From the NCBI RefSeq assembly GCF_019798055.1, contig NZ_JAHOPH010000004.1, positions 1-64,000 of the forward strand: DNA of 64,000 nucleotides, given 5' to 3'. This DNA is from Salsipaludibacter albus. GTDB lineage: Bacteria; Actinomycetota; Nitriliruptoria; Nitriliruptorales; Nitriliruptoraceae. Positions 1-64,000 of this stretch are shown here, in pieces. A program made the translations under genes and the position numbers. The stretch's first letter is position 1; every line of letters starts with the position of its first letter. The notes beneath the pieces were generated by a model. It was given only the letters and a program-made list of their open reading frames with translations, made no database searches and was not told where the DNA came from.

Positions 1-595
1 CCTCGGCGGCGGCCTCGGCGCTCTCCACGGCCTCGGCGGCGCGGACGGCGGCACGATCGGCCGCTGCCAGGTCGTCGCGAGCACGGACGGCGGCACGCTG
101 GGCGTCGGTCTCCTCGGCCGCGAGCTCGTCGAGCTCGGCCTGCAGCGCGGCGACCCGCTCCTGCAGCAGTGCGACCTCGGCGTCGGTGATGCCGCCGACC
201 GACGGGATCTGCATGCCCGAGCCGGGGATGTCGCCGATGCCGGGCGACGGTGAGGGCGACGGGGTCGGGTCGGGCTCGTCGCTCCGCGACGGGTCGGGCT
301 CCGGGTCGTCGGTCGGCGTGGGCGGCCGCGACGTCCGGGTCGGCTTCGGCCGGGGCTCGTCCGGCTCGTCGGGCTCGTCGGGCTCGTCGGGCTCGGTCGG
401 ATCGTCGGGCTCGGTCGGTTCGGGCGACGGATCGGGGCTGGGGGTCGGCGACGGCGAGGTGGTGGGCTCCGCCGGACCGGGGGAGGCGCTGGCGTCCGTG
501 CCGGGAGCCGCCTGCTCGGCGGCGACCGGCAGCGCAGCGGCGAGCAGGATCGTGGTGGTGACCACGACCGTGGCGATGCGACCGACTCGGACCAT
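1..595 (-). CDS. Exported coiled-coil protein, N-terminal part (3' end outside window)
   Basis: Reading leftwards from ATG at 595 there is an open frame to the window edge, about 198 codons. The first ~27 residues form a signal peptide (basic MVRVGR, hydrophobic core, AEQAA cleavage region). Residues ~30-120 are a low-complexity linker rich in Pro, Ser, Thr, Asp and Glu, with short DEP repeats. After it come heptad-like stretches (LLQERVAALQAELDELAAEE) of a coiled coil that runs off the edge. This layout is typical of secreted actinobacterial cell-wall proteins such as NlpC/P60 hydrolases, but no catalytic domain is visible, so the function is unknown. A TACAGT -10 box at 667-662 would give a leader of about 60 nt. 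Confidence 0.8.
   Translation of the reverse strand, partial: MVRVGRIATVVVTTTILLAAALPVAAEQAAPGTDASASPGPAEPTTSPSPTPSPDPSPEPTEPDDPTEPDEPDEPDEPDEPRPKPTRTSRPPTPTDDPEPDPSRSDEPDPTPSPSPSPGIGDIPGSGMQIPSVGGITDAEVALLQERVAALQAELDELAAEETDAQRAAVRARDDLAAADRAAVRAAEAVESAEAAAE
357..423. repeat. 9-nt tandem repeats coding for an Asp-Glu-Pro linker
   Basis: The unit GGCTCGTCG and close variants recur in tandem. They encode the DEP/DDP repeats of the exported protein on the minus strand. This is a slippage-prone, in-frame repeat inside the gene, not an independent element. Confidence 0.7.
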
Positions 596-808
596 GTGTG
601 TGACCTGGGGGCAGCTGCCCGTCGGTGGGACGGGTCCCCGAAGATGCCCCCGCGAGGCGCCACTGTAGCCGTCCGACCGGGAGCATCAACACCACTCTTC
701 GTGGATCTCGCGGTCCCTCGTGGCGCTGGTCGGGCACGCGTCCTGCCGGTCGCGGAAGGTGGTGTGACGGCTATCGTCGCCGCTCTGTCCCGGAGCGCAG
801 GAACCATA

Positions 809-1924
809 GTGGTCGAGTCCCGCACGCTCGCCCGGAGCTATCGGCGTGCCGGGGAGGGCGAGGCTGCGCGCACCTCGCCGCTGGACGCGCGCGTGGCGAT
901 CGCCCTGGCCGAGTCCGACGAGGCGATGCGGGCGATCGCGGCGGCCCCGGCGCACGGCCGCCGACCCTCGGCCGTCCTCGCGGCACTGCAGGACCTCGCC
1001 CTGGCGGGGCGTGCGCCGGCCCTCGCCTCGGCCCACGCCGACCGCGACGGTGACGCGGCCGCGGTCGCCGCGGTCGCGTTGCTGGTGACGACGCCGGACC
1101 TGGTCATGGCCACGGCGGCACGCCGACCGGTCCGCGCCGACGAGACCGGGCGCTGCGCCGTGCTGCACCCCGCGATCGCCGAGGCCGCTGCCCGGGTGGG
1201 CGCGTCCACGATCGGGATGGTGGACCTGGACGGTGGGGCCGGGCTGAACCTCACCGTGGACCGGGCGGCCGTGCGCCACGGCGACGGCGGGATGCTCGGG
1301 GACCCGTCGTCGGTCCGCCACACCGCCGAGGTGGTCGGCGACCGGAGCGTGCCGTGGCGCGTCCTGCCGGAGGTGGTCACGCGGATCCTCGTGGACCGTG
1401 ACCCGTTCGACGTGACCGATCCGGACGACACCCGCTGGCTGCGTGCCTGCGTCCCGCCGGACCATCCGGAGCGACGCGCCCGCCTGGACGACGAGCTGGC
1501 CCTGGCGGCGTCGGCGCCACCGACCGTGGTGCGCGGTGACGCGGTCGACGTCCTGTCCGAGGTCGTCGCCGACATGCCGTTGGACGCACTGCCGGTCGTC
1601 GTCACCACGTGGTCACTCGCCCGGCGTTCCCGCGAGGAGCGGCTCCGGATGATGGAGCACCTCGACGCGTCGGCGACCGACCGGCCCGTGGCCTGGATCA
1701 CGGTCGAGGGCGTGGGCGTCGCGCCGGCCGTCCCGACCCTGGGTGATCGGCGCGGCTCCGGTCACAGCATCGTCGGGTTGACGATCGTCGAGGCCCAGAC
1801 CCTGCGCTCGGAGGCCATCGGCCGGTGCTGGTCGCGCGGCCGGTGGATGTCGTGGCTGGCCGACACCCGTGGCGACCGCACCGCAGTCAGTCCTGCGCCA
1901 GCTCCTCGGCCAGCATCACGATGA
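809..1924 (+). CDS. DUF2332 family protein
   Basis: The 371-residue product matches the actinobacterial DUF2332 family: RADETGRCAVLHPAI and DLDGGAGLNLTVDR (family T-NE-GRCA and GASAGLNL motifs), then DPDDTRWLRACVPP and PPTVVRGDAVDVL, and a C-terminal Trp/Leu-rich end. The fold looks like a Rossmann/methyltransferase-type core, but no reaction is established. GTG at 809 was chosen because an AGGA lies 6 nt upstream and family members begin about 10 residues before the YRR motif. GTG 764 with GGAAGG is the alternative. The 3' end overlaps the convergent VOC gene by 38 nt. Confidence 0.8.
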   Translation: MVESRTLARSYRRAGEGEAARTSPLDARVAIALAESDEAMRAIAAAPAHGRRPSAVLAALQDLALAGRAPALASAHADRDGDAAAVAAVALLVTTPDLVMATAARRPVRADETGRCAVLHPAIAEAAARVGASTIGMVDLDGGAGLNLTVDRAAVRHGDGGMLGDPSSVRHTAEVVGDRSVPWRVLPEVVTRILVDRDPFDVTDPDDTRWLRACVPPDHPERRARLDDELALAASAPPTVVRGDAVDVLSEVVADMPLDALPVVVTTWSLARRSREERLRMMEHLDASATDRPVAWITVEGVGVAPAVPTLGDRRGSGHSIVGLTIVEAQTLRSEAIGRCWSRGRWMSWLADTRGDRTAVSPAPAPRPASR

Positions 1925-2324
1925 TCCCGCTGGGTCCACGGACGTAGGTCAGCCGGTAGACGTCCTGGTAGTTGGCCACCCCACGCAACGGGTGGCACCC
2001 GTGCCGGGCGGCGATCTCGAGGGCCGCGTCGAGGTCGTCGACCGAGAAGGCGACCCGGTGCATGCCGATCTCGTTGGGGCGGGTGGGCGTCGTCTCGATC
2101 GCGTCGGGGTGGATGTACTCGAAGAGCTCCAACCGACCATGGCCGTCCGGCGTCTGGAGCATCGCCATCGCGACGTGGTTGCCGTCCAGCCCGACGGCGG
2201 TGTCGGCCCAGGCACCACGGACCGTGTCGCGGCCGAGCACGGCCAGGCCGAGGTCGGTGAAGAAGGCGATCGCCTCGTCGAGGTCCCGGACCGCGATGGC
2301 GACGTTGTCGAGGGTGATGGGCAT
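1887..2324 (-). CDS. Glyoxalase/VOC-fold protein (methylmalonyl-CoA epimerase-like)
   Basis: A 145-residue single-module vicinal-oxygen-chelate protein: MPITLDNVAIAVRDLDEAI, then LELFEYIHP and GMHRVAFSVDDLDAAL, ending in the RGPSGIIVMLAEEL strand that usually supplies the metal-binding Glu. His in the first strand is replaced (NVAIAV), so metal binding is uncertain and the substrate cannot be assigned. ATG 2324 has no Shine-Dalgarno, but a TAGCCT -10 box lies 7 nt upstream, implying a leaderless mRNA. Confidence 0.8.
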   Translation of the reverse strand: MPITLDNVAIAVRDLDEAIAFFTDLGLAVLGRDTVRGAWADTAVGLDGNHVAMAMLQTPDGHGRLELFEYIHPDAIETTPTRPNEIGMHRVAFSVDDLDAALEIAARHGCHPLRGVANYQDVYRLTYVRGPSGIIVMLAEELAQD

Positions 2325-2331
2325 GCGGGGG

Positions 2332-2337
2332 AGGCTA
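2332..2337 (-). promoter_or_regulatory. -10 box of a leaderless promoter (VOC gene)
   Basis: TAGCCT on the minus strand, 7 nt before ATG 2324, would place the transcription start at or next to the start codon. The same spacing occurs at four other genes in this window. Confidence 0.5.
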
Positions 2338-2397
2338 GTGGGCGACCTGCCGGGGGACGGGTGGCCCGCGGTGCACGCCAACGCCCCTCGGAAGTCG

Positions 2398-2435
2398 CAA
2401 TTGTTCAGCATAATCAGTGTTATCAGGAATTCAGA
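2398..2435. promoter_or_regulatory. AT-rich direct-repeat box, candidate operator
   Basis: An AT-rich patch in an otherwise GC-rich intergenic region between two divergent genes. TCAG recurs at 2405, 2414, 2423 and 2431. TAATCAG (2411) and TTATCAG (2420) form a direct repeat with a 9-nt period. It may bind a regulator of either neighbour; no family can be named. Confidence 0.4.
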
Positions 2436-2514
2436 CGGCAACGTGTGGAGCACGTCGTCGTGGTCACCGGTCCCAGCCACTATCGTCATGCCCCGACCAA
2501 CGACGAGGACTCCC

Positions 2515-2922
2515 GTGACCGTGACCACGCCCCTCGTCACGCGACGTACGAGACTCGAGACCAGCCTCGTCGTCCTGACCCTCGTCCAGGTCGTGCTCGT
2601 CGTCGTGCAGGGCCTGACCGCCGGCCACGTGCTGACCGGCAACCGGACGTTCGTCCTGGCACACGAGATCGTCGGCGCCAACGTCATCGGGTTCGTCTCG
2701 ATCGCCCAGATCGTCGTCGTCGGCCTGCTGCTGCGTGCCCGGCTGGTCCGACCGTGGCTGCTCGTGCTGGCCGTGGTCGCGTTCGGGCTGGTCGTCGCCC
2801 AGGTGTTCCTGGGCTTCGACGGCCGCATGGCGCTGCACGTGCCCAACGCGTTGCTGGTCCTGGTCGCCCAGGGCGTCCTGCTCGTGGGCGGTCGTCGCGA
2901 CCCACGAACCGACACCGCCTGA
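2515..2922 (+). CDS. Small four-helix membrane protein (DUF6220-like)
   Basis: The 135-residue product has four predicted membrane helices (about residues 12-32, 48-70, 76-96 and 104-122). His lies in AHEIVGANV and LHVPNALLVL, an arrangement resembling DUF6220 or small heme/quinone-linked membrane proteins. GTG 2515 has GAGGA 5 nt upstream; ATG 2488 would add nine residues. It lies 31 nt upstream of the DUF2254 gene and may be co-transcribed with it. Function unknown. Confidence 0.6.
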   Translation: MTVTTPLVTRRTRLETSLVVLTLVQVVLVVVQGLTAGHVLTGNRTFVLAHEIVGANVIGFVSIAQIVVVGLLLRARLVRPWLLVLAVVAFGLVVAQVFLGFDGRMALHVPNALLVLVAQGVLLVGGRRDPRTDTA

Positions 2923-2953
2923 CGCCGTATGGCCGTCCCAGACAGGAGCACGA

Positions 2954-4315
2954 GTGCCCGGGCCCGAGCAGCGCTGGTGGACGCTGGCACCCCTGCGTCG
3001 TGGTCGCCTGTGGATGGCCCCGGCAGCCGGCATCCTCACCGCCTTCGTCACCGCGGCTGGCGCGCTGGCCGTGGACCGCTGGCTCCTCGACGGCAGCGGG
3101 CCACTCCCGCTCTACGACGGCAGCGCCGACACGGCCCGGACCCTGTTGTCGGTCACCGTGACGAGCCTCGCGACGATCATCGCGCTGGTGCTGACCATCG
3201 TCACGGTCGTCCTCCAGCTCGCCAGTGACAAGTACTCGCACCGGGCCCTGCGCACCTTCCTGCGGGACACCCAGTCGCACGTGTTCCTGTTCACCGCGGC
3301 GGGGACGTTCGCGTACGCGCTGGTCGTCCTGCTGCTGCTGGACCTCACGATCGAGCCCGACAGCGGCCGGGTGGTCGGGATCGCCATCCCGCTGGCGTTC
3401 GTGGGTGCGATCCTGTCGCTCGGCGTGTTCGTCCGCTCGGTGGACCACATCGTCCACGCGTCGCGGGGGACCGCGATCATCGCGCGCATCGCCGACGAGT
3501 CCCGTCGCCAGGTCGGCCGGGTCCACCCCGAGTCCCACGATGCGGGTGACCCCTCCCCTGCCGCGCCGCCGGAGTCGGATCCCGTCCGCCTGGTGCGAGC
3601 ACCGGAGCCCGGGGTCGTCGAGGCCGTCGAGGTCGACCCCCTCGCGGCATGGGCCGCCGAGCACGACGCCGTGGTGGTCGTCGCCGTCGGCGTGGGCCGC
3701 TTCGTGCCGGGCGGGGCCCCGATGCTGGCCATCCACGGCCTCGATGAGGACGATGACGACGTCGGGGACGGCGCTGAACCGGGTGTTGGGAACCACCGGG
3801 TCGCCCGCACGGAGCCGGACGACCGCGCGGGCGACGACGGGCCGGACAACCTCGGGCGCCTCGTCCGGCTCGACGCGGAGGCGACGATCACCGCCGACGT
3901 CCGGTTCGGCTTCCGCCTCCTGGTCGACATCGGCGAGAACGCGATCTCGCCCGGGGTCAACGACCCGACGACCGCCGTGCAGTGCATCGACCAGTTGCAC
4001 GACCTGCTGCTCCTGCTGTCCGGCCGTGCGCTCGGCCAGCCGTGGATCGACGGTCCCGACGGGCAGCCGCGGGTGTACCTGCCCACCCCGGGGTGGGAGG
4101 ACTACGTGGGCCTGGCCGGGGACGAGTTGCGCCTGTACGGGTCCCGGGACCTGCAGGTCGTGCGCCGGCTCCGGGCGATGTGGCTGGACCTGCTCGACGT
4201 CGTGCCGGAGGATCGCCGCCCGGCGGTGCAGGACCAGCTCGAGCGACTCGAGACGGCCGCCGACCGCGACCTGCCACCCGACCTCGCCGACTGGCGCGAC
4301 GACGACGGGCGCTGA
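2954..4315 (+). CDS. DUF2254 family membrane protein
   Basis: 453 residues. N-terminal hydrophobic helices surround the family signature: TLLSVTVTSLATIIALVLTI, LQLASDKYSHRALRTFLRD and TFAYALVVLLLL. The large soluble C-terminal half carries DIGENAISPGVNDPTTAVQC, the best-conserved DUF2254 segment. A long acidic Asp-rich insert lies at about residues 195-310. AGGAG sits 6 nt before GTG 2954. The role is unknown; ion transport has been proposed for the family only by inference. It precedes a ClC transporter by 70 nt. Confidence 0.85.
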   Translation: MPGPEQRWWTLAPLRRGRLWMAPAAGILTAFVTAAGALAVDRWLLDGSGPLPLYDGSADTARTLLSVTVTSLATIIALVLTIVTVVLQLASDKYSHRALRTFLRDTQSHVFLFTAAGTFAYALVVLLLLDLTIEPDSGRVVGIAIPLAFVGAILSLGVFVRSVDHIVHASRGTAIIARIADESRRQVGRVHPESHDAGDPSPAAPPESDPVRLVRAPEPGVVEAVEVDPLAAWAAEHDAVVVVAVGVGRFVPGGAPMLAIHGLDEDDDDVGDGAEPGVGNHRVARTEPDDRAGDDGPDNLGRLVRLDAEATITADVRFGFRLLVDIGENAISPGVNDPTTAVQCIDQLHDLLLLLSGRALGQPWIDGPDGQPRVYLPTPGWEDYVGLAGDELRLYGSRDLQVVRRLRAMWLDLLDVVPEDRRPAVQDQLERLETAADRDLPPDLADWRDDDGR

Positions 4316-4385
4316 CGGCCCTGCGGCGTCCGATCGATGCTTGCCGGCACCGGATCGGCGCGACCACGGGATAGCGTCGGGCCCG

Positions 4386-6521
4386 ATGACTGCCACCACG
4401 ATCACCGACCGGGCGTCGCGCCTGCGGACGCGACTCGCCCGTGCGTCCGACATCGAGGGCAGCATGCTGGCGATGGGGGCGTTGACGGGGTTGTTGACCG
4501 GGCTCCTGGCCTCCGGGTTGATCCTGGGCATCCGGTTGCTGCAGCCACTGCTGTGGGGCGGCGACGTCCTGTGGTGGGAACTGCTCCTCCTGCCCACCGC
4601 CGGCGCCTTCGTCGTTGGCCTGCTGGTCACCTACGTGGTCCCGGAGGCGTCCGGTTCGGGCATCGTGCGGACCATGGAGACCCTGGCCGTCCGTGGGGGC
4701 AGGTTCCGCCGTCGGGTCCCCCTGGCCGGACTCGCGGCCACCACGGTCGCGCTCTCGGCCGGCGCCTCGGGTGGCCGCGAGGGACCGATCGCCCTGATGG
4801 GGGGCGCCACGGGGTCACTGGTCGGCCAGTTGTTCCGGCTCGACGAGGACCGGATGAAGTCCATGGTCGGCGCCGGGGTCGCGGCCGGGATCGGCGCCTC
4901 CTTCAACGCCCCGATCGGGGGCATGCTGTTCGCGATCGAACTGATCCTGGGCCGGATGCGTGCCCGGTCGCTGCAGGTCGTCGTCGTGTCCTCGGTCGTG
5001 GGGTCGGTGACGGCCCGCCAGCTGGTCGGTTCCGGGGTCACCTTCGACCTGCCCGTCGACTACCAGTTCTCGGACCCGTGGCACCTGCTCGGCTACGCGG
5101 TGCTCGGCCTGTCCGCGGCCGGGCTCGGGCTGGCGTTCGTCCGGGGGGAGGCCGCCGCCTTCCGGATGTTCACCTGGCTTCGTCGTCGGCTGTGGCGTCC
5201 CCTGACCCTGGCGATCGGCGGTCTCGGGGTCGGGATCATCGCCCTGTTCGTCCCCGAGGTGCTCGGGACCGGTGACGCCCTGCCGCCGATCGAGGGCCTG
5301 ATCGACCCGGTCCATGCCCTGCTGACCCGTGACCTCGACGTCGGCTGGGCAGCGATCGGGGTGCTGGCCGCCCTCCTGGTGGCGAAGTTCGCGGCGACCA
5401 TGCTCACGATCGGCTCGGGCTCGGCGGTCGGGACCTTCGCCCCGACCCTGTTCACCGGGGCGGCCCTGGGTGCCATGGTGGGCATCGCGGCGGACACCAT
5501 CGTGCCGAGCGCCGGCCTCGACCCGCGGGCCTTCGCCCTGGTGGGGATGGCGGCGGGGTTCTCCGCGGCAGCCCGGGCCCCGCTGACCTCCATCATCATC
5601 GTGTTCGAGCTGACCGGCGACTACGGGATGGTGCTGCCCCTGATGCTGTCGTGCGGCGTGGCCACGTGGCTGGCCGACCGATGGGAGCCGGACTCGGTCT
5701 ACACCCACCCGCTCCACGAACGCGGGATCGTTCCGGGCGAGCTGGACGACATCGACGTCCTGCAGGTCGTGACCGCTGGCGAGGCCATGACCCCGGACCA
5801 TCCGAGCCTGCTCGACGTCCAGCCATGGGAGGAGGTCGTGGACCTGTTCGAGCGGACCGGCAGCCACGGCTTCGCCGTCGTGGACGGGGGCAACCGCCTG
5901 GTCGGCGTGGTGACCCGCAGCGACGTCGAGGACGCCGAGCGCCACCCGCTGGTGCGCTCGGGCAGGCGACGGGTGTCCCAGCTGACCGCACTGGACCTGG
6001 CCACGCAGCGACCCGTGGCGGTGCATCCCGACGACCCGGTCCACAATGCCGTGCACCGGATGGCCGCGCTGGACATCGGTCGGGTCCCGGTCATCGAACG
6101 TCGCTCGCGGCGTCTGGTCGGCATCGTCCGGCGGGGTGACGTCGTCGGTGCCTACCAGCAGGGCCTCAACCGTCACCTGGGCGACCAACAGCGTCGTGCG
6201 ACCCGCTCGCTGCGCGACCTCGCCGGGGTGTCGTTCGTGGAGGAACGCGTGGCCGAGGGCAGCCTGGCGGACGGCAATCGCGTTCGCGAGGTGGCCTGGC
6301 CCGCACGCACCATCGTGACCACGATCCGGCGGGGCGGCGAGGTCGTCATGCCGACCGGCGACACCCGCTTCTCCCCCGGCGACGTGGTGGTCGTGCTGGC
6401 CGACAACGCCTCGCGCGGGACGGTGCGCCACCTGCTCACGGTGCCCAGCCGTGACGGCTACGACCCGACCGATCCTGCCCAGCAGGACGGGGTTGCCGAT
6501 GACGAGGCGACCGTCGAGTGA
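4386..6521 (+). CDS. ClC-family chloride transporter with CBS pair and TrkA-C domain
   Basis: 711 residues. The ClC core spans about residues 25-425, with the three anion-pathway motifs: ASGSGIV, SGGREGP (gating Glu132) and GTFAPTLFTG. The central-Tyr region APLTSIIIVFELTGDYG is kept. Two CBS modules (~445-575) and a C-terminal RCK/TrkA-C-like domain (TRFSPGDVVVVLAD) suggest ligand gating. At the internal proton-glutamate position (E203 of E. coli ClC) the sequence reads FAIELIL, with Leu186, so proton coupling may be altered. ATG 4386 starts just after the DUF2254 gene, a likely two- or three-gene unit. Confidence 0.9.
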   Translation: MTATTITDRASRLRTRLARASDIEGSMLAMGALTGLLTGLLASGLILGIRLLQPLLWGGDVLWWELLLLPTAGAFVVGLLVTYVVPEASGSGIVRTMETLAVRGGRFRRRVPLAGLAATTVALSAGASGGREGPIALMGGATGSLVGQLFRLDEDRMKSMVGAGVAAGIGASFNAPIGGMLFAIELILGRMRARSLQVVVVSSVVGSVTARQLVGSGVTFDLPVDYQFSDPWHLLGYAVLGLSAAGLGLAFVRGEAAAFRMFTWLRRRLWRPLTLAIGGLGVGIIALFVPEVLGTGDALPPIEGLIDPVHALLTRDLDVGWAAIGVLAALLVAKFAATMLTIGSGSAVGTFAPTLFTGAALGAMVGIAADTIVPSAGLDPRAFALVGMAAGFSAAARAPLTSIIIVFELTGDYGMVLPLMLSCGVATWLADRWEPDSVYTHPLHERGIVPGELDDIDVLQVVTAGEAMTPDHPSLLDVQPWEEVVDLFERTGSHGFAVVDGGNRLVGVVTRSDVEDAERHPLVRSGRRRVSQLTALDLATQRPVAVHPDDPVHNAVHRMAALDIGRVPVIERRSRRLVGIVRRGDVVGAYQQGLNRHLGDQQRRATRSLRDLAGVSFVEERVAEGSLADGNRVREVAWPARTIVTTIRRGGEVVMPTGDTRFSPGDVVVVLADNASRGTVRHLLTVPSRDGYDPTDPAQQDGVADDEATVE

Positions 6522-6574
6522 ACGACCGCCCCCGTCGTCACCGCCCACGCCCTCCCGCGAGCGCCCGGTGACCG

Positions 6575-7618
6575 TCAGGCCGGGGTGTCCAGTCCGAGCG
6601 CGACGCGGACGGCCTCCTGGCCGGCATCGACCAGGCGACGGGCCTGGGCCGGCTCGAAGTCCAGGATCTCGCCGATGCCCCTGATCGGCTCCTCGGGGGT
6701 GACTGGCACCAGGTCCACGCGACGATGCTTGGTGTCCACGCCGGACGCGACCAGGTCGTTGACGGTCCGTGCGTGGTCGAGGTCGGTCAGGATCGACGAG
6801 CGGAAGGTGTGCTCGACGGCCAGCGCCAGGACGTCGCCCAGCGACTGCGGGGGTCGGGGCCGACCGCTGGGCACCGACGACGCGACCACCACCGCGACGT
6901 CCGGGTCGTGCTGCAGTGCGGCCGCCAGCGGGGTGTTGGACGCCAGCCCGCCGTCCCAGTACTCCCGCCCGTCGATCTCGGTCGGGCGGAACAGCCCCGG
7001 GATCGCGGCCGACGCCAGCAGGTGGTCGACGGTCATCTCGACGACCCGCAACCCGTCCATCGGGCGATCCGGAGGCGGACGGTTGGCGAACCGCACGAGT
7101 TCCCCGGTGGCGACGTCCACCGCGGACACGACCAGGGTCACGTCGTCGCGCAGTGGCAGGACCTCGCCCCCGATCGTGTCGACCAGCCGGGCACGCAACG
7201 GCCCGAGCTGGAACAGCCAGGTCCACCCGACCAGGTCCAGGAGCCACTCGGTGGTGGTCTGCTCACCCAGCCCGAGCACCCGGCCCGCCAGGGTGCGCGG
7301 GTCGGCGAGCAGCCGGCCCGGTCGCAGCAACCGGTGCACGTCCATCCGCGGTCGGTAGACGTCGCGTGTCTGCTGGTCGGTCCACAGCGAGCGGATGCGG
7401 TCCGGCGACCAGTCCATGGCGGCCGCCGCGGCCGTCAGCGCGCCGGCGGAGGTCCCGGCCAGCACCTGCGGTCGCAGGCCGGCCTCGTGCACGGCCGCGA
7501 CCACGCCCGCGTCGAACGCGCCACGGGCACCCCCACCGGACAGCACGAGTGCGAGTCGCCCGTCCCGCAGCTGCGCCCCGCCGGGCGGGGCGTGGTCGTC
7601 GGCGCGGGCATCGGCCAC
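6575..7618 (-). CDS. Patatin-like phospholipase, last gene of the poly-gamma-glutamate operon
   Basis: 347-residue cytosolic patatin-domain protein with a Ser-Asp dyad: oxyanion loop GGGARG (28-33), nucleophile elbow GTSAG (Ser57) and DGG (Asp222). The C-terminal tail resembles the RssA/YchK group. No signal peptide. GTG 7618 starts one base after the ggt stop codon (TGA-C-GTG) with no clear Shine-Dalgarno, so it depends on translational coupling to ggt. Its place in a pgs operon suggests a role in envelope lipid turnover during capsule assembly, but that is inference. Confidence 0.85.
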   Translation of the reverse strand: MADARADDHAPPGGAQLRDGRLALVLSGGGARGAFDAGVVAAVHEAGLRPQVLAGTSAGALTAAAAAMDWSPDRIRSLWTDQQTRDVYRPRMDVHRLLRPGRLLADPRTLAGRVLGLGEQTTTEWLLDLVGWTWLFQLGPLRARLVDTIGGEVLPLRDDVTLVVSAVDVATGELVRFANRPPPDRPMDGLRVVEMTVDHLLASAAIPGLFRPTEIDGREYWDGGLASNTPLAAALQHDPDVAVVVASSVPSGRPRPPQSLGDVLALAVEHTFRSSILTDLDHARTVNDLVASGVDTKHRRVDLVPVTPEEPIRGIGEILDFEPAQARRLVDAGQEAVRVALGLDTPA

Positions 7619-7619
7619 G

Positions 7620-9458
7620 TCAGGTGTCGGTGTCGTGCTCGTCCGGACGCTTGGCGGAGTCCCAGGCACCCACGCGGCGATCGTCGGCGGCGCCGATCAG
7701 TCGTCCGGCCTCGGGATCGACGATCAGGGCCTGGATGGCACCGTAGAACTCGACCGTGGGCACCTCGGTGGTCACCTCGTAGCCCATGGCGGTCAGGTCG
7801 CTGACCACGTCGCCCGGTGGCGACTGCTCCACCTGCAGCGTGTGCCCCTCCAGGTGGAACCGGGGATCCTCGACGGCCTTGGTGATGTCCTCACCGTGGC
7901 CGGCCCACCGGATGATGGTCTGGGCGACCATGTTGGGGATGCGACGACCACCCGGCGATCCGATGCCCATCTTGGGATGGCCATCGCTGGTCAGGATCAG
8001 GGGTGACGTGAAGCTGCGGGTGCGCTTGCCCGGGCCGACGGCGTTGACCGACTCGGGGTCGCGGGAGAAGTTCTTGAGCTGGTCGTTGAGCCAGAAGCCG
8101 TCCACCATCAGCCCCGAGCCGAAGAAGTTCGACAGGGTGTTGGTGGCCGACACCATGGTGCCCTCGTCGTCGACCACGACGAAGTGGGTCGTGTCGGTCG
8201 AGTCGGTGAACAGCGGGACGTCCTCCTCCCACTCCCCCACGTCGGCGAACCCGTCGGGCGGGATGGTCTCCGCCAGCGCCTCGGCGTGGCGTTGGTCGGT
8301 GAACGCGTCGACGTCCACCTCCTCCATCGTCGGGTCGCCGATGTACTGGATCCGCTGGCTGTTGGCCACGCGCCACGCCTGGGAGATCTCGTGGTAGCCC
8401 TCGGTCGACTGGACCTCGACGTCGTCGACGCCCTCGGCCTCGGCGATCTCGAGCATCTGGATGACCGTCGGGCTGCCGGTCGGCGCGCCGGCTCCCACCA
8501 GGCCGTAGTCGGCGTACGTCCCGGTGGACGGCTCCAGCCGCAGGGGCTCGTAGGCCGCGAAGTCCTCCATCGACAGGCCGCTGACCTCGTCGGTGATGTC
8601 GGTGGCCAGCTGTCCCTCGTAGAAGGCGGACGGACCCTCGTCCTGGATGCGGCGCAGCGACTCGGCGTACTGGGGCTGGTACACGGTCTCGCCGACCTCG
8701 ACGACGCTGCCGTTGGGGAAGAAGCCCGGGATGAGGTGGGTCGGCATCCGGTAGGTCGCCGCGAGCAGCCGCTCGCGCAGGTACTCCCCCACGACCAGGC
8801 CGTCCTCGGCCTCGCGGGCAGCCGGCTCGATCAGGCTGGCCATCGACACCGTGCCCCAGTCGTCATGGAGCATCTGCATGCCGGCGACGAACCCCGGGAC
8901 CCCGATGTTGGACGACGGGATCTCGCCACTGAGCGGCGCGGTCTCGCGGTAGTCGTAGGCGACCGGGTCGCCCTCCCACGGGTGGACGACCATGGCGCCG
9001 CCACCCCCGATGCCCGACCCGAACGGCTCCACGACACCCAGGACGTAGGACACGGCGATCGCGGCGTCGACGGCGTTTCCGCCTGCCTCGAGGACCTGCA
9101 TCCCGACGTCGACCGCGATGGGGTGGCCGGCCGCGACGCCGTAGTCGCCCAGGTCGTAGGGCTCGGCCGGCGGGAGGTCCGACGCCGTCGCCGACGGGTC
9201 GATCGAGGGCGCCGGTGCGGGATCCGACGTGGGAGCGGCCTCCGCGTCGTCCGTGGGCGCGGGGGCGTCCGGGACGAACTCGATGGGGTCGCGGGCGTCC
9301 GGGTCGACGGTGGGCGCGACCTGCTGGGCCTCCACGACCTGCTGGCCGAGGAAGACGGCCTGCTCCTGGGCCAGGCGTGGGCGCTCGAGGACCCACACGC
9401 CGAGCATGCCGACCGCCACGACGACGGCCAGCACGGCGTTGATCCAACGGTTGGTCAC
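7620..9458 (-). CDS. ggt: Membrane-anchored gamma-glutamyltransferase (CapD/PgsD-like)
   Basis: 612 residues. One N-terminal membrane helix (~8-24) is followed by an extracellular Pro/Asp-rich stalk (~45-100) and an N-terminal-nucleophile GGT domain. The self-cleavage and catalytic Thr is T423 in DTTHFVVVDDEG. LEAGGNAVDAAIA and GSGIGGGGAMVVHP are family motifs of the large subunit, and GSPGGRRIPNMV of the small one. In Bacillus the equivalent protein cuts poly-gamma-glutamate and links it to peptidoglycan, or releases it. GTG 9458 overlaps the pgsA stop by 4 nt and has a strong GGAGGAG. Confidence 0.9.
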   Translation of the reverse strand: MTNRWINAVLAVVVAVGMLGVWVLERPRLAQEQAVFLGQQVVEAQQVAPTVDPDARDPIEFVPDAPAPTDDAEAAPTSDPAPAPSIDPSATASDLPPAEPYDLGDYGVAAGHPIAVDVGMQVLEAGGNAVDAAIAVSYVLGVVEPFGSGIGGGGAMVVHPWEGDPVAYDYRETAPLSGEIPSSNIGVPGFVAGMQMLHDDWGTVSMASLIEPAAREAEDGLVVGEYLRERLLAATYRMPTHLIPGFFPNGSVVEVGETVYQPQYAESLRRIQDEGPSAFYEGQLATDITDEVSGLSMEDFAAYEPLRLEPSTGTYADYGLVGAGAPTGSPTVIQMLEIAEAEGVDDVEVQSTEGYHEISQAWRVANSQRIQYIGDPTMEEVDVDAFTDQRHAEALAETIPPDGFADVGEWEEDVPLFTDSTDTTHFVVVDDEGTMVSATNTLSNFFGSGLMVDGFWLNDQLKNFSRDPESVNAVGPGKRTRSFTSPLILTSDGHPKMGIGSPGGRRIPNMVAQTIIRWAGHGEDITKAVEDPRFHLEGHTLQVEQSPPGDVVSDLTAMGYEVTTEVPTVEFYGAIQALIVDPEAGRLIGAADDRRVGAWDSAKRPDEHDTDT

Positions 9459-10654
9459 GACTGCTCCTCCTCGAGCATCGCGGACTGGTCGAACTCTGCG
9501 ACCAGGACGTCTCCCTCGCGCTGCCACGGCAGGCTGCTGCCCGCGGTCACACGCTGGAAGATCCGCGCACGACGGTATGCCCCCGACAGTCCCTCCACCA
9601 CGCGCGGGGTCGCCTCCTCGATGTAGATCGGCACGATCTCCACCATGGCCGAGCCGTCCTCGTCCAGTCCGTAGCGGGCGATGAACGACTCACGGGTGCG
9701 CGACCACCCCTGGTCGAAGACGAAGTTGCCCAGGCTGTAGAACACCAGGGTGTCCCCGACGACGTCGACGGTGAGGGCCACGTGCGGGTGGTGGCCGGCG
9801 ATGACGTCGGCACCGGCGGCCGAGGCGGCCTCGACCAGTTCGCGCTGGCGCGCACTCGGGCCGTTGTCGTACTCCTCGCCGAAGTGCATGTTGACGATCA
9901 CCAGGTCCGCGTTGGCGTCGGCCTCCACGATCATCGGCAGCATCGTGTCCTCGGAGGCGTCGAGGACACCGCCCTGGAACGCGCGGGCGATGAAGCCGTT
10001 GACGAAGACGTCGGTGAACGACAGCGTGGCGACCGTGAAGTCGCCGAACTCCTGGTAGTCGATCGTCTTGGCCTCGTCGAGGTCGCGGCCACCTCCCGCG
10101 TGGTGCAGCCCGGCCCCCTCGACCGCCTCGATCGTGGCGCTCAGGCCCGGGATGCCGTGGTCCATCGCGTGGTTGTTGGCCAGGCTCACGGTGGTGAAGC
10201 CGGCGTCGACCATCGCCTCGGTCGACGCCGTCGGACTCTGCAGGAAGATCAGCTTGTCGGCCTCGGGGAGGTCCGGGTCGTCGGACACGACGGTCTCGAG
10301 GTTGCCGCTGACGTAGTCGCCGGCCAGCAGTGGCTGGACGTTGCGGAACAACGGCTCGTAGCCCCGCCGCTCGACGATCTCGCCGACGCCGCGGGCGAAC
10401 ATCATGTCCCCGACCATCGTGGCGGTGAACAGCTCGTCGGGACGCTCCGGGTCCAGCACCGTCAGGGACGCCGGGTTGACGGGATCCGCCGTCGCCGTGC
10501 GGGTCAGCCCACCGACCAGCACCAGGGCGAGCGTCACGATCGCGGCCACGGTGGCGTGGTGGTTGGCGTGACGCCGCTCCTCACGCAGACGTCGCTGGAG
10601 CTGCCCACGGCGGTCGACCGGGGGCGTGACGGGTTCGAACAGCTCGGCGCTCAC
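9455..10654 (-). CDS. pgsA: Poly-gamma-glutamate biosynthesis protein PgsA/CapA
   Basis: 399 residues. After ~35 basic residues comes one membrane helix (TVAAIVTLALVLVGGL), then an extracellular metallophosphatase-fold domain: MVGDMMFARGVG, GNLETVVS, SLANNHAMDHG, VNMHFGEEY and AGHHPHV. These are the metal-binding signatures of CapA/PgsA, which is needed for export and elongation of poly-gamma-glutamate. GTG 10654 overlaps the pgsC stop by 4 nt (GTGA). Confidence 0.93.
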   Translation of the reverse strand: MSAELFEPVTPPVDRRGQLQRRLREERRHANHHATVAAIVTLALVLVGGLTRTATADPVNPASLTVLDPERPDELFTATMVGDMMFARGVGEIVERRGYEPLFRNVQPLLAGDYVSGNLETVVSDDPDLPEADKLIFLQSPTASTEAMVDAGFTTVSLANNHAMDHGIPGLSATIEAVEGAGLHHAGGGRDLDEAKTIDYQEFGDFTVATLSFTDVFVNGFIARAFQGGVLDASEDTMLPMIVEADANADLVIVNMHFGEEYDNGPSARQRELVEAASAAGADVIAGHHPHVALTVDVVGDTLVFYSLGNFVFDQGWSRTRESFIARYGLDEDGSAMVEIVPIYIEEATPRVVEGLSGAYRRARIFQRVTAGSSLPWQREGDVLVAEFDQSAMLEEEQS

Positions 10655-11106
10655 CCGAAGGCCAGGCCCACGGCGAACACCAGCAGGAAGGTCAGTCCCG
10701 ACAGCAGCAGGGTCGAGGTGATCGTGTAGACCACGCCCTGGCGGGCGATCGCGTTCGCGATCAGGCCGGGGACGATGACACCGATGCCGCGGAACTCGTA
10801 GACCTCGAACGGCAGCGCCGGATACAGCCGGTCGAACACCAGCTTGCACAGCACGCCCACGATCATCATGGCGAGGAAGCGTCGTCGTCCGAAGAGGATG
10901 ACGTAGCGGGACACGCCCTTCTCGACCACGAGGAAGGTGATGAAGCTGATCATGAGGATGAAGGCGACGAAGATCACCTGGTCCAGCACGAGCGCGAGGT
11001 AGCCCGGGACCACCAGGCCGGCGGGGATGACCCCGGTGCGCTCGGCGTACACCAGGCTGACGGCGACCCCGATCAGCAGCGACAGGTACAGCTCGGTCCC
11101 GAACAT
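10651..11106 (-). CDS. pgsC: Poly-gamma-glutamate biosynthesis membrane protein PgsC/CapC
   Basis: 151 residues with about four membrane helices, matching CapC/PgsC in length and sequence: YLSLLIGVAVSLVYAERTGVIPAGLVVPGYLA and EFRGIGVIVPGLIANAIARQG. PgsC forms the membrane part of the ligase complex with PgsB. The ATG shares one base with the pgsB stop (TGATG), so the pair is translationally coupled and probably made in equal amounts. Confidence 0.93.
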   Translation of the reverse strand: MFGTELYLSLLIGVAVSLVYAERTGVIPAGLVVPGYLALVLDQVIFVAFILMISFITFLVVEKGVSRYVILFGRRRFLAMMIVGVLCKLVFDRLYPALPFEVYEFRGIGVIVPGLIANAIARQGVVYTITSTLLLSGLTFLLVFAVGLAFG

Positions 11107-12326
11107 CAGTGCGCTCCCTCGGGTTGCTGCCCGATCGCCAGTGCTTGCAGGGCCGCCAGGATCTCGACGCCCCCGCCGTGCAGGTTCCCGACCCCCAGCA
11201 CCACCCGGTCGACCAGCTTGCCCTGGAGGGTCTCGACGACCTGGTCGGCCGGCTGGTCGGTCAGGTCGTGGAACTCCCGGACGTCCAGGTCGCCGCTCTT
11301 CACGGCCCGGGTGATCGCCCTGGTCGCCGACCCCGTGACCAGCAGGGTGTCGATCGGCAGCCGTGGCAGGACGTCCTCGGCGAACAGCGTGGTCCGCTCG
11401 ATCCGGTCGTCGCGACAGTTCATGATGACCACGAGGTCCTCGCCCGGGTAGCCCAGGCTGCGGACGTGGTCCCAGACCCCCAGGGTCGACACGGGGTCGT
11501 TGGCCGGGAAGGCGTTGACCAGCAGGGCCGGGTCCCACGGGTCACCGATGGGCAGCAGCCGGGTCGCGAACGGGTCGGGCGGCGCCCAGCGCATCCCCTC
11601 CAGGGCGATGTCGTCGGGGATGCCGAGCCATCGCGTGACCTCGTAGACCTGGGCGAGGTGGTCCGGGAACACGAGGTGGTCGAACCCGCGGAGCTGGTCA
11701 CGGGGGATCCGGTTGGGGTTGGCGACCAGCAGGGCCGCGTCCTTGCGCAGCGCCGCCTCGCGGAACGTCGGCAGGTGGCGACTGTGGGTCACGACCACGA
11801 CACCGCCACGTGGGATCGAGTCCGCGAAGACCTCGGCCACGTCGTCGGCCGTGGGGCCCATCTGTTCGAGGTGGTCCTCCAGGGCGTTGGTGATGACCAG
11901 GACGTTCACGTCGACCAGGTCGCGGTGGAAGATCCGCTGGTACTCCGGGTTGACCGCCATGCACTCGGCCACCACGGCGGTGGCGCCCTCGTCGGCGGCG
12001 CGGGCCATGATCGCGCGCTGCTCACCGATGTTGGGGCCCTCCGGCCGGCGGACGACGTCTTCTTCGTCGCCGGACCAGCCGAACACCAGCCGCGCCTCGG
12101 TCCCGGTCGTCTTGCCGAGGGTGCGCACGCCGCCAGCCGCCAGTGCGCCGGTCAGCAGCCGCGTGACGGTCGACTTGCCCCGGCTGCCGTTGACGCTGAT
12201 GCGCAGGGGAAGGCGGCGCAGGCGGCGGCGATGCTGGATCCCCTCGCGCATCCCCAGTGCCAGCATGATCAACGCCACCACCACACCCACCACGAGGGTG
12301 GCGTCGTCGATGGTCAGATCAGGCAT
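11106..12326 (-). CDS. pgsB: Poly-gamma-glutamate synthase subunit PgsB/CapB
   Basis: 406-residue Mur-ligase-like ATP-dependent amide ligase. An N-terminal membrane helix (~10-26) is followed by the P-loop GSRGKST (47-53), KTTGTEARL, the magnesium-site region VVAECMAVNPEYQ and NALEDHLEQMGPT, as in CapB, which polymerises glutamate through gamma-peptide bonds. It is the first gene of the five-gene minus-strand operon. No good Shine-Dalgarno precedes ATG 12326 and no TANNNT leaderless box fits either. The frame stays open upstream, but the extra residues do not resemble the family. Confidence 0.93.
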   Translation of the reverse strand: MPDLTIDDATLVVGVVVALIMLALGMREGIQHRRRLRRLPLRISVNGSRGKSTVTRLLTGALAAGGVRTLGKTTGTEARLVFGWSGDEEDVVRRPEGPNIGEQRAIMARAADEGATAVVAECMAVNPEYQRIFHRDLVDVNVLVITNALEDHLEQMGPTADDVAEVFADSIPRGGVVVVTHSRHLPTFREAALRKDAALLVANPNRIPRDQLRGFDHLVFPDHLAQVYEVTRWLGIPDDIALEGMRWAPPDPFATRLLPIGDPWDPALLVNAFPANDPVSTLGVWDHVRSLGYPGEDLVVIMNCRDDRIERTTLFAEDVLPRLPIDTLLVTGSATRAITRAVKSGDLDVREFHDLTDQPADQVVETLQGKLVDRVVLGVGNLHGGGVEILAALQALAIGQQPEGAH

Positions 12327-12626
12327 GCGGGCAACACTTCGCTCGTCCGGGAACGGCCTTCCAAACGGGGTGTCGCCCACGCGAGGGGGCGGAAGGTGGG
12401 GATGAAGGCCGCAGATGAGCGTACCCACCGGGCCACCGCCCCGGCCAGACGAACCGCGTCCGTCCGGCGGGTCCCACACCCCCGCGTCAGGCTTCGGGTT
12501 CCTCGCCAGCAGCAAGGCGGATCTGGCCCCGCCCACGAAACCCGGCTGCTTCGGACCTCGGCACCATCGGGCGGGGTTTCAGACCGCGCGCGAGCGGCAT
12601 TCGGTGTGACGGCGAAACGCCTCGCG
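12327..12626. other. 300-nt intergenic stretch upstream of pgsB holding a degenerate copy of the rnhA 3' end
   Basis: This should contain the pgs promoter and the end of the rnhA transcript. Positions 12482-12523 resemble 12622-12663, the last codons and stop of rnhA. The translated ends are IRLAAGEEPEA-stop and DRLAAGEDPEG-stop. GGCG-AAA-CGCC is a small hairpin at about 12610-12621. No open frame with gene-like features was seen. Confidence 0.5.
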
Positions 12627-13232
12627 TCAGCCCTCGGGGTCCTCGCCCGCGGCAAGGCGGTCTGCGTACTCGTTCCAGCGGTGGCCGACGTGGGCCTTGA
12701 TCCAGCGGACCTCGAGCTCGGGTCGGGCCTGGAGCAGCTCGTACAGCTCGCGGACGAGGTCGAGGTTCTCCACGGGACCGCGCTTGCGACGCCAGCCTCG
12801 GGCCTTCCACCCGGCCGCCCACTCGTTGACCGTGCGCACGGCGAGGTTGGAGTCCGACCAGAGGACGGCCGACTCGCCGACCGGGACCAGTCCCACGCCG
12901 CCGATCAGTGCCTGCAGTTCCATGCGGTTGTTGGTGGTGTCGGGGTCCCGGCCACTCGCCCGGTCCACGACCTGGTCGTCGACCACGCGCACGGCCCCCC
13001 AGCCACCGGGACCGGGGTTGGGCGTCGCCGAGCCATCGGTGAACACCCCGTCGGTGAGCTGGTCGGCATCCCGGACCTGGGAGCGGGATCCGCCGGAGCG
13101 CCGCGAGCCACCCGAACGGGCGCGATGGCAGTCCCGGCAGTCCTTGGGGATCCAGCCGTCGAAGCGCGCCACCAACCCGGGATCGGGCGTGAAGGTGGTG
13201 CCACAGGTGCGACAGGTGACCGGATCGGTCAT
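12627..13232 (-). CDS. rnhA: Ribonuclease HI with N-terminal zinc ribbon
   Basis: 201 residues. Residues 1-40 form a zinc ribbon with Cys7, Cys10, Cys32 and Cys35 (CRTC...CRDC). A basic Gly/Ser/Arg linker leads to a full RNase HI domain: TDGSATPNPGPGGWG (Asp66), NNRMELQAL (Glu105), WSDSN (Asp127) and KAHVGHRWNEYADRLA with the catalytic-loop His. The enzyme cuts RNA in RNA-DNA hybrids. The zinc ribbon takes the place of the hybrid-binding domain of some bacterial RNases H and may aid substrate binding (inference). Confidence 0.9.
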   Translation of the reverse strand: MTDPVTCRTCGTTFTPDPGLVARFDGWIPKDCRDCHRARSGGSRRSGGSRSQVRDADQLTDGVFTDGSATPNPGPGGWGAVRVVDDQVVDRASGRDPDTTNNRMELQALIGGVGLVPVGESAVLWSDSNLAVRTVNEWAAGWKARGWRRKRGPVENLDLVRELYELLQARPELEVRWIKAHVGHRWNEYADRLAAGEDPEG

Positions 13233-13305
13233 CGAGTCGCGAGGAGGATCGACACGCGTGGCAGGGCCCGGACGCGCCGGGATGCCGGCGACGGTGCGCC
13301 GAGGA

Positions 13306-13560
13306 TCACAGGCGGCGTTCGGATCCCGACAGCACGGGACCGAAACGGTCCCGGGTGTAGCGACCGGGCTGGCCACGGTCGATCAGGAATTCCACCTCGG
13401 ATGCGTCGAGGTCGAATCCCACGACCAACTCGCAGGTGTCGCAGCGATACTTCCCCATGCCCTCGAAGGTCGCGACGAGATGCTGTGAGCCATCACAGCG
13501 CGTGCACTCGCGCGTGTCGGGTGGGGTGGTCGGGGCGGCGGTGGGAGTCGTCGTGTCCAT
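13306..13560 (-). CDS. Small zinc-ribbon protein
   Basis: 84 residues. CTRCDGSQHLVATFEGMGKYRCDTC provides two CxxC knuckles, followed by a short alpha/beta tail. Family and function are not recognised. ATG 13560 lacks a Shine-Dalgarno but has TACGGT 7 nt upstream, so it is probably leaderless. It shares a 124-nt divergent promoter region with the PAC2 gene. Confidence 0.65.
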   Translation of the reverse strand: MDTTTPTAAPTTPPDTRECTRCDGSQHLVATFEGMGKYRCDTCELVVGFDLDASEVEFLIDRGQPGRYTRDRFGPVLSGSERRL

Positions 13561-13567
13561 GTGGGCC

Positions 13568-13573
13568 ACCGTA
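13568..13573 (-). promoter_or_regulatory. -10 box of a leaderless promoter (zinc-ribbon gene)
   Basis: TACGGT on the minus strand, 7 nt before ATG 13560. Confidence 0.45.
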
Positions 13574-13672
13574 CCCCAACGTCCTCGGACGCCGGGGCAA
13601 CCTGTGCCCCCGCCGGGGAGACAACCTGCGTCGGCTCCACACAGGGTGCCCGGGGTCGTGGCACGAGCGGCA

Positions 13673-13678
13673 TATCCT
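13673..13678 (+). promoter_or_regulatory. -10 box of a leaderless promoter (PAC2 gene)
   Basis: TATCCT lies 6 nt before ATG 13685, with no ribosome binding site between. The spacing places the transcript start at the start codon. Confidence 0.5.
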
Positions 13679-13684
13679 GCCCCC

Positions 13685-14548
13685 ATGGACATTCTTCGAC
13701 TCCACGACGACATGGACGCCCGGGGCGCCACCTCACTGGTGGTCGGCCTCGACGGCTGGACCGACGCCGGGGCGGCCGGGACCACCGCGGCCGAGCACCT
13801 GGTCTCGGACCACCCGTCCCAGCACCTCGGAGACGCGCGCCCCGACGCGGTCTTCGACTTCCGCGACCGCCGCCCGATGGTGCCCATCGACGCGGGCCAC
13901 TTCGGGGAGGTCACCTGGCCGACGATCGACCTGTACCGGGTCGACGTCACCGACGAGCGCTCGATCCTGGTGCTGACCGGTGCCGAGCCCGACTTCGCCT
14001 GGCAGGCGCTCGGGGACGACCTCGCCGAACTGACCCGGGCGATCGGCCTCAGTGACTACGTCGGCCTGGGCTCCGTGCCGGGGCCGGTCCCCCACACCCG
14101 GCCCGTGCGGGTCACGACGACCTCCAACGACGAGTCGCTGCTGGTCAGGTTCGGTCGGGCCCACGAGAAGATGGTCGTGCCGGGCTCGGCGCAGGTGACC
14201 CTGGAGGTCGCACTGGGCGACCTGGGCCTGCGCACCCTCGGCATGTGGGCGCGCATCCCCCACTACGTCGCCGGTGACTACCCCGCCGCCGCAGCCATGC
14301 TCCTGCGCCGGCTGGGCGAGCACCTCGACTTCACCCCCCGGCTCGACGAGCTCGAGGAGGAGGCGGTCGGCCACGCCGAGCGCCTCGCCGAGGCCGCCGC
14401 GGAGTCGGGCGAGGTGTCGGCCCACATCAGCGCCCTCGAGGGTGCCTACGACGCTGACGTCGCCGAGGACTCGGGCCTCGAGGGCCCCCTGCCCACCGGT
14501 GACCAGATCGCCGAGGAGCTCGAACGCTTCCTCCGCAACCGCGGATAG
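13685..14548 (+). CDS. PAC2 family protein (proteasome assembly chaperone fold)
   Basis: 287 residues matching the actinobacterial PAC2 family: LVVGLDGWTDAGAAGTTAAEHL near the N-terminus, then EPDFAWQAL, VGLGSVPGPVPHTRPV and HYVAGDYPAAAAMLLRRL. It ends with an acidic helical tail (GPLPTGDQIAEELERFLRNRG). PAC2 proteins are homologous to eukaryotic and archaeal 20S assembly chaperones. Bacterial members occur mainly in proteasome-bearing actinobacteria, but no biochemical role is established. It lies about 39 kb from prcBA, so any link to the proteasome is only suggestive. Confidence 0.85.
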   Translation: MDILRLHDDMDARGATSLVVGLDGWTDAGAAGTTAAEHLVSDHPSQHLGDARPDAVFDFRDRRPMVPIDAGHFGEVTWPTIDLYRVDVTDERSILVLTGAEPDFAWQALGDDLAELTRAIGLSDYVGLGSVPGPVPHTRPVRVTTTSNDESLLVRFGRAHEKMVVPGSAQVTLEVALGDLGLRTLGMWARIPHYVAGDYPAAAAMLLRRLGEHLDFTPRLDELEEEAVGHAERLAEAAAESGEVSAHISALEGAYDADVAEDSGLEGPLPTGDQIAEELERFLRNRG

Positions 14549-15057
14549 TCACGGACGGGCACCCGCTGCGGAAATCATGTCCGTGGGCGGCGGGAAGGAC
14601 CGGGGCGAACCGGCCCGCTTCGCCTCGTCCCACCTCCCCCGCATCGGGTGGGCGAGGACGAGCCAACAGCGCTCGTCCTCGCCTCCATCCTCGCTCGCAA
14701 CGGACGTCCCACTCCTGCAGTCGAGTGTGCGCCCTGCTCCAGCGCGTTGGAGGGATCAGCACACTCGACGTGGCTGGAGGCAGCGCCGACCGCTGTCTGG
14801 TCGGCCCTGCCCACGCGGTGCGGGGGACGCCGGTGCAGGCGAAGGACGCCGGCTCGTCCGGGTCCTTCAAGCCCTGACCGGGACCGCCATCCGCACCGCG
14901 TGCTGACCTCGTTCCCGACCTGGCTGGAGGCAGCGCCGACCGCTGTTGGGTCGGCCCTGCCCACGCGGTGCGGGGGACGCCGGTGCAGGCGAAGGACGCC
15001 GGCTCGTCCGGGTCCTTCAAGCCGTGACCGGGACCACCGTCCGCACCGTGTGCTCAT
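14549..15057. repeat. Gene-free convergent region with three copies of a 94-nt structured repeat
   Basis: Copy I is 14594-14687 (plus orientation). Copies II (14775-14868) and III (14925-15018) are inverted. II and III are nearly identical over about 135 nt with a 150-nt period. I aligns to them without gaps but differs at many positions. In all copies the last hairpin keeps a loop like CAACAGC while both arms change together: GCGAGGACGAGC pairs with its complement in I, GCCGACC with GGTCGGC in III. Frames across it are repeat translations, not genes. Confidence 0.75.
14720..14769. terminator. Nested hairpin between repeat copies I and II
   Basis: GTCGAGTGTG at 14720-14729 pairs perfectly with CACACTCGAC at 14760-14769, and CTCCA/TGGAG pair inside it. 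It lies in the convergent gap after the PAC2 gene and could end transcription from either side. There is no U-tract. Confidence 0.45.
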
Positions 15058-16593
15058 TCAGAGCCGGAAGTCCATGTCGGCCTCGACGGTGGCGACGTCC
15101 ATCTGGGCCTTCTGGAGTTGGCCCGACCAGTCCCAGTTGGTGGACTGCCAGCGAGTGACCTGGTCCAGCACCCAGATCCCGGACTGGCGCGCGCCGTTGC
15201 CGGACTTGCCGTTGCCGCCGAAGGGCAGGTGCGCCTCGGCCCCCGACGTCGAGTTGTTGATCGACAGCATCCCCGCCGACACCTGCTCGCGGAAGCTGAA
15301 CGCCGTCGCGGGGTCGGTGGTGTAGATCGACGACGACAGTCCGTAGCCATGGCCGTTGGCCAGCTCGACCGCGTCGTCGAAGTCGACCGCGGTGGTCACG
15401 GGCACGATCGGACCGAAGGTCTCGTTGCGGTACAGCGCGTCGTCGCGGGTCACGCCGCTGACGATCGTCGGGTGGTCGAAGATCCCGATCGTCGGGTCCC
15501 CCACGAATCCCTCGCGCGGGTTGTCCGCGGTGATCCGGCCGACCCCGGTCGAGCCGGCGACCGTGTGGTGGTCCTCGATCTCCTGCAGCCACTTCTCGAA
15601 GTTGACCGCGAACCGCTCGGAGATCATCGGCCCGTACAGGACGTCCTGGGTCGGGTCCCCGATCGCCGCGGACTCGACCGCCGCGGTGAAGCGTGACAGG
15701 AACTCGTCGGCGATCTGCTCGTGCAGCACCAGGATGCCCAACGACGTGCAGCGCTGGCCCGCCGTGCCGAAGCCCGAGAACAGCGCGCCCTCGACCGCCA
15801 GGTCGAGGTCGGCGTCGGGCATGACGACGAGCGGGTTCTTGCCACCCAGCTCGAGTGTCGGGCTGACCAGGTGGCGTCCGCACAGCTCGGCGATGCGGCG
15901 ACCGACCGTGGACGACCCGGTGAAGCCGACCTTGTGGAGCGAGCCTGCCTCCAGGGCCTGCTCGAGCCCGTCCGAGGTGGCCGGGCCGTCGGCCAGGACC
16001 ATCTGGAACACCGACGGCGGGATGCCCGCCGCGTGGACCAGCCGGGTGAAGGCCTCCGCGATCGCCGGCGTGTACTCGGCGGGCTTCCACACCACGGCGT
16101 TGCCGGCGACCAGCGCGGGGACGACGTACCACGACGGGACCGCGACCGGGAAGTTGCCCGCGGTGACGATGGCCATCGTCCCGACCGGCACCCGGTAGGT
16201 CGACAGGTGCTTGGCCGGCATCTCCGACGGCACCGTCTGGCCGTACAGCCGCCGCCCCTCCGAGGCGAAGAAGATGCAGGTGTCGATCGCCTCCTGCACC
16301 TCGCCCAGCGACTCGGGCAGGGGCTTGCCGATCTCCCGGGTCACCAGTTCCGCCAGCGCCTGCTTGTTGTCCTCGAACAGGACCCCCAGGCGGTGGATGG
16401 CGACGCCGCGGATCGGGGCGGGCACGGCGGCCCACTCGCGCTGGGCGGTGGCGGCGTCTGCGGCGGCGCCGGCGAAGGCGGCCCCGTCGACCAGCGACGC
16501 CTCGCCCAGCACGTCGTCCAGGTTCGCCGGGTTGGCGGCGGTGAGCGTGGTGGGGCCAGTCTGGGCCTCGCCGTTGATGATCGAGGTGAACAT
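15058..16593 (-). CDS. Aldehyde dehydrogenase, probable 2-aminoadipate semialdehyde dehydrogenase
   Basis: 511-residue NAD(P)-dependent ALDH. The nucleotide fold has VPVGTMAIVTAGNFPVA and VWKPAEYTP; GFTGSSTVG is the Rossmann turn; ELGGKNP carries Glu248 and GTAGQRCTS carries catalytic Cys282. Sequence and context resemble the ALDH7/antiquitin group, which oxidises aminoadipate semialdehyde. The gene follows lysine 6-transaminase by 76 nt on the same strand, so the pair would turn lysine into 2-aminoadipate. GGAG lies 7 nt before ATG 16593. Confidence 0.8.
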   Translation of the reverse strand: MFTSIINGEAQTGPTTLTAANPANLDDVLGEASLVDGAAFAGAAADAATAQREWAAVPAPIRGVAIHRLGVLFEDNKQALAELVTREIGKPLPESLGEVQEAIDTCIFFASEGRRLYGQTVPSEMPAKHLSTYRVPVGTMAIVTAGNFPVAVPSWYVVPALVAGNAVVWKPAEYTPAIAEAFTRLVHAAGIPPSVFQMVLADGPATSDGLEQALEAGSLHKVGFTGSSTVGRRIAELCGRHLVSPTLELGGKNPLVVMPDADLDLAVEGALFSGFGTAGQRCTSLGILVLHEQIADEFLSRFTAAVESAAIGDPTQDVLYGPMISERFAVNFEKWLQEIEDHHTVAGSTGVGRITADNPREGFVGDPTIGIFDHPTIVSGVTRDDALYRNETFGPIVPVTTAVDFDDAVELANGHGYGLSSSIYTTDPATAFSFREQVSAGMLSINNSTSGAEAHLPFGGNGKSGNGARQSGIWVLDQVTRWQSTNWDWSGQLQKAQMDVATVEADMDFRL

Positions 16594-16669
16594 GTCGGAC
16601 TCCGGAGCGGATCGGGCAGGTGGGGAGGTCGGTGGCCGGGCGTGCCCGGCAGTGGTGTCGCGGTGCCGT

Positions 16670-17986
16670 TCAGGCAGTGGCCACGAGGGCACGCTGGACG
16701 GCGTCCAGGGCGAGGTCGATCTCGGCGGGCGTGATCGTCAGGGCAGGACGGAACCGGATGGACCGGGTGCCGCAGCCCAGGACGATGACCCGCTCGTGGG
16801 CGTACAGGTGCGAGACGACGGCGTCGCGCCGGTCACGGTCCGGCAGGTCGAAGGCACAGAACAGGCCACGGCCACGGGCGTTGGACACCGACGGGTGGTC
16901 GTCTGCGAGCTCGCGCAGGCCGATCAACAGGTGCTCGCCCACCTTCGCGGCGTTGTCGACCAGGCTGTCGCGCTCGATCACGTCGAAGATCGTGGTCGCG
17001 CGCGCGATGTCGGTCAGGTTGCCACCGAAGGTCGAGTTGATCCGGCTCGAGACCGTGAAGACGTTGTCGTCGAGGTCGTCGACGTGACGTCCGCCCATCA
17101 CGCCGCACACGTGGGTCTTCTTGCCGAACGCGACCAGGTCCGGCTCCAGCCCGAGCTGGGTGTGCACCCAGGGGCTGCCGGTGATGCCGACGCCGGTCTG
17201 CACCTCGTCGAGGATGAACAGGCTGTCGTGGGCGTGGCAGAGCTCCTGCACACCCTGCAGGTAGGTCGCGGAGAGGTGCCGGTCGCCCCCCTCGCCCTGG
17301 ATCGGCTCGGCGATGAACGCGGCGATGTCGTGGCCACGCTGCTCGAAGAGCTCGGTGACGGCGGCCAGCGCCGCGACCGTGGCGGCCTCGTTGGCGTCGG
17401 CGTTGGCCTCCAGGGGGAACGACAGCGCGGGAGTCGGCAGGCGTGGCCAATCGAACTTCGGGAACCGGGCAACCTTGGCCGGGTCGGTGTTGGTCAGGCT
17501 CATCGTGTAGCCGGACCGTCCGTGGAAGGCGCCCTGGAGGTGGGCGATGACGCCCGGGCCGTCCCCGCGACCGGCCGCCTCGCTGCGTCGCGAGTGGTGG
17601 TCGAACGCGGCCTTGAGCGTGTTCTCGACGGCCAGCGCGCCGCCCTCGATCAGGAACAGGTGGGGCAGCTCGTCGATGCCCAGCACGCGCTCGAACGAGG
17701 TGACGAAGTCGGCGAGCACGTCGCTGTAGACGTCGCTGTTGGACGGCTTGTTGATGGCGGCTCGCAGGAGTCGCTCGCGCACGTCGTCGTCGGCGAAGAC
17801 GGGGTGGTTCATCCCCAGTGCGTTGGACGCGAAGAACGAGAACATGTCCAGCCACGAGCGGCCGTCGCGTTGGTCGACCAGGTGTGCGCCGGAACTGCGA
17901 TCCAGGTCCAGCACGAGGTCGAAGCCGTCGACGAGGAGGTGTCCTCGGAGGGTGTCCAGCACGTCTGCGGGCGCGCCACGGGTCAT
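16670..17986 (-). CDS. lat: L-lysine 6-transaminase
   Basis: 438-residue class-III PLP aminotransferase. FASNALGMNHP near residue 52, IEGGALAVENTLKAAFDHH, IAEPIQGEGGDRH, ILDEVQTGVG (PLP-binding Asp) and AFGKKTHVCGVMGG (Schiff-base Lys ~289/290) match actinobacterial Lat. Lat moves the epsilon-amino group of lysine to 2-oxoglutarate. AGGAG lies 5-6 nt before ATG 17986. In Mycobacterium lat is a stationary-phase gene; in Streptomyces it feeds beta-lactam synthesis. No beta-lactam genes are visible here, so lysine catabolism or osmolyte supply is more likely. Confidence 0.87.
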   Translation of the reverse strand: MTRGAPADVLDTLRGHLLVDGFDLVLDLDRSSGAHLVDQRDGRSWLDMFSFFASNALGMNHPVFADDDVRERLLRAAINKPSNSDVYSDVLADFVTSFERVLGIDELPHLFLIEGGALAVENTLKAAFDHHSRRSEAAGRGDGPGVIAHLQGAFHGRSGYTMSLTNTDPAKVARFPKFDWPRLPTPALSFPLEANADANEAATVAALAAVTELFEQRGHDIAAFIAEPIQGEGGDRHLSATYLQGVQELCHAHDSLFILDEVQTGVGITGSPWVHTQLGLEPDLVAFGKKTHVCGVMGGRHVDDLDDNVFTVSSRINSTFGGNLTDIARATTIFDVIERDSLVDNAAKVGEHLLIGLRELADDHPSVSNARGRGLFCAFDLPDRDRRDAVVSHLYAHERVIVLGCGTRSIRFRPALTITPAEIDLALDAVQRALVATA

Positions 17987-18271
17987 GGGGGCTCCTTGCC
18001 GATCGGTCCGTCGACATCGGCCCGCGCCGTCGCTGCCGGCACGGAGGGGTCACCTTCAGCAGCAGGACGGTCCGGGCGCACGACGGAGTGCGGTCGTCGT
18101 TGACCGTGCCCGCCAGCCTACGACCCGGCGCCGCTGCGGGCGAAGTCGGAGGCCGCGCGGGTGCGCCCATCGCGCTCGTGGGTCGCGCCCGGTCGGCCGG
18201 GACGCCGTGTGTCCTCGCGGTCGGCCGCGAACTACCCTGAACCCGTCGATTCTTCGTCCTCCGAGGCCCCC
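17987..18271. promoter_or_regulatory. 285-nt divergent promoter region between lat and adoK
   Basis: It serves lat to the left and adoK to the right. On the plus strand TACCCT at about 18232-18237 is a plausible -10 for adoK. No convincing gene lies inside. Confidence 0.4.
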
Positions 18272-19255
18272 ATGCGCATCGCCGTGACCGGCTCCATCGC
18301 CACCGACTACCTGATGACCTTCCCGGGTCGCATCTCCGAACAGCTCGTGCCCGACCAGCTCGACCGCGTGTCGTTGTCGTTCCTGGTCGACGAGCTCGAG
18401 GTCCGCCGGGGCGGCGTGGCCGCCAACATCGCCTTCGGGCTCGCCCTGTTCGGCCAGCGTCCGGTGCTGGTCGGCGCGGTCGGCGAGGACTTCAACACCG
18501 ACTACCGGGCGTGGCTGGATCGCCACGGCGTCGACACCTCCGGGGTCCACGTGTCCGAGCTCAAGCACACCGCCCGGTTCCTGTGCACCACCGACGACGA
18601 CCAGAACCAGATCGCGTCGTTCTACACCGGCGCGATGGAGGAGGCCCGCTTCATCGAGCTCGGGCCGATCGCGCAGCGGCTGGGCGGCCTGGACATGGTG
18701 GTGGTGTCGCCCAACGACCCCACCGCCATGCTGCGCCACACCGAGGAGTGCCGCGAGCAGGACATCGCCTTCATGGCCGACCCGGGCCAGCAGATCGCGC
18801 GCATGCCCGGCTCGGACGTCCGCAAGCTGGTCGACGGTGCCGCCGTGCTGATCATGAACGACTACGAGAAGGCCCTGCTCGAGCGCAAGACCGGCTGGGG
18901 CGACGACGAGGTGCTCAAGCGGGTCGACGTCCGCGTGACCACGCTGGGCCCGAAGGGTTGCCTGCTGGAGCGCGAGGGCGACGAGCCCGTGCGCGTGGAG
19001 GCGGTGCCGGAGCGACGTCGCACCGACCCGACGGGCATGGGCGATGCCTTCCGTTCCGGCTTCCTCGCCGGACAGTCGTGGCAGCTCGACCTCGAGCGGT
19101 GCGCCCAGCTCGGATCGCTGACGGCGACCTACGTGCTCGAGCACGTCGGCACGCAGGAGTACGGGCTGGAGCGCACGAGCTTCCTCGACCGGTTCCGCAC
19201 CGCGTACGGCCGCGACGCCGCCAGCGAGCTCGAGGACCGACTGACCATCCGCTAG
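18272..19255 (+). CDS. adoK: Adenosine kinase, PfkB family
   Basis: 327 residues, close to mycobacterial AdoK along its length: MRIAVTGSIATDYLMTFPGRISEQL, VRRGGVAANIAFGLALFG, LKHTARFLCTTDDDQNQIASFY, TLGPKG and the catalytic DPTGMGDAFRSGF (base Asp258). It phosphorylates adenosine to AMP. With the nearby BmpA-type nucleoside importer and ahcY, which releases adenosine, it completes purine salvage. GAGG about 5 nt before ATG 18272 serves as ribosome binding site. Confidence 0.9.
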   Translation: MRIAVTGSIATDYLMTFPGRISEQLVPDQLDRVSLSFLVDELEVRRGGVAANIAFGLALFGQRPVLVGAVGEDFNTDYRAWLDRHGVDTSGVHVSELKHTARFLCTTDDDQNQIASFYTGAMEEARFIELGPIAQRLGGLDMVVVSPNDPTAMLRHTEECREQDIAFMADPGQQIARMPGSDVRKLVDGAAVLIMNDYEKALLERKTGWGDDEVLKRVDVRVTTLGPKGCLLEREGDEPVRVEAVPERRRTDPTGMGDAFRSGFLAGQSWQLDLERCAQLGSLTATYVLEHVGTQEYGLERTSFLDRFRTAYGRDAASELEDRLTIR

Positions 19256-19264
19256 AGGTGGTCG

Positions 19265-19340
19265 CCTGAGCTTCGCTCAGGTTGGAGTTGCTGCGCGGCC
19301 TGCGGCCGCGTTGGAGTTGTTCGCTGCGCTCACAACATCC
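19265..19340. terminator. Three-hairpin bidirectional terminator between adoK and serC
   Basis: Three hairpins follow one another: CCTGAGC-TTC-GCTCAGG (19265-19281), CGCGGCC-TGC-GGCCGCG (19294-19310), and GGAGTTGT-TCGCTGCGCTC-ACAACATCC (19313-19340). The last is a reverse-orientation member of the GAGCGNAGCGA-loop family. It lies between convergent genes, so it probably ends both transcripts. Confidence 0.6.
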
Positions 19341-19373
19341 CGCTCTCCTCTTCGCCGAGGGCGGGCGTCCGGG

Positions 19374-20492
19374 TCAGAGGTGGTCGACGATCCAGTCGAC
19401 CGTGGCGACGTAGGCCTGCAGGTCCGACGCCGGGACGGCCGGGAACATCCCGACCCGCAGCTGGTTGCGACCGAGCTTGCGGTAGCCGTCGGTGTCCAGG
19501 ACCCCGTTGGCGCGCAGCACGTCGTTGACCAGGTCGGCGTCGATCGCGTCGTCGAGGTCGATCGTCGCCACGACCAGTGAACGCTCCGACACGTCCGTGA
19601 CGAACGGCGACGCCCAGTCCCGCTCACCGGCCCAGTCGTAGACGATTGCCGCCTTGTCGCGCTGGTCGGCCACGACCGCGTCCAGTCCGCCACGACCGGC
19701 CAGCCAGTCCGTCTGCTCGGCCGCCAGGAAGATCGTCGACACCGACGGCGTGTTGTAGGTCTGTTCCTTGCGCGAGTTGGTGACCGCGGTCGACAGTCGC
19801 AGGAAGGGTGGGATCCACCGGTCACCGCCCGCGAGCTCGTCGATCCGCTCGAGCAGCGCGGGCGAGGCGATGACCACCGTCAGGCCTCCCTCGGCGGCGA
19901 AGCCCTTCTGCAACGAGAAGTAGTAGGCGTCGACCTGCGACAGGTCGACCGGGAGTCCACCCGCGCCCGAGGTCGCGTCGACCAGCACCAGGGCGTCGTC
20001 GGCGCGGACCGGGTCCATCATCACGCCGGTGGACGTCTCGTTGTGGGTCAGGGCCTGCACGTCGACGTCGTCGGGGGCGGGCGTGACGGTCGGCGCCGTG
20101 CCGATCCGGGACTCGACGACGTCGGGGTCGGCGAGGAACGGTGCCTCGGCCGTGACCGCGGCGAACTTGCCCGAGAACTCGCCGAAGACGTAGTGACGGG
20201 CGCGCCCACGGACCAGCCCGAACGTGGCTGCGTCCCAGAAGGCCGTCGCCCCGCCCATGGCCAGCAGGACCTCGTACCCGTCGGGCAGGTCGAAGACCTC
20301 GGCGATGCCCCGCCGCAGCCGGGCGACCTGGTCCCGGACCCGGTCCTTGCGATGCGACGTCCCGAGCAGGTCGGCACCCGTGGCGGCAAGCGCCTCCAGT
20401 GCCTCCACGCGGACACGGGACGGTCCACAGCCGAACCGCCCGTCGGCGGGCAGCAGGTCGGCGGGCACGGTCAGGTCGGGCGTGGCGGGCAT
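19374..20492 (-). CDS. serC: Phosphoserine aminotransferase
   Basis: 372-residue fold-type-I PLP enzyme of the actinobacterial SerC type: LPADGRFGCGPSRVR, LLGTSHRKDRVRDQV, HNETSTGV, VDATSGAGGLPVD, then the PLP-lysine segment YYFSLQKGFAAEGGL and YNTPSVSTIFL. It makes 3-phosphoserine in serine synthesis (and possibly the parallel step for pyridoxal phosphate). ATG 20492 has GGGGGAAC upstream; a TAGTGT -10 at 20530-20525 gives a leader of about 25 nt. Confidence 0.92.
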   Translation of the reverse strand: MPATPDLTVPADLLPADGRFGCGPSRVRVEALEALAATGADLLGTSHRKDRVRDQVARLRRGIAEVFDLPDGYEVLLAMGGATAFWDAATFGLVRGRARHYVFGEFSGKFAAVTAEAPFLADPDVVESRIGTAPTVTPAPDDVDVQALTHNETSTGVMMDPVRADDALVLVDATSGAGGLPVDLSQVDAYYFSLQKGFAAEGGLTVVIASPALLERIDELAGGDRWIPPFLRLSTAVTNSRKEQTYNTPSVSTIFLAAEQTDWLAGRGGLDAVVADQRDKAAIVYDWAGERDWASPFVTDVSERSLVVATIDLDDAIDADLVNDVLRANGVLDTDGYRKLGRNQLRVGMFPAVPASDLQAYVATVDWIVDHL

Positions 20493-20529
20493 GGGTTCCC
20501 CCGGCGGTCGGGTGCGGGGCACGGACACT

Positions 20530-20591
20530 ACGGCGTGGCTGGCCGACGTCGCCACTCGGCCCGGTGGCAACCGGGCCGAGCCACACGCCGT
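20530..20591 (-). terminator. Long hairpin terminator after the ABC transporter operon
   Basis: A perfect inner stem of 11 bp (20555-20565 with 20570-20580, loop GGCA) is extended by an outer stem (20530-20540 with 20579-20591). It lies 10 nt beyond the permease stop and just upstream of serC, so it probably separates the two transcripts. Confidence 0.6.
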
Positions 20592-20600
20592 GGCCGGACG

Positions 20601-21896
20601 CTACTCCTTGACGTAGGGCACGCCGTCGGCGGCGGGTGGCCGCGGCCGCCCGACCAGTCCGGCGACGACCACGATGGTCACCAGGTACGGGGCCATCAGG
20701 AGGAACTCCGACGGGATCGGGACCTGCACGATGGCGAGGCCACCCGACAGTGAGCCGGCGAACCCGAAGATCAGCGCGGCACCGAGTGCGCCGAAGGGAC
20801 GCCAACGACCCACGATCATCGCTGCCAGCGCGATGAAGCCCAGCCCCGCAGTCATCTCCTCGGAGAACTGGGCGGCGGAGTCCAGGGTGAAGAAGGCGCC
20901 GCCAAGGCCGGCCACCGCGCCCCCCAGGACGACGGCCTGGTAGCGGATCCGGTAGACGTTGATGCCGACGGTGTCGGCGGCCCGGGGGTGCTCACCGACC
21001 GAGCGGACCCGCAGGCCCCACTTGGTCTTGAACAACGCCCAGTGGACCAGCAGCACGGCGGCGAACGCCCCGTAGACGAAGATGGTGTGGTTGAAGAACA
21101 GCGGCCCCAGCACCGGGATCCGCGACAGCACCGGGATCCCGATGGGTGACACGATCGCCGGGGTGTTGAGGTCGGGGTTGGGGGTCAGCAGCTGGCTGGC
21201 CAGGAACGACGTCAGCCCGGTCGCGAACACGATCAGCACGACCCCGACGATGATCTGGTCGGTGCGGTACTTGATCGCCATCACGGCCAGCAGCCACCCG
21301 ATGAAGGCCCCGCCGGCAGCCCCGGCCAGCAGTCCGACCCAGGCGTTGCTGGACACGCTGCCGACCAGGGCGCCGGTGAACGCCGCGGTGAGGAACTGGG
21401 CCTCGATGGCGATGTTCATGACTCCGGAGCGTTCGCACAGCACGCCGGCGAGCGCTCCGAACACCAGGGGAACGGCCTGGCGGATGGTCAGGCGCAGGAT
21501 CGCGAGCAGGTTCAGCGAGGAGCCCGCGGTCGCCCAGGTCAGGAAGGCGAACACGAACAGCGCCAGGACCAGGCCGAGCACCAGGTACGTGCGTCGGCCG
21601 AAGCCGCGGGCGAGCTGGATCCCGCCGGCGAAGGCCGCGAGGATCGCGACGACGAGCACCACCGTGCCGACAGAGACGACCAGGTCGGGCATCTGGAAGT
21701 ACGGGTCCCCACCGGTGATGTCGCGCAGGACGAAGGTGGCCTCGCCCCCCTCCCCGAGCAGGAACAGCAGGGTGACGGCGGCCAGCGCCACCAGGAAGAT
21801 GCCGAAGGCGCGTCGTCGGGTGACCAGGGGGCTGGTCGGGTCCAGCCCGTCGTCGCGGGTGGACTCGGCGGGACGGGCGTCGAGGTCGGCACTCAT
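20601..21896 (-). CDS. Nucleoside-type ABC transporter permease (BmpG/NupQ-like)
   Basis: 431 residues with about ten hydrophobic segments. The permease family match (branched-chain/simple-sugar type) includes RQAVPLVFGALAGVLCERSGVMNIAIEAQFL and RSVGEHPRAADTVGINVYRIRY, the ATPase-contact loop. An N-terminal cytoplasmic extension of ~30 residues is present. ATG 21896 overlaps the upstream permease stop by 4 nt. It is the second permease half of a nucleoside importer. Confidence 0.85.
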   Translation of the reverse strand: MSADLDARPAESTRDDGLDPTSPLVTRRRAFGIFLVALAAVTLLFLLGEGGEATFVLRDITGGDPYFQMPDLVVSVGTVVLVVAILAAFAGGIQLARGFGRRTYLVLGLVLALFVFAFLTWATAGSSLNLLAILRLTIRQAVPLVFGALAGVLCERSGVMNIAIEAQFLTAAFTGALVGSVSSNAWVGLLAGAAGGAFIGWLLAVMAIKYRTDQIIVGVVLIVFATGLTSFLASQLLTPNPDLNTPAIVSPIGIPVLSRIPVLGPLFFNHTIFVYGAFAAVLLVHWALFKTKWGLRVRSVGEHPRAADTVGINVYRIRYQAVVLGGAVAGLGGAFFTLDSAAQFSEEMTAGLGFIALAAMIVGRWRPFGALGAALIFGFAGSLSGGLAIVQVPIPSEFLLMAPYLVTIVVVAGLVGRPRPPAADGVPYVKE

Positions 21897-23184
21897 GCGG
21901 ACCACCCCCCGGACGCGGTGGCCTCCAGGCCACTCTCCTTGCGGGTCTTGACGTGCCACAGGGAGCGGATCAGGGCCGGGGCCGCGATGAAGATCACGAT
22001 CAGGGCCTGCAGGACGGTCACCAGGTCAAGCGAGATCTGGGTGTCGGCCTGCATGGCCAGCCCACCGGCCCGCAGCCCACCGAACAGCAGGGCCGCGGCG
22101 ATGACGCCCAACGGACTGGAGCGGCCCAGCAGGGCGACGGTGATCCCGTCGAACCCCAGCCCGGCGGCGAACCCGGGCGTGATCCGTCCCTGGACCCCGG
22201 ACAGCTGCACGATTCCGCCGAGCGCCGCGAGCCCACCGGCGATCGCCAGGACCAGCCAGTAGATCCGGTCGGGATTCATGCCCGCGAACCGGGCGGCGCG
22301 TGGGTTGTGCCCGACCGCCTTGATCTCGAAGCCCAGCGTGCTGCGCTCCAGCATCCACCAGGTCGCGATCGCGACCAGCACCGCCAGCACGAACCCCCAG
22401 TGGACCCGAAAGCCGGCGCCGAACAACAGTGGCAGGGTCGCCGAGCCGGCCACGGCCTTGCTGATCGGGTCCGGGCGGTCTGGCCGCTGGAACAGCGCGG
22501 TCAGCAGCAGGTAGTCGGTGAGCAGGATCATGATGTTGTTGAGCATGATCGTCGTGATGACCTCGTGGGCCCCGGTACGCGCCTTGAGGATGCCCGCGAC
22601 CCAGCCGACGATCGCGCCCCCCAGGAACCCGGCGAGCAGGGTCAGGGGCAGGTGGATGACCATTGGCAGGCCGGTCACGCCGAAGCCCACCAGCCCGCCC
22701 AGCAGGGCGCCGCCGAGGAACTGCCCCTCGCCACCGATGTTGATGATCAGGGCACGGAACGGCAGGGCGAAGGCCAGCCCGGTCAGGATCAGCGGGGTGG
22801 CCGACACCAGCGTCTCCGACCACGCGCGCGGGCCCCCGAGGGCACCGCGGAACAGCGCCCCGTAGGCACCGCCGACGGTCTCCCACGCCGCCGCGAAGAA
22901 GTCCCCGGGCCGGGCGAAGAAGTACGTCAGCGTCTCGCGGGTCGCCTCCTCCGACAGGATGATCAGCACGGCCCCGATGGCCAGCGCCGTGACCAGCGCC
23001 AGGAACGTCAGCAGCAGGGTCTGGCCGTCGACGATCTCGGTCCGGAACCGGGCGAGCCAGCCCGGGTCCTCGTCCCGTCGCTCGCGCTCGTCGACCGCCT
23101 CGTCGACCGCCTCGGGGGGCGGGTCGTCGCTGGTGCTCATGTCTGCTCGTCCGTCGGGTCGCTCATGCCTGTCGGGATCCTCGC

Positions 23185-23188
<4 letters not shown>
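21893..23188 (-). CDS. Nucleoside-type ABC transporter permease (BmpF/NupP-like)
   Basis: 431-residue permease paralogous to the next gene: SATPLILTGLAFALPFRALIINIGGEGQFLGGA, TGAHEVITTIMLNNIMILL and KAVGHNPRAARFAGMNPDRIYW. ATG 23188 overlaps the ATPase stop by 4 nt, which favours this start over ATG 23140. The acidic N-terminal ~50 residues are cytoplasmic. Confidence 0.85.
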
Positions 23189-24735
<1,547 letters not shown>

Positions 24736-24799
24736 CGCAAGGTCCCTCCCCGTCGTCACCGACACCCGCGGTGGGCCGAACGCCACCCCCGTCGGTACG

Positions 24800-24832
24800 C
24801 GTTGGGGGCACGCTAGCAGCGTGCCCCCAACG
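24800..24832 (-). terminator. Perfect 15-bp hairpin between bmpA and the ATPase gene
   Basis: CGTTGGGGGCACGCT (24800-24814) pairs fully with 24818-24832 around a 3-nt loop. It lies 24 nt after the bmpA stop and before the ATPase start. A partial terminator or 3' stabiliser here would leave more binding-protein than ATPase mRNA, as is usual for importers. Confidence 0.65.
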
Positions 24833-24856
24833 ACGACGGTCGATCCCGGCGAGCGA

Positions 24857-26032
24857 TCAGCCGCCCGACGTGACCTCGATCTCGCCGTCGATGATGCCCT
24901 GGCGGATCTCGTCCAGCGCGGTCAGGGTCTCCTCGGAGACGTCACCCTCGAAGTCGTGGAACGGCGCGATGGCGACACCCTCGTTCTCGAGCGTGCCGGT
25001 GTACAGGCCACCCTCGAAGCTGCCGTCGACGCCGGCGGCGATGGTGTCGTAGACCGCCACGTTCATGTTCTTCATGACCGAGGTGAGGATCAGGTCCTGG
25101 AACTGGGCGACGCTCTCGTAGCCGTCGGTGTCGACCCAGATCATCTTGCCGGTGCCGGCGGCGCGCAGTGCCGCACCGGTGCCCTGGCCGACGGGGCCGG
25201 CGACCGGCATGATGATGTCGGCGCCGTTCTGCAGCAGCTGCTCGGTGATGTTGCGGCCCTTGGTCTGGTCCTCGAAGTCCCCGGTGAACTGGCCCTCGGC
25301 GCCGTCCCACCCGAGCACCTCGACGTTGGCGTCGTTCTGCTCGTTGTAGTAGTTGGCGCCAGCCAGGTAGCCGTCCATGAAGATCGACACGGTCGGGATG
25401 TTGAGTCCGCCGTAGGTGCCGATCGCGTTGGTCTCGGTCTGGTCGGCGGCGACGTAGCCGGCGAGGAACGCGGCCTGGTCGGTGGCGAAGGTCAGCTCAC
25501 GCACGTTGTCGAAGGTGATGTCCTCACCGGCCTCGGCGTCGAAGAAGTCGAAGTCGACGATGGCGAAGTTCTGGTCGGGGTTGGCCTCGGCGGCGGCCGC
25601 GGTGGCCTCGCCGAGCAGGAAGCCCACGGTCACGATCAGGTCGCAGTCCTGGTCGATGAACTCGTTGATGTTGGGCTCGAAGTCGGCGGCGGACTGGGAC
25701 TCGAGCACGCTGATCGAGACGCCGAGCTCCTCCTCCGCACGCTGCATGCCCTCGTAGGAGGTCTGGTTGAACGAGCGGTCGTCGACCCCTCCGGTGTCGG
25801 TGACCATGCACGCCGAGTAGTCGGCGTCGCCGGCAGCGGTGGCGGTCTCGGACCCCGACTCGGTGGCCATGGCGCTCTCGGTCGCCATGTCGCTCTCGGT
25901 CGGCATGGCGGACTCGGTCGCCTCGGCGGTGGTCTCCTCCTCGGTGCTCGTCTCCTCGGGCGCGTCACCGCACGCGGTGATCACGAGGGCCGATGCAGCA
26001 AGCATGGCTCCCCAGCGGTAGTGCTTCCTCAT
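24857..26032 (-). CDS. BmpA-family nucleoside-binding lipoprotein
   Basis: 391 residues. The lipobox LVITAC puts lipidated Cys at 21. A Glu/Ser/Thr linker with TESAM-type repeats (~25-70) is followed by a BmpA/PnrA domain: CMVTDTGGVDDRSFNQTSYEGM, FLAGYVAADQTETNAIGTYGG, GADIIMPVAGPVGQGTG and WVDTDGYES. This family binds purine nucleosides. The gene is first in the operon with AGGAGA 6 nt before the ATG. Candidate -10 boxes lie at 26226-26221 (TACTAT) and 26147-26142 (TACCCT). Confidence 0.88.
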   Translation of the reverse strand: MRKHYRWGAMLAASALVITACGDAPEETSTEEETTAEATESAMPTESDMATESAMATESGSETATAAGDADYSACMVTDTGGVDDRSFNQTSYEGMQRAEEELGVSISVLESQSAADFEPNINEFIDQDCDLIVTVGFLLGEATAAAAEANPDQNFAIVDFDFFDAEAGEDITFDNVRELTFATDQAAFLAGYVAADQTETNAIGTYGGLNIPTVSIFMDGYLAGANYYNEQNDANVEVLGWDGAEGQFTGDFEDQTKGRNITEQLLQNGADIIMPVAGPVGQGTGAALRAAGTGKMIWVDTDGYESVAQFQDLILTSVMKNMNVAVYDTIAAGVDGSFEGGLYTGTLENEGVAIAPFHDFEGDVSEETLTALDEIRQGIIDGEIEVTSGG

Positions 26033-26285
26033 GGTGTCTCCTGTGTGGGCTGATGCGCCGGTGGTGCGACCGAGACGTCCCGGTCACTGCCCCAGCAGGC
26101 GATCTGGCGATGTTCGTCCCCCGCCCGACGCGTGTCGGAGCAGGGTAGTCGTTCGGATGCGGCGGGGGGACGGCTGTCGGCTGCGGGGAGCTGGATGCTC
26201 CGGCCACGTCAACGACCGAGATAGTAGGGCCGGGGAGCCCGGGGTGGACCGAGGTGTCCGTCAGGTGCGCACGGTGGTGGCGCGG

Positions 26286-27731
26286 TCAGTGGACCTGCTC
26301 GGCGTCCGGCACGTAGTCCCGGTCGGCGTCGAGCTGGTCACGTCCCGGCGCGAACCAGCGCAGGAGTCCGAAGCCGAGCAGTCCGGCGACCAGCGAGCCG
26401 GCGAAGATCCCGATCTTGGCCGCGTCCGCCGCGGCCGGGTCCTCGAAGGCCAACGACGCGACGAACAGCGCGACGGTGAAGCCGATCCCGGCCAGCAGTG
26501 CCAGGCCCGCGACGTGGGTCCACGTCGTGAAGTGCGGCAGGCGGCCGAGGCCCGTCCTGACCGCCATCCAGGCGAAGCCGAACACGCCGACGAACTTGCC
26601 GACCACCAGGCCCAGGGCGACACCGAGCGTGACGGGGTCGCTGACCAGGCCGCCCAGCGCACCGGCGTCGATGACCACCCCGGCGTTGGCCAGGGCGAAG
26701 ATCGGCACCACGACGTAGGAGGACCACGGCGCCAGGGCGTGCTCGGTGCGGTCCAGGGGTGGGACGGTCTCGGTCGCCAGGCGGCGCAGGTCGGTGACCA
26801 GCCCGGTCACTCGCTCCTTGGTGTGGTGGTCGACCTCGTCGAGCGAGTCGGAATCGGGCAGGTAGTTGTCGATCCGGGCCGTGAGTTGCTCGGCCCGCGG
26901 GGCGAACAGTCGCGGGCTGTAGTGCGAGGTCACGGGGGTCAGCAGGGCCAGCGCGACGCCGGCGATCGTGGCGTGGACACCCGATTCCAGCACCGCCAGC
27001 CAGACGAACGTCCCCACGATCAGGTACGCCGGCAGCGCCCGGATGCCCGCCCGGTTCATGCCCCAGACGGCGACCAGCCCGGCGACCGCGGCCAGCAGCC
27101 AGCCCATGGCCAGCTCGGTGGTGTAGACCAGGGCGATGACCGCGATCGCACCCACGTCGTCGACGATCGCCAGCGCCAACAGGAACAGCTTGGCCCCCAC
27201 GGGGACGCGGCTGCCGACCATCGACACCACGCCCACCGCGAACGCGATGTCCGTGGCCATCGGGATCCCCCACCCGTGGGCGTAGTCCCCCCCGACGTTG
27301 AACAGCAGGTAGATGGCTGCCGGGACGACCATGCCGCCCAGCGCCGCGATCGCGGGCAGGGCCGCGGCTCGCGGGTCACGCAGGTCGCCGACGACCACCT
27401 CGCGCTTGATCTCGAGGCCCACCACGAAGAAGAAGATCACCATGGCGGCGTCGTTGATCCACTCCTGCACCGTGAGCTCGCTCAGGTGGTGGAAGTGGTA
27501 GCCGCCGAACGAGATCTCGATCGTGGACTCGAAGATCGTGAAGTACGAGTCCCCGATCGGCGAGTTCGCCCAGGCCAGGGCGACCACGGCCGCGATCAGC
27601 ATCAGGATGCCGCCCGAGGCCTCGAGTCGGAAGAAGCTGAGTGCCGGCTGCACGAACGTGCGGGGCACGAACCGGTCGCTCTCGCGCCAGCCCGGGGGCA
27701 GGACGGGGTCGGATTGGGGGTCGGACGTCAC
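26286..27731 (-). CDS. nhaA: Na+/H+ antiporter NhaA
   Basis: 481 residues, about 11-12 membrane helices: ASGGILMLIAAVVALAWANSP, INDAAMVIFFFVVGLEIKREVVVGDL, MATDIAFAVGVVSMVGSRVP, and the ion-binding pair Asp191-Asp192 in ALAIVDDVGAIAVIA. The central loop carries an acidic insert typical of actinobacterial NhaA. It exports sodium in exchange for protons at high pH or salt. GTG 27731 with GAGGAG close upstream was chosen over the longer frame. Confidence 0.92.
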   Translation of the reverse strand: MTSDPQSDPVLPPGWRESDRFVPRTFVQPALSFFRLEASGGILMLIAAVVALAWANSPIGDSYFTIFESTIEISFGGYHFHHLSELTVQEWINDAAMVIFFFVVGLEIKREVVVGDLRDPRAAALPAIAALGGMVVPAAIYLLFNVGGDYAHGWGIPMATDIAFAVGVVSMVGSRVPVGAKLFLLALAIVDDVGAIAVIALVYTTELAMGWLLAAVAGLVAVWGMNRAGIRALPAYLIVGTFVWLAVLESGVHATIAGVALALLTPVTSHYSPRLFAPRAEQLTARIDNYLPDSDSLDEVDHHTKERVTGLVTDLRRLATETVPPLDRTEHALAPWSSYVVVPIFALANAGVVIDAGALGGLVSDPVTLGVALGLVVGKFVGVFGFAWMAVRTGLGRLPHFTTWTHVAGLALLAGIGFTVALFVASLAFEDPAAADAAKIGIFAGSLVAGLLGFGLLRWFAPGRDQLDADRDYVPDAEQVH

Positions 27732-27809
27732 GGCGCTCCTCGGCACACACGAAGTGGGGCGCACGATACCGCGACCCGCTCAGCCCCCGCGAGACCGGTG
27801 CGCGACGAC

Positions 27810-27839
27810 GAACGGCCCTCCCACGTGGGAGGGCCGTTC
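27810..27839 (-). terminator. 30-nt perfect palindrome after ahcY
   Basis: GAACGGCCCTCCCAC at 27810-27824 is followed directly by its exact complement to 27839. It lies 75 nt past the ahcY stop and 78 nt before the nhaA start. There is no U-tract, so it resembles the U-less terminators proposed for actinobacteria. A double-strand DNA binding site cannot be excluded. Confidence 0.6.
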
Positions 27840-27914
27840 AGCGAACTCTGGGGCGGCCGGTCCGGTCGGCAGGGTGGTCGGTCGCCGCTGTCTGGCGATG
27901 CGACCACCATGTGC

Positions 27915-29240
27915 TCAGTACCGGTAGCTGTCTTCCTTGTAGGGGCCGCCGACGTCGACGCCGAGGTAGTCGGCCTGCGCCTGGGTCAGCGTGGTCAGCT
28001 TGGCGCCGACCTTCTCGAGGTGGAGGCGGGCGACCTCCTCGTCGAGGTGCTTGGGCAGGACGTACACCTCGTTCTTGTACTCGGCGTGGTTGTTCCACAG
28101 CTCGAGCTGGGCCAGCACCTGGTTGGTGAACGAGGTCGACATCACGAACGAGCTGTGGCCCGTGGCGCAGCCCAGGTTGAGCAGGCGTCCCTCGGCGAGC
28201 AGGATGATCGAGCGGCCGTTGGGCAGGTGCACCAGGTCGACCTGTGGCTTGACGCTGGTCCACTCGAACTCGCGCAGCGCCTCGGTCTGGATCTCGGTGT
28301 CGAAGTGGCCGATGTTGCCGACGATCGCGTGGTCCTTGAGCCGCAGCATGTCGTCCACGGTCAGGATGTCGTCGTTGCCGGTGGCGGTGATGACGATGTC
28401 GACGTCGTCGATGACGTCGTCGAGCAGCACCACGCGGTAGCCCTCCATGGTGGCCTGGAGCGCGTTGATGGGGTCGATCTCGGTGACGACCACGGTGGCG
28501 CCCATGCCGGCCAGCGCCTGGACGCAGCCCTTGCCCACGTCGCCGTAGCCGCACACGACCGCGCGCTTGCCGGCGATCATCACGTCGGTCGCCCGCTTGA
28601 TGCCGTCGATCAACGACTCGCGGCAGCCGTAGAGGTTGTCGAACTTGGACTTGGTGACCGAGTCGTTGACGTTGATCGCCGTCATCCGCAGGGTCCCGCC
28701 CTTGCTGTACTGGCGCAGGGTCTTGATCCCGGTGGTGGTCTCCTCGGAGACGCCGAGGATGTCGGGGATCAGCTCCTCGTACTCCTCGTGGACCAGGGCG
28801 GTGAGGTCGCCGCCGTCGTCCAGCAGGAGGTTGGGGCCCTTGCCGTCACCGAAGTCCAGCGTCTGGCGGATGCACCACACGTACTCGTCCTCGGTCTCGC
28901 CCTTCCAGGCGAACACCGGCGTGCCGGCGGCGGCGACGGCCGCGGCAGCGTGGTCCTCGGTGGAGAAGATGTTGCACGAGGACCAGCGGACCTCGGCACC
29001 CAGCTCCTCGAGGGTCTCGATCAGGACCGCGGTCTGCACGGTCATGTGGAGGCAGCCAGCGATGCGGGCACCCGCCAGCGGCTGGGTGTCGGCGTGGCGC
29101 TCGCGCAGCGCCATCAGGCCGGGCATCTCCTTCTCGGCCAGTTCGATGGCGATGCGTCCGGAGGCCGCGAGGTCGAGGTCGCGGACCTTGAAGTCGCCGG
29201 TGGTCGCGGAGGTGTCGGCAGGGGTGGTCGAGGTGCTCAC
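27915..29240 (-). CDS. ahcY: S-adenosylhomocysteine hydrolase
   Basis: 441 residues. Substrate-domain motifs [16 protein letters not shown] and [15 protein letters not shown], catalytic [26 protein letters not shown] loop [11 protein letters not shown], and C-terminal [22 protein letters not shown] ending KEDSYRY, the canonical C-terminal Lys-x2-4-Tyr form. It splits SAH into homocysteine and adenosine. GTG 29240 with AAGG 9 nt upstream was preferred to the longer frame, which would add 15 atypical residues. Confidence 0.93.
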
Positions 29241-29417
29241 GGGTGGCCCTTGGTTCGATGCCGGCCACGAACGGGCTGCGTGCACGTCGGCACATGCAGG
29301 ACACGTCGGGCCGTGGAGGTTCGCCGTCGCCGGACTCGGCGGGCACCAACAGGGTGCCAGATCCGACGCGACGATGCCGGGACCGAGGGGCGCCGGACGG
29401 ACAGGGACCTCGGGCGT
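29241..29417 (-). promoter_or_regulatory. ahcY leader region with a GGCACC hairpin
   Basis: 177 nt separate ahcY from aat. GGCACC (29342-29347) pairs with GGTGCC (29353-29358). I could not fit the conserved core of an SAH or SAM riboswitch, so none is called. Confidence 0.3.
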
Positions 29418-30125
29418 TCAGGCCAGGCGGTCGACGTCCATGCGGTCACGACGCAGCCGCACGTCGTCGTCCCGCACGGTGTCGAGCAGCTCGAGGAACC
29501 GGGCCCGAGGCAGGTCGGAGGCACCCATCGAGCGCAGGTGCGGGGTGGTCAGCTGCGTGTCCAGCAGCACGCCCCCGGCCAGGGCCAGCCGGTTCACGAG
29601 GTCGACCAGCGCGACCTTGGACGCGTCGCTGACCCGGTGGAACATCGACTCGCCCGTGAAGATGCCGCCGACGAGGAGGCCGTAGATCCCGCCGACCAGG
29701 TCGTCGCCGTCCCACACCTCCAGGCTGTGGGCCCACCCCAGGTCGGCCAGCGTCCGGTAGGCCGCCGCCATCTCGTCGGTGATCCAGGTCCCCTCCCCCG
29801 GTCGATGGCGACAGCCGGCCATGACCCCACCGAAGTCGTGGTCGACGGTGGTCGCCCAGCCCGACGTGCGCAGGCGCGCACGCAGGGAGCGCGACACGCG
29901 GACGTCGTGGACGTGGATGACCCCCCGGGGGTCGGGCGAGAACCACGGCAGCGGCAGGTCGTCGTGTGGCCACGGGAAGATGCCGTGGCGGTAGGCGTCC
30001 ACGAGGGTGGCCGGGTGCAGGTCGGCGCCGACGCCGATGACGCCGTGCTCGTCGGCGGTCTCGGGCGCCGGCAGGATCCATCGGGACGGGCCCGGCGGTC
30101 GCGGGGGCGCGGTGTGGCTGGTCAT
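29418..30125 (-). CDS. aat: Leucyl/phenylalanyl-tRNA--protein transferase
   Basis: 235 residues, typical length: GVIGVGADLHPATLVDAYRHGIFPW, PLPWFSPDPRGVI, GEGTWITDEMAAAY, GGIYGLLVGGIFTGESMFHR and LLDTQLTTPHLRSMG. It adds Leu or Phe to proteins starting with Arg or Lys, creating N-degrons read by ClpS, which is also in this window. ATG 30125 has no Shine-Dalgarno, but TAGATT lies 6 nt upstream: probable leaderless mRNA. Confidence 0.92.
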   Translation of the reverse strand: MTSHTAPPRPPGPSRWILPAPETADEHGVIGVGADLHPATLVDAYRHGIFPWPHDDLPLPWFSPDPRGVIHVHDVRVSRSLRARLRTSGWATTVDHDFGGVMAGCRHRPGEGTWITDEMAAAYRTLADLGWAHSLEVWDGDDLVGGIYGLLVGGIFTGESMFHRVSDASKVALVDLVNRLALAGGVLLDTQLTTPHLRSMGASDLPRARFLELLDTVRDDDVRLRRDRMDVDRLA

Positions 30126-30131
30126 GGCACG

Positions 30132-30137
30132 AATCTA
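30132..30137 (-). promoter_or_regulatory. -10 box of a leaderless promoter (aat)
   Basis: TAGATT on the minus strand, 6 nt before ATG 30125. Confidence 0.5.
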
Positions 30138-30253
30138 GGCCGGCGGTGGGACCCGGTGGCGACTCCGGTGCCGTGCCCCGAGGCGACGACGACGATTACC
30201 GTGGGCACGACATCGCGGGCGAAGTGCCTGCCCGGTCGAACGAGGACGTGGCC

Positions 30254-31123
30254 ATGCGACTGCACCTGGTGGACGGGACCTTCGAGCTGTTCCGGGCCCA
30301 CTTCTCCCCCGGTCCGTCGCGGGAGGCCGGTGGCCGCGACGTCAAGGCCACGGTCGGGGTGGTCCGCACCCTGCTGGCCCTGCTCGACGATCCCGACGAG
30401 GCCGTGACCCATCTCGCCGTGGCCTACGACAACCCGATCGAGTCGTGGCGCAACGAGACGTTCCCGGCCTACAAGGACGGCTCCGGGATCGAACAGGAAC
30501 TGCTGGACCAGTTCGACCTGGTGGAGGAGGCAACGGCTGCGCTGGGGATCGTGGTCTGGTCGATGCAGCAGTGGGAGGCCGACGACGCGCTGGGGACGGC
30601 CGCCGTCCGGTGGTGCGACGACGTGGACCAGGTCCGGGTGATGACCGTCGACAAGGACCTCGGCCAGGTCGTGTCGGGTGACCGGATCGTGCAGGTCGAC
30701 CGGATGCGCGACCGCGAGTTCGACGAGCAGGGCGTCGTCGCACGCCTGGGCGTGCCACCCGCGTCGGTGCCGGACTACCTCGCCCTGGTCGGCGACACGG
30801 CCGACGGCATCCCGGGCCTGAGGGGCTTCGGCGCGAAGACGGCCGCGACCCTCCTCACCCGCTGGGGTCACCTCGAGGACATCCCCGCCGACCCCGACGA
30901 CTGGGACGTGCCGGTCCGTGGCGCCGCCCGCCTGGCGGAGACGCTGGCGGCCGAGCGCGAGGCGGCCGAGCTGTACCGCCACCTCGCCACGCTCAGCCTC
31001 GACGTCCCCCTGGCCGAGGAGCTCGACGACCTCGCCCATGCCGGCGTGCCACGCAGCGCCACGGCGACGTTCGACCGCCTGGAGGTCGACCTCGCCGACC
31101 GCGTTGCCACCTGGGCGGACTGA
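30254..31123 (+). CDS. 5'-3' exonuclease (FEN/Pol I 5'-nuclease domain, stand-alone)
   Basis: 289 residues: MRLHLVDGTFELFRAHF, AVAYDNPIESWRNETFPAYKDG, QQWEADDALGTAA, VMTVDKDLGQVV, and the helix-hairpin-helix VGDTADGIPGLRGFGAKTAATLL. The acidic residues DGT, YD, EADD, DKD and GD-AD supply the metal sites of flap nucleases. It has no polymerase domain, so it acts as a separate flap/RNA-primer nuclease. GAGGA lies 7 nt before ATG 30254; TACCGT near 30196 may be its -10. Confidence 0.87.
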   Translation: MRLHLVDGTFELFRAHFSPGPSREAGGRDVKATVGVVRTLLALLDDPDEAVTHLAVAYDNPIESWRNETFPAYKDGSGIEQELLDQFDLVEEATAALGIVVWSMQQWEADDALGTAAVRWCDDVDQVRVMTVDKDLGQVVSGDRIVQVDRMRDREFDEQGVVARLGVPPASVPDYLALVGDTADGIPGLRGFGAKTAATLLTRWGHLEDIPADPDDWDVPVRGAARLAETLAAEREAAELYRHLATLSLDVPLAEELDDLAHAGVPRSATATFDRLEVDLADRVATWAD

Positions 31124-31328
31124 TCCGGGTCGGCTCGACCCCGTCCGTGCTGCGGGGGACCTGCCGGACCACGTCTCCGACGGGGCGTAGCCTCCGCACG
31201 GGATCCGCCGGCTCCCCGCCGGCGGCCGCTCGACGACCGACCCGGGCCTGGCTCGGGCCCGACCCGGGCCGGGGTTCGTCGCCACGCCGACCCGACCGCC
31301 CACCACTCGACCCCTCCGGATCGACGAC

Positions 31329-33098
31329 GTGACCGAGACCCAGGATCCGACCGCGACCTCGTCGCGTCGTGGGGCCACGCTGGTCGCGGCGGGGATCCTC
31401 GCGTCCCGGGTCATGGGCTTCGTGCGCCTGCGCGTGATCGGCAACTTCTTCGGCACCTCCGCGGTGGCCGACGCCTTCTTCACCGCGTTCCGGATCCCCA
31501 ACGTCATGCAGAACCTGCTGGGCGAGGGTGTGCTCTCCGCGTCGTTCATCCCGGTGCACGCCAAGCTGCTGGCGGCGGGACGCCGGGAGGAGGCGGGACG
31601 CGTCGCCGGCGCGGTCCTGGGGCTGCTGACGGTCACCGCCGCGGTCGTGTCCCTCGCCGGCATCCTGCTGGCCGACCCCCTGACGTCCCTGGTCGCCCCG
31701 GGCTTCGTCGGGGCCAAGCGCGACCTGACCGTGCAGCTGATGCGGATCATGACGCCGGGCATCGGGCTGCTGGTGCTCTCGGCATGGTGCCTGGGCGTGC
31801 TCAACGCCCATCGGAAGTTCTTCCTGTCCTACGTCGCACCCGTGATCTGGAACGTGATGCAGATCGGGGCGCTGGTCGGCGCGGCCTGGTTCATCCTGGA
31901 TCCGCCACTGGCGGTGGCCGACGCCAGCCCGTCCCAGCTCGAACAGCTCGCGGTCGCGCTGGCGTTCGGCGCGCTGGCCGGTGGCCTGGCCCAGTTCCTG
32001 GTGCAGCTGCCCGCGGTGCTCCGGCTCGAGCCGGACCTGCGCCCCAGCCTGCGTCGCGACCTCCCCGGCGTGCGCCAGGTCCTGCGTGCGGCCGGCCCGG
32101 TCGTGGCCGGGCGGGGCGTCGTCCAGCTCGCGACCTACGTCGACCTGCTGCTGGCGTCACTGCTGGCGACCGGGGCGGCCGCACTGCTGACCTACTCCCA
32201 GCAGCTGTACCTGTTGCCGGTCAGCCTGTTCGGGATGAGCGTGGCCGCGGCCGAGCTGCCGGACCTGTCCGCCATGGACCACGGGGACGTCCGGCGCGTG
32301 GCCACCCGGATCGACGACGGGCTGGCCCGGATCGCCTTCTGGGTCGTGGGATCGATGGTGGTCTACATCGTGGTCGGCGACCTGCTGGTCGGGACGCTGT
32401 TCCGCACCGGGGCCTTCGACGCCGACGTGCAGACCGCCGTGTGGCTGGTGCTCGGCACCTTCTCGCTCGGGCTGGTCGCCACGACCTCGTCCCGCCTGCT
32501 GCAGTCGTTGCTGTACGGCGTCGGGGACACCCGGACGCCGGCCATCACCTCCGTCATCCGGGTCGGGGTGTCGATCGTGGTCGGTGGCCTGCTGATGCTG
32601 CAGTTCGACCGGTTCGGGATCGTGGACGGCGCCGTCACCCTGCTGGATCCCGGGTCCCTGCCGACCTTCCGACCGGTGGATCCCACCCTGCGGGGCCAGG
32701 CGGTCGACCAGCAGCTGCGGCTCGGCGCCGTGGGCCTGGCGGTCGGTGCGGGCATCGGGGCATGGGTCGAGTGGCGCCGGCTCCGACGCGTGATCGCGGA
32801 CCACATGGGGGTCCGCGCCCGCATCGCGGGTCGGTCACGAGGCCGACTGCTCCTGCCCGCCGTGGCCGCGGTGGCCGCCGGGCTGGCCGCACGGGTCCTG
32901 GTCCGTGGGTGGCCGGTCGCCATCGCCGGGGTGGTCGCGACCGGCGTGGTCGGCCTGGTCTACGTCGCCACCGCGTTCCGCACCGGTGTCGGGGAGGTCG
33001 ACGCGGTCGTCGGCTCGCTCGCCCCACGGCTCGGACCGGTCGGTCGGGTCCTGCTGCTGTGGCGCGCCTCACTGCGTCGCAACCGCCCCCGCGACTGA
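31329..33098 (+). CDS. murJ: Lipid II flippase MurJ (MviN)
   Basis: 589 residues, about 14 membrane helices: GILASRVMGFVRLRVIGNFFG, ADAFFTAFRIPNVMQNLLGEGVLSASFIPV, LQSLLYGVGDTRTPAI. The MviN/MurJ core is complete. After it (~residue 430 on) a short segment DPGSLPTFRPVDPTLRGQ interrupts the helices, and the C-terminus is basic. There is no kinase-like domain of the mycobacterial type. GTG 31329 is the start; TAGCCT at about 31187-31192 is a possible -10. Confidence 0.9.
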   Translation: MTETQDPTATSSRRGATLVAAGILASRVMGFVRLRVIGNFFGTSAVADAFFTAFRIPNVMQNLLGEGVLSASFIPVHAKLLAAGRREEAGRVAGAVLGLLTVTAAVVSLAGILLADPLTSLVAPGFVGAKRDLTVQLMRIMTPGIGLLVLSAWCLGVLNAHRKFFLSYVAPVIWNVMQIGALVGAAWFILDPPLAVADASPSQLEQLAVALAFGALAGGLAQFLVQLPAVLRLEPDLRPSLRRDLPGVRQVLRAAGPVVAGRGVVQLATYVDLLLASLLATGAAALLTYSQQLYLLPVSLFGMSVAAAELPDLSAMDHGDVRRVATRIDDGLARIAFWVVGSMVVYIVVGDLLVGTLFRTGAFDADVQTAVWLVLGTFSLGLVATTSSRLLQSLLYGVGDTRTPAITSVIRVGVSIVVGGLLMLQFDRFGIVDGAVTLLDPGSLPTFRPVDPTLRGQAVDQQLRLGAVGLAVGAGIGAWVEWRRLRRVIADHMGVRARIAGRSRGRLLLPAVAAVAAGLAARVLVRGWPVAIAGVVATGVVGLVYVATAFRTGVGEVDAVVGSLAPRLGPVGRVLLLWRASLRRNRPRD

Positions 33099-33104
33099 CC
33101 GGAC

Positions 33105-33124
33105 CTGCCGCGTGGCTGCGGCAG
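33105..33124. terminator. Hairpin between convergent murJ and quinone oxidoreductase
   Basis: CTGCCGC (33105-33111) pairs with GCGGCAG (33118-33124), in the 29-nt gap between two convergent stop codons. Confidence 0.5.
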
Positions 33125-33127
33125 CTG

Positions 33128-34069
33128 TCAGGGGGCGAGGATCACCTTGCCGAGGTGGCCCCCCCGGTCGAAGTCGTCGTAGGCGGTGGCGGCGTCGCCG
33201 AGGTCGTGGATCGCGGCGACCGGGACGGTGTAGGCATCGCGTGCGGCCAGCGTGCCCAGGACGTGGCCGGCGGACCGGGTCGCGGTCACGCGGTCGGCCA
33301 GGGGACGGGCACGCAGGGTCGAGCCCCGCAGGGTCGCGCGGGCACCCATCAGTGCCAGCAGGTCCAGCTCCAGGCGGGAACCGGCACCCACCCCGATCAC
33401 CACGATCCGTGCACCGGTGGCCAGTGACCGCAGCAGCGTCGCGACGCTGGGGGCACCGACCAGTTCGAGGACGACGTCGAACGGGCCGGCCGCGGCCTGG
33501 TCGTCGGGCAGGACCACCTCGGCGGCACCGAGTGACCGCAGCGCGTCGTGGCGGTCCTCTCCACGGGCGGAGGCGACCACCTCGGCCCCCGTGGCGACGG
33601 CCAGCTGGATCGCCGCCGTGCCGACCCCGCCCGCGGCCCCGGTCACCAGCAGGCGGTCGCCGGGTCCGAGTCGGCCCTGCGTGAACAGGGCGTCGTGGGC
33701 GGTGATGAGCGCCTCGGGGGCGCCGCCGGCATGCACGAGGTCCCAGCCGTCGGGCACGCCGAGGACCAGGTCGGCGGGTGTCGTGACCAGCTCCGCCTGG
33801 GCGGCACCACCGACGATGCCCATCACGCGGTCGCCGGGGGCGTGGTCCACCACGCGATCGCCGACGGCGGTGACCGTCCCGGCGAACTCCAGGCCGGGCT
33901 GGTCGTCGGGGATGCCGGCCGGCGCCGGGTAGTGGCCGGCGCGCTGCAGCAGGTCGGCGCCGTTCAGTCCCGCTCCCGCGACCCGCACCAGCAGCTCGTC
34001 CGGACCCGGCGCGGGATCGGGTCGGTCCGCCACCCGGATCGTGCCGTCGTCGATGGTGACTGCCTGCAT
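33128..34069 (-). CDS. Zinc-independent NADPH:quinone oxidoreductase family protein
   Basis: 313 residues of the medium-chain dehydrogenase fold: GAGLNGADLLQRAGHYPAPAGIPDDQPGLEFAGTV, nucleotide motif VTGAAGGVGTAAIQLA (AxxGGVG), EVVASARGEDRHDAL, and HDLGDAATAYDDFDRGGHLGKVIL. The catalytic-zinc Cys/His residues are absent, as in quinone/enone reductases of this group. It reduces quinones or enones with NADPH; the exact substrate is unknown. It is 36 nt downstream of the DUF2017 gene on the same strand. Confidence 0.85.
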   Translation of the reverse strand: MQAVTIDDGTIRVADRPDPAPGPDELLVRVAGAGLNGADLLQRAGHYPAPAGIPDDQPGLEFAGTVTAVGDRVVDHAPGDRVMGIVGGAAQAELVTTPADLVLGVPDGWDLVHAGGAPEALITAHDALFTQGRLGPGDRLLVTGAAGGVGTAAIQLAVATGAEVVASARGEDRHDALRSLGAAEVVLPDDQAAAGPFDVVLELVGAPSVATLLRSLATGARIVVIGVGAGSRLELDLLALMGARATLRGSTLRARPLADRVTATRSAGHVLGTLAARDAYTVPVAAIHDLGDAATAYDDFDRGGHLGKVILAP

Positions 34070-34105
34070 CGTGGACTCCTCGGTCGCGGTGGGGGCTGCC
34101 CGGGG

Positions 34106-34609
34106 TCAGTCGTCGTCGTGGACGGGGTCGTCGAAGTGGGACTGGGACTCCGGCGCGATCCCGGCCAGGACCTGCTCCTGGAGCATGGCCAGCCAGTCGA
34201 CGACCTGCACGGCGGCCACGGTGGTCTCGTCGGGGACGGGGCCGTCCGACCGGCCCTCGAGCATGCCCGGGAGATCGATCCTGGCGGCGATCGCCAGCCG
34301 CACGTCGTTGACCACGCCCAGCAGCGCCACCGCCTGCTCGTCGTCGACCGCCAGTCGCTCGGTGTCCTCGTCATGGGTCGCGAGCAGGTCCTGGACCGTC
34401 GTGAACGCCTCACGGCGGCCCGCGACCAGGTCGGGGTGCACGAGGTCACGCAGGTCGGCGTCGAGCGTGTCGTCCGTGCTGGTGGCCGGGTACAGCCGTT
34501 GCCACGCTGGATGCTGCTCGTCGGGCTCGTCGTGGAGGGCGACCAGTTCGTCGACCAGGCGCGCGAGCAGCCCGACGGTGCCAGGCGGAACAACCAGCTC
34601 GTGCACCAT
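34106..34609 (-). CDS. DUF2017 family protein
   Basis: 167-residue helical acidic protein. VGLLARLVDELVALHDE and LGVVNDVRLAIAARIDL with VAAVQVVDWLAMLQEQVL match DUF2017, which follows clpS in many actinobacteria. Function unknown; the conserved linkage suggests a part in Clp-dependent degradation. 80 nt separate it from clpS. Confidence 0.78.
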   Translation of the reverse strand: MVHELVVPPGTVGLLARLVDELVALHDEPDEQHPAWQRLYPATSTDDTLDADLRDLVHPDLVAGRREAFTTVQDLLATHDEDTERLAVDDEQAVALLGVVNDVRLAIAARIDLPGMLEGRSDGPVPDETTVAAVQVVDWLAMLQEQVLAGIAPESQSHFDDPVHDDD

Positions 34610-34689
34610 CGCGGCTCCGTTCGGTCGATCGGCTCGACGAGACGCGGCCTGCGCCCCGGTCGTCCGAACGGGCGTCCCGACACTCGCGA

Positions 34690-35004
34690 TCAGGCAGCCC
34701 GCTGGATGGTGGCCTGCAGTCCGTAGCCGTGCAGTTGCTGGAGGTACAGCTCGGCGCGTTCACGGGGCTCGGAAGCCACCAGGGACTTGCCCTCGCGGTG
34801 GACCTCCAGCATCAGCTTGCGTGCGACCGGCTCCGGGAAGGAGAACACCCGCATGAACACCCAGACCACGTAGGACATGAGGTTCACCGGATCGTCCCAG
34901 ACGATCACGTCCCAAGGACGGTCCGGGTCGATGTCGGTGGTGGTCTCGGGGTCGTCGACCAGGGGGGCAGGCTGGCCCGACAGGACCCCGGGCGCAGCCC
35001 CCAC
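34690..35004 (-). CDS. clpS: ATP-dependent Clp protease adaptor ClpS
   Basis: About 104 residues. RPWDVIVWDDPVNLMSYVVWVFMRVF contains the acidic substrate-pocket motif (DDPVN), and KLMLEVHREGKSLVASEPRERAELYLQQLHGYGLQATI completes the ClpS fold with the pocket His. It hands proteins with N-terminal Leu, Phe, Trp or Tyr to ClpC/ClpA. The start is uncertain: GTG 35004, 35022 and 35031 are all in frame and none has a clear Shine-Dalgarno. 35004 gives the usual family length. Confidence 0.88.
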   Translation of the reverse strand: MGAAPGVLSGQPAPLVDDPETTTDIDPDRPWDVIVWDDPVNLMSYVVWVFMRVFSFPEPVARKLMLEVHREGKSLVASEPRERAELYLQQLHGYGLQATIQRAA

Positions 35005-35098
35005 GACCCGGTGACCGCGCACCCCGACCACGCGGGGGCCGGTGCGGCCCGGGCGGGCCGGTGAGGTCGGCGACGAGGCGCGGTCGGGCACGTCGGGT

Positions 35099-35401
35099 TC
35101 AGCGACGCCGACGGCGGTTCTGGCGACGACGGCGGTCGCGCTCCTCGAGGTCGTTCCAGGTCGGCGGCTGGCCGAGCGTGCGACCCACGGGGTTGTCGTC
35201 CGGCGCGGCGCGCACGACCTCGACGTCGACGGCCTTGTCGCCCTGCTCGCCCTCGCCGACCTCGTAGGTGACCTCGTCGCCGGAGCGCAGGGCGCCCCCG
35301 CTGACGTCGTCGACGTGGACGTAGACCTCTTCGCCGTCCTCGGCGGTGAGGAAGCCGAACTGGCGATCGGGATGGAAGACCTTGACGCGGCCGGTGGGCA
35401 T
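35099..35401 (-). CDS. Cold-shock domain protein
   Basis: 100 residues. MPTGRVKVFHPDRQFGFLTAEDGEEVYVHV holds RNP1-like FGFL and RNP2-like VYVHV of the cold-shock fold, which binds single-stranded nucleic acid. The C-terminal half is not cold-shock: it is acidic, then ends in a strongly basic tail DRRRRQNRRRRR, which could add RNA or DNA affinity. Similar extended Csp proteins occur in actinobacteria. A long structured leader precedes it. Confidence 0.87.
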   Translation of the reverse strand: MPTGRVKVFHPDRQFGFLTAEDGEEVYVHVDDVSGGALRSGDEVTYEVGEGEQGDKAVDVEVVRAAPDDNPVGRTLGQPPTWNDLEERDRRRRQNRRRRR

Positions 35402-35746
35402 GGAGAAGTCCGTTTCGTGCGGGGAACGTCGCGCGAGGCTCGCGCGACGGCGGGGTTCGTCGGGAGGGTCGGGATCGAGACTGTGCACGCCACCAGGGGT
35501 CGCATCGTCGCCGGGCCCGTCGAGGGAGCGGCGCGGTCGATGACCGATGGTCGCGCCGGCGGTGGGCCGCCGGTGGGGCTGGTCGCACGCGCACACCGCG
35601 TCCGACGTCGATCGGCCATGCTACCGCACCGGCCGAGCGGCATCCGGACGCTTCCTGTCACGGTGGACGCCCCCGTCACGGACCCGACGTGGGGCCGTGG
35701 GACCGGCGTCACGGCCGCTGCCACGCGCACGGGTTCGTCCGCCGAC
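35402..35746 (-). promoter_or_regulatory. 345-nt gene-free region with the leader and promoter of the cold-shock gene
   Basis: TAGCAT at 35623-35618 is a plausible -10, giving a leader of about 210 nt. Within it CGTCGCGCGAG (35427-35437) and its exact complement (35439-35449) form a strong hairpin 26 nt before the start codon. Long structured leaders are a known means of temperature control for cold-shock genes. The rest shows no gene. Confidence 0.45.
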
Positions 35747-36022
35747 TCAGCCCTGTGCGGCGATGAATGCCCGGCACGCGTCGACCACGTCGTCGTGGTC
35801 CCCCTCGGCCAGGGCCTGCAGCGGACTGCGACCGTCCAGTCGACGAGCCGGCTGGCCCAGCCAGGCGGCGGCCTGGTCGTCGTCGACCCAGCCCTGCAGC
35901 AGCCGCAGGACGTCCAGGCCCGTCTCCAGGGCCGCCCGGTCGTCGCCCAGGTCGTCGACCGGCTCGTCGCCCACCAGTGCACGCAGCTCGAGCTCGTCGT
36001 CCATCGGTTCGTCGCGGTACAC
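35747..36022 (-). CDS. Small protein resembling the Xre/MbcA/ParS toxin-binding domain
   Basis: 91 residues, acidic N-terminus. The segment LRLLQGWVDDDQAAAWLGQPARRLDGRSPLQALAEG resembles the DUF2384 pattern (Trp-Leu ... Leu-x-Gly-x-Pro-Leu-x-x-Leu). No RES-domain or other toxin lies next to it, so a classical toxin-antitoxin pair is not supported. GTG 36022 lies 7 nt after the upstream stop, with GGAGGG overlapping that gene's end. Confidence 0.5.
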   Translation of the reverse strand: MYRDEPMDDELELRALVGDEPVDDLGDDRAALETGLDVLRLLQGWVDDDQAAAWLGQPARRLDGRSPLQALAEGDHDDVVDACRAFIAAQG

Positions 36023-36029
36023 GGCGCGC

Positions 36030-36359
36030 TCAGCCCTCCGCGGACTGCAGGCGACGATGGGCCGCCTCGCACGAGCGCGCGTACTCCGCGGCCGCCTCGA
36101 GCCGGTCGTCCATGCGCGACAGCTCGTCGCGCACCGCCTCCTGGCGCTCGCGGACGGCGTCGGCCAGCGGATCGTCGGTGTGGCGGAGGCGGCGGCGCAG
36201 GCGGCCGGGTGCGTCGTCGGCCGCGGCGTTGGTCTCGGCCAGGAAGCGGGTCAGCCGACGCAACTCGTCGCGGAGGTGCTCCTCGTAGCGCTGCAGGTCG
36301 GCGTGGTCCTCACGTGCCCGCAGCAGGGCGAAGTAGGCGGATTCGACCTCGGAACGCAT
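36030..36359 (-). CDS. Coiled-coil hypothetical protein
   Basis: 109 residues, almost wholly charged alpha-helix with heptads (YFALLRAREDHADLQRYEEHLRDELRRLTRFL; RERQEAVRDELSRMDDRLEAAAEYA). No domain recognised. It is followed after 7 nt by the MbcA-like gene and preceded by the SRPBCC gene 25 nt upstream, all on the minus strand, so the three may form an operon. Confidence 0.6.
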   Translation of the reverse strand: MRSEVESAYFALLRAREDHADLQRYEEHLRDELRRLTRFLAETNAAADDAPGRLRRRLRHTDDPLADAVRERQEAVRDELSRMDDRLEAAAEYARSCEAAHRRLQSAEG

Positions 36360-36384
36360 GGTGGGGTGCCTCGGATCGCGGTGG

Positions 36385-36819
36385 TCAGGTCGACTCGACG
36401 CGTGCCTTCAGGCCCTTCAGGCCGGTGTCGAGGATGGTGCGGGCCGCACGCTTCTTGATGAACCCGGGCACCGGCATCGAGATGTCGACCTCGAGGGCGT
36501 AGGTGACGTGGGTGCTGCCGTCCCGGTCGACGAGCGTGTAGCTGCCGTCGAGCTGGCGCAGCACCTCGCCCTCCAGGAGCGACCACTGGACGTCGGCGGG
36601 GCCGTCGTAGTCGTAGCGCAGCACGTAGTCGACCTGGGCGACCCGGGCGTCGACGTCGAAGCGCGCGTCGCGGGGGCGGCCCTGGCCGTCGGTGGACACG
36701 ACGTCGACGCTGTTCACGTCGTCGGACCACTCGGGATAGGCCTCGAGGTCGAGGATGACCGCCAGGACCTCGTCCGGCGTGGCGTCGATGACGACGGTGT
36801 CGCTGACCTTCTGGCCCAT
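36385..36819 (-). CDS. SRPBCC (polyketide cyclase/START-like) protein
   Basis: 144 residues: IDATPDEVLAVILDLEAYPEWSDDVNSVDVV is the classic opening, and TYALEVDISMPVPGFIKKRAARTILDTGLKGLKARVE the closing helix over the ligand cavity. It probably binds a hydrophobic ligand; no enzyme activity is implied. ATG 36819 with GAGAG upstream is used; TAGGCT about 40 nt upstream is a likely -10. Confidence 0.8.
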   Translation of the reverse strand: MGQKVSDTVVIDATPDEVLAVILDLEAYPEWSDDVNSVDVVSTDGQGRPRDARFDVDARVAQVDYVLRYDYDGPADVQWSLLEGEVLRQLDGSYTLVDRDGSTHVTYALEVDISMPVPGFIKKRAARTILDTGLKGLKARVEST

Positions 36820-36916
36820 GGCGCTCTCGATGTCGATGATGCGGCGGGAGGTGAGCCTATCGGTGGGGCTCCCGGGCGCATCCCCGGCCGCCCCTCCCCC
36901 GGTTGCGGGGGAGCAT

Positions 36917-38032
36917 TCAGCCGGCGGTCGACGTGCCCCGGGGCTGGTCCTCGGGCTGGTCATCGGGCTGGTCGTCGTGGTCATCCGCCACGACGTCCTC
37001 GGCAGGGCGCCCGCGCAGGGTGGTCGCGGTGTCGTCGGAGCCGACCGGGTCGAGCCCGCGCTCCGCGAGCTCGTCGGCGAGCCGGTCGATGCCCGCCTCC
37101 AGCGAACGCAGCCGGCCCAACCCCCGGCGCAGCTCGCGGCGCAGCCGGTCGCGCTCGACGACGGCGGCGCCGTAGCCCTCGCCGTCACCCTCCCAGGCGG
37201 GACAGACCGACTGGTGGTCGCACCAGTCGCACAGCCGGGTGGGCACGGGCTCGTACTGCTCGTCCAGCACACGACGCGCGGTGTCGACGATCGCCTCGCG
37301 CGCCCCGTCGAGGTCGAGTTCGTCGACGGCGACCCGGACCTCGACGCCGGCGACGACGTAGTCCAGGGCCACCGTGGCCGGCAGCCGTCCGTACAGGTGC
37401 TCGCAGGCCAGGGCGTAGATCGCCAGCTGGAGAGAGCCGCGGACCTTCTCGCGGTCGCGGAGCTTGCCGGTCTTGTAGTCCACGACGTGCAGGTCGCCGT
37501 CGTCGTCGACGTCGACCCGGTCGATCGACCCGACCACGAGGGCCTCGTCGCCGACGGGGAGCTCGAACCACTTCTCGGTGTCGGCGGCGGGCCGGTAGTC
37601 GTCGGCCACCCGCTGGTGGTAGCGCTGCAGGGTGTGCTGGGCACGGCGGTAGTCGTCGACCTGGCGGTCGCGTGACACCTCGGCGTAGCCGGACGAGTCC
37701 CAGTGGTCGTAGAGGAACTCGAGCAGCTCGTCCTGGGAGGGCATCCCGAACAGCGTCCGCTCGTGGAACAGCTCGAGCGCCGCGTGGATCGAGGTGCCGA
37801 AGGACAGGTAGGTCGCACTCTTTCCCGGCAGGTGGTCGACGTAGCGGTAGCGGAACCGCAGCGAGCACTGCTGGAAGGTGTCGATGCGCGAGAACGACAG
37901 CCGGACTCGCCCGTCGGTGGCGATCAGCGGCGGCCGCGTCGGCTCCAGCTCACCCCCGTCGACCCCCTCGTCGTCCTCGGTCCCGTCCAGCCGCAGCACG
38001 GCCCCGTCAGTCGTCACCGTCGTCGTCTCCAT
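36917..38032 (-). CDS. RecB-like PD-(D/E)XK nuclease with Fe-S cysteines
   Basis: 371 residues. LSFSRIDTFQQCSLRFRYRY opens the RecB/Cas4/AddB nuclease fold. GSIDRVD (Asp171), VVDYKTGK (Asp185, Lys187) and GSLQLAIYAL (Gln202) form the active site. Cys56 with Cys268, Cys271 and Cys277 (CDWCDHQSVC) make the 4Fe-4S pattern of AddB, Cas4 and Dna2. No helicase domain, addA or cas gene is near. An acidic tail follows. ATG 38032 has TAGGTT 7 nt upstream: probably leaderless. Confidence 0.85.
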   Translation of the reverse strand: METTTVTTDGAVLRLDGTEDDEGVDGGELEPTRPPLIATDGRVRLSFSRIDTFQQCSLRFRYRYVDHLPGKSATYLSFGTSIHAALELFHERTLFGMPSQDELLEFLYDHWDSSGYAEVSRDRQVDDYRRAQHTLQRYHQRVADDYRPAADTEKWFELPVGDEALVVGSIDRVDVDDDGDLHVVDYKTGKLRDREKVRGSLQLAIYALACEHLYGRLPATVALDYVVAGVEVRVAVDELDLDGAREAIVDTARRVLDEQYEPVPTRLCDWCDHQSVCPAWEGDGEGYGAAVVERDRLRRELRRGLGRLRSLEAGIDRLADELAERGLDPVGSDDTATTLRGRPAEDVVADDHDDQPDDQPEDQPRGTSTAG

Positions 38033-38039
38033 GCCCCCC

Positions 38040-38045
38040 AACCTA
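38040..38045 (-). promoter_or_regulatory. -10 box of a leaderless promoter (RecB-like nuclease)
   Basis: TAGGTT on the minus strand, 7 nt before ATG 38032. Confidence 0.5.
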
Positions 38046-38133
38046 TCCCCGCCGAGTGACACCCCCACCGACGTCTCCCACCCTGTGCATCACCCATCCC
38101 TGGGCACCCAACCAGCCTCGCCGAAGCAGAGCT

Positions 38134-38164
38134 GGACGTTGCGAGGCTCCAGCCGAGCAACTCC
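38134..38164 (-). terminator. GAGCGNAGCGA-type hairpin after an unknown gene
   Basis: GGA-C-GTTGC pairs with GCAAC-TCC; the loop is an expanded variant (GAGGCTCCAGCCGA). The left flank CGAAGCAG-GCTGGACGTTGCGAG is shared with the copy at 46406. It lies 64 nt past the stop of the gene at 38229-38702. Confidence 0.5.
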
Positions 38165-38228
38165 AACTTGGTGAGTCCGTGCCCGGAGTGGGCCAGATCC
38201 GCAGCCATCAGCCATGTCCGGGCACGGC

Positions 38229-38702
38229 TCACCAAGCGTCGAGCGGCGACTCGTCGAAGCGCATCACGATGTCGTTGGGCTGCACGGTCAGGGTGACCTC
38301 CTCCTGGGGCACCCACAGCGGGATGCAGGAGCCCTGGCCGGCGTGGCCCATCAGGAAGATGCCGAGCTCGCCGTCGGGGCTGATCCCCACCAGCTGGCGG
38401 GCGTAGGACAGCAGCTCGTGGACCTCGGCGTTGCCGGCGCGGCGACGCTGGTAGGTCTGGGCCCAGCGGGACTCGCTGCGTCCGTAGTTGGCGATGATCT
38501 GCCCGTTGGAGATCTTGGCCAGGGAGTTCAGGCTGCGAACGGACTTGAGCGCCTTGTCGCCCTTGGCGGTCTTGGCCAGGCGCACGGCGGCATCGGGGTT
38601 GGACAGGATCCCCGGGAGTTCGTCGAGGTCGAACGTGCCGGCGGCCTGGGCCGCCTTCTGGCGTTCGACCGGGATCTGGATCGAGGTCTTCTTGGCTGCC
38701 AC
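38229..38702 (-). CDS. Hypothetical protein
   Basis: 157 residues, basic and mainly helical in the first half (VAAKKTSIQIPVERQKAAQAAGTFDLDELPG), then a beta-rich end (IPLWVPQEEVTLTVQPNDIVMRFDESPLDAW). A short GHAGQGSCIPLW motif is striking but not recognised. No signal peptide or membrane helix. GTG 38702 has AGGA 7 nt upstream. It is next to tRNA-Glu on the same strand. No function can be given. Confidence 0.6.
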   Translation of the reverse strand: MAAKKTSIQIPVERQKAAQAAGTFDLDELPGILSNPDAAVRLAKTAKGDKALKSVRSLNSLAKISNGQIIANYGRSESRWAQTYQRRRAGNAEVHELLSYARQLVGISPDGELGIFLMGHAGQGSCIPLWVPQEEVTLTVQPNDIVMRFDESPLDAW

Positions 38703-38799
38703 GATGGTCCTCGGAGGGGTTGCGGGCGGAGATGTCGGGTCGGGTGCGACGACGCCGCCCCCCCGACCGGGAGGTCGGGTGGTCGCGACGCGGACGTGG

Positions 38800-38875
38800 T
38801 GGTACCCCCGACGGGATTCGAACCCGCGTCACCACCTTGAAAGGGTGGGATCCTCGACCGCTGGACGACGGGGGC
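38800..38875 (-). tRNA. tRNA-Glu (anticodon TTC)
   Basis: 76 nt folding into a full cloverleaf. Acceptor GCCCCCG pairs with CGGGGGT (G1-U72 wobble, common in actinobacterial tRNA-Glu). The anticodon stem CCACC/GGTGG encloses CTTTCAA, so the anticodon is TTC. The T arm is GGGTTCGAATCC, the discriminator is A, and CCA is encoded. No attachment-site duplication or integrase gene was seen beside it. Confidence 0.95.
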
Positions 38876-38903
38876 GTGGGGCCGGGTGGACGAAAGGGGC
38901 AGG

Positions 38904-39689
38904 CTACCGGGCAGGCTGGTCGGCCTGCCGGGCGCGCACGGATCGTGGATGCAGGCCGTCGGGGTGGCGGGGCCGCTGGATGCCCCAGCCAACCACCTTG
39001 ACCATCGCCTCGGCGACGATCGATCGCGAGATCTTCGACGCGCCGACGGTCCGCTCGACGAACGAGATCGGCACCTCGGCCAGGACGAACCCGGCCCGGT
39101 GCGCGGCGACGACCGTCTCGAGCTGGAACGAGTAGCCCTCGGAGTCCAGGTCGGCCAGCCCGATCGCGTCGAGCACCGCCGCGCGGAAGACGCGGTAGCC
39201 CGAGGTGGCGTCGTGCACCGGCACCCCGGTCAACGCCTGGACGTAGACGTTTCCTCCCGACGACAGCATCCGGCGGTGCCATGGCCAGTTGACCGTGCCG
39301 CCGCCCGGGACGTAGCGCGACCCGATCACCAGGTCGGCGTCACGGGTCGCGGCCAGCATCTCCGGCAGGTGCACGGGGTCGTGCGACAGGTCGGCGTCCA
39401 TCTCGACCAGCAGCGGGTAGCCCCGCTCCAGCCCCCACCCCAGCCCGGCGCGGTAGGCGGCCCCGAGTCCGGCCTTCTCGGGACGGTGCAGCACGTGGAC
39501 GCGTGGCTCACGGGCCGCCAAGTCGTCGGCCCACTCCCCCGTGCCGTCCGGTGAGCTGTCGTCGACGACCAGCAGGTCGACCCCCGCCGGGCTGGCCAGG
39601 ACACGCTCGGCCAATCGCGGCAGGCTCTCGCGCTCGTTGTAGGTGGGGGTCACCACCAGCGTGTCGCTGGTTCGATCGGGCGGCGTCAT
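38904..39689 (-). CDS. Polyprenol monophosphomannose synthase (Ppm1/DPM1 type)
   Basis: 261-residue GT2 glycosyltransferase: TLVVTPTYNERESLPRL, LLVVDDSSPDGTGEWAD, GLGAAYRAGLGWGLERGYPLLVEMDADLSHDP (DxD-like site) and GSRYVPGG. It makes polyprenyl-phosphate mannose from GDP-mannose for lipoglycans and protein mannosylation. It overlaps lnt by 4 nt (ATGA), the same coupling known for the Lnt-Ppm1 pair or fusion in mycobacteria. Confidence 0.88.
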   Translation of the reverse strand: MTPPDRTSDTLVVTPTYNERESLPRLAERVLASPAGVDLLVVDDSSPDGTGEWADDLAAREPRVHVLHRPEKAGLGAAYRAGLGWGLERGYPLLVEMDADLSHDPVHLPEMLAATRDADLVIGSRYVPGGGTVNWPWHRRMLSSGGNVYVQALTGVPVHDATSGYRVFRAAVLDAIGLADLDSEGYSFQLETVVAAHRAGFVLAEVPISFVERTVGASKISRSIVAEAMVKVVGWGIQRPRHPDGLHPRSVRARQADQPAR

Positions 39690-41329
39690 GCCTGGTTCCT
39701 CCGATGGATGGCGAGGACGGCTGCAGCGAGGACGGCGAGCACGACCACGGCCCGCCCGACCGGGTCGAGGACGTCACCGATCCGCAGGAACGGGGTCATG
39801 CTCGTGGCCAGGCCGACCTCGTCGCGGACCGAGTCGACCGTGAACAGCTCGGTGGTGCCGTGGGTCGCACCGTCGGGGTCCACCATCGTGGTGATGCCCG
39901 AGGTCGTGGCGTGGACCACCCAGCGTCCGGTCTCGATGGCCCGCAGCCGTGACTGGGCGACGTGCTGGGCGGGCTCGCCGCTGCGCCCGAACGACGAGTC
40001 CGACGACGAGATGACCACCAGCTCGGCGGGGTCGTCGCCGGCCAGGACGTTCGAGCGTACGGCATCCGGGTACATCGACTCGAAGCAGATCCCCACGGCG
40101 ACGTCCACGTCACCGACCCGCACGGTCGTCGCCTCGGTGCCCGGCAGCACGTCGCGCGGGACCTGGCGCAGCGGGGGGTACCAGTCGATCAGCGATCGGA
40201 ACGGCACGTACTCGCCGAACGGGACGAGCACGCGCTTGCGGTAGGTGTCTCCCAGGGTCCCGTCCACCCCCACCACGGTGCTGACCCGGAACAGGTTGGT
40301 GGAGTCGGGGTCCTCGAGGTCGGTGCCCAGCAGGAGCCGACCGTCGGTCAGCGCGCCCGCCTCGGCCACGACCGCGGCCAGGTCGGCATCCCGTGCCGGG
40401 TCCAGTCCGACCGTCCCCTCCGGCCAGACCACCAGGTCGGCCGGGCCGTCCGCGGCGATCGACGCCGCCGTCTCGTCGAGGGCCTGGGTCGCCACGGTGC
40501 GTGCGTCGTCGCGGTACGGGCCCTGGGGGAACTCGATGTCGTTGCCCTGCACGGCCAGCACGTCGATGCTGCCGGTGCGCTCCGGCGGGGCGACCGTCAC
40601 CAGGGTCACGGCCAGCAGGGTCAGCACGACCCCGCCGGTGCCGAACGTCGAGGCCCCGGTCGCGGCGTCGAGCCGGCCCCGCCAGCCACCGGGTGGGGCA
40701 GCCCCGCCCCTCGTCCGCCGTGGCCGGGGGTGGTCCTCGGCCGGGGGGGTCGCCCGGTGGGCCAGCAGCCCGTCGCGCACCGCGACCCAGGCGAACAGCG
40801 AGACCGACGCCACGACCAGGGTCAGCCCCTTCTCGCCCAGCACGCGGGCGACCGGCACCAGCCACGCGTTGTCGGCCTGGCTGACCCCGAGCGTCCCCCA
40901 TCCGAACCCGCTGAACGGCCACGCGCCCCGCCAGGCGTCGATCCCGACCCACACGATCGGGGCGAGCACGATCGTCCAGCGACGCTGCAGCAGCCACGCC
41001 AGCAGCTCGGCGAGCAGGGCCCACCATGCCGCCCCGACCAGGGCCAGCAGGATCCAGGCGACCACGCCCGCGCGGTTGGCGATCCAGTGGATCAGCAGGA
41101 GGTTGCCCAGCAGCCCGGCGGTGAAGCCCATCACGGCCGGGCGACGTCCCAGCGCCAGCGCCCCCTCCCCCGCCAGCGCGAGCAGCGCCGGGACGGCGAA
41201 GGCCAGCGGCCAGGCGGCCACGGGCGGATGGATGCCCGCCAGCAGGAACCCGGCGAGGATCGCGGCGCCCCAGGGCAGCAGGGCCGCCGACCACGACACG
41301 GCCTCGGGGGTGGCCGAACGTTCGGTCAC
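39686..41329 (-). CDS. lnt: Apolipoprotein N-acyltransferase
   Basis: 547 residues: ~6 membrane helices (to ~residue 200), a hydrophilic linker, then a nitrilase domain with the Glu-Lys-Cys triad (VVWPEGTVG, RKRVLVPFGEYVPFR, VGICFES) and a last membrane helix. Lnt adds the third acyl chain to lipoproteins such as the BmpA protein here. GTG 41329 has TGAGGA 4 nt upstream and was preferred to GTG 41350, which has none. Confidence 0.88.
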   Translation of the reverse strand: MTERSATPEAVSWSAALLPWGAAILAGFLLAGIHPPVAAWPLAFAVPALLALAGEGALALGRRPAVMGFTAGLLGNLLLIHWIANRAGVVAWILLALVGAAWWALLAELLAWLLQRRWTIVLAPIVWVGIDAWRGAWPFSGFGWGTLGVSQADNAWLVPVARVLGEKGLTLVVASVSLFAWVAVRDGLLAHRATPPAEDHPRPRRTRGGAAPPGGWRGRLDAATGASTFGTGGVVLTLLAVTLVTVAPPERTGSIDVLAVQGNDIEFPQGPYRDDARTVATQALDETAASIAADGPADLVVWPEGTVGLDPARDADLAAVVAEAGALTDGRLLLGTDLEDPDSTNLFRVSTVVGVDGTLGDTYRKRVLVPFGEYVPFRSLIDWYPPLRQVPRDVLPGTEATTVRVGDVDVAVGICFESMYPDAVRSNVLAGDDPAELVVISSSDSSFGRSGEPAQHVAQSRLRAIETGRWVVHATTSGITTMVDPDGATHGTTELFTVDSVRDEVGLATSMTPFLRIGDVLDPVGRAVVVLAVLAAAVLAIHRRNQA

Positions 41330-41406
41330 CCGGTCCTCACCAGGGGTCACGCCGACGCCGGTGACCGGGGCGGTGCGGGCGGGGCGACACGGCGGGTCAT
41401 CGCGGC

Positions 41407-41937
41407 CTACACGCAGTCACGGCAGAGGAGCTTGTCCTCGTCGGCCAGCGCTGACTCCCGCTTGGCCATGAAGCAGGAGCGGCACACGAACTCGCCCTCG
41501 CGCACCTCGTCGTCCACGTCCAGTTCACGGGCTCCGGCCGAGACGTCGGGGTCCAGCTCGTCGAGCAGGTCGTCGGCGTCCTCCACGAGCGCGGTCGCGG
41601 GAGCGTCCCCGCCGACCACCTCGTCGTCGCCGACCGCGGACGGGTCGGCGTCCGCGTCGGCCTCGGCGAGCTCGTCGAGCGACTCCTCGGGAACGTCGGA
41701 GTCGTCGTCGGTGTCGTCGAGGTCTTCCAGGCCGAGCACGGCCAGCTCCCCGTCGAGCTCCTCGGACAGGTCGTCGGGGAGGTCGTCGTCGTCGAGGTCC
41801 CCCGGTTCGAGGTCGTCGCCGAAGTCGAACTCCTCGTCGAGGCCGAGCTCGTCGGTGTCCGCGTCGTCCGGGAGATCGTCCTCGAGCGCGTCGAGGTCGT
41901 CCAGGTCGAGGTCGTCGGTGTCGTCGAAGTCTGCCAC
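41407..41937 (-). CDS. DUF4193-like acidic protein with C-terminal zinc ribbon
   Basis: 176 residues. A very Asp/Glu-rich disordered region (~1-125) precedes EFVCRSCFMAKRESALADEDKLLCRDC, two CxxC pairs as in actinobacterial DUF4193. Most DUF4193 proteins are ~100 residues, so the acidic region is expanded here. Function unknown. GTG 41937 with GGAGGG 11 nt upstream was chosen because residues before it are Pro/Arg-rich frame extension. Confidence 0.75.
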   Translation of the reverse strand: MADFDDTDDLDLDDLDALEDDLPDDADTDELGLDEEFDFGDDLEPGDLDDDDLPDDLSEELDGELAVLGLEDLDDTDDDSDVPEESLDELAEADADADPSAVGDDEVVGGDAPATALVEDADDLLDELDPDVSAGARELDVDDEVREGEFVCRSCFMAKRESALADEDKLLCRDCV

Positions 41938-42045
41938 TGAGGTCGGCCCTCCAGCAGGTCCAGTGGGTGACGCGGCGGACGGTAGCGCATCACGACGGGC
42001 ACGCCGTCGGGCCGTCCGGCCGGGCGAGGGAACGCCCGGTGCCAC

Positions 42046-43659
42046 CTACCCCAGGTCGAGATCCCCGTGCACGACCCGGCCCTTGACGACCGTGAGGACG
42101 CAGGACGCGCCGCGCGGGTCGTCGGCCTCGTAGGGATCGCCCTCCCAGGCCGTCAGGTCGGCCCGCATCCCGGCGCGCAGCACCCCGACCCAACGCTCCT
42201 GGCGGGCAGCATGTCGGCCACCCAGGGTCGAGGCCGACACGGCCTCCAGGCGGGTGATCTCGTGGCGGTGGCGGTGCCGGTGCTCGGCGGCCCAGACCAT
42301 CTCCCACGGCGCGATCGGCGTGACGTTGGCGTCCGAGCCGAAGGCGAGCGGCACCCCCCGGTCGGCCAGGGCCCGGTAGGGATTGGTGGTGGTCGCACGA
42401 TGCGGGCCCAGCCGCTGCTCGTAGAGTCCACCCGGGCCACCCCACAACGTCTCGAAGGCGGGTTGTGCCGACAGGACGATCCCCAGCTCCACGAGGTCGT
42501 CGAGCTGGTCGGGACGGACCACCTCGCCGTGCTCGATGCGGTGGCGCAGGCGCCGGACGGCGTCCGCGAGGTGCTCGGGCAGGTCCGCCACGACCCGGTG
42601 CCAGCACCGGATGGCCTGGTCGATCGCGGCGTCGCCGATGGCGTGCACCGCGACCTGCATCCCGGCGTGGGTGGCCTCGGTGAACAGTTCCACCAGCGTG
42701 GCGTCCGCATACTCGAGGTCACCCGACCCGGGGTGGTCGGCGTAGGGCTGGGTGAGGGCCGCGGTGTGGGACCCCAGGCTGCCGTCGAGCCAGATGTCGC
42801 CACCCACGTGGCGCAGGTCCCGGTCGAGGGCGAAGGAGAGGTCCGTGGCGCCCCAGTAGGGCACGACCTCCAGGCCCCAGTCGCCCTCGCACCAGGCGTC
42901 GAAGTCGGTCTCGCCCATGGCGTCGGGGCCACCCATCTCGTGGACGGTGCCGACCCCGCGGGACACGGCGAAGCGCACCGCCTCGGCCCGGGCCCGGTCG
43001 AGGTCGGCCTCCGACATCGCACCGACGGCCCAGCGCCGGGCAACCTTGTTCGCGTCGCGACGCAGCCGTCCGGTCGGGCGCCCGTCCGCGTCCCGCTCGA
43101 TCCCACCCGTGCGGGTGAGCGGTGCGGAGCGCAGGGTCGAGGTGTCGACCAGGGAGGAGTGGCTGTCGATGCGGGCCAACGTGACGGGACGGCCGCCGGA
43201 GGCCTCGTGGAGCTGCTCGGGCGTCGGCAGGGGCTGGTCCCAGTCGTGGTCGTCCCAGCCGTGCCCCCAGATCACCCGCCCGGTGTCCTGCTCGGCGTGC
43301 AGGCGCACCGCCCGCAGCAGCTCGTCGGGCGAGCGCACCCCCGACAGGTCGAGCCCGAGCAGGCTGATGCCGGTCGGGGTCAGGTGCACGTGGCTGTCGA
43401 CGAAGGACGGCCCGATGACGCACCCGTCGAGGTCGATGCGGCGGGCATGCGGCGGGGCGAGGTCGGGGTCGTCGCCCACCCAGACCACCCGCGTGCCACG
43501 CACCAGCAGGGCCCGAGCCTGGTAGCGGCCGTGGCCGAGGGTCACGACACGATCCGCGGTGAGCAGGACCCCGCGGGCGCCCGGCCCGTCGGGCTCGCCG
43601 TCTGCCGGCGACGTCGCCACCGACATCCGCGGCCCCCCCAGATCCCCAGTCGGGTTCAT
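42046..43659 (-). CDS. Amidohydrolase of the YtcJ/family 3 type
   Basis: 537-residue metal-dependent hydrolase: GPSFVDSHVHLTPTG (HxH), GTVHEMGGPDAMGE, HAIGDAAIDQAI, RIEHGEVV and AFGSDANVTPIAPW carry the metal and active-site residues of the TIM-barrel. Paralogues act on amides or formamides of unknown identity. ATG 43659 with AGGCGAG upstream; ATG 43626 is possible. 108 nt separate it from the DUF4193 gene downstream. Confidence 0.85.
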   Translation of the reverse strand: MNPTGDLGGPRMSVATSPADGEPDGPGARGVLLTADRVVTLGHGRYQARALLVRGTRVVWVGDDPDLAPPHARRIDLDGCVIGPSFVDSHVHLTPTGISLLGLDLSGVRSPDELLRAVRLHAEQDTGRVIWGHGWDDHDWDQPLPTPEQLHEASGGRPVTLARIDSHSSLVDTSTLRSAPLTRTGGIERDADGRPTGRLRRDANKVARRWAVGAMSEADLDRARAEAVRFAVSRGVGTVHEMGGPDAMGETDFDAWCEGDWGLEVVPYWGATDLSFALDRDLRHVGGDIWLDGSLGSHTAALTQPYADHPGSGDLEYADATLVELFTEATHAGMQVAVHAIGDAAIDQAIRCWHRVVADLPEHLADAVRRLRHRIEHGEVVRPDQLDDLVELGIVLSAQPAFETLWGGPGGLYEQRLGPHRATTTNPYRALADRGVPLAFGSDANVTPIAPWEMVWAAEHRHRHRHEITRLEAVSASTLGGRHAARQERWVGVLRAGMRADLTAWEGDPYEADDPRGASCVLTVVKGRVVHGDLDLG

Positions 43660-43828
43660 CTCGCCTGTCCCGGGACGAAGTCGTCGGTCGTCGGTCGTAG
43701 CTCGTCGTCGGTTCCCGCTCGGTTGCCACCAGGCAACGTGACGCTGAACGCTAGCACCGCCACGGGCCGACGTCGCGGATCTGGTGCCGTCGGTTCGGGG
43801 GGGTCGGTGACGGCACGCAGGCGACGCG

Positions 43829-44173
43829 TCAGCCGCCCGCCGCGCCGGCCATCGCCATCACCACGACCGTCGCGACGAACAGGACCAGCCCCACCACGAC
43901 GCGACCCCGGGACACCGTGCGTCCGCGGAACTCGTCGACCACCGCGGTCCCCAGGGCCAGCAGTGCACCGATCGCGAAGGTCGTCCCCAGGACGAGGAGC
44001 AGGACCACCGCGGCGACCGCCCCGGAGCCACCGGACATGCCGGTGACGACGGCCCCCACGACGGCCAGGCCGAGGCCGACCGCCAGCACGATCGCGACCA
44101 GGCGCAGCCGCCGGTCGGGGACCCGGCCGGACGCCGGGTCCCGGTCCTGCTCGGACCCGGGCGACGACGTCAT
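43829..44173 (-). CDS. Three-helix membrane protein, coupled to pepQ
   Basis: 114 residues: a charged N-terminus, then three hydrophobic helices (LVAIVLAVGLGLAVVGAVV, VAAVVLLLVLGTTFAIGALLAL, VVVGLVLFVATVVVMAMAG). No family recognised. ATG 44173 overlaps the upstream peptidase stop by 4 nt (ATGA), so it is co-translated with it. Confidence 0.65.
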   Translation of the reverse strand: MTSSPGSEQDRDPASGRVPDRRLRLVAIVLAVGLGLAVVGAVVTGMSGGSGAVAAVVLLLVLGTTFAIGALLALGTAVVDEFRGRTVSRGRVVVGLVLFVATVVVMAMAGAAGG

Positions 44174-45252
44174 GCGACGGTCAGGCCCCGTGGCCGGTGG
44201 TTGGCCGACGCGACACCGTCCTCGGTGACCACGACGATGTCCTCGATGCGGGCACCGTGGCGTCCCGCCACGTAGATGCCGGGCTCGACCGAGAAGGCCA
44301 TGCCCGGGGCCAGCTCGGTCACGTCCCCGGCGACGATCCACGGCGGCTCGTGGCCGTCCACGCCGATGCCGTGGCCGGTGCGGTGGATGAACTGCTCACC
44401 CCAGCCGGCGTCGTCGATGACCGCGCGTGCGGCGGCGTCGACCGACTCGGCGGTCACCCCGGGACGCACGGCATCGACCCCGGCCGCCTGGGCGGCCTCG
44501 AGCACGTCGTGGAGTTCGCGGTAGGCCGGGTCCACGTCGCCGACGACGTAGTTGCGGGTCTCGTCGGAGCAGTAGCCGTCCAGCACGCCGCCGATGTCGA
44601 CGACCACCGGATCCCCGACCTCGATGACCCGGTCGGACAGCTCGTGGTGCGGGCTCGCGCCGTTGGGCCCGCTGGCCACGATGACGAAGGACACCTGGTC
44701 GTGGGTCCCCCGGATGAGCTCCGCGATGTCGCGACCGACCTCGGTCTCGGTCCGACCCGGACGCAGCAGGTCGGCCACGCGGGCGTGCACGTCGTCGATC
44801 GCGGCGCCGACCGCGTGCAGCGCCGCCACCTCGTGGTCGTCCTTGACCATGCGCAGCGGTGCCGTCACGGTGCTGCCCGGGACCCACTCGGCGCCCGGCA
44901 GGGTCTCCTGCAGGGCGAGCGTGAACGAGGTCCACAGCTGGTCCTGGACGGCGAGGCGTCCGTCGCCCGGGACGGTGCCGGCCACCAGGGCGATCGGGTC
45001 GTCGGTCTCGCCCCACGCCGACAGGTCGGCGAGGTCGGTCGCGCCGGACGCCTCGGCCCGCGCCACCTCCAGGCCCGGCACGAACAGGGTCGGGTCACCG
45101 TCGACCGGCACGACCAGCATGGTCAGGCGTTCGAGGGGCATCGCCTCGTAGCCGACCAGCCAGCGCAGGTCGGCGGACGGGCCGACCAACAGGGCGTCCA
45201 CGCCCTGGTCGGCCAGTCGGGCGCGGACACGGTCCAGGCGGGTGCGCGACAT
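44170..45252 (-). CDS. Xaa-Pro aminopeptidase/dipeptidase (M24)
   Basis: 360 residues: an N-terminal creatinase-like domain (RLADQGVDALLVGPSADLRWLVGYEA), then a pita-bread domain with metal ligands VVVDIGGVLDGYCSDETRN (two Asp), HRTGHGIGVDGHEPP (His), FSVEPGIYV (Glu) and GARIEDIVVV (Glu). It removes residues before proline or splits Xaa-Pro dipeptides. ATG 45252 has GGAAGGG ~9 nt upstream. It follows the lipid kinase gene by 31 nt. Confidence 0.87.
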   Translation of the reverse strand: MSRTRLDRVRARLADQGVDALLVGPSADLRWLVGYEAMPLERLTMLVVPVDGDPTLFVPGLEVARAEASGATDLADLSAWGETDDPIALVAGTVPGDGRLAVQDQLWTSFTLALQETLPGAEWVPGSTVTAPLRMVKDDHEVAALHAVGAAIDDVHARVADLLRPGRTETEVGRDIAELIRGTHDQVSFVIVASGPNGASPHHELSDRVIEVGDPVVVDIGGVLDGYCSDETRNYVVGDVDPAYRELHDVLEAAQAAGVDAVRPGVTAESVDAAARAVIDDAGWGEQFIHRTGHGIGVDGHEPPWIVAGDVTELAPGMAFSVEPGIYVAGRHGARIEDIVVVTEDGVASANHRPRGLTVA

Positions 45253-45283
45253 CGGGGGTGCCCTTCCGAGCGGGAGACGTGGG

Positions 45284-46228
45284 TCAGATGGTGAGGTGGA
45301 GCAGGCCGGGCAGCAGGTCCACCGTCGCGGGAGTCGTGCCGAGGAACTCGCCGTCGGCCTCGACCGGCAGCGGATCGCCCTCCGGTCGGATCGTGACCGT
45401 GGTGGTCTGCCACTCGCGCACGCCCGGATGGTCGAAGTGCTCGCCCATCCGGACACGGGGCAGCTCGCGCAGCACGTCGACCGGACGGGTCTCCCAGCTC
45501 TGCACGTTCAGGCGACCGTCGTCGGGCAGCGCTCGCGGGGCGACCTTGAGCCCCCCACCGAAGAACTGTCCATTGGCGACCACGACCGAGCACACCGGGT
45601 CGTCGCGCCGCGTGTGGTCGAGGTCGAGGACCACCGGTGCGGTGCGCATGGCCGGGGCCGCCGCGACACCGGCCACGACGTAGCGCAGTGCCCCCAGCGA
45701 CCGCGGCAGGGCCACGGACCGGCGGACGACCGCTGCCGGCCAGCCGACGCTCACGACGTTGGCGAACGCGCGGACCCCCGGGGTGCCGTCCGGACCCACC
45801 AGGCGGACCCGACCGACGTCGATCGCCATCGTGGTGTCGTGGAGGAGGTGGCGCGCGGTGACGGTCGGCGCACGGTCCAGCCCGAACGTGCGGGCGAAGT
45901 CACTGCCGCTGCCGGCGCTGACGAGGCCGAGGCGGATGCCCTCGGCGTGGGCCTGCCCCGACTCCGGGTCGACCAGGCCGTTGAGGACCTCGTGGAGCGT
46001 CCCGTCGCCACCCACCGCGACGACGTGGCGAACACCCCGGTCGATCGCCTCGCGGGCCAGCCTCGTCGCCTCGCCCGGGCCACGCGTGATCGCGACGTCC
46101 ACGACCCGCCCGGCCTGCCGAAGGGTGGTCGCCGTGGTCTCGACCGGGGTGGGGCGACCCCGCCCGACGGGACGGCCCGCCGCAGGGTTGGCGACGACCA
46201 GGATCCGGTCGTGGGCCGGCGTGCTCAC
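45284..46228 (-). CDS. Diacylglycerol kinase-family lipid kinase
   Basis: 314 residues of the DAGK/sphingosine kinase catalytic family: ILVVANPAAGRPVGRG, VVAVGGDGTLHEVLNGL (GGDGT nucleotide loop), LGLVSAGSGSDFARTFG, NGQFFGGGLKVAPRALPDDGRL and EADGEFLG. It phosphorylates diacylglycerol or a related lipid in phosphatidic acid recycling. GTG 46228 was chosen near the family start; a TAGGAT box near 46322 could be its promoter. No clear Shine-Dalgarno. Confidence 0.83.
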   Translation of the reverse strand: MSTPAHDRILVVANPAAGRPVGRGRPTPVETTATTLRQAGRVVDVAITRGPGEATRLAREAIDRGVRHVVAVGGDGTLHEVLNGLVDPESGQAHAEGIRLGLVSAGSGSDFARTFGLDRAPTVTARHLLHDTTMAIDVGRVRLVGPDGTPGVRAFANVVSVGWPAAVVRRSVALPRSLGALRYVVAGVAAAPAMRTAPVVLDLDHTRRDDPVCSVVVANGQFFGGGLKVAPRALPDDGRLNVQSWETRPVDVLRELPRVRMGEHFDHPGVREWQTTTVTIRPEGDPLPVEADGEFLGTTPATVDLLPGLLHLTI

Positions 46229-46405
46229 TTCGGGACGCGGACGTGCGGCACGGGATCCACCTCGCGTGGCTGTCGGAACGAACACGCCCCCGGCAACGCG
46301 CCAGCGGCGACCCCCCATCCTAGTCCCTCTCCCCCACCACCCCGACCCCGAGCCAGCGACCCCGACCTGACCCGGCGAAACCAGACGTCACTCCGAAGCA
46401 GGGCT

Positions 46406-46433
46406 GGACGTTGCGAGCGCAGCGAGCAACTCC
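46406..46433 (-). terminator. GAGCGCAGCGA-loop hairpin after helY
   Basis: GGA-C-GTTGC pairs with GCAAC-TCC around loop GAGCGCAGCGA. It lies 45 nt past the helY stop, in the gap before the lipid kinase gene. Confidence 0.55.
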
Positions 46434-46478
46434 ATCGTGACTGGTGCAACGTGGGTCCGCAGGATCACGCCTCGCCAG

Positions 46479-49202
46479 TCACGCTTCGACAATGCCGCGA
46501 CGCAACCCGTCCAGCGCGGTGTCGGCGACCGACCACAGTTCCGGTGCGGCCCCGCGCAGCTGGCCAACCAGGTCGGCGACCTGCTTGACGTTGCGCACGA
46601 AGTCCCCCCCGGTCATGTCACGCCCGGCGAGTGCGTCGTCGAGGTCGGACCCGGTGGCCCAGCGCCAGGCCGGACCGACGAACCCCGCGTCGAGGTCCCG
46701 CAGTGGCTCGAGATCGTGGTTGGCCTCGTGGGCTCGCAGGTCCGCGGCCAGGTCCAGCACCGCGTCGTGGAAGCGGGCCAGCCCACGGGTGGGCAACCGG
46801 GGATCGACGGTCGCGTCGTCACCCCGCGGCTCGTGGGTCAGCAGGGCGGCGGCACCGGCCAGCTCGGACGGGTTGAGGTCGTCGAACAGCCCACGCCCGA
46901 TCGCCTCGGCCACCAACAGGTCGACGTCGGCGTAGACCCGCGCCAGCAGCAGCCCGGACGGGGTCGGGCGACGCTCGTCGTCGAGGTAGTCCAGCTCCGC
47001 CAGGACGGCCGCGAGCCGTCGGAACTGGCGCACCAGCGAGCCGGTGCGTGCCTCGATGCGCTGTCCGAGCTTGCGGACCGTGGTCTCGGCCTCGTCGGCG
47101 CGACGCTGCCACGCCTCGTGGTCGGCCCGGTCCGGGCACCCGTGGCACGGATGCGCCTTCATCGCCGCCCGCAGCTCGTCGATCGAGGCGGCGACGTCCT
47201 CGGGGACGTCGACCCGGGGCGGCGTCGGCAGCTCGTCCAGCGGCTCGACGTCGGCCAGCGCTCCGGCGATCTCGTTGCGGAAGGCGCGCTCACGGGGATT
47301 GCCCGACCGCGGGAGCCGGATGCGGTCGATCACCGGTGGGGGTCCGTCGAGCTCGCGTGGGCCGACCCGCTTGAGGACCCGGTTGTCGGTGACGACGTCG
47401 GCCAGGGGCACCCCGGACCCGGTCAGCCGGACCCCGACGACCGCGGCCAGGCCACGCTGGCCGATCCAGGGCAACCCCAGGACGTCGCCGGGCACCAGGG
47501 CTTCGATCCCGGCACGCTGCGCGGCCGCGGCCTGGCGTCGACGGTCCTTCGCGGTCTGCTTCTCGAGTCGGGACAGGCCCTGGCGCATCGCCCAGTACGC
47601 GTCCCAGTCCCCGCGGTCGCACACCGTCGCGTCGTGGTAGCCGGCCGCCGTCTCGCGCGCCTCGCGACGACGCTGCTCGAGGTCGGAGGTGGAGCGGTCG
47701 ACCTGGAACTGGGCGAACGAGGCGCCCAGCAGGTCCTCGGCCTCGGCGGGTGGGTGGTTGCGCAGCAGGTTGACGACCATGTTGTAGGACGGCGTGAACG
47801 ACGAGTTCAGCGGGTAGGCACGACGCCCGACCAGCCCGGCCACCGTCGCGAAGTCCAGGTCGCGCTGGTACAGCACGACGGCGTGTCCGACCTTGTCCAG
47901 TCCACGCCGTCCGGCCCGCCCGGTGAGCTGGGTGTACTGGCCGGCGGTCAGCAGCACATGGCGCTCGCCGTTCCACTTCTCGAGACGCTCGATCGCCACC
48001 GTCTTGGCCGGCATGTTGATGCCCAGCGCCAACGTCTCGGTCGCCACGACCACGCCCAGCAGGCCAGCCTGGAACGCCTCCTCCACCACCTCCTTGAAGG
48101 CGGGCACCATCCCGGCGTGGTGGGTGGCCAGGCCCCGACGCAGCCGGGCGCGGAACGCCTCGACCCCGAGGGTGTCGAGGTCGGAGGGGTCCACGTCGGC
48201 CAGCAGGGTGTCGAGCAGGCGGTCGATCTCGTCGCGCTGGGCGGCGTTGGTCAGCGAGATCCCCGCGGCGACCAGTTCGTCCACGGCCCGGTCGCACCCG
48301 GCCCGGGAGAACACGAAGATGATCGCCGGCAGCCAGTTGCGGTGGGCCAGCTCCTCCACGACCACGGGTCGCGACGGCCAGCGCAGGCGGACGTCCGGGC
48401 CGAGCCGTCGCCCCCGGTTGGTGACCCGGTTGCGGGTGCGGGCCTTGCGCTCCAGCATCCGCACCTCGGGGTTGGGGACCCCGCCGCGTGCCTGCGCGGC
48501 GTCCTCGCGGTGCTTGCGGGACTGGCCCTTGGAGCCTCCGGCCTTGAACGTGGGGTACACCCGGTCGTTGACGTAGTAGTGGTGGCGCAACGGCACGGGT
48601 CGCTGCTCGGAGATCACCACGTCGACACCGTGACGGACCTCGTCCAGCCATGCCCCGAACTCCTCGGCGTTGGACACCGTCGCCGACAGGGCCGCCACCT
48701 GCACCGTCGATCGCAACTGGACGAGCACCTCCTCCCACACCGACCCCCGGGCACGGTCGGCCAGGTAGTGCACCTCGTCCATCACGACGAAGCGCAGGTC
48801 GTGCAGCGCCGAGGAGTCCTCGTAGATCATGTTGCGCAGCACCTCGGTGGTCATGACCACCACGGGCGCATCGCCCCGGATGCTGCGATCGCCGGTGAGG
48901 AGCCCGACGTTGTCGGCACCGTGGGTCGCCACGAGGTCGCGGAACTTCTGGTTGGACAGCGCCTTGATCGGGGTGGTGTAGAAGCACCGGCCGCCCGTCG
49001 CGACCACGCGGTCGACGCAGAACTCGGCGACGACGGTCTTGCCGGCACCGGTGGGAGCGGCGACCAGCACACCGCGTCCGGCGGCCAGCGCCGTCACCGC
49101 CTCGCGCTGGAAGTCGTCCAGCGGGAAGTCCAGGGTCGCGGCGAACGCGGCCACGGGGTCGTCGGAGGTCTCCGGGGCGTCGGGATCGGGCGGGGGGATC
49201 AC
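46479..49202 (-). CDS. helY: Ski2-like DEAD/DExH RNA helicase HelY
   Basis: 907 residues: Q-motif region FPLDDFQREAV, Walker A APTGAGKT (49-56), TTPIKALSNQKFRDL, MDEVH (141-145), ALSATVSNAEEFG, then TLALGINMPAKTV and QLTGRAGRRGLD in RecA domain 2, and a DSHCT-like C-terminal helical domain. A basic insert (~residues 235-270, RKHREDAAQARGG) resembles HelY. The GTG overlaps tatC by 4 nt (GTGA). It probably unwinds structured RNA; tat-helY linkage is common in actinobacteria. Confidence 0.9.
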   Translation of the reverse strand: MIPPPDPDAPETSDDPVAAFAATLDFPLDDFQREAVTALAAGRGVLVAAPTGAGKTVVAEFCVDRVVATGGRCFYTTPIKALSNQKFRDLVATHGADNVGLLTGDRSIRGDAPVVVMTTEVLRNMIYEDSSALHDLRFVVMDEVHYLADRARGSVWEEVLVQLRSTVQVAALSATVSNAEEFGAWLDEVRHGVDVVISEQRPVPLRHHYYVNDRVYPTFKAGGSKGQSRKHREDAAQARGGVPNPEVRMLERKARTRNRVTNRGRRLGPDVRLRWPSRPVVVEELAHRNWLPAIIFVFSRAGCDRAVDELVAAGISLTNAAQRDEIDRLLDTLLADVDPSDLDTLGVEAFRARLRRGLATHHAGMVPAFKEVVEEAFQAGLLGVVVATETLALGINMPAKTVAIERLEKWNGERHVLLTAGQYTQLTGRAGRRGLDKVGHAVVLYQRDLDFATVAGLVGRRAYPLNSSFTPSYNMVVNLLRNHPPAEAEDLLGASFAQFQVDRSTSDLEQRRREARETAAGYHDATVCDRGDWDAYWAMRQGLSRLEKQTAKDRRRQAAAAQRAGIEALVPGDVLGLPWIGQRGLAAVVGVRLTGSGVPLADVVTDNRVLKRVGPRELDGPPPVIDRIRLPRSGNPRERAFRNEIAGALADVEPLDELPTPPRVDVPEDVAASIDELRAAMKAHPCHGCPDRADHEAWQRRADEAETTVRKLGQRIEARTGSLVRQFRRLAAVLAELDYLDDERRPTPSGLLLARVYADVDLLVAEAIGRGLFDDLNPSELAGAAALLTHEPRGDDATVDPRLPTRGLARFHDAVLDLAADLRAHEANHDLEPLRDLDAGFVGPAWRWATGSDLDDALAGRDMTGGDFVRNVKQVADLVGQLRGAAPELWSVADTALDGLRRGIVEA

Positions 49203-49966
49203 GCGGTCTGCTGTCGCCGGCGACGTCGTTCGATCAGCCACGCCACCCAGATCGACACCTCGTAGAACACGATCATCGGACCGGCCATGGCGAACAGGGT
49301 GAGCGCGTCGGTCGTCGGGGTGATGATCGCCGCCAGGGCCACGTTGACCACGACCGAGTACGGCCGGAACTTGCGCAGGCCGGTCGAGCTCACCACGCCG
49401 ACCAGCGACAGGAAGATCAGGACCAGCGGGATCTCGAACACCAGCCCGAACGCGATCGACGTCCGCAGGAAGAAGTTCAGGTACTCGCTGGCCGACAGCG
49501 TGGCCACGATCTGGTCACCGCCCAGGCCGAGCAGGATTCGCAGGCCCTGCGGGATGATGAACCACGCGAACACGATGCCGGCCGCGAACATCAACTGGCT
49601 GAGCAGCACGAACGGCAGCGTCAGCTTCTTCTCGGTGTCGGTCAGCCCGGGCGTGATGAATCGCCACAGCTGGTAGAAGATCACCGGACCGCCGATGAAC
49701 AGTCCCACCACGATCGCCGTCTTGATCCGCACGGTCAGCGGCTCGAGCGGGGTCAGCGCGATCAGCGAGCAGGACTCGGGGTCGTTGCCCAGGCGCACGA
49801 GGGCATCGGTGGCACACACGGGTGCCAGGGCGGCGCCGAGCAGGAAGTCGAACGCGACGTAGCCGACGATCGCACCGGCGACCAGGGCGGCGAGACTCTT
49901 GAGGAGGCGATCGCGGAATTCGGTGAGGTGCTCGACGAGCGGTTGCTCGACGTCACTGGTCGTGAT
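49199..49966 (-). CDS. tatC: Twin-arginine translocase subunit TatC (non-canonical or disrupted start)
   Basis: About 255 residues with six membrane helices: VEQPLVEHLTEFRDRLLKSL (conserved first cytoplasmic segment), FYQLWRFITPGLTDTEK, FGLVFEIPL, ALAAIITPTTDALTLFAMAGPMIVFYE. In this frame no ATG, GTG or TTG lies between the tatA stop (49970-49972) and the conserved segment. The call therefore uses ATC 49966, which has GGAAGAG 7 nt upstream. Alternatives are GTG 49973 (4-nt overlap with tatA) with one extra base, or GTG 49956 with one missing base. Confidence 0.8.
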   Translation of the reverse strand: MTTSDVEQPLVEHLTEFRDRLLKSLAALVAGAIVGYVAFDFLLGAALAPVCATDALVRLGNDPESCSLIALTPLEPLTVRIKTAIVVGLFIGGPVIFYQLWRFITPGLTDTEKKLTLPFVLLSQLMFAAGIVFAWFIIPQGLRILLGLGGDQIVATLSASEYLNFFLRTSIAFGLVFEIPLVLIFLSLVGVVSSTGLRKFRPYSVVVNVALAAIITPTTDALTLFAMAGPMIVFYEVSIWVAWLIERRRRRQQTA

Positions 49967-49969
49967 GGA

Positions 49970-50161
49970 TCACTCTTCCGTGTTGGCCGGGGGCGAGACC
50001 CGCGGGGTCTCCTCGTCCTCCCGGTCTCGCTCGTCGGAGGCCTTGCGGAACTCCTTGATGGAGGACCCGATCGACCTCGACAGCTCGGGAAGCTTCCGGC
50101 TCCCGAACAGCAGGAGCACGATGACCAGGATGATGATCAGTTCCGGGGGCCCCAGGTTCAT
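49970..50161 (-). CDS. tatA: Twin-arginine translocase subunit TatA
   Basis: 63 residues: one N-terminal membrane helix (LIIILVIVLLLF), the FGSRKLPEL hinge and an amphipathic helix SRSIGSSIKEFRKASDE, then an acidic tail. It forms the pore of the Tat export system with TatC, which follows at once. The gene lies 111 nt downstream of pafC, the pafBC-tatAC-helY order of actinobacteria. Confidence 0.93.
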   Translation of the reverse strand: MNLGPPELIIILVIVLLLFGSRKLPELSRSIGSSIKEFRKASDERDREDEETPRVSPPANTEE

Positions 50162-50272
50162 GTCGCGCCTCGTCGTCGGGTGGTTTCCACGAGTGTAACC
50201 GCGCCGGGGCCGGGGGCGACGTCCGGCCGGGCGCTGACCCCACGGGCCGGCCGGGGACCCGGACCGGGTTCG

Positions 50273-51196
50273 TCAGTGGCGTCGATGGCGGTCGTGGGCC
50301 GCGAGCCCGGCACGCGCCCTCCGGGTGACCAGGTCGCGCAGCCCCGGTGGCTCCACGACGGTCACGGCGGCGCCCCCGGCCAGCACCAGCTCGGCCAGCC
50401 ATCCCAGGGCGTCGGTGCGCAGCTCGACGTGGCGGACCCCGTCGGTGGTGCGGTCGACGTCGGCCCGCACGTAGTCCCCCAGGAAGTGCGCGGGACCCGC
50501 CAGGTCCAGCACGGCACGGACGGCGTCGTCGTCGGGCACCCACGCCGGCGGTGGCAGCTCGTCCGGCGCCGAGGTCGTGACCGGATCCTCGGTCACGGTC
50601 ACCGTGGCGATCCGGTCCAGCCGGAAGACCCGGTGGCCGTCCCGGTCGAGGTCGTGGGCCTGGAGGTACTGGCCGTCCGGGGTGAGGTCGAGTCGCCATG
50701 GCTCGACCCGGCGACGCTGGGCCGTGTCGTCCTTGCGTCCGAGGTAGTCCAGCTCCACCACGTGGCCGTCGCGGATGGCCTCGCGCAGGGTCGACAGGTG
50801 GTGGTCGTCGTCCACCACGGCGACCGTGGCGGACTCGTCGAGCCCGGCGGCGTCACGCACCTTGGCCAGGGCACTGGCCAGGCCCGGCAGGTCGTCGCCC
50901 ACGATCCGCTGGGCCGCCGTGAGCACCAGCACCAGCCGCAGCGCCTCGTCCGGGCGCAGTCGCAGGGGCCGGCGCAACTCGTCGGCGGCCGTCACCGTGA
51001 CGCGGTCGTCCACGATCTCCAGCTGGAACTCCCAGCCCCCACCCAGCCGGGGCCCGCAGTACATCAGGTCGGTGAGCTCGGACCGGACCGTGTCCACCGA
51101 CGTGCCAAAGGCCGTGGCGACCTCGTCGAGGGTGACCCCGGGTCGCTCGATGACCCACGGGACCATGTTCAGCATGCGCTCCACGCGGGTGGTCAC
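50273..51196 (-). CDS. pafC: PafC, WYL-domain transcription regulator
   Basis: 307 residues: N-terminal helix-turn-helix (TLDEVATAFGTSVDTVRSELTDLMYCG), then WYL domain (VELDYLGRKDDTAQRRRVEPWRLDL...YLQAHDLDRDGHRVFRLDRI) and C-terminal extension. PafB and PafC act together as the mycobacterial activator of the LexA-independent DNA-damage response. GTG 51196 overlaps the pafB stop by 4 nt. Confidence 0.9.
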   Translation of the reverse strand: MTTRVERMLNMVPWVIERPGVTLDEVATAFGTSVDTVRSELTDLMYCGPRLGGGWEFQLEIVDDRVTVTAADELRRPLRLRPDEALRLVLVLTAAQRIVGDDLPGLASALAKVRDAAGLDESATVAVVDDDHHLSTLREAIRDGHVVELDYLGRKDDTAQRRRVEPWRLDLTPDGQYLQAHDLDRDGHRVFRLDRIATVTVTEDPVTTSAPDELPPPAWVPDDDAVRAVLDLAGPAHFLGDYVRADVDRTTDGVRHVELRTDALGWLAELVLAGGAAVTVVEPPGLRDLVTRRARAGLAAHDRHRRH

Positions 51197-52230
51197 GGGC
51201 GCTCCTCGGGGTGGTCGTCACGGGCGAGCAGCTCGGCGAGGCGGGACCGGACCCGGTCGTGCAGCTCCGGTGGGTCGACCACGACGACGCGATCGGCCAC
51301 GCCGGTCAGCCAGCCCGCGAGCCGGACCGGGTCGCTGTCGGGGAAGCACATGACCACCCAGTCCTCGCCCGGGTCGTCGTGTGGGTCATCGGCGCGGTCG
51401 TCGGTCGTGGACCCGCTGGATCCCCGGCCGGTCTCGCCGTCCCCGTCGTCGGCGGGCTCGACCAGGCGGCCGCCGTGGGCCTGCACCGCGGCGATGGCGG
51501 TCGGCTCGACGAGCACGGTGACGTCGGTGCCCTCCCCCAGCGGTGCGACGAGCTCGGCGCCCAGGTCGACGTCGTCCGGACGCTGGAAGGACCCCTCCTC
51601 CCCCACGCTGCGGATTCGCGACACGATGCGCGACAGCCGGAACACGCGGCGATCCCGGCGGTCGTGGTCCCATCCGGTCAGGTAGCCGACCCCGTTGCGG
51701 ATCCCGATCGCCCACGGGTCGACCGTGCGGGCCCGCTCGGCACCGTCGGCCCGTCGGTAGGCGAACGACAGGGTGGTCCGGGTGGAGACCGCACCCGCGA
51801 CCGTGGCGAGGTGGTCCTCGGCGACCGACACGTGCAGGGCCGGGTTGGGATCCACGTCCAGGGGCTCGGTCAGGTGGGTGGTCAGCCGGGCCACCGCGAG
51901 CCGCTCGTCCTCCCCGCCGGCCATGGCCACCCCGGCCAGCAGGGCACTGGCCTCCTCGACGGTCAGGTCGAGCGGCGCCAGCTCGTAGTCGTCACGGTCG
52001 ATCAGGTAGCCCTCGGCGTCGGACAGGAGCAGGCGGGTCGTCGTGATGGGGATCCCCATCCCCCGCAACTCGTTCTTGTCCCGCTCGAACATCCGGCGTG
52101 CGCTCTCGGGATCGTCCTGGTCGTAGGTGTTGCGGAGCTGGTCGCGCAGTTGGGCGAAGGTCCGCGGCGCCCGGGCCTCCAGCAACGCCGTGGTCAGGTT
52201 CACCAGGCGTTCCGCCTTGTCCCGTACCAC
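51193..52230 (-). CDS. pafB: PafB, WYL-domain transcription regulator
   Basis: 345 residues: VRDKAERLVNLTTALLEARAPRTFAQLRDQL (winged helix), MFERDKNELRGMGIPI, and WYL region TLSFAYRRADGAERARTVDPWAIGIRNGVGYLTGWDHDRRDRRVFRLSRI. An acidic Gly/Ser/Asp insert at ~275-300 is unlike most PafB. AGGAG lies 6 nt before GTG 52230. It forms a heteromeric regulator with PafC. Confidence 0.9.
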   Translation of the reverse strand: MVRDKAERLVNLTTALLEARAPRTFAQLRDQLRNTYDQDDPESARRMFERDKNELRGMGIPITTTRLLLSDAEGYLIDRDDYELAPLDLTVEEASALLAGVAMAGGEDERLAVARLTTHLTEPLDVDPNPALHVSVAEDHLATVAGAVSTRTTLSFAYRRADGAERARTVDPWAIGIRNGVGYLTGWDHDRRDRRVFRLSRIVSRIRSVGEEGSFQRPDDVDLGAELVAPLGEGTDVTVLVEPTAIAAVQAHGGRLVEPADDGDGETGRGSSGSTTDDRADDPHDDPGEDWVVMCFPDSDPVRLAGWLTGVADRVVVVDPPELHDRVRSRLAELLARDDHPEERP

Positions 52231-52546
52231 GCGTGCTCCTCGATCGGCCGTCGGTCCCGAGGTTGCCAGATCCGCCGGACCGCCGCAGCCCACCCCCTCC
52301 CGGCAGCCGTGACCGAATCCCGCCGACTGTTGCCCTCATGCATCACGGTTGCGCCTCGTCTGGAGTTCACTGGCTCGGCGGCTGCGCGTCTGGACGTTCC
52401 GAGCGCAGCGAGGAACTCCAATGCATCGGGGTCGGGACACCAGGTCCCGGATCGCCTACGGGCCGTGGAGTTGCGAGCGAAGCGAGCACACTCCAATGCA
52501 GCCGGACACGGCTTCGTTCGGAGCTCAACGGCTCGGCGGCTGCGCG
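52231..52546. repeat. 316-nt gene-free region: two loop-family hairpins flanked by a 29-nt direct repeat
   Basis: Direct repeats at 52362-52390 and 52520-52548 differ at 3 of 29 positions, with GGCTCGGCGGCTGCGCGTC identical; the second touches the pafA stop. Between them lie hairpins 52392-52419 (GGA-C-GTTCC / GGAAC-TCC, loop GAGCGCAGCGA) and 52467-52494 (GGAGT-TGC / GCA-C-ACTCC, loop GAGCGAAGCGA), both followed by AATGCA. It probably ends the pafA transcript. No open gene. Confidence 0.6.
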
Positions 52547-53905
52547 TCAGAGGCTGGCGATGAGCTGGTCGACGCGGGGGTCCTCGGAGACCAGCGGGTC
52601 CTTGCACAGCACCGTGCGGGGGCCCTGGTCGTTGACCTTGAGGTGGACCCAGTCGACCGTGTAGTCCCGCCCGGCCCGCTTCGCGGCGGCGATGAAGCGG
52701 CCCCGGAGTCGGGCGCGGGTGGTCGCCGGCGGCTCGGTGACGGCGCGCTCGATCTCGGCGTCGTCGAGCAGGCGATGGGTCCGGCCACGGCGCTGCAGGA
52801 CGGCGAACACCCCGTGCTCGGGATCGAGGTCGTGGTAGGCCAGGTCCAGCATCGCCACGCGCGGATCCGACAACGCCAGGTCGTGCCGGCGTCGGTAGGC
52901 GTCGATGACCAGCTTCTTGGCGACCCAGTCCAGCTCGGCCGACAGGCTCATCGGGTCGCGGCGCAGCCGGTCGAGCACGTGTGCCCAGGCGCTGACGACC
53001 CGTCGGTCGGCAGTCGTGGTGTCGTCACGACTGGACACGAACCGGTCGACCTGCTCGAGGTAGAGCTCCTGGAGGTCCAGGGCGGACATCTCCCGGCCGT
53101 TGGCCAGTTGGACCCGACGAGTGCCAGTCAGGTCGTGGCTGATGTCGCGGATGGCCCGGATGGGGTTGTCGAGGGTGACGTCACGCGTGACGGGGGTCTC
53201 CTCGAGCATCCGCAGGACGAGGTCGGCGGTCGCGATCTTCAGCCAGGCCGTGTACTCGTTCATGTTGGAGTCGCCCACGATGACGTGCAGGCGTCGGTAC
53301 GCCTCGGCGTCGGCGTGGGGCTCGTCGCGGGTGTTGATGATCGGGCGCGACCGGGTGGTGGCCGAGCTGACCCCCTCCCAGATGTGGTCGGCGCGCTGGG
53401 ACAGCGTGTAGATCGTCCCACGGGGGGTGGTCAGCAGCTTGCCCGCGCCGGCGAAGACCTGGCGGGTCACCAGGAACGGGATCAGGTTGTCGGTCAGCCG
53501 TTGGAAGTCACCGATCCGCGAGACCAGGAAGTTCTCGTGGCAGCCGTAGGAGTTGCCGGCCGAGTCGGTGTTGTTCTTGAACACGCTGACCCGGCCCGGG
53601 ATCCCGTCCTGGGCGAGCTGGGCACCCGCCGACGCCGCGAGACGCCGCAGCATCTCCTCGCCGGCCTTGTCGTACAGCACGGCCTGGCGGGGCGAGTCGC
53701 ACTCCGGCGTGGCGTACTCGGGATGCGACCCCACGTCGAGGTACAGCCGCGCGCCGTTCTCCAGGAACACGTTGGACGAGCGCCCCCACGACACCACGCG
53801 ACGGAACAGGTACCGCGCCACCTCGTCGGGGGTCAGCCGCCGCTGACCGTCCTGCGTGTAGGTGACCCCGTACTCGTTCTCGATCCCGAACACCCGCCGC
53901 CTCAC
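52547..53905 (-). CDS. pafA: Pup--protein ligase PafA
   Basis: 452 residues: [36 protein letters not shown] (catalytic Asp57), [51 protein letters not shown] and [14 protein letters not shown]. It lacks the extra Dop loop, which separates it from dop in this window. It attaches Pup to lysines using ATP. GTG 53905 fits the family start (PafA proteins begin a few residues before the GIE motif); no clear Shine-Dalgarno. 43 nt after prcA. Confidence 0.92.
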
Positions 53906-53948
53906 GGGGAGCGCCGAGGTCGGGTGCCGAGGGTGTGCAGCCGGAGGA

Positions 53949-54635
53949 TCATTCCCGGGCGAGCAGGTCGGCGAGGCGATCCTCGTCGAGCCGGAAGAAC
54001 TGCCGGCGACCCCGGGTGCGGTCCAGGCCGGACACCTCCAGGTCGGGTGCCCCCGGATCGCGCTCGGTCGCCCCGGCCAACGCGTGGACCGCCAGCCGGA
54101 CGGCCCCACCGAGGTCCAGCCCCGGGGTCCACTGCTCCCGCAACCGGGTGGTGATCGCCTCGGCGTCACCGCCGATCGCGACCACGTCCGCCTCGTCCAC
54201 GATCGAGCCGTCGTAGAGGATGTGGAACAGCTCGACCGGGGTGGACGCACCGTTGACCTGGGCGATCAGCAACTCGACCTCGTAGGGCTTGCCGTCCCCC
54301 ATGAAGATGGCACCCAGGGACTGCGAGTACGCGGTGGCCAGCGACTTGGCGGTCACGTCCTCACGCGCGTACTGGTAGCCCTTGACGTCGGCCATGCGGA
54401 TCCCGGCGACCCGCAGGGACTCGAACTCGTTGTACTTGCCGACCGCCCCGAACGCGATGCGGTCGTAGATCTCGGAGGTCTTGGACAGCAGGCGGGACGG
54501 GTTCTCGCTGACGAACAGCACGCCGTGTTCCCAGCTGACCGCGGCCAGGGAGCGACCCCGGGCGATGCCCTTGCGGGCGTACTCCGCCCGGTCCTGCATC
54601 ATCTGCTCGGGGGCGACGTAGAAGGGCGTGGCCAT
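53949..54635 (-). CDS. prcA: Proteasome alpha subunit
   Basis: 228 residues: [40 protein letters not shown] is the alpha N-terminal gate and first helix, followed by [44 protein letters not shown] and EVELLIAQV. It forms the outer rings of the 20S core and docks the ARC ATPase. 90 nt separate it from prcB on the same strand. Confidence 0.95.
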
Positions 54636-54725
54636 CAGGTCACTCCGGCGGGGCTGGTCGGGCAGGCAGGGGACGGGGCGGGGAGGCGGCGGAGGCCTGG
54701 GTCGGGGCCTGGGTGGGCGGCCATG

Positions 54726-55547
54726 TCAGGCCTGGTCGCGATCGACACGCTCGCGGTGGGCGGCGACGACCTCGTCGACGATCGCGGCGACGGCCTCGGG
54801 CTCGAGCTCGCGGTAGCCGTCGCCGTCGATGACCGCAACGATCGGGTAGATGCGTCGGACCAGGTCCGGGCCACCGGTCGCCGAGTCCTGCTCGGCGGCG
54901 TCGAACAGGGCCTCGACGGCCACCGTCGCCGCCGCGGCCTCGTCGGCCCGGGGGTCGAAGCGATGACGCAGGGTCTGGGCCGCGACCACGCCGCCCGAGC
55001 CGGAGACCGCGAATCGGCGGGCGAGGTAGCGCCCGCCGATCGGGTCGTACTCGTGGATGCCCGGCTCGCCGCTGTGCGGGTCGACCCCGGCCAGCAGCGG
55101 GACGACGACCATGCCGCGCATGGCCATGGGGAGGTGGGCACGCACCATCCCGGCCAGTCGGTTGGACTTGCCCTCCAGGCTGAGCACCTCGCCCTCGACC
55201 TTCTCGTAGTGCTCGAGCTCCGTCGCGAACAGGCGGGCCATCTCCATGGCGGGGCCGGCGGCCCCGGCGATCGCCACGGCCGAGTGCCGGTCGGCCGGGA
55301 ACACCTTGCGCATGTCGGTGCGCGAGATCATGTTGCCGGCGGTCGCCCGGCGGTCACCGGCGACGACCACGCCGTCGGCGAAGCGCAGGGCCAGCACCGT
55401 CGTGCCGTCCACGACCCGGTCCCCCAGGCCGCCACTGCCACCCGCCGGGACGACCGGGTCGGACAGCAGGCCCGCGAAGGACGAGCCGGACGGCCCGAAC
55501 GGCCGCGGCATCAGGTCACCGAGGTCGAGCTGGTCGCCCTCGGTCAC
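54726..55547 (-). CDS. prcB: Proteasome beta subunit
   Basis: 273 residues. A 48-residue propeptide ends at Asp-Gly before the nucleophile Thr49 (DGTTVLALRFADGVVVAGDRRATAG), leaving a mature subunit of 225 residues. Asp and Lys of the Ntn active site are in ADGVVVAGDRR and MRKVFPADRHSAVAIAG. GTG 55547 overlaps the pup stop by 4 nt, so Pup and the catalytic subunit are translated together. Confidence 0.95.
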   Translation of the reverse strand: MTEGDQLDLGDLMPRPFGPSGSSFAGLLSDPVVPAGGSGGLGDRVVDGTTVLALRFADGVVVAGDRRATAGNMISRTDMRKVFPADRHSAVAIAGAAGPAMEMARLFATELEHYEKVEGEVLSLEGKSNRLAGMVRAHLPMAMRGMVVVPLLAGVDPHSGEPGIHEYDPIGGRYLARRFAVSGSGGVVAAQTLRHRFDPRADEAAAATVAVEALFDAAEQDSATGGPDLVRRIYPIVAVIDGDGYRELEPEAVAAIVDEVVAAHRERVDRDQA

Positions 55548-55744
55548 TGCCCGCCCTTCTGCACGTAGTTGCGCACGAAGTCCTCGGCGTTCTCCTCGAG
55601 GACTTCGTCGATCTCGTCGAGCAGTGCGTCGACGTCGGACAGGTCGGTCGCGGAGTCGCTCGACGTGGTGGCGTCGGCCTCGGCCTCCTCGACGGGCTGC
55701 TCGGTGGAGCGGCGGCGCGATGATGCGCCCTGGTTGTCGGCCAT
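55544..55744 (-). CDS. pup: Prokaryotic ubiquitin-like protein Pup
   Basis: 66 residues, disordered and acidic, ending GGQ, with the ARC-binding coiled segment DVDALLDEIDEVLEENAEDFVRNYVQKGGQ. The C-terminal Gln must be deamidated by Dop before ligation. AGGGGGA precedes ATG 55744, and TACGCT at 55780-55775 is a likely -10 for the pup-prcB-prcA-pafA unit. Confidence 0.96.
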   Translation of the reverse strand: MADNQGASSRRRSTEQPVEEAEADATTSSDSATDLSDVDALLDEIDEVLEENAEDFVRNYVQKGGQ

Positions 55745-55856
55745 CCGGTCCCCCTGCTGGGTCGTGTGTCCGCGAGCGTATCCACGGGTCGTGACCGGTC
55801 CTCCGACAGCGGCCGTCGGCGACCCGGTGCGCCGACGACGGCCGCCGGTGTCGCGT

Positions 55857-57398
55857 TCAGCCCGTCAGCAGGTCGAGCAGCTCGCGCAGGTCCGCGGCCC
55901 GCGCGAACAGGTCCTCGACGTGTGCCCTGGTCCCCCGCCGCGGGTCGATCATCGGGATGCGGGTGTAGGAGCGTCGGCCGGCGTCGACGATCATCGCGTC
56001 CCATCCCACCGCGACCACCTCGTCGCGGAACCGCTGCAGCATCCTCCCGCGGAACCAGGCGCGGGTGTCGGCCGGCGGCTGGATCCGGGCCCGTGCGACC
56101 GTGTCGTCGTCGACCAGCCGCCGGACCCGGCCGGCCGCCTCGAGCCGGTGGAACAGCCCCTTGTCGGGACGCAGGTCGTGGAACTGCAGGTCGATGAGGG
56201 CGAGGCGCGGGTGGTCCCAGTCGAGGCCGTCGCGCTCGCGGTAGCGCTCGAGCAGGGCGAGCTTGGTCGCCCAGTCCACGATGCCGTCGAGGTCACGCGG
56301 CTCGTCCTCGGCGATGGTGAGCACCTCGTCCCAGCGGGCGAGCACGTCGGCCTGCGCGGTCGTCGCGCCGCGGCGCTCCAGCCAGCGGGAGACCGCCGCC
56401 TGGTAGTGGCGCTGCAGCTCCAGGGCCGTGACCGTGGCACCGCTGCGACGCGCGAGCGGGAGGCGGCCGGTGAGGTCGTGGCTGGCCAGGTGGAAGGACT
56501 CGACCGGGTCGGCCAGTCGGATCGGCGCCGGCGCCGCGCCGTCCTCGAGCATGCCCAGGACGAGGTCGGTGACCCCGACCCGCAGCAGGGTCGCGGTGTC
56601 GGCCTGGGTGGCGTCACCGGTGATCACGTGCAGCCGGCGCCACCGGGCCGGGTCGGCGTGGGGCTCGTCCCGGGTGTTGATGATCGGGCGTCGCAGGGTG
56701 GTCTCGAGCCCGACCGGGGCCTCGAAGAAGTCCGCCCGCTGTGACAGCTGGAACGGGACCGCACGGTCCCGGAACTCGCTGCCCAGCCGACCGCTGCCGG
56801 CATAGATGCTGCGTGACACGAACAGCGGCGTGAGCTGGTGCACGAGGTCGGCGAACGGGACCGACCGGGCGACCAGGTGGTTCTCGTGTGCCCCGTAGGC
56901 CGCGCCCTTGCCGTCGGTGTTGTTCTTGTGGACCAGGATGGTCCCGCCCTCCGGCAGCGACCGCGACGCCTGGGCCGCGGCGTCGGCCACGATCCGGTCA
57001 CCCGCCCGGTCCCAGGTCACCGCGTCCAGGGCCGTGGCCACCTCGGGCGTGGAGTACTCGGGATGGGCGTGGTCGACGTAGAACCGCGCACCGTTGTCGA
57101 GCACCGTGTTGGTCAGGCCCAGGTCGTCGGCCGCCAACGGCTCGTGGGGATCGGGGACGTCGTCGCGCGCGTCGCGCAGCGGGTGTTCCTCGCTGTAGTC
57201 CCACGAGATGTCGTCGTCGTGGCGTCGCGACGCCACGACCAGTGACGAGGCGAGCACCGGGTTGACCTCGACGGGTGAGCCCACCACGGTGATGCCGTAC
57301 TCGGTCTCCAGGCCCATGATGCGCGCCTGGTCGGGCCCGTCGTCGTCGGTCGACGGGGACGGGGCCTGGCGGCCCCGCCGGGTGGACGGGACCGTCAC
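55857..57398 (-). CDS. dop: Pup deamidase/depupylase Dop
   Basis: 513 residues: RIMGLETEYGITVVG, the longer insert before the catalytic site (SWDYSEEHPLRDARDDVPDP) that forms the Dop loop, DNGARFYVDHAHPEYSTPE (catalytic Asp), VHKNNTDGKGAAYGAHENHL and [12 protein letters not shown]. It deamidates Pup and removes it from proteins. The start is uncertain: GTG 57398 gives a 27-residue N-terminal extension before MGLETEYG. 67 nt downstream of arc. Confidence 0.92.
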   Translation of the reverse strand: MTVPSTRRGRQAPSPSTDDDGPDQARIMGLETEYGITVVGSPVEVNPVLASSLVVASRRHDDDISWDYSEEHPLRDARDDVPDPHEPLAADDLGLTNTVLDNGARFYVDHAHPEYSTPEVATALDAVTWDRAGDRIVADAAAQASRSLPEGGTILVHKNNTDGKGAAYGAHENHLVARSVPFADLVHQLTPLFVSRSIYAGSGRLGSEFRDRAVPFQLSQRADFFEAPVGLETTLRRPIINTRDEPHADPARWRRLHVITGDATQADTATLLRVGVTDLVLGMLEDGAAPAPIRLADPVESFHLASHDLTGRLPLARRSGATVTALELQRHYQAAVSRWLERRGATTAQADVLARWDEVLTIAEDEPRDLDGIVDWATKLALLERYRERDGLDWDHPRLALIDLQFHDLRPDKGLFHRLEAAGRVRRLVDDDTVARARIQPPADTRAWFRGRMLQRFRDEVVAVGWDAMIVDAGRRSYTRIPMIDPRRGTRAHVEDLFARAADLRELLDLLTG

Positions 57399-57465
57399 CG
57401 TCGACCCGGGCGGCCCCGACGACCCGTGTGCAGGGTCGACACCCCCGGGGCCGAGGTCGACGTCG

Positions 57466-59289
57466 TCACAGGTACTGGCCCGGCGAGATGGTGTCGATCG
57501 ACTTGCCGGTGTCGCCGCCCTCGCTGGTCAGGGTGCGCACGTAGGTGATGCGCTCGCCCTTCAGGGCCGAGATCCGGGCCCAGTCGTCGGGGTTGGTCGT
57601 GTTCGGCAGGTCCTCGTTCTCGCGGAACTCCTCGCGGATGGCCTCCAGCAGGTCCTCGGTGGTCAGGCCCTTGGTGCCGGTGTCCAGGAACCGCTTGATG
57701 GCGGACTTCTTCGCCCGGGCGACGATGTTGTTGATCATCGCGCCCGAGTTGAAGTCGCGGAAGTACAACGTCTCGCGGTCACCGTTGGCGTAGGTCACCT
57801 CGAGGAAGCGGTTGTCCGGGTCGTCGGCGTACATCTTGTCGACGACGCGGTCGACCATCGCGGCGGTGGTGGCGGCACGGTCGCCGCCGTGCCCGCTGAC
57901 CTCGTCGGCGTCCAGCGGGAGCGTGTCGGGCAGGTACAGCCCGAAGATCTCGCGCGCGGCGTCGGCGTCCGGGCGGGCGACCTTGATCTTGACGTCGAGT
58001 CGCCCCGGTCGCAGGATCGCCGGGTCGATCATGTCCTCGCGGTTGGACGCGCCGATGATGACCACGTCACGCAGGGACTCGACCCCGTCGATCTCGGCCA
58101 GCAACTGCGGCACGATCGTCGTCTCCATGTCCGACGACACGCCCGAGCCACGCGTGCGGAACAACGACTCCATCTCGTCGAAGAAGATGATGACGGGGAA
58201 GCCCTCGGCGGCCTTCTCGCGGGCCCGCTGGAAGACCAGCCGGAGCTGTCGCTCGGTCTCGCCGACGTACTTGTTGAGCAGCTCGGGACCCTTGACGTTG
58301 AGGAAGAAGCTGCGGACCTCGGTGCCACCGCGCCGCTCGCTGACCCGCTGGGCCAGGGCGTTGGCGACGGCCTTGGCGATCATCGTCTTGCCACAGCCCG
58401 GGGGGCCGTACAGCAGGATCCCCTTGGGGGGGTCGAGCTCGTGCTCGGCGAACAGGTCGGGGTGCAGGTAGGGCAGCTCGACGGCGTCACGGATCGCCTC
58501 GACCTGGTCGGCCAGGCCGCCGATGTCGGCGTAGGTGACGTCGGGCACCTCCTCCAGCACGAGCCGCTCCATCTCGGGGCGGCTGATCCGCTCGAGGGCG
58601 AGGTGGCCACGCACGTCCACCAGCACGGTGTCCCCGGGCTTGGGTGGGGTGGCGCGCAGCGGGTCGGCCAGGGCGACCACGCGGTCGTCGTCGCCGTGGC
58701 CCTGGACGAGCAGGCGGTCCTCGCCCACCAGGTCGACCACCGTCAGCAACTGGCCACGTTCGTCGAAGCGGGCCACCGCGATGACGTTGCTGGCCTCGTT
58801 GAGCAGCACCTGGCGTCCCGGCGCCAGCTCGTCCGGGTCGACCGCGTCACTGCAGGCGACCCGCAGCTCGCGACCCTGGAGGGTGACCGTGACCAGCCCG
58901 TCGTCGCCGACCTCGACGACCGACGCGTACTGGTGCGGTGGGGCGCTCAGGCGCTCGACCTCGTCGCGCAGGGCGGCGAGCTGGTCCCGGGCGGCGCGCA
59001 GGGTGTCGGTGAGGTGACCGGCGTGGTCGCGTGACGCGGCCAGGCGGGTGCGTGCATCCGACAGCTGCTGCTCGAGGGCGTCGAGGCGCTCGCGCACCGG
59101 GGCGGCGACCCGCAACAGCATCACCTCGTCACGCAGCAACTTGACCTCCGCTGCGAGCTCGTCGGGGTTGTTGGGGATCGGCCGGTCGAGGTCGGTGGGG
59201 GCCGGGAGTCGACCCCGCCCATCGGGCGTGTGTCCTCGGTCCGGGCGGTCTCCCCCGGACGGGAAGTCTCGCTCCTCGGGGTGCGTCAC
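57466..59289 (-). CDS. arc: Proteasomal AAA+ ATPase ARC/Mpa
   Basis: 607 residues: N-terminal acidic region, coiled coil (~55-110, [16 protein letters not shown]...) that binds Pup, two OB folds, and an AAA domain with Walker A GPPGCGKT, Walker [11 protein letters not shown] and arginine-finger region RPGRLDVKI. It ends GQYL, the penultimate-Tyr motif that docks on the 20S alpha ring. AGGAG lies before GTG 59289; TATACT at 59387-59382 is a good -10. Confidence 0.95.
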
Positions 59290-59446
59290 CGGCGCTCCTG
59301 GTCGCGGCTCGGGAGCCGGCGGTCCACCGGCCCCACTCGTCGGTTCGGGGCCGCGTCGGGGCCGACGGGGCTCCGGCACCGAGTATACGAACCCCTCGGA
59401 GCCTCGTCCGCCAGGCCGGGCGGGGGCACGGGCCCCCCGTTGCGGG

Positions 59447-60391
59447 TCAGTCGGGCTGGTCGCCCACGACGCGGGGCGTGTCGCCCGCGGCACCGTCCCC
59501 CCGCGGCAGGTCGCGGGTGTCGGCGAACACCACGGTGGGCCCGGTCGTGGGACGGGGGGCGTCGGGGCCGCCCTCGTCGGGGGCCAGCACGCGCCGAGCC
59601 GTGGTGAGGAACGCGGTGTGGGCGACCATGCGGTGGTGGGGCCGCACGGCCAGGTTGTCGACGTCCCAGCCACGGTCGAGCGACTCGGTGGTGCGCACGT
59701 CGGCGAACGCACCGCTGTCGGCACAGGCACGATCGAAGCGCATCACCTGGGTCACGGTGGGCATGTAGGCCAGCAGGACGCCTCCGGGCGACAGTGCGTC
59801 GGCCGCGGACGCCACCACCACCCACGGCTCGAGCAGGTCGAGCACGACCCGGTGTGCGTCGAGCTCGCCCAGTCCCACCGCGACGTCGCCGAGCCGGGGC
59901 TCCCAGCTGGCTGGCTCCTCGCCGTACCAGGCGGCGACGTTGGCGCGGGCGATGGCGAGGTGGTCCTCGCGTCGCTCGAAGGAGACCACGCGGCCGTCGG
60001 GACCCACCGCGTCCAGCAGGGCCATCGTCAGGGCGCCCGACCCGGCCCCGGCCTCGACGACGGTCATCCCCGGTCGGACGTCGCCCAGGCCGATGATCCT
60101 CGCCTGGTCCTTGGGGTAGACCACCTGGGCGCCGCGCTTCATCTTCATCAGGAAGTCGGTCCGGGTGGGGCGGAACACGGTCACGGCCATGTTCTTGGTG
60201 GTCCGCAGCGCGCGTCCCTCCGGGCCACCGATCAGGTCGTCGTGGTCGATCGAGCCGGCATGGCTGTGCCACTGGTCGCCCGGCTCGAGGGTGACCAGGT
60301 AGCGACGGTGCTTGCGATCGGTCAGCAGCACCCGCTCCCCCGCGGCGAGGGGCTCCGGCGAACCGGGCAGGGGCGGCAGGGTGGCAGGCAT
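59447..60391 (-). CDS. trmI: tRNA (adenine-58-N1)-methyltransferase TrmI
   Basis: 314 residues: N-terminal beta domain ([21 protein letters not shown]), [34 protein letters not shown] (SAM site), [18 protein letters not shown] and VLDLLEPW (catalytic DxxxP-like). Residues ~270-314 are a Pro/Asp-rich tail. It methylates A58 of tRNAs. trmI next to arc is a standard actinobacterial linkage. GGAG lies 6 nt before ATG 60391. Confidence 0.92.
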
Positions 60392-60562
60392 GGATGCTCC
60401 GGGAGGTCGGGAGGCGGCGCGGCGCCGGGCGCGGCGGGCGGGACGCGACGGGAGGCGGTCGCACGCGCGGGACGCGACGAACCAGCGTAACCGCGGCCCG
60501 GGGCGACCTATCCTCCGACCACGGCGGCCACGGCCGTCGTCGGCGCCGACCCGGAGGGGCAC

Positions 60563-61189
60563 ATGGCCCGGATCATCCTCGACCCCGAGGAGGTCAACCA
60601 GACCGAGCAGGTCACCCTGACCGACGGGACCGTCGTCGAGCTCGACGACGCCGACGCACCCATGCTGGCCCGGATCGCCGAGCAGCTGCACATCCACCGG
60701 TCGACCTACGCCCACGCCCTGGTCGACCCCGCCATCGGCGACCGGGTCGCGGCCGGCGAGCTGGACGTCGCGGACCACGCACCCCTGCACCAGGCGGTCC
60801 AGGAGCGCCTGCGCGAGGCACGCGCGGGTCGACGCCGGCGCGAGGCCACCGACCTGTCGCCCGGCGTGCTCCTGCAGACCCGGACCTGGACGTCGTCGCG
60901 TGGCGCGACCCGGCTGCTGGTCGACCTCACCCCCAGCCACCGGCGCAACCTCATGGGATGGCTGGAGCGCAACTCCGACGTGCTGCACCAGCGGGCCGCC
61001 GCCGAGTGGACCAACGAGCAGCTCGAGTCGATCGAGCCACGCAGGCCATGGGTCGCCGGGACCCCGGTCTACCGACGGCTGGAGGCGCTGGTCGCCGCCG
61101 AGACCGGCCACGAGCTGGCCCGCGACCGCGCCCGCGAGATCGCTCGCCGCCTCGAGTTCGAACGCTCCGGCCACTGGCCCGAGACCTAG
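60563..61189 (+). CDS. Hypothetical protein
   Basis: 208 residues, not recognised. The first ~50 look beta-rich (ARIILDPEEVNQTEQVTLTDGTVVELDD), the rest helical and basic (QAVQERLREARAGRRRREA; HELARDRAREIARRLEFERSGHWPET). No membrane helix or signal. GGAGG lies 6 nt before ATG 60563; TATCCT at about 60508-60513 is a likely -10. Divergent from trmI, convergent with msrA. Confidence 0.65.
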   Translation: MARIILDPEEVNQTEQVTLTDGTVVELDDADAPMLARIAEQLHIHRSTYAHALVDPAIGDRVAAGELDVADHAPLHQAVQERLREARAGRRRREATDLSPGVLLQTRTWTSSRGATRLLVDLTPSHRRNLMGWLERNSDVLHQRAAAEWTNEQLESIEPRRPWVAGTPVYRRLEALVAAETGHELARDRAREIARRLEFERSGHWPET

Positions 61190-61202
61190 CGTCCGCCTCA
61201 AC

Positions 61203-61297
61203 CTGACGAGCGGAGCGAGTCAGTCGGTACCTCCCTCGGATCAGGCATGAGAACGGGCGCAGCGAGTTCTCAAACCTCCCCGAGGGACGAGGGGAGG
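61203..61297. terminator. Hairpin cluster between convergent genes
   Basis: CTGAC-GAGCGGAGCGA-GTCAG (61203-61223), TGAGAAC-GGGCGCAGCGA-GTTCTCA (61248-61272) and CCTCCCC/GGGGAGG (61275-61297) follow one another between the unknown gene and msrA. The first two have the shared loop sequence with different stems. They probably end both transcripts. Confidence 0.6.
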
Positions 61298-61299
61298 CG

Positions 61300-61998
61300 T
61301 CAGGACTCGGGGAGCTCGACCCTGGTGGGGGTGTCCTGGCCGTGTGCGGCGGCGTCGTAGCCGACCTGGCAGAACCCGTGGTTGCAGTAGCCGTTGGGGT
61401 GCTTGTCGAGGTACTGCTGGTGGTAGCCCTCGGCGTAGTACCACTGGCCGTCGCCGGCCTCCTCGACCGGGGCGACCTGCGTGGTGATCTCGCCGAAGCC
61501 GGCCGCGGACAGGGCCTGCTGGTAGCGCTCGCGGGAGGCATCGGCCACCGTCGCCTGCTCCGGCGTGGTGGTGAAGATCGCCGACCGGTACTGGGTTCCG
61601 ATGTCGTTGCCCTGCCCGTTGAGCTGGGTCGGGTCGTGGTTCTCCCAGAACTCCTTGAGCAGCTGCTCGTAGGACACGACCGCGGGGTCGTACACGACCA
61701 GGACGGCCTCGGTGTGGCCGGTCCGGCCCGTGCAGGTCTCCTCGTAGGTCGGGTGGGTCGTCCACCCACCGGCGTAGCCGGCTGCGGTGGTCCACACGCC
61801 GTCCATGCGCCAGAAGATCCGCTCGGCACCCCAGAAGCAGCCCATGCCGAACACGGCCACCTCGTGGCCGTCGGGCCACGGCGGGGTCAACGGGTTGCCC
61901 AGCACGTCGTGGCGTTCCGGCACCGACAGGGGCGTGTCACGCCCGGGCAGGGCGTCGTCGGGCGTGACCATGGTCGGGGCCTTGCGGGTGAAGAACAT
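61300..61998 (-). CDS. msrA: Peptide methionine sulfoxide reductase MsrA
   Basis: 232 residues: [18 protein letters not shown] holds catalytic Cys54, then [52 protein letters not shown], and a C-terminal [10 protein letters not shown] with two resolving cysteines. An N-terminal extension of ~45 residues is present. It repairs methionine-S-sulfoxide. GAAGGTG lies 6 nt before ATG 61998. Confidence 0.93.
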
Positions 61999-62212
61999 GC
62001 GCGCACCTTCGTGGGTCGTCGGGCATGCGGGTCAACGCACGCCCCGGCGTCGTCCATCCCACGCGAGCCGTGCTCACCGGCGATCGGGATGCCGCCGTCC
62101 CACGGAGGTCGTCGACGTGGGCACAGGACGAGGTCCCCGGCACACGTTACGGTTCGGTGACGTTCCCGGGCCGACGAACGGGCCGCGGACGTGTCCCCGG
62201 TCCGGAGGTGGC

Positions 62213-62857
62213 ATGAACGCATGGGTGGTGGCCGGCGACGTCGTGACCTCGCGGCGCTTCGTGGACCGAGCGGTCCTGCTGGACGGACTGGACACGTGCC
62301 TCGCCGCCGTCAACGCGGCGACGGACCCGGTCGTGGCCCTGCACCGCGTGGACGAGGACGCCTTCGGCGGCGTGTTCGCGACCCTGGACGAGGTCCTGCT
62401 GGCCACGGTGCGCCTGCGGATCGTGACCGACGACCTGGTGCTGGCGACGGTGGACGACGAGGACGAACCGGTCGACGTCCGGCTCGGGCTCGCCGACCTG
62501 GCCGACGACGCGACCGACGGGATGGCGGGGCCGGCCTGGGAGCGGGCCACCATCGCCCGCGCAGCGGCCCAGGACCTCCCGTCGCGACCGAAGTGGCCCC
62601 CGAGCCTGCGCACGGTGGTCGCCGACGACGCGGAGCGGGCCCCCTTGGTCAACGCCTACCTCGTCCTCCAGGACCAGCTGCTGGCCCGCATGGACGCCCG
62701 CGACCGGCGCGCGCTGGTCGGCCTCCTCGACGGTGAGCGGCAGGTGGACATCGCCGAGGCCATCGGGGTCACCCAGCCGGCCGTCGCCCGGCGGGTCCGG
62801 GACCGGGGTGCGCTGGCCATCACCCGCGCCCTGCGCGTCCTCGCCGACGGCGCCTGA
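62213..62857 (+). CDS. SatD-like protein with C-terminal helix-turn-helix
   Basis: 214 residues: [31 protein letters not shown] resembles the IGDIV-SR start of SatD proteins; the C-terminus [36 protein letters not shown] is a DNA-binding helix-turn-helix. SatD was named from a streptococcal acid-tolerance operon; its biochemical role is unknown. Strong GGAGGTG before ATG 62213; TACGGT near 62148-62153 may be the -10. Confidence 0.6.
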
Positions 62858-62891
62858 ACGACCCGGGCTGCGGTCGTCGACGATGCGGACC

Positions 62892-62897
62892 TAGGGT
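62892..62897 (+). promoter_or_regulatory. -10-like box before a 15-codon ORF
   Basis: TAGGGT lies 5 nt before ATG 62903. The ORF (62903-62950, 15 codons plus TAG) would be leaderless and ends inside the -10 box of the aconitase promoter. Confidence 0.25.
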
Positions 62898-62923
62898 GGG
62901 ACATGGGCACCCGCGGAGGCGTG

Positions 62924-62953
62924 TTGATAACTCCATGGGTTATGAGATAGCGT
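62924..62953 (+). promoter_or_regulatory. Aconitase promoter with inverted repeat in the spacer
   Basis: TTGATA (62924-62929) and TAGCGT (62948-62953) are 18 nt apart, a good sigma-70 arrangement. ATAAC (62927-62931) and GTTAT (62939-62943) form an inverted repeat with a 7-nt centre between them, placed where a bound repressor would block transcription. Confidence 0.5.
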
Positions 62954-62985
62954 CTGGGGAACTCACCACGACCAGGATCGCCGGC

Positions 62986-64000
62986 ATGAACGAACGACAC
63001 CCCGCAGCCTCCACCCCGGTCGCCCTCGTGCGCGACGTCTACGACCGCTTCACCGACCGCGTCGCACTGGGTCGCGAGCGCCACGGCAGGCCACTGACCT
63101 ACGCCGAGAAGGTCCTGTTCGCCCATCTCGACGACCCCGAGCAGGGCGGACTCGACCGTGGCGTGGACTACACCGACTACCGCCCGGACCGGGTCGCGAT
63201 GCAGGACGCCACGGCGCAGATGGCCGTACTCCAGTTCATGCTGGCCGGCAAGGCCTCGACGGCCGTGCCCACCACGATCCACGCTGACCACCTCATCCAG
63301 GCCCACCAGGGCGCCGACGCCGACCTGCGGATCGCCAACGAGCGCAACCGCGAGGTCTACGAGTTCCTGAAGTCGGCCGGCCAGCGCTACGGCATGGGCT
63401 TCTGGAAGCCGGGCTCGGGGATCATCCACCAGGTCGTGCTCGAGAACTACGCCTTCCCCGGCGGGATGATGATCGGCACGGACTCCCACACCCCCAACGC
63501 CGGCGGGCTGGGCATGGTGGCGATCGGCGTGGGTGGGGCCGACGCGGTCGACGTCATGGTCGGCATGCCCTGGAACCTGCGGGTGCCCAGGCTCATCGGG
63601 GTGAAGCTCACCGGGCGGCTGTCGGGCTGGAGCGCGCCCAAGGACATCATCCTCAAGGTCGCCGAGATCCTGACCGTCAAGGGTGGCACCGGCGCCATCG
63701 TCGAGTACTTCGGCCCGGGCGCCGAGTCGATCTCCGCCACCGGCAAGGGCACGATCTGCAACATGGGCGCCGAGATCGGGGCCACGACGTCGCTGTTCGC
63801 CTACGACGAGTCGATGGCGCGCTACCTCAAGGCCACCGAGCGCGAGGAGATCGCCGACCTCGCCACCGAGCACGCGGCGTTGTTGCGGCCGGACGACGAG
63901 GTCGTGGCCGATCCGGCGTCGTACTACGACCAAGTCATCGAGATCGACCTCGACACCCTGTCGCCCCACCTGGTCGGCCCGCACACGCCGGACCTGGCAC
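62986..64000 (+). CDS. acn: Aconitate hydratase, mitochondrial type (5' part; continues past window)
   Basis: 338 codons are visible. [71 protein letters not shown] and [38 protein letters not shown] match eukaryotic mitochondrial aconitase rather than AcnA/IRP or AcnB. The Fe-S ligand cysteines (GSCTN and later) lie beyond the window. It interconverts citrate and isocitrate in the TCA cycle. AGGA lies 8 nt before ATG 62986. Confidence 0.92.

Follow-up and report, generated by a model that had tools for sequence, protein, structure and literature searches.

A three-copy repeat between two convergent genes

A gap of 509 nt separates a PAC2-family gene (13436-14548, forward strand; Pfam PF09754, E 9.1e-45) from the convergent aldehyde dehydrogenase (ALDH) gene (15058-16692, reverse strand; Pfam PF00171, E 1.8e-124) in Salsipaludibacter albus; the start codon is uncertain for both. 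All positions refer to the window, by which we mean the whole analysed stretch of 64,000 nt. The initial annotation had described three gapless copies of a 94-nt sequence in this gap, one forward (14594-14687) and two inverted (14775-14868 and 14925-15018), and the alignment bears this out. The copies are real but were delimited too narrowly: the 5′ end lies about 35 nt farther out, the total length is 134 nt (repeat unit about 150 nt), and an outer 12-bp stem had been missed.

Copy I (14557-14690, forward strand; 113.6 bits, E 1.1e-18 in a cmsearch with model R2, described below) starts 8 nt past the stop codon of the upstream PAC2-family gene. Copies II (14772-14905; 120.8 bits) and III (14922-15055; 123.9 bits, E 1.2e-20) are on the reverse strand and have the ALDH gene upstream, copy III starting 2 nt past its stop codon. 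Copies III and II represent a tandem pair with a period of 150 nt, for which a repeat search reports a 139-nt repeat of 95% identity (14766-15054, reverse strand). When the three copies are aligned without gaps over 105 columns, copies II and III agree in 102/105 and copies I and III in 77/105. RNA folding z-scores of the window copies range from -3.0 to -4.0.

Each copy carries an outer stem, P0, and a terminal hairpin, P3. The 5′ strand of P0 in copy I (CACCCGCTGCGG, 14560-14571) pairs with CCGCATCGGGTG (14639-14650) with a single C-T mismatch, and the 3′ strand adjoins P3 (14651-14683), an inverted repeat with a perfect stem of 13 bp and the loop CAACAGC at 14664-14670. The P0 strands of copy II (14891-14902 and 14812-14823, reverse strand) pair perfectly and were found as an inverted repeat of 12 nt with 100% identity, while its P3 (14779-14811, reverse strand) has a G-G mismatch and the loop AGACAGC (14792-14798). 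Copy III shows one A-C mismatch in P0 (15041-15052 with 14962-14973, reverse strand) and, again, a G-G mismatch in P3 (14929-14961, reverse strand; loop CAACAGC at 14942-14948). Two features that had been noticed initially for the last hairpin were thus confirmed. Its loop is constant or nearly so, and its arms change jointly: of the 9 arm positions at which copy I departs from copies II/III, 8 are compensatory (4 pairs).

Other palindromic sequences occur in the window. Between copies I and II (14719-14768) there is an inverted repeat, GTCGAGTGTGC...GCACACTCGAC with inner CTCCAGCGCGTTGGAG, which is unrelated to P0 and P3. A second palindromic repeat with the core CTCGCTKCGCTCG has 7 matches with 0-1 mismatch, compared with 0.8 expected; its positions include 46414-46426, 52400-52412, 52474-52486 and 61207-61219. 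It is found in gaps of both species analysed below, including the PAC2-ALDH gap of the sister genome (L182 655-751), which is devoid of the 134-nt element. At 24801-24831 there is a 15-bp hairpin (gttgggggcacgct AGC agcgtgcccccaac) whose loop AGC is unrelated to that of the family.

Two covarying stems and a fixed loop

The outer stem P0 was spotted when additional copies were read side by side. Its 5′ strand, CAYNCGNTGCGG, is located about 100 nt before the loop and pairs with a box, CCGCANCGNRTG, that directly adjoins the last hairpin. P0, in which columns 4-15 of the family alignment pair with 86-97, has 12 bp and closes about 70 nt, which are weakly conserved and in single copies fold as an imperfect continuation of the stem with little consensus pairing. 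P3 follows P0 without a gap and has 13 bp, an invariant C-G closing pair and a 7-nt loop, NNACAGC. The ACAGC of the loop is invariant while the arms of P3 average 48% identity, and the family alignment also has invariant positions in P0.

The 11 full copies have a mean identity of 57%. Across these copies, 93.1% of the cells of the 25 pairs from P0 and P3 are paired; double changes occur in 19 of the 25 pairs and amount to 68 cells. Covariation thus extends beyond the three copies from which it was first suspected: none of 500 shuffles scores as high as the family alignment does, and pairing falls from 93% to 33-44% once the partners are shifted by 1-3 columns. Relatedness is not completely removed by these controls, however, and P0 and P3 were located partly on the same sequences. 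The same two stems fit nine loci with different stem sequences, plus the later-added copies C34b and g99.

Watson-Crick pairs account for 254 of the 275 cells. Only 2 of the 256 standard pairs are G-U, while there are 6 A-C mismatches. As selection acting on an RNA from this strand should prefer G-U to A-C, these numbers, although small, favour pairing at the DNA level or on both strands. One P3 position (103/125) is occupied by a G-G mismatch in 6 of the 11 copies, even though the pairs flanking it on either side vary. The mismatch may reflect shared descent. Its retention amid changed neighbours argues against a pure template-switch correction of the arms.

The other two hairpins of the 94-nt model did not survive. 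An exchange of TCG/CGA for TGC/GCA had been claimed for the middle hairpin, but these pairings fall in different columns (65-67 versus 64-66), and in the wider family columns 64-67 are part of other stems. The first hairpin, P1 (GAAGGAC/GTCCTTC), loses three pairs in copy I and shows no covariation in the family; it was replaced by P0.

Copies and distribution of the element

As had been suggested in the initial annotation, a covariance model was built from the three window copies (R1), and it retrieved further copies both in this genome (G000) and in the one other genome searched from the genus, which we refer to as the sister genome (G001). The model was then rebuilt with both stems, P0 and P3 (R2). 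R2 identifies 7 copies in S. albus on three contigs, namely the three described above, C34:68479-68612, two at C5:6120-6450, and C1:234371-234505. The sister genome has 6 copies (C73, C75, C104 and C99, plus the weaker C45 and C148). Most R2 copies are also recovered by a model of P3 alone. A wider population of P3-only hairpins was considered and rejected, the P3 model having 7 matches in S. albus, 5 in the sister genome and one weak match elsewhere.

The element is restricted to one genus. R2 found no additional genome at E <= 1e-3 or better, neither among 66 genomes of the class nor among 396 genomes of the phylum (394 besides these two); both scans used stricter filters, by which weak matches may be lost, and E-values of custom models are rough. 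A strict pattern, which not all known copies fit so that the scan is not exhaustive, yielded 50 matches in 84,980 species genomes, and the model confirms a single one. This is JAGXFT010000208.1, recorded for a Nitriliruptorales MAG, which is contig C75 of the sister genome. The strict pattern had 0 matches in viral contigs, and plasmid and phage records contributed a single 44-nt chance piece and nothing else. A loose IUPAC pattern was discarded since its counts outside the genus were similar to those of a reversed control. BLAST searches with single copies against the own genome and 60 relatives returned the tandem partner and otherwise chance pieces of 20-55 nt. The genus is represented by two species, both with draft genomes, and the sister genome is 87% complete.

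We thus find a 134-nt DNA element that is scattered over about ten gene ends in a genus of the Nitriliruptorales (Actinomycetota). Its copies have only about half of their letters in common, yet retain two matched hairpins and one fixed loop. It represents a previously undescribed small repeat family that is probably mobile, and the folded shape of which is seemingly preserved.

Position relative to genes and partial copies

At about 9 of the 12 loci, the element starts at or just past the stop codon of a gene on the same strand. The distance is 2 nt for ALDH, clpP, nucS and purH, 8 nt for PAC2, and 15 nt for pfk. Behind ccdA, the element starts at the stop codon, and it overlaps the gene end in the case of pdxT and P450. 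Three loci are antisense: the second copy in the clpP-clpX gap (C5p), g75 and g148. The sense bias (about 9/12 loci) corresponds to a binomial p of about 0.07.

At six loci, the 5′ part of the element is directly repeated (32-67 nt; the whole copy for the pair III-II) at 17-25 nt past the element end. All partial copies are 3′-truncated and downstream of the element. At C104 of the sister genome (L073 8770-8974), 17 nt past the element end there is a second, unchanged version of its first 54 nt which, compared with the half-identity between other loci, points to a recent local duplication or conversion.

A possible P3-only remnant is found at 27871-27914 (reverse strand) of the window, with the loop AGACAGC (27887-27893), a 2-nt bulge in the stem and a weak R2 score of 23.2 bits. 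An S-adenosylhomocysteine hydrolase gene ends directly before it (stop codon 27915-27917). The sequence before the remnant (27871-27917 when the stop codon is included) is GCACATGG, which gives the impression that P0 and the middle part have been deleted.

Presence and absence in two species

Concatenated protein queries served to find the neighbouring genes in the other species. Elements in the PAC2-ALDH gap, in the clpP-clpX gap and behind ccdA are specific to S. albus; in the sister genome the PAC2-ALDH gap is 95 nt long and has no element, the clpP-clpX gap has none, and nothing is found behind ccdA. The reverse holds for the purH-folD gap (43 nt in S. albus) and for the P450-ALDH, pdxT-yebC, pafA, g75 and pfk gaps, which are occupied in the sister genome only. 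The two species share an element at 1 of the 10 compared loci, the nucS locus, and differ at the other nine. Behind nucS of the sister genome, the P3 hairpin alone is left, its stem being nearly that of S. albus, while P0 and the middle part have been cleanly lost. At least this copy has thus been inherited vertically.

In two cases the element has written the end of a protein. The C-terminus of PdxT from the sister genome (...GDDRLHTLFVSGIRSGRPAS) is encoded by the element, whereas S. albus has ...GDDRLHAGWVATLGS; likewise, the P450 ends in element-coded residues (...KHLPISVRPTGG) where S. albus has ...KHLPVAVDDPT. The replaced ends are direct evidence for insertion at the two sites. The remaining differences are unpolarised and could be gains or losses alike. 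Empty sites were found, but their flanks are too diverged for any target-site duplication to be recognised. Selection on the fold and a mobile palindromic unit, the two readings offered initially, gain support from the further copies, the covariation and the presence/absence differences between the two species.

Comparison with known classes of elements

The element had been reported to match nothing known, and it has no Rfam match: only a tRNA reaches the gathering score in the window, and a permissive search of the element region returned sub-threshold miRNA and snoRNA models only. Intrinsic terminators, searched as a G+C-rich hairpin followed by a T run, are absent from 14400-15200. The longest exact match between the element termini is 0-8 nt, so that terminal inverted repeats are lacking, P0 being an internal stem. 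The copies carry no common gene or open frame. The Y1 transposase of IS200/IS605-type elements (PF01797) is absent from both draft genomes, while control genomes were positive.

Integron attC sites are imperfect DNA hairpins with variable sequence and a kept structure. The element differs from them, as the R''/R' core boxes (RYYYAAC...GTTRRRY) are found in 0/11 copies and there is no cassette array. Repeats of the bcr1 type have a size of about 150 nt. These and other families of stem-loop sequences are, like the element, interspersed structured repeats (PMC2267715); the element comes from a different phylum. REP/PU repeats with their RAYT are also palindromic hairpins near gene ends that occur in inverted and tandem groups. 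However, REPs are 20-40 bp long, carry a GTAG or CGTC tag, mostly have short loops, and frequently have G-T pairs in the stem (PMC3733652). The element has 134 nt, two hairpins, a 7-nt loop and almost no G-T; with no such tag (the bases before P3 are GRTG and part of P0) and no Y1, an assignment to REPs was rejected.

The element has the general traits of small interspersed palindromic repeats, being dispersed, non-coding, intergenic, 100-200 nt in length and able to form stable stem-loops. YPAL/RU-2, the 168-bp Yersinia palindromic sequence, which lacks terminal TA and has target-site duplications of 3-26 bp, resembles it in being intergenic, within 100-200 nt, not A+T-rich and equipped with internal inverted repeats (PMC2229807). 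The mobility of YPAL was deduced from the existence of empty and filled sites (PMC2229807), and presence/absence at orthologous sites is likewise observed here, with 9 of 10 loci differing between two species. The element differs in its phylum, its few copies (about 7) and their 57% identity, and no sequence relation to YPAL is established. ERIC/IRU/RU-1 (127 bp) is similar in size, in its long stem-loops, and in its intergenic position behind genes (PMC2229807). Orientation-dependent effects on the 3′ end of mRNAs have been proposed for ERIC, which is counted among the MITE-like elements, most of which have terminal inverted repeats and TA ends (PMC2229807). The element has no terminal inverted repeats, and no sequence relation to ERIC is established. 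It is best read as similar in kind to ERIC and YPAL and unrelated in sequence. Its unusual traits are the low copy number, very high divergence with kept pairing, a constant loop in variable stems, a recurrent mismatch, and the near-absence of G-U.

Possible origin and maintenance of the fold

We favour, with a probability of roughly 0.52, a small non-autonomous mobile palindromic repeat, the two-hairpin fold of which would be kept as DNA and read by shape. The folded DNA, either single-stranded or as a cruciform, would be recognised and moved by an enzyme encoded elsewhere. The loop, its invariant C-G closing pair and the G-G mismatch may serve as recognition features, and stem letters would be free to drift provided that pairing holds. 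The element would persist where its landing does no harm, mostly right behind a stop codon, and the tandem and partial copies could be by-products of either movement or replication slippage. From the comparison of the two species we infer transposition rather than many independent losses, although such losses could explain part of the pattern. Recognition at the DNA level and the existence of the enzyme are likewise presumed, and a survey of both genomes for Y1 linked no transposase or recombinase to the element. Mobility is also challenged by the age of the copies: with the exception of the pair II/III, copies within a genome are 47-69% identical, unlike those of recent bursts. Furthermore, a strand-blind DNA element needs no orientation bias, so that the sense bias speaks against it. 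A more specific version, which we regard as rather unlikely, has the element as substrate of a predicted structure-reading recombinase or transposase, with P3 stacked on P0 as the folded-DNA recognition unit. The copies would then keep their fold at about half letter identity because recognition is by shape and not by sequence.

The same sense bias and the position at or just past stop codons are what one would expect from a 3′-UTR RNA element, in which transcribed P0 and P3 stabilise, process or end the mRNA, perhaps with a protein bound at the ACAGC loop. The invariant loop and closing pair, the folding z-scores of the window copies, and the reduced copy of the sister genome, which keeps P3 directly behind nucS, are in line with this. 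Structured RNA, however, usually has far more G-U pairs than 2 in 256. Three loci (C5p, g75, g148) are antisense, 1 locus in 10 is kept in the other species, and there is neither a T-run terminator nor an Rfam match. Two copies even share the clpP-clpX gap, in which termination would be undesirable. We consider an RNA function less likely than a mobile repeat, although the sense bias and the position behind stop codons lend it real weight.

It may also be asked if the fold is selected at all. Hairpins with compensatory changes are known to arise and persist through template switching (PMC8794818). Such quasipalindrome correction would keep the arms complementary and yield Watson-Crick double changes without G-U intermediates, as observed, and the 3′-truncated partial copies 17-25 nt downstream as well as the clean loss of P0 and the middle part behind nucS could be slippage products. 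What it leaves unexplained are the invariant ACAGC loop, the C-G closing pair, the invariant P0 positions, and stems of 13 bp and 12 bp at fixed distances in unrelated loci; correction should also have removed the G-G mismatch, which is kept in 6/11 copies. Template switching as the sole cause is thus improbable in our view, although the Watson-Crick double changes, the partial duplications and the deletion behind nucS lend it some weight.

A folded-DNA recombination site of the attC kind, or the hairpin end of a single-strand transposon, served by a dedicated enzyme, would account for imperfect hairpin DNA with free stem sequence and fixed extra features. The direct repeats of the 5′ part at six loci look like what one-ended or rolling-circle transfer, or the insertion of a cassette, would leave behind. 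Without the core-box pair in any of the 11 copies, a Y1 transposase, or a carried gene or open frame, this is highly improbable. A single local duplication, tandem or inverted, could have decayed and its stems could match by chance; such decay had been named initially as an alternative and would suit the 95% identical tandem pair of copies II and III but is excluded for the family as a whole by dispersed copies with the same fold on other contigs and in another species.

As a rule, small palindromic repeats are known by the sequence that they have in common, and the 134-nt family is nearly invisible to sequence search. Such a degree of conservation of structure over sequence is more typical of structured RNAs or attC sites, and yet there is almost no G-U. 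The family thus offers a clean test case for the question whether a fold is selected as DNA, selected as RNA, or upheld by template switching. If a shape-reading enzyme does act on the mobile palindromic repeat that we favour, other genomes may hold families of low copy number and high divergence that have been missed by repeat finders.
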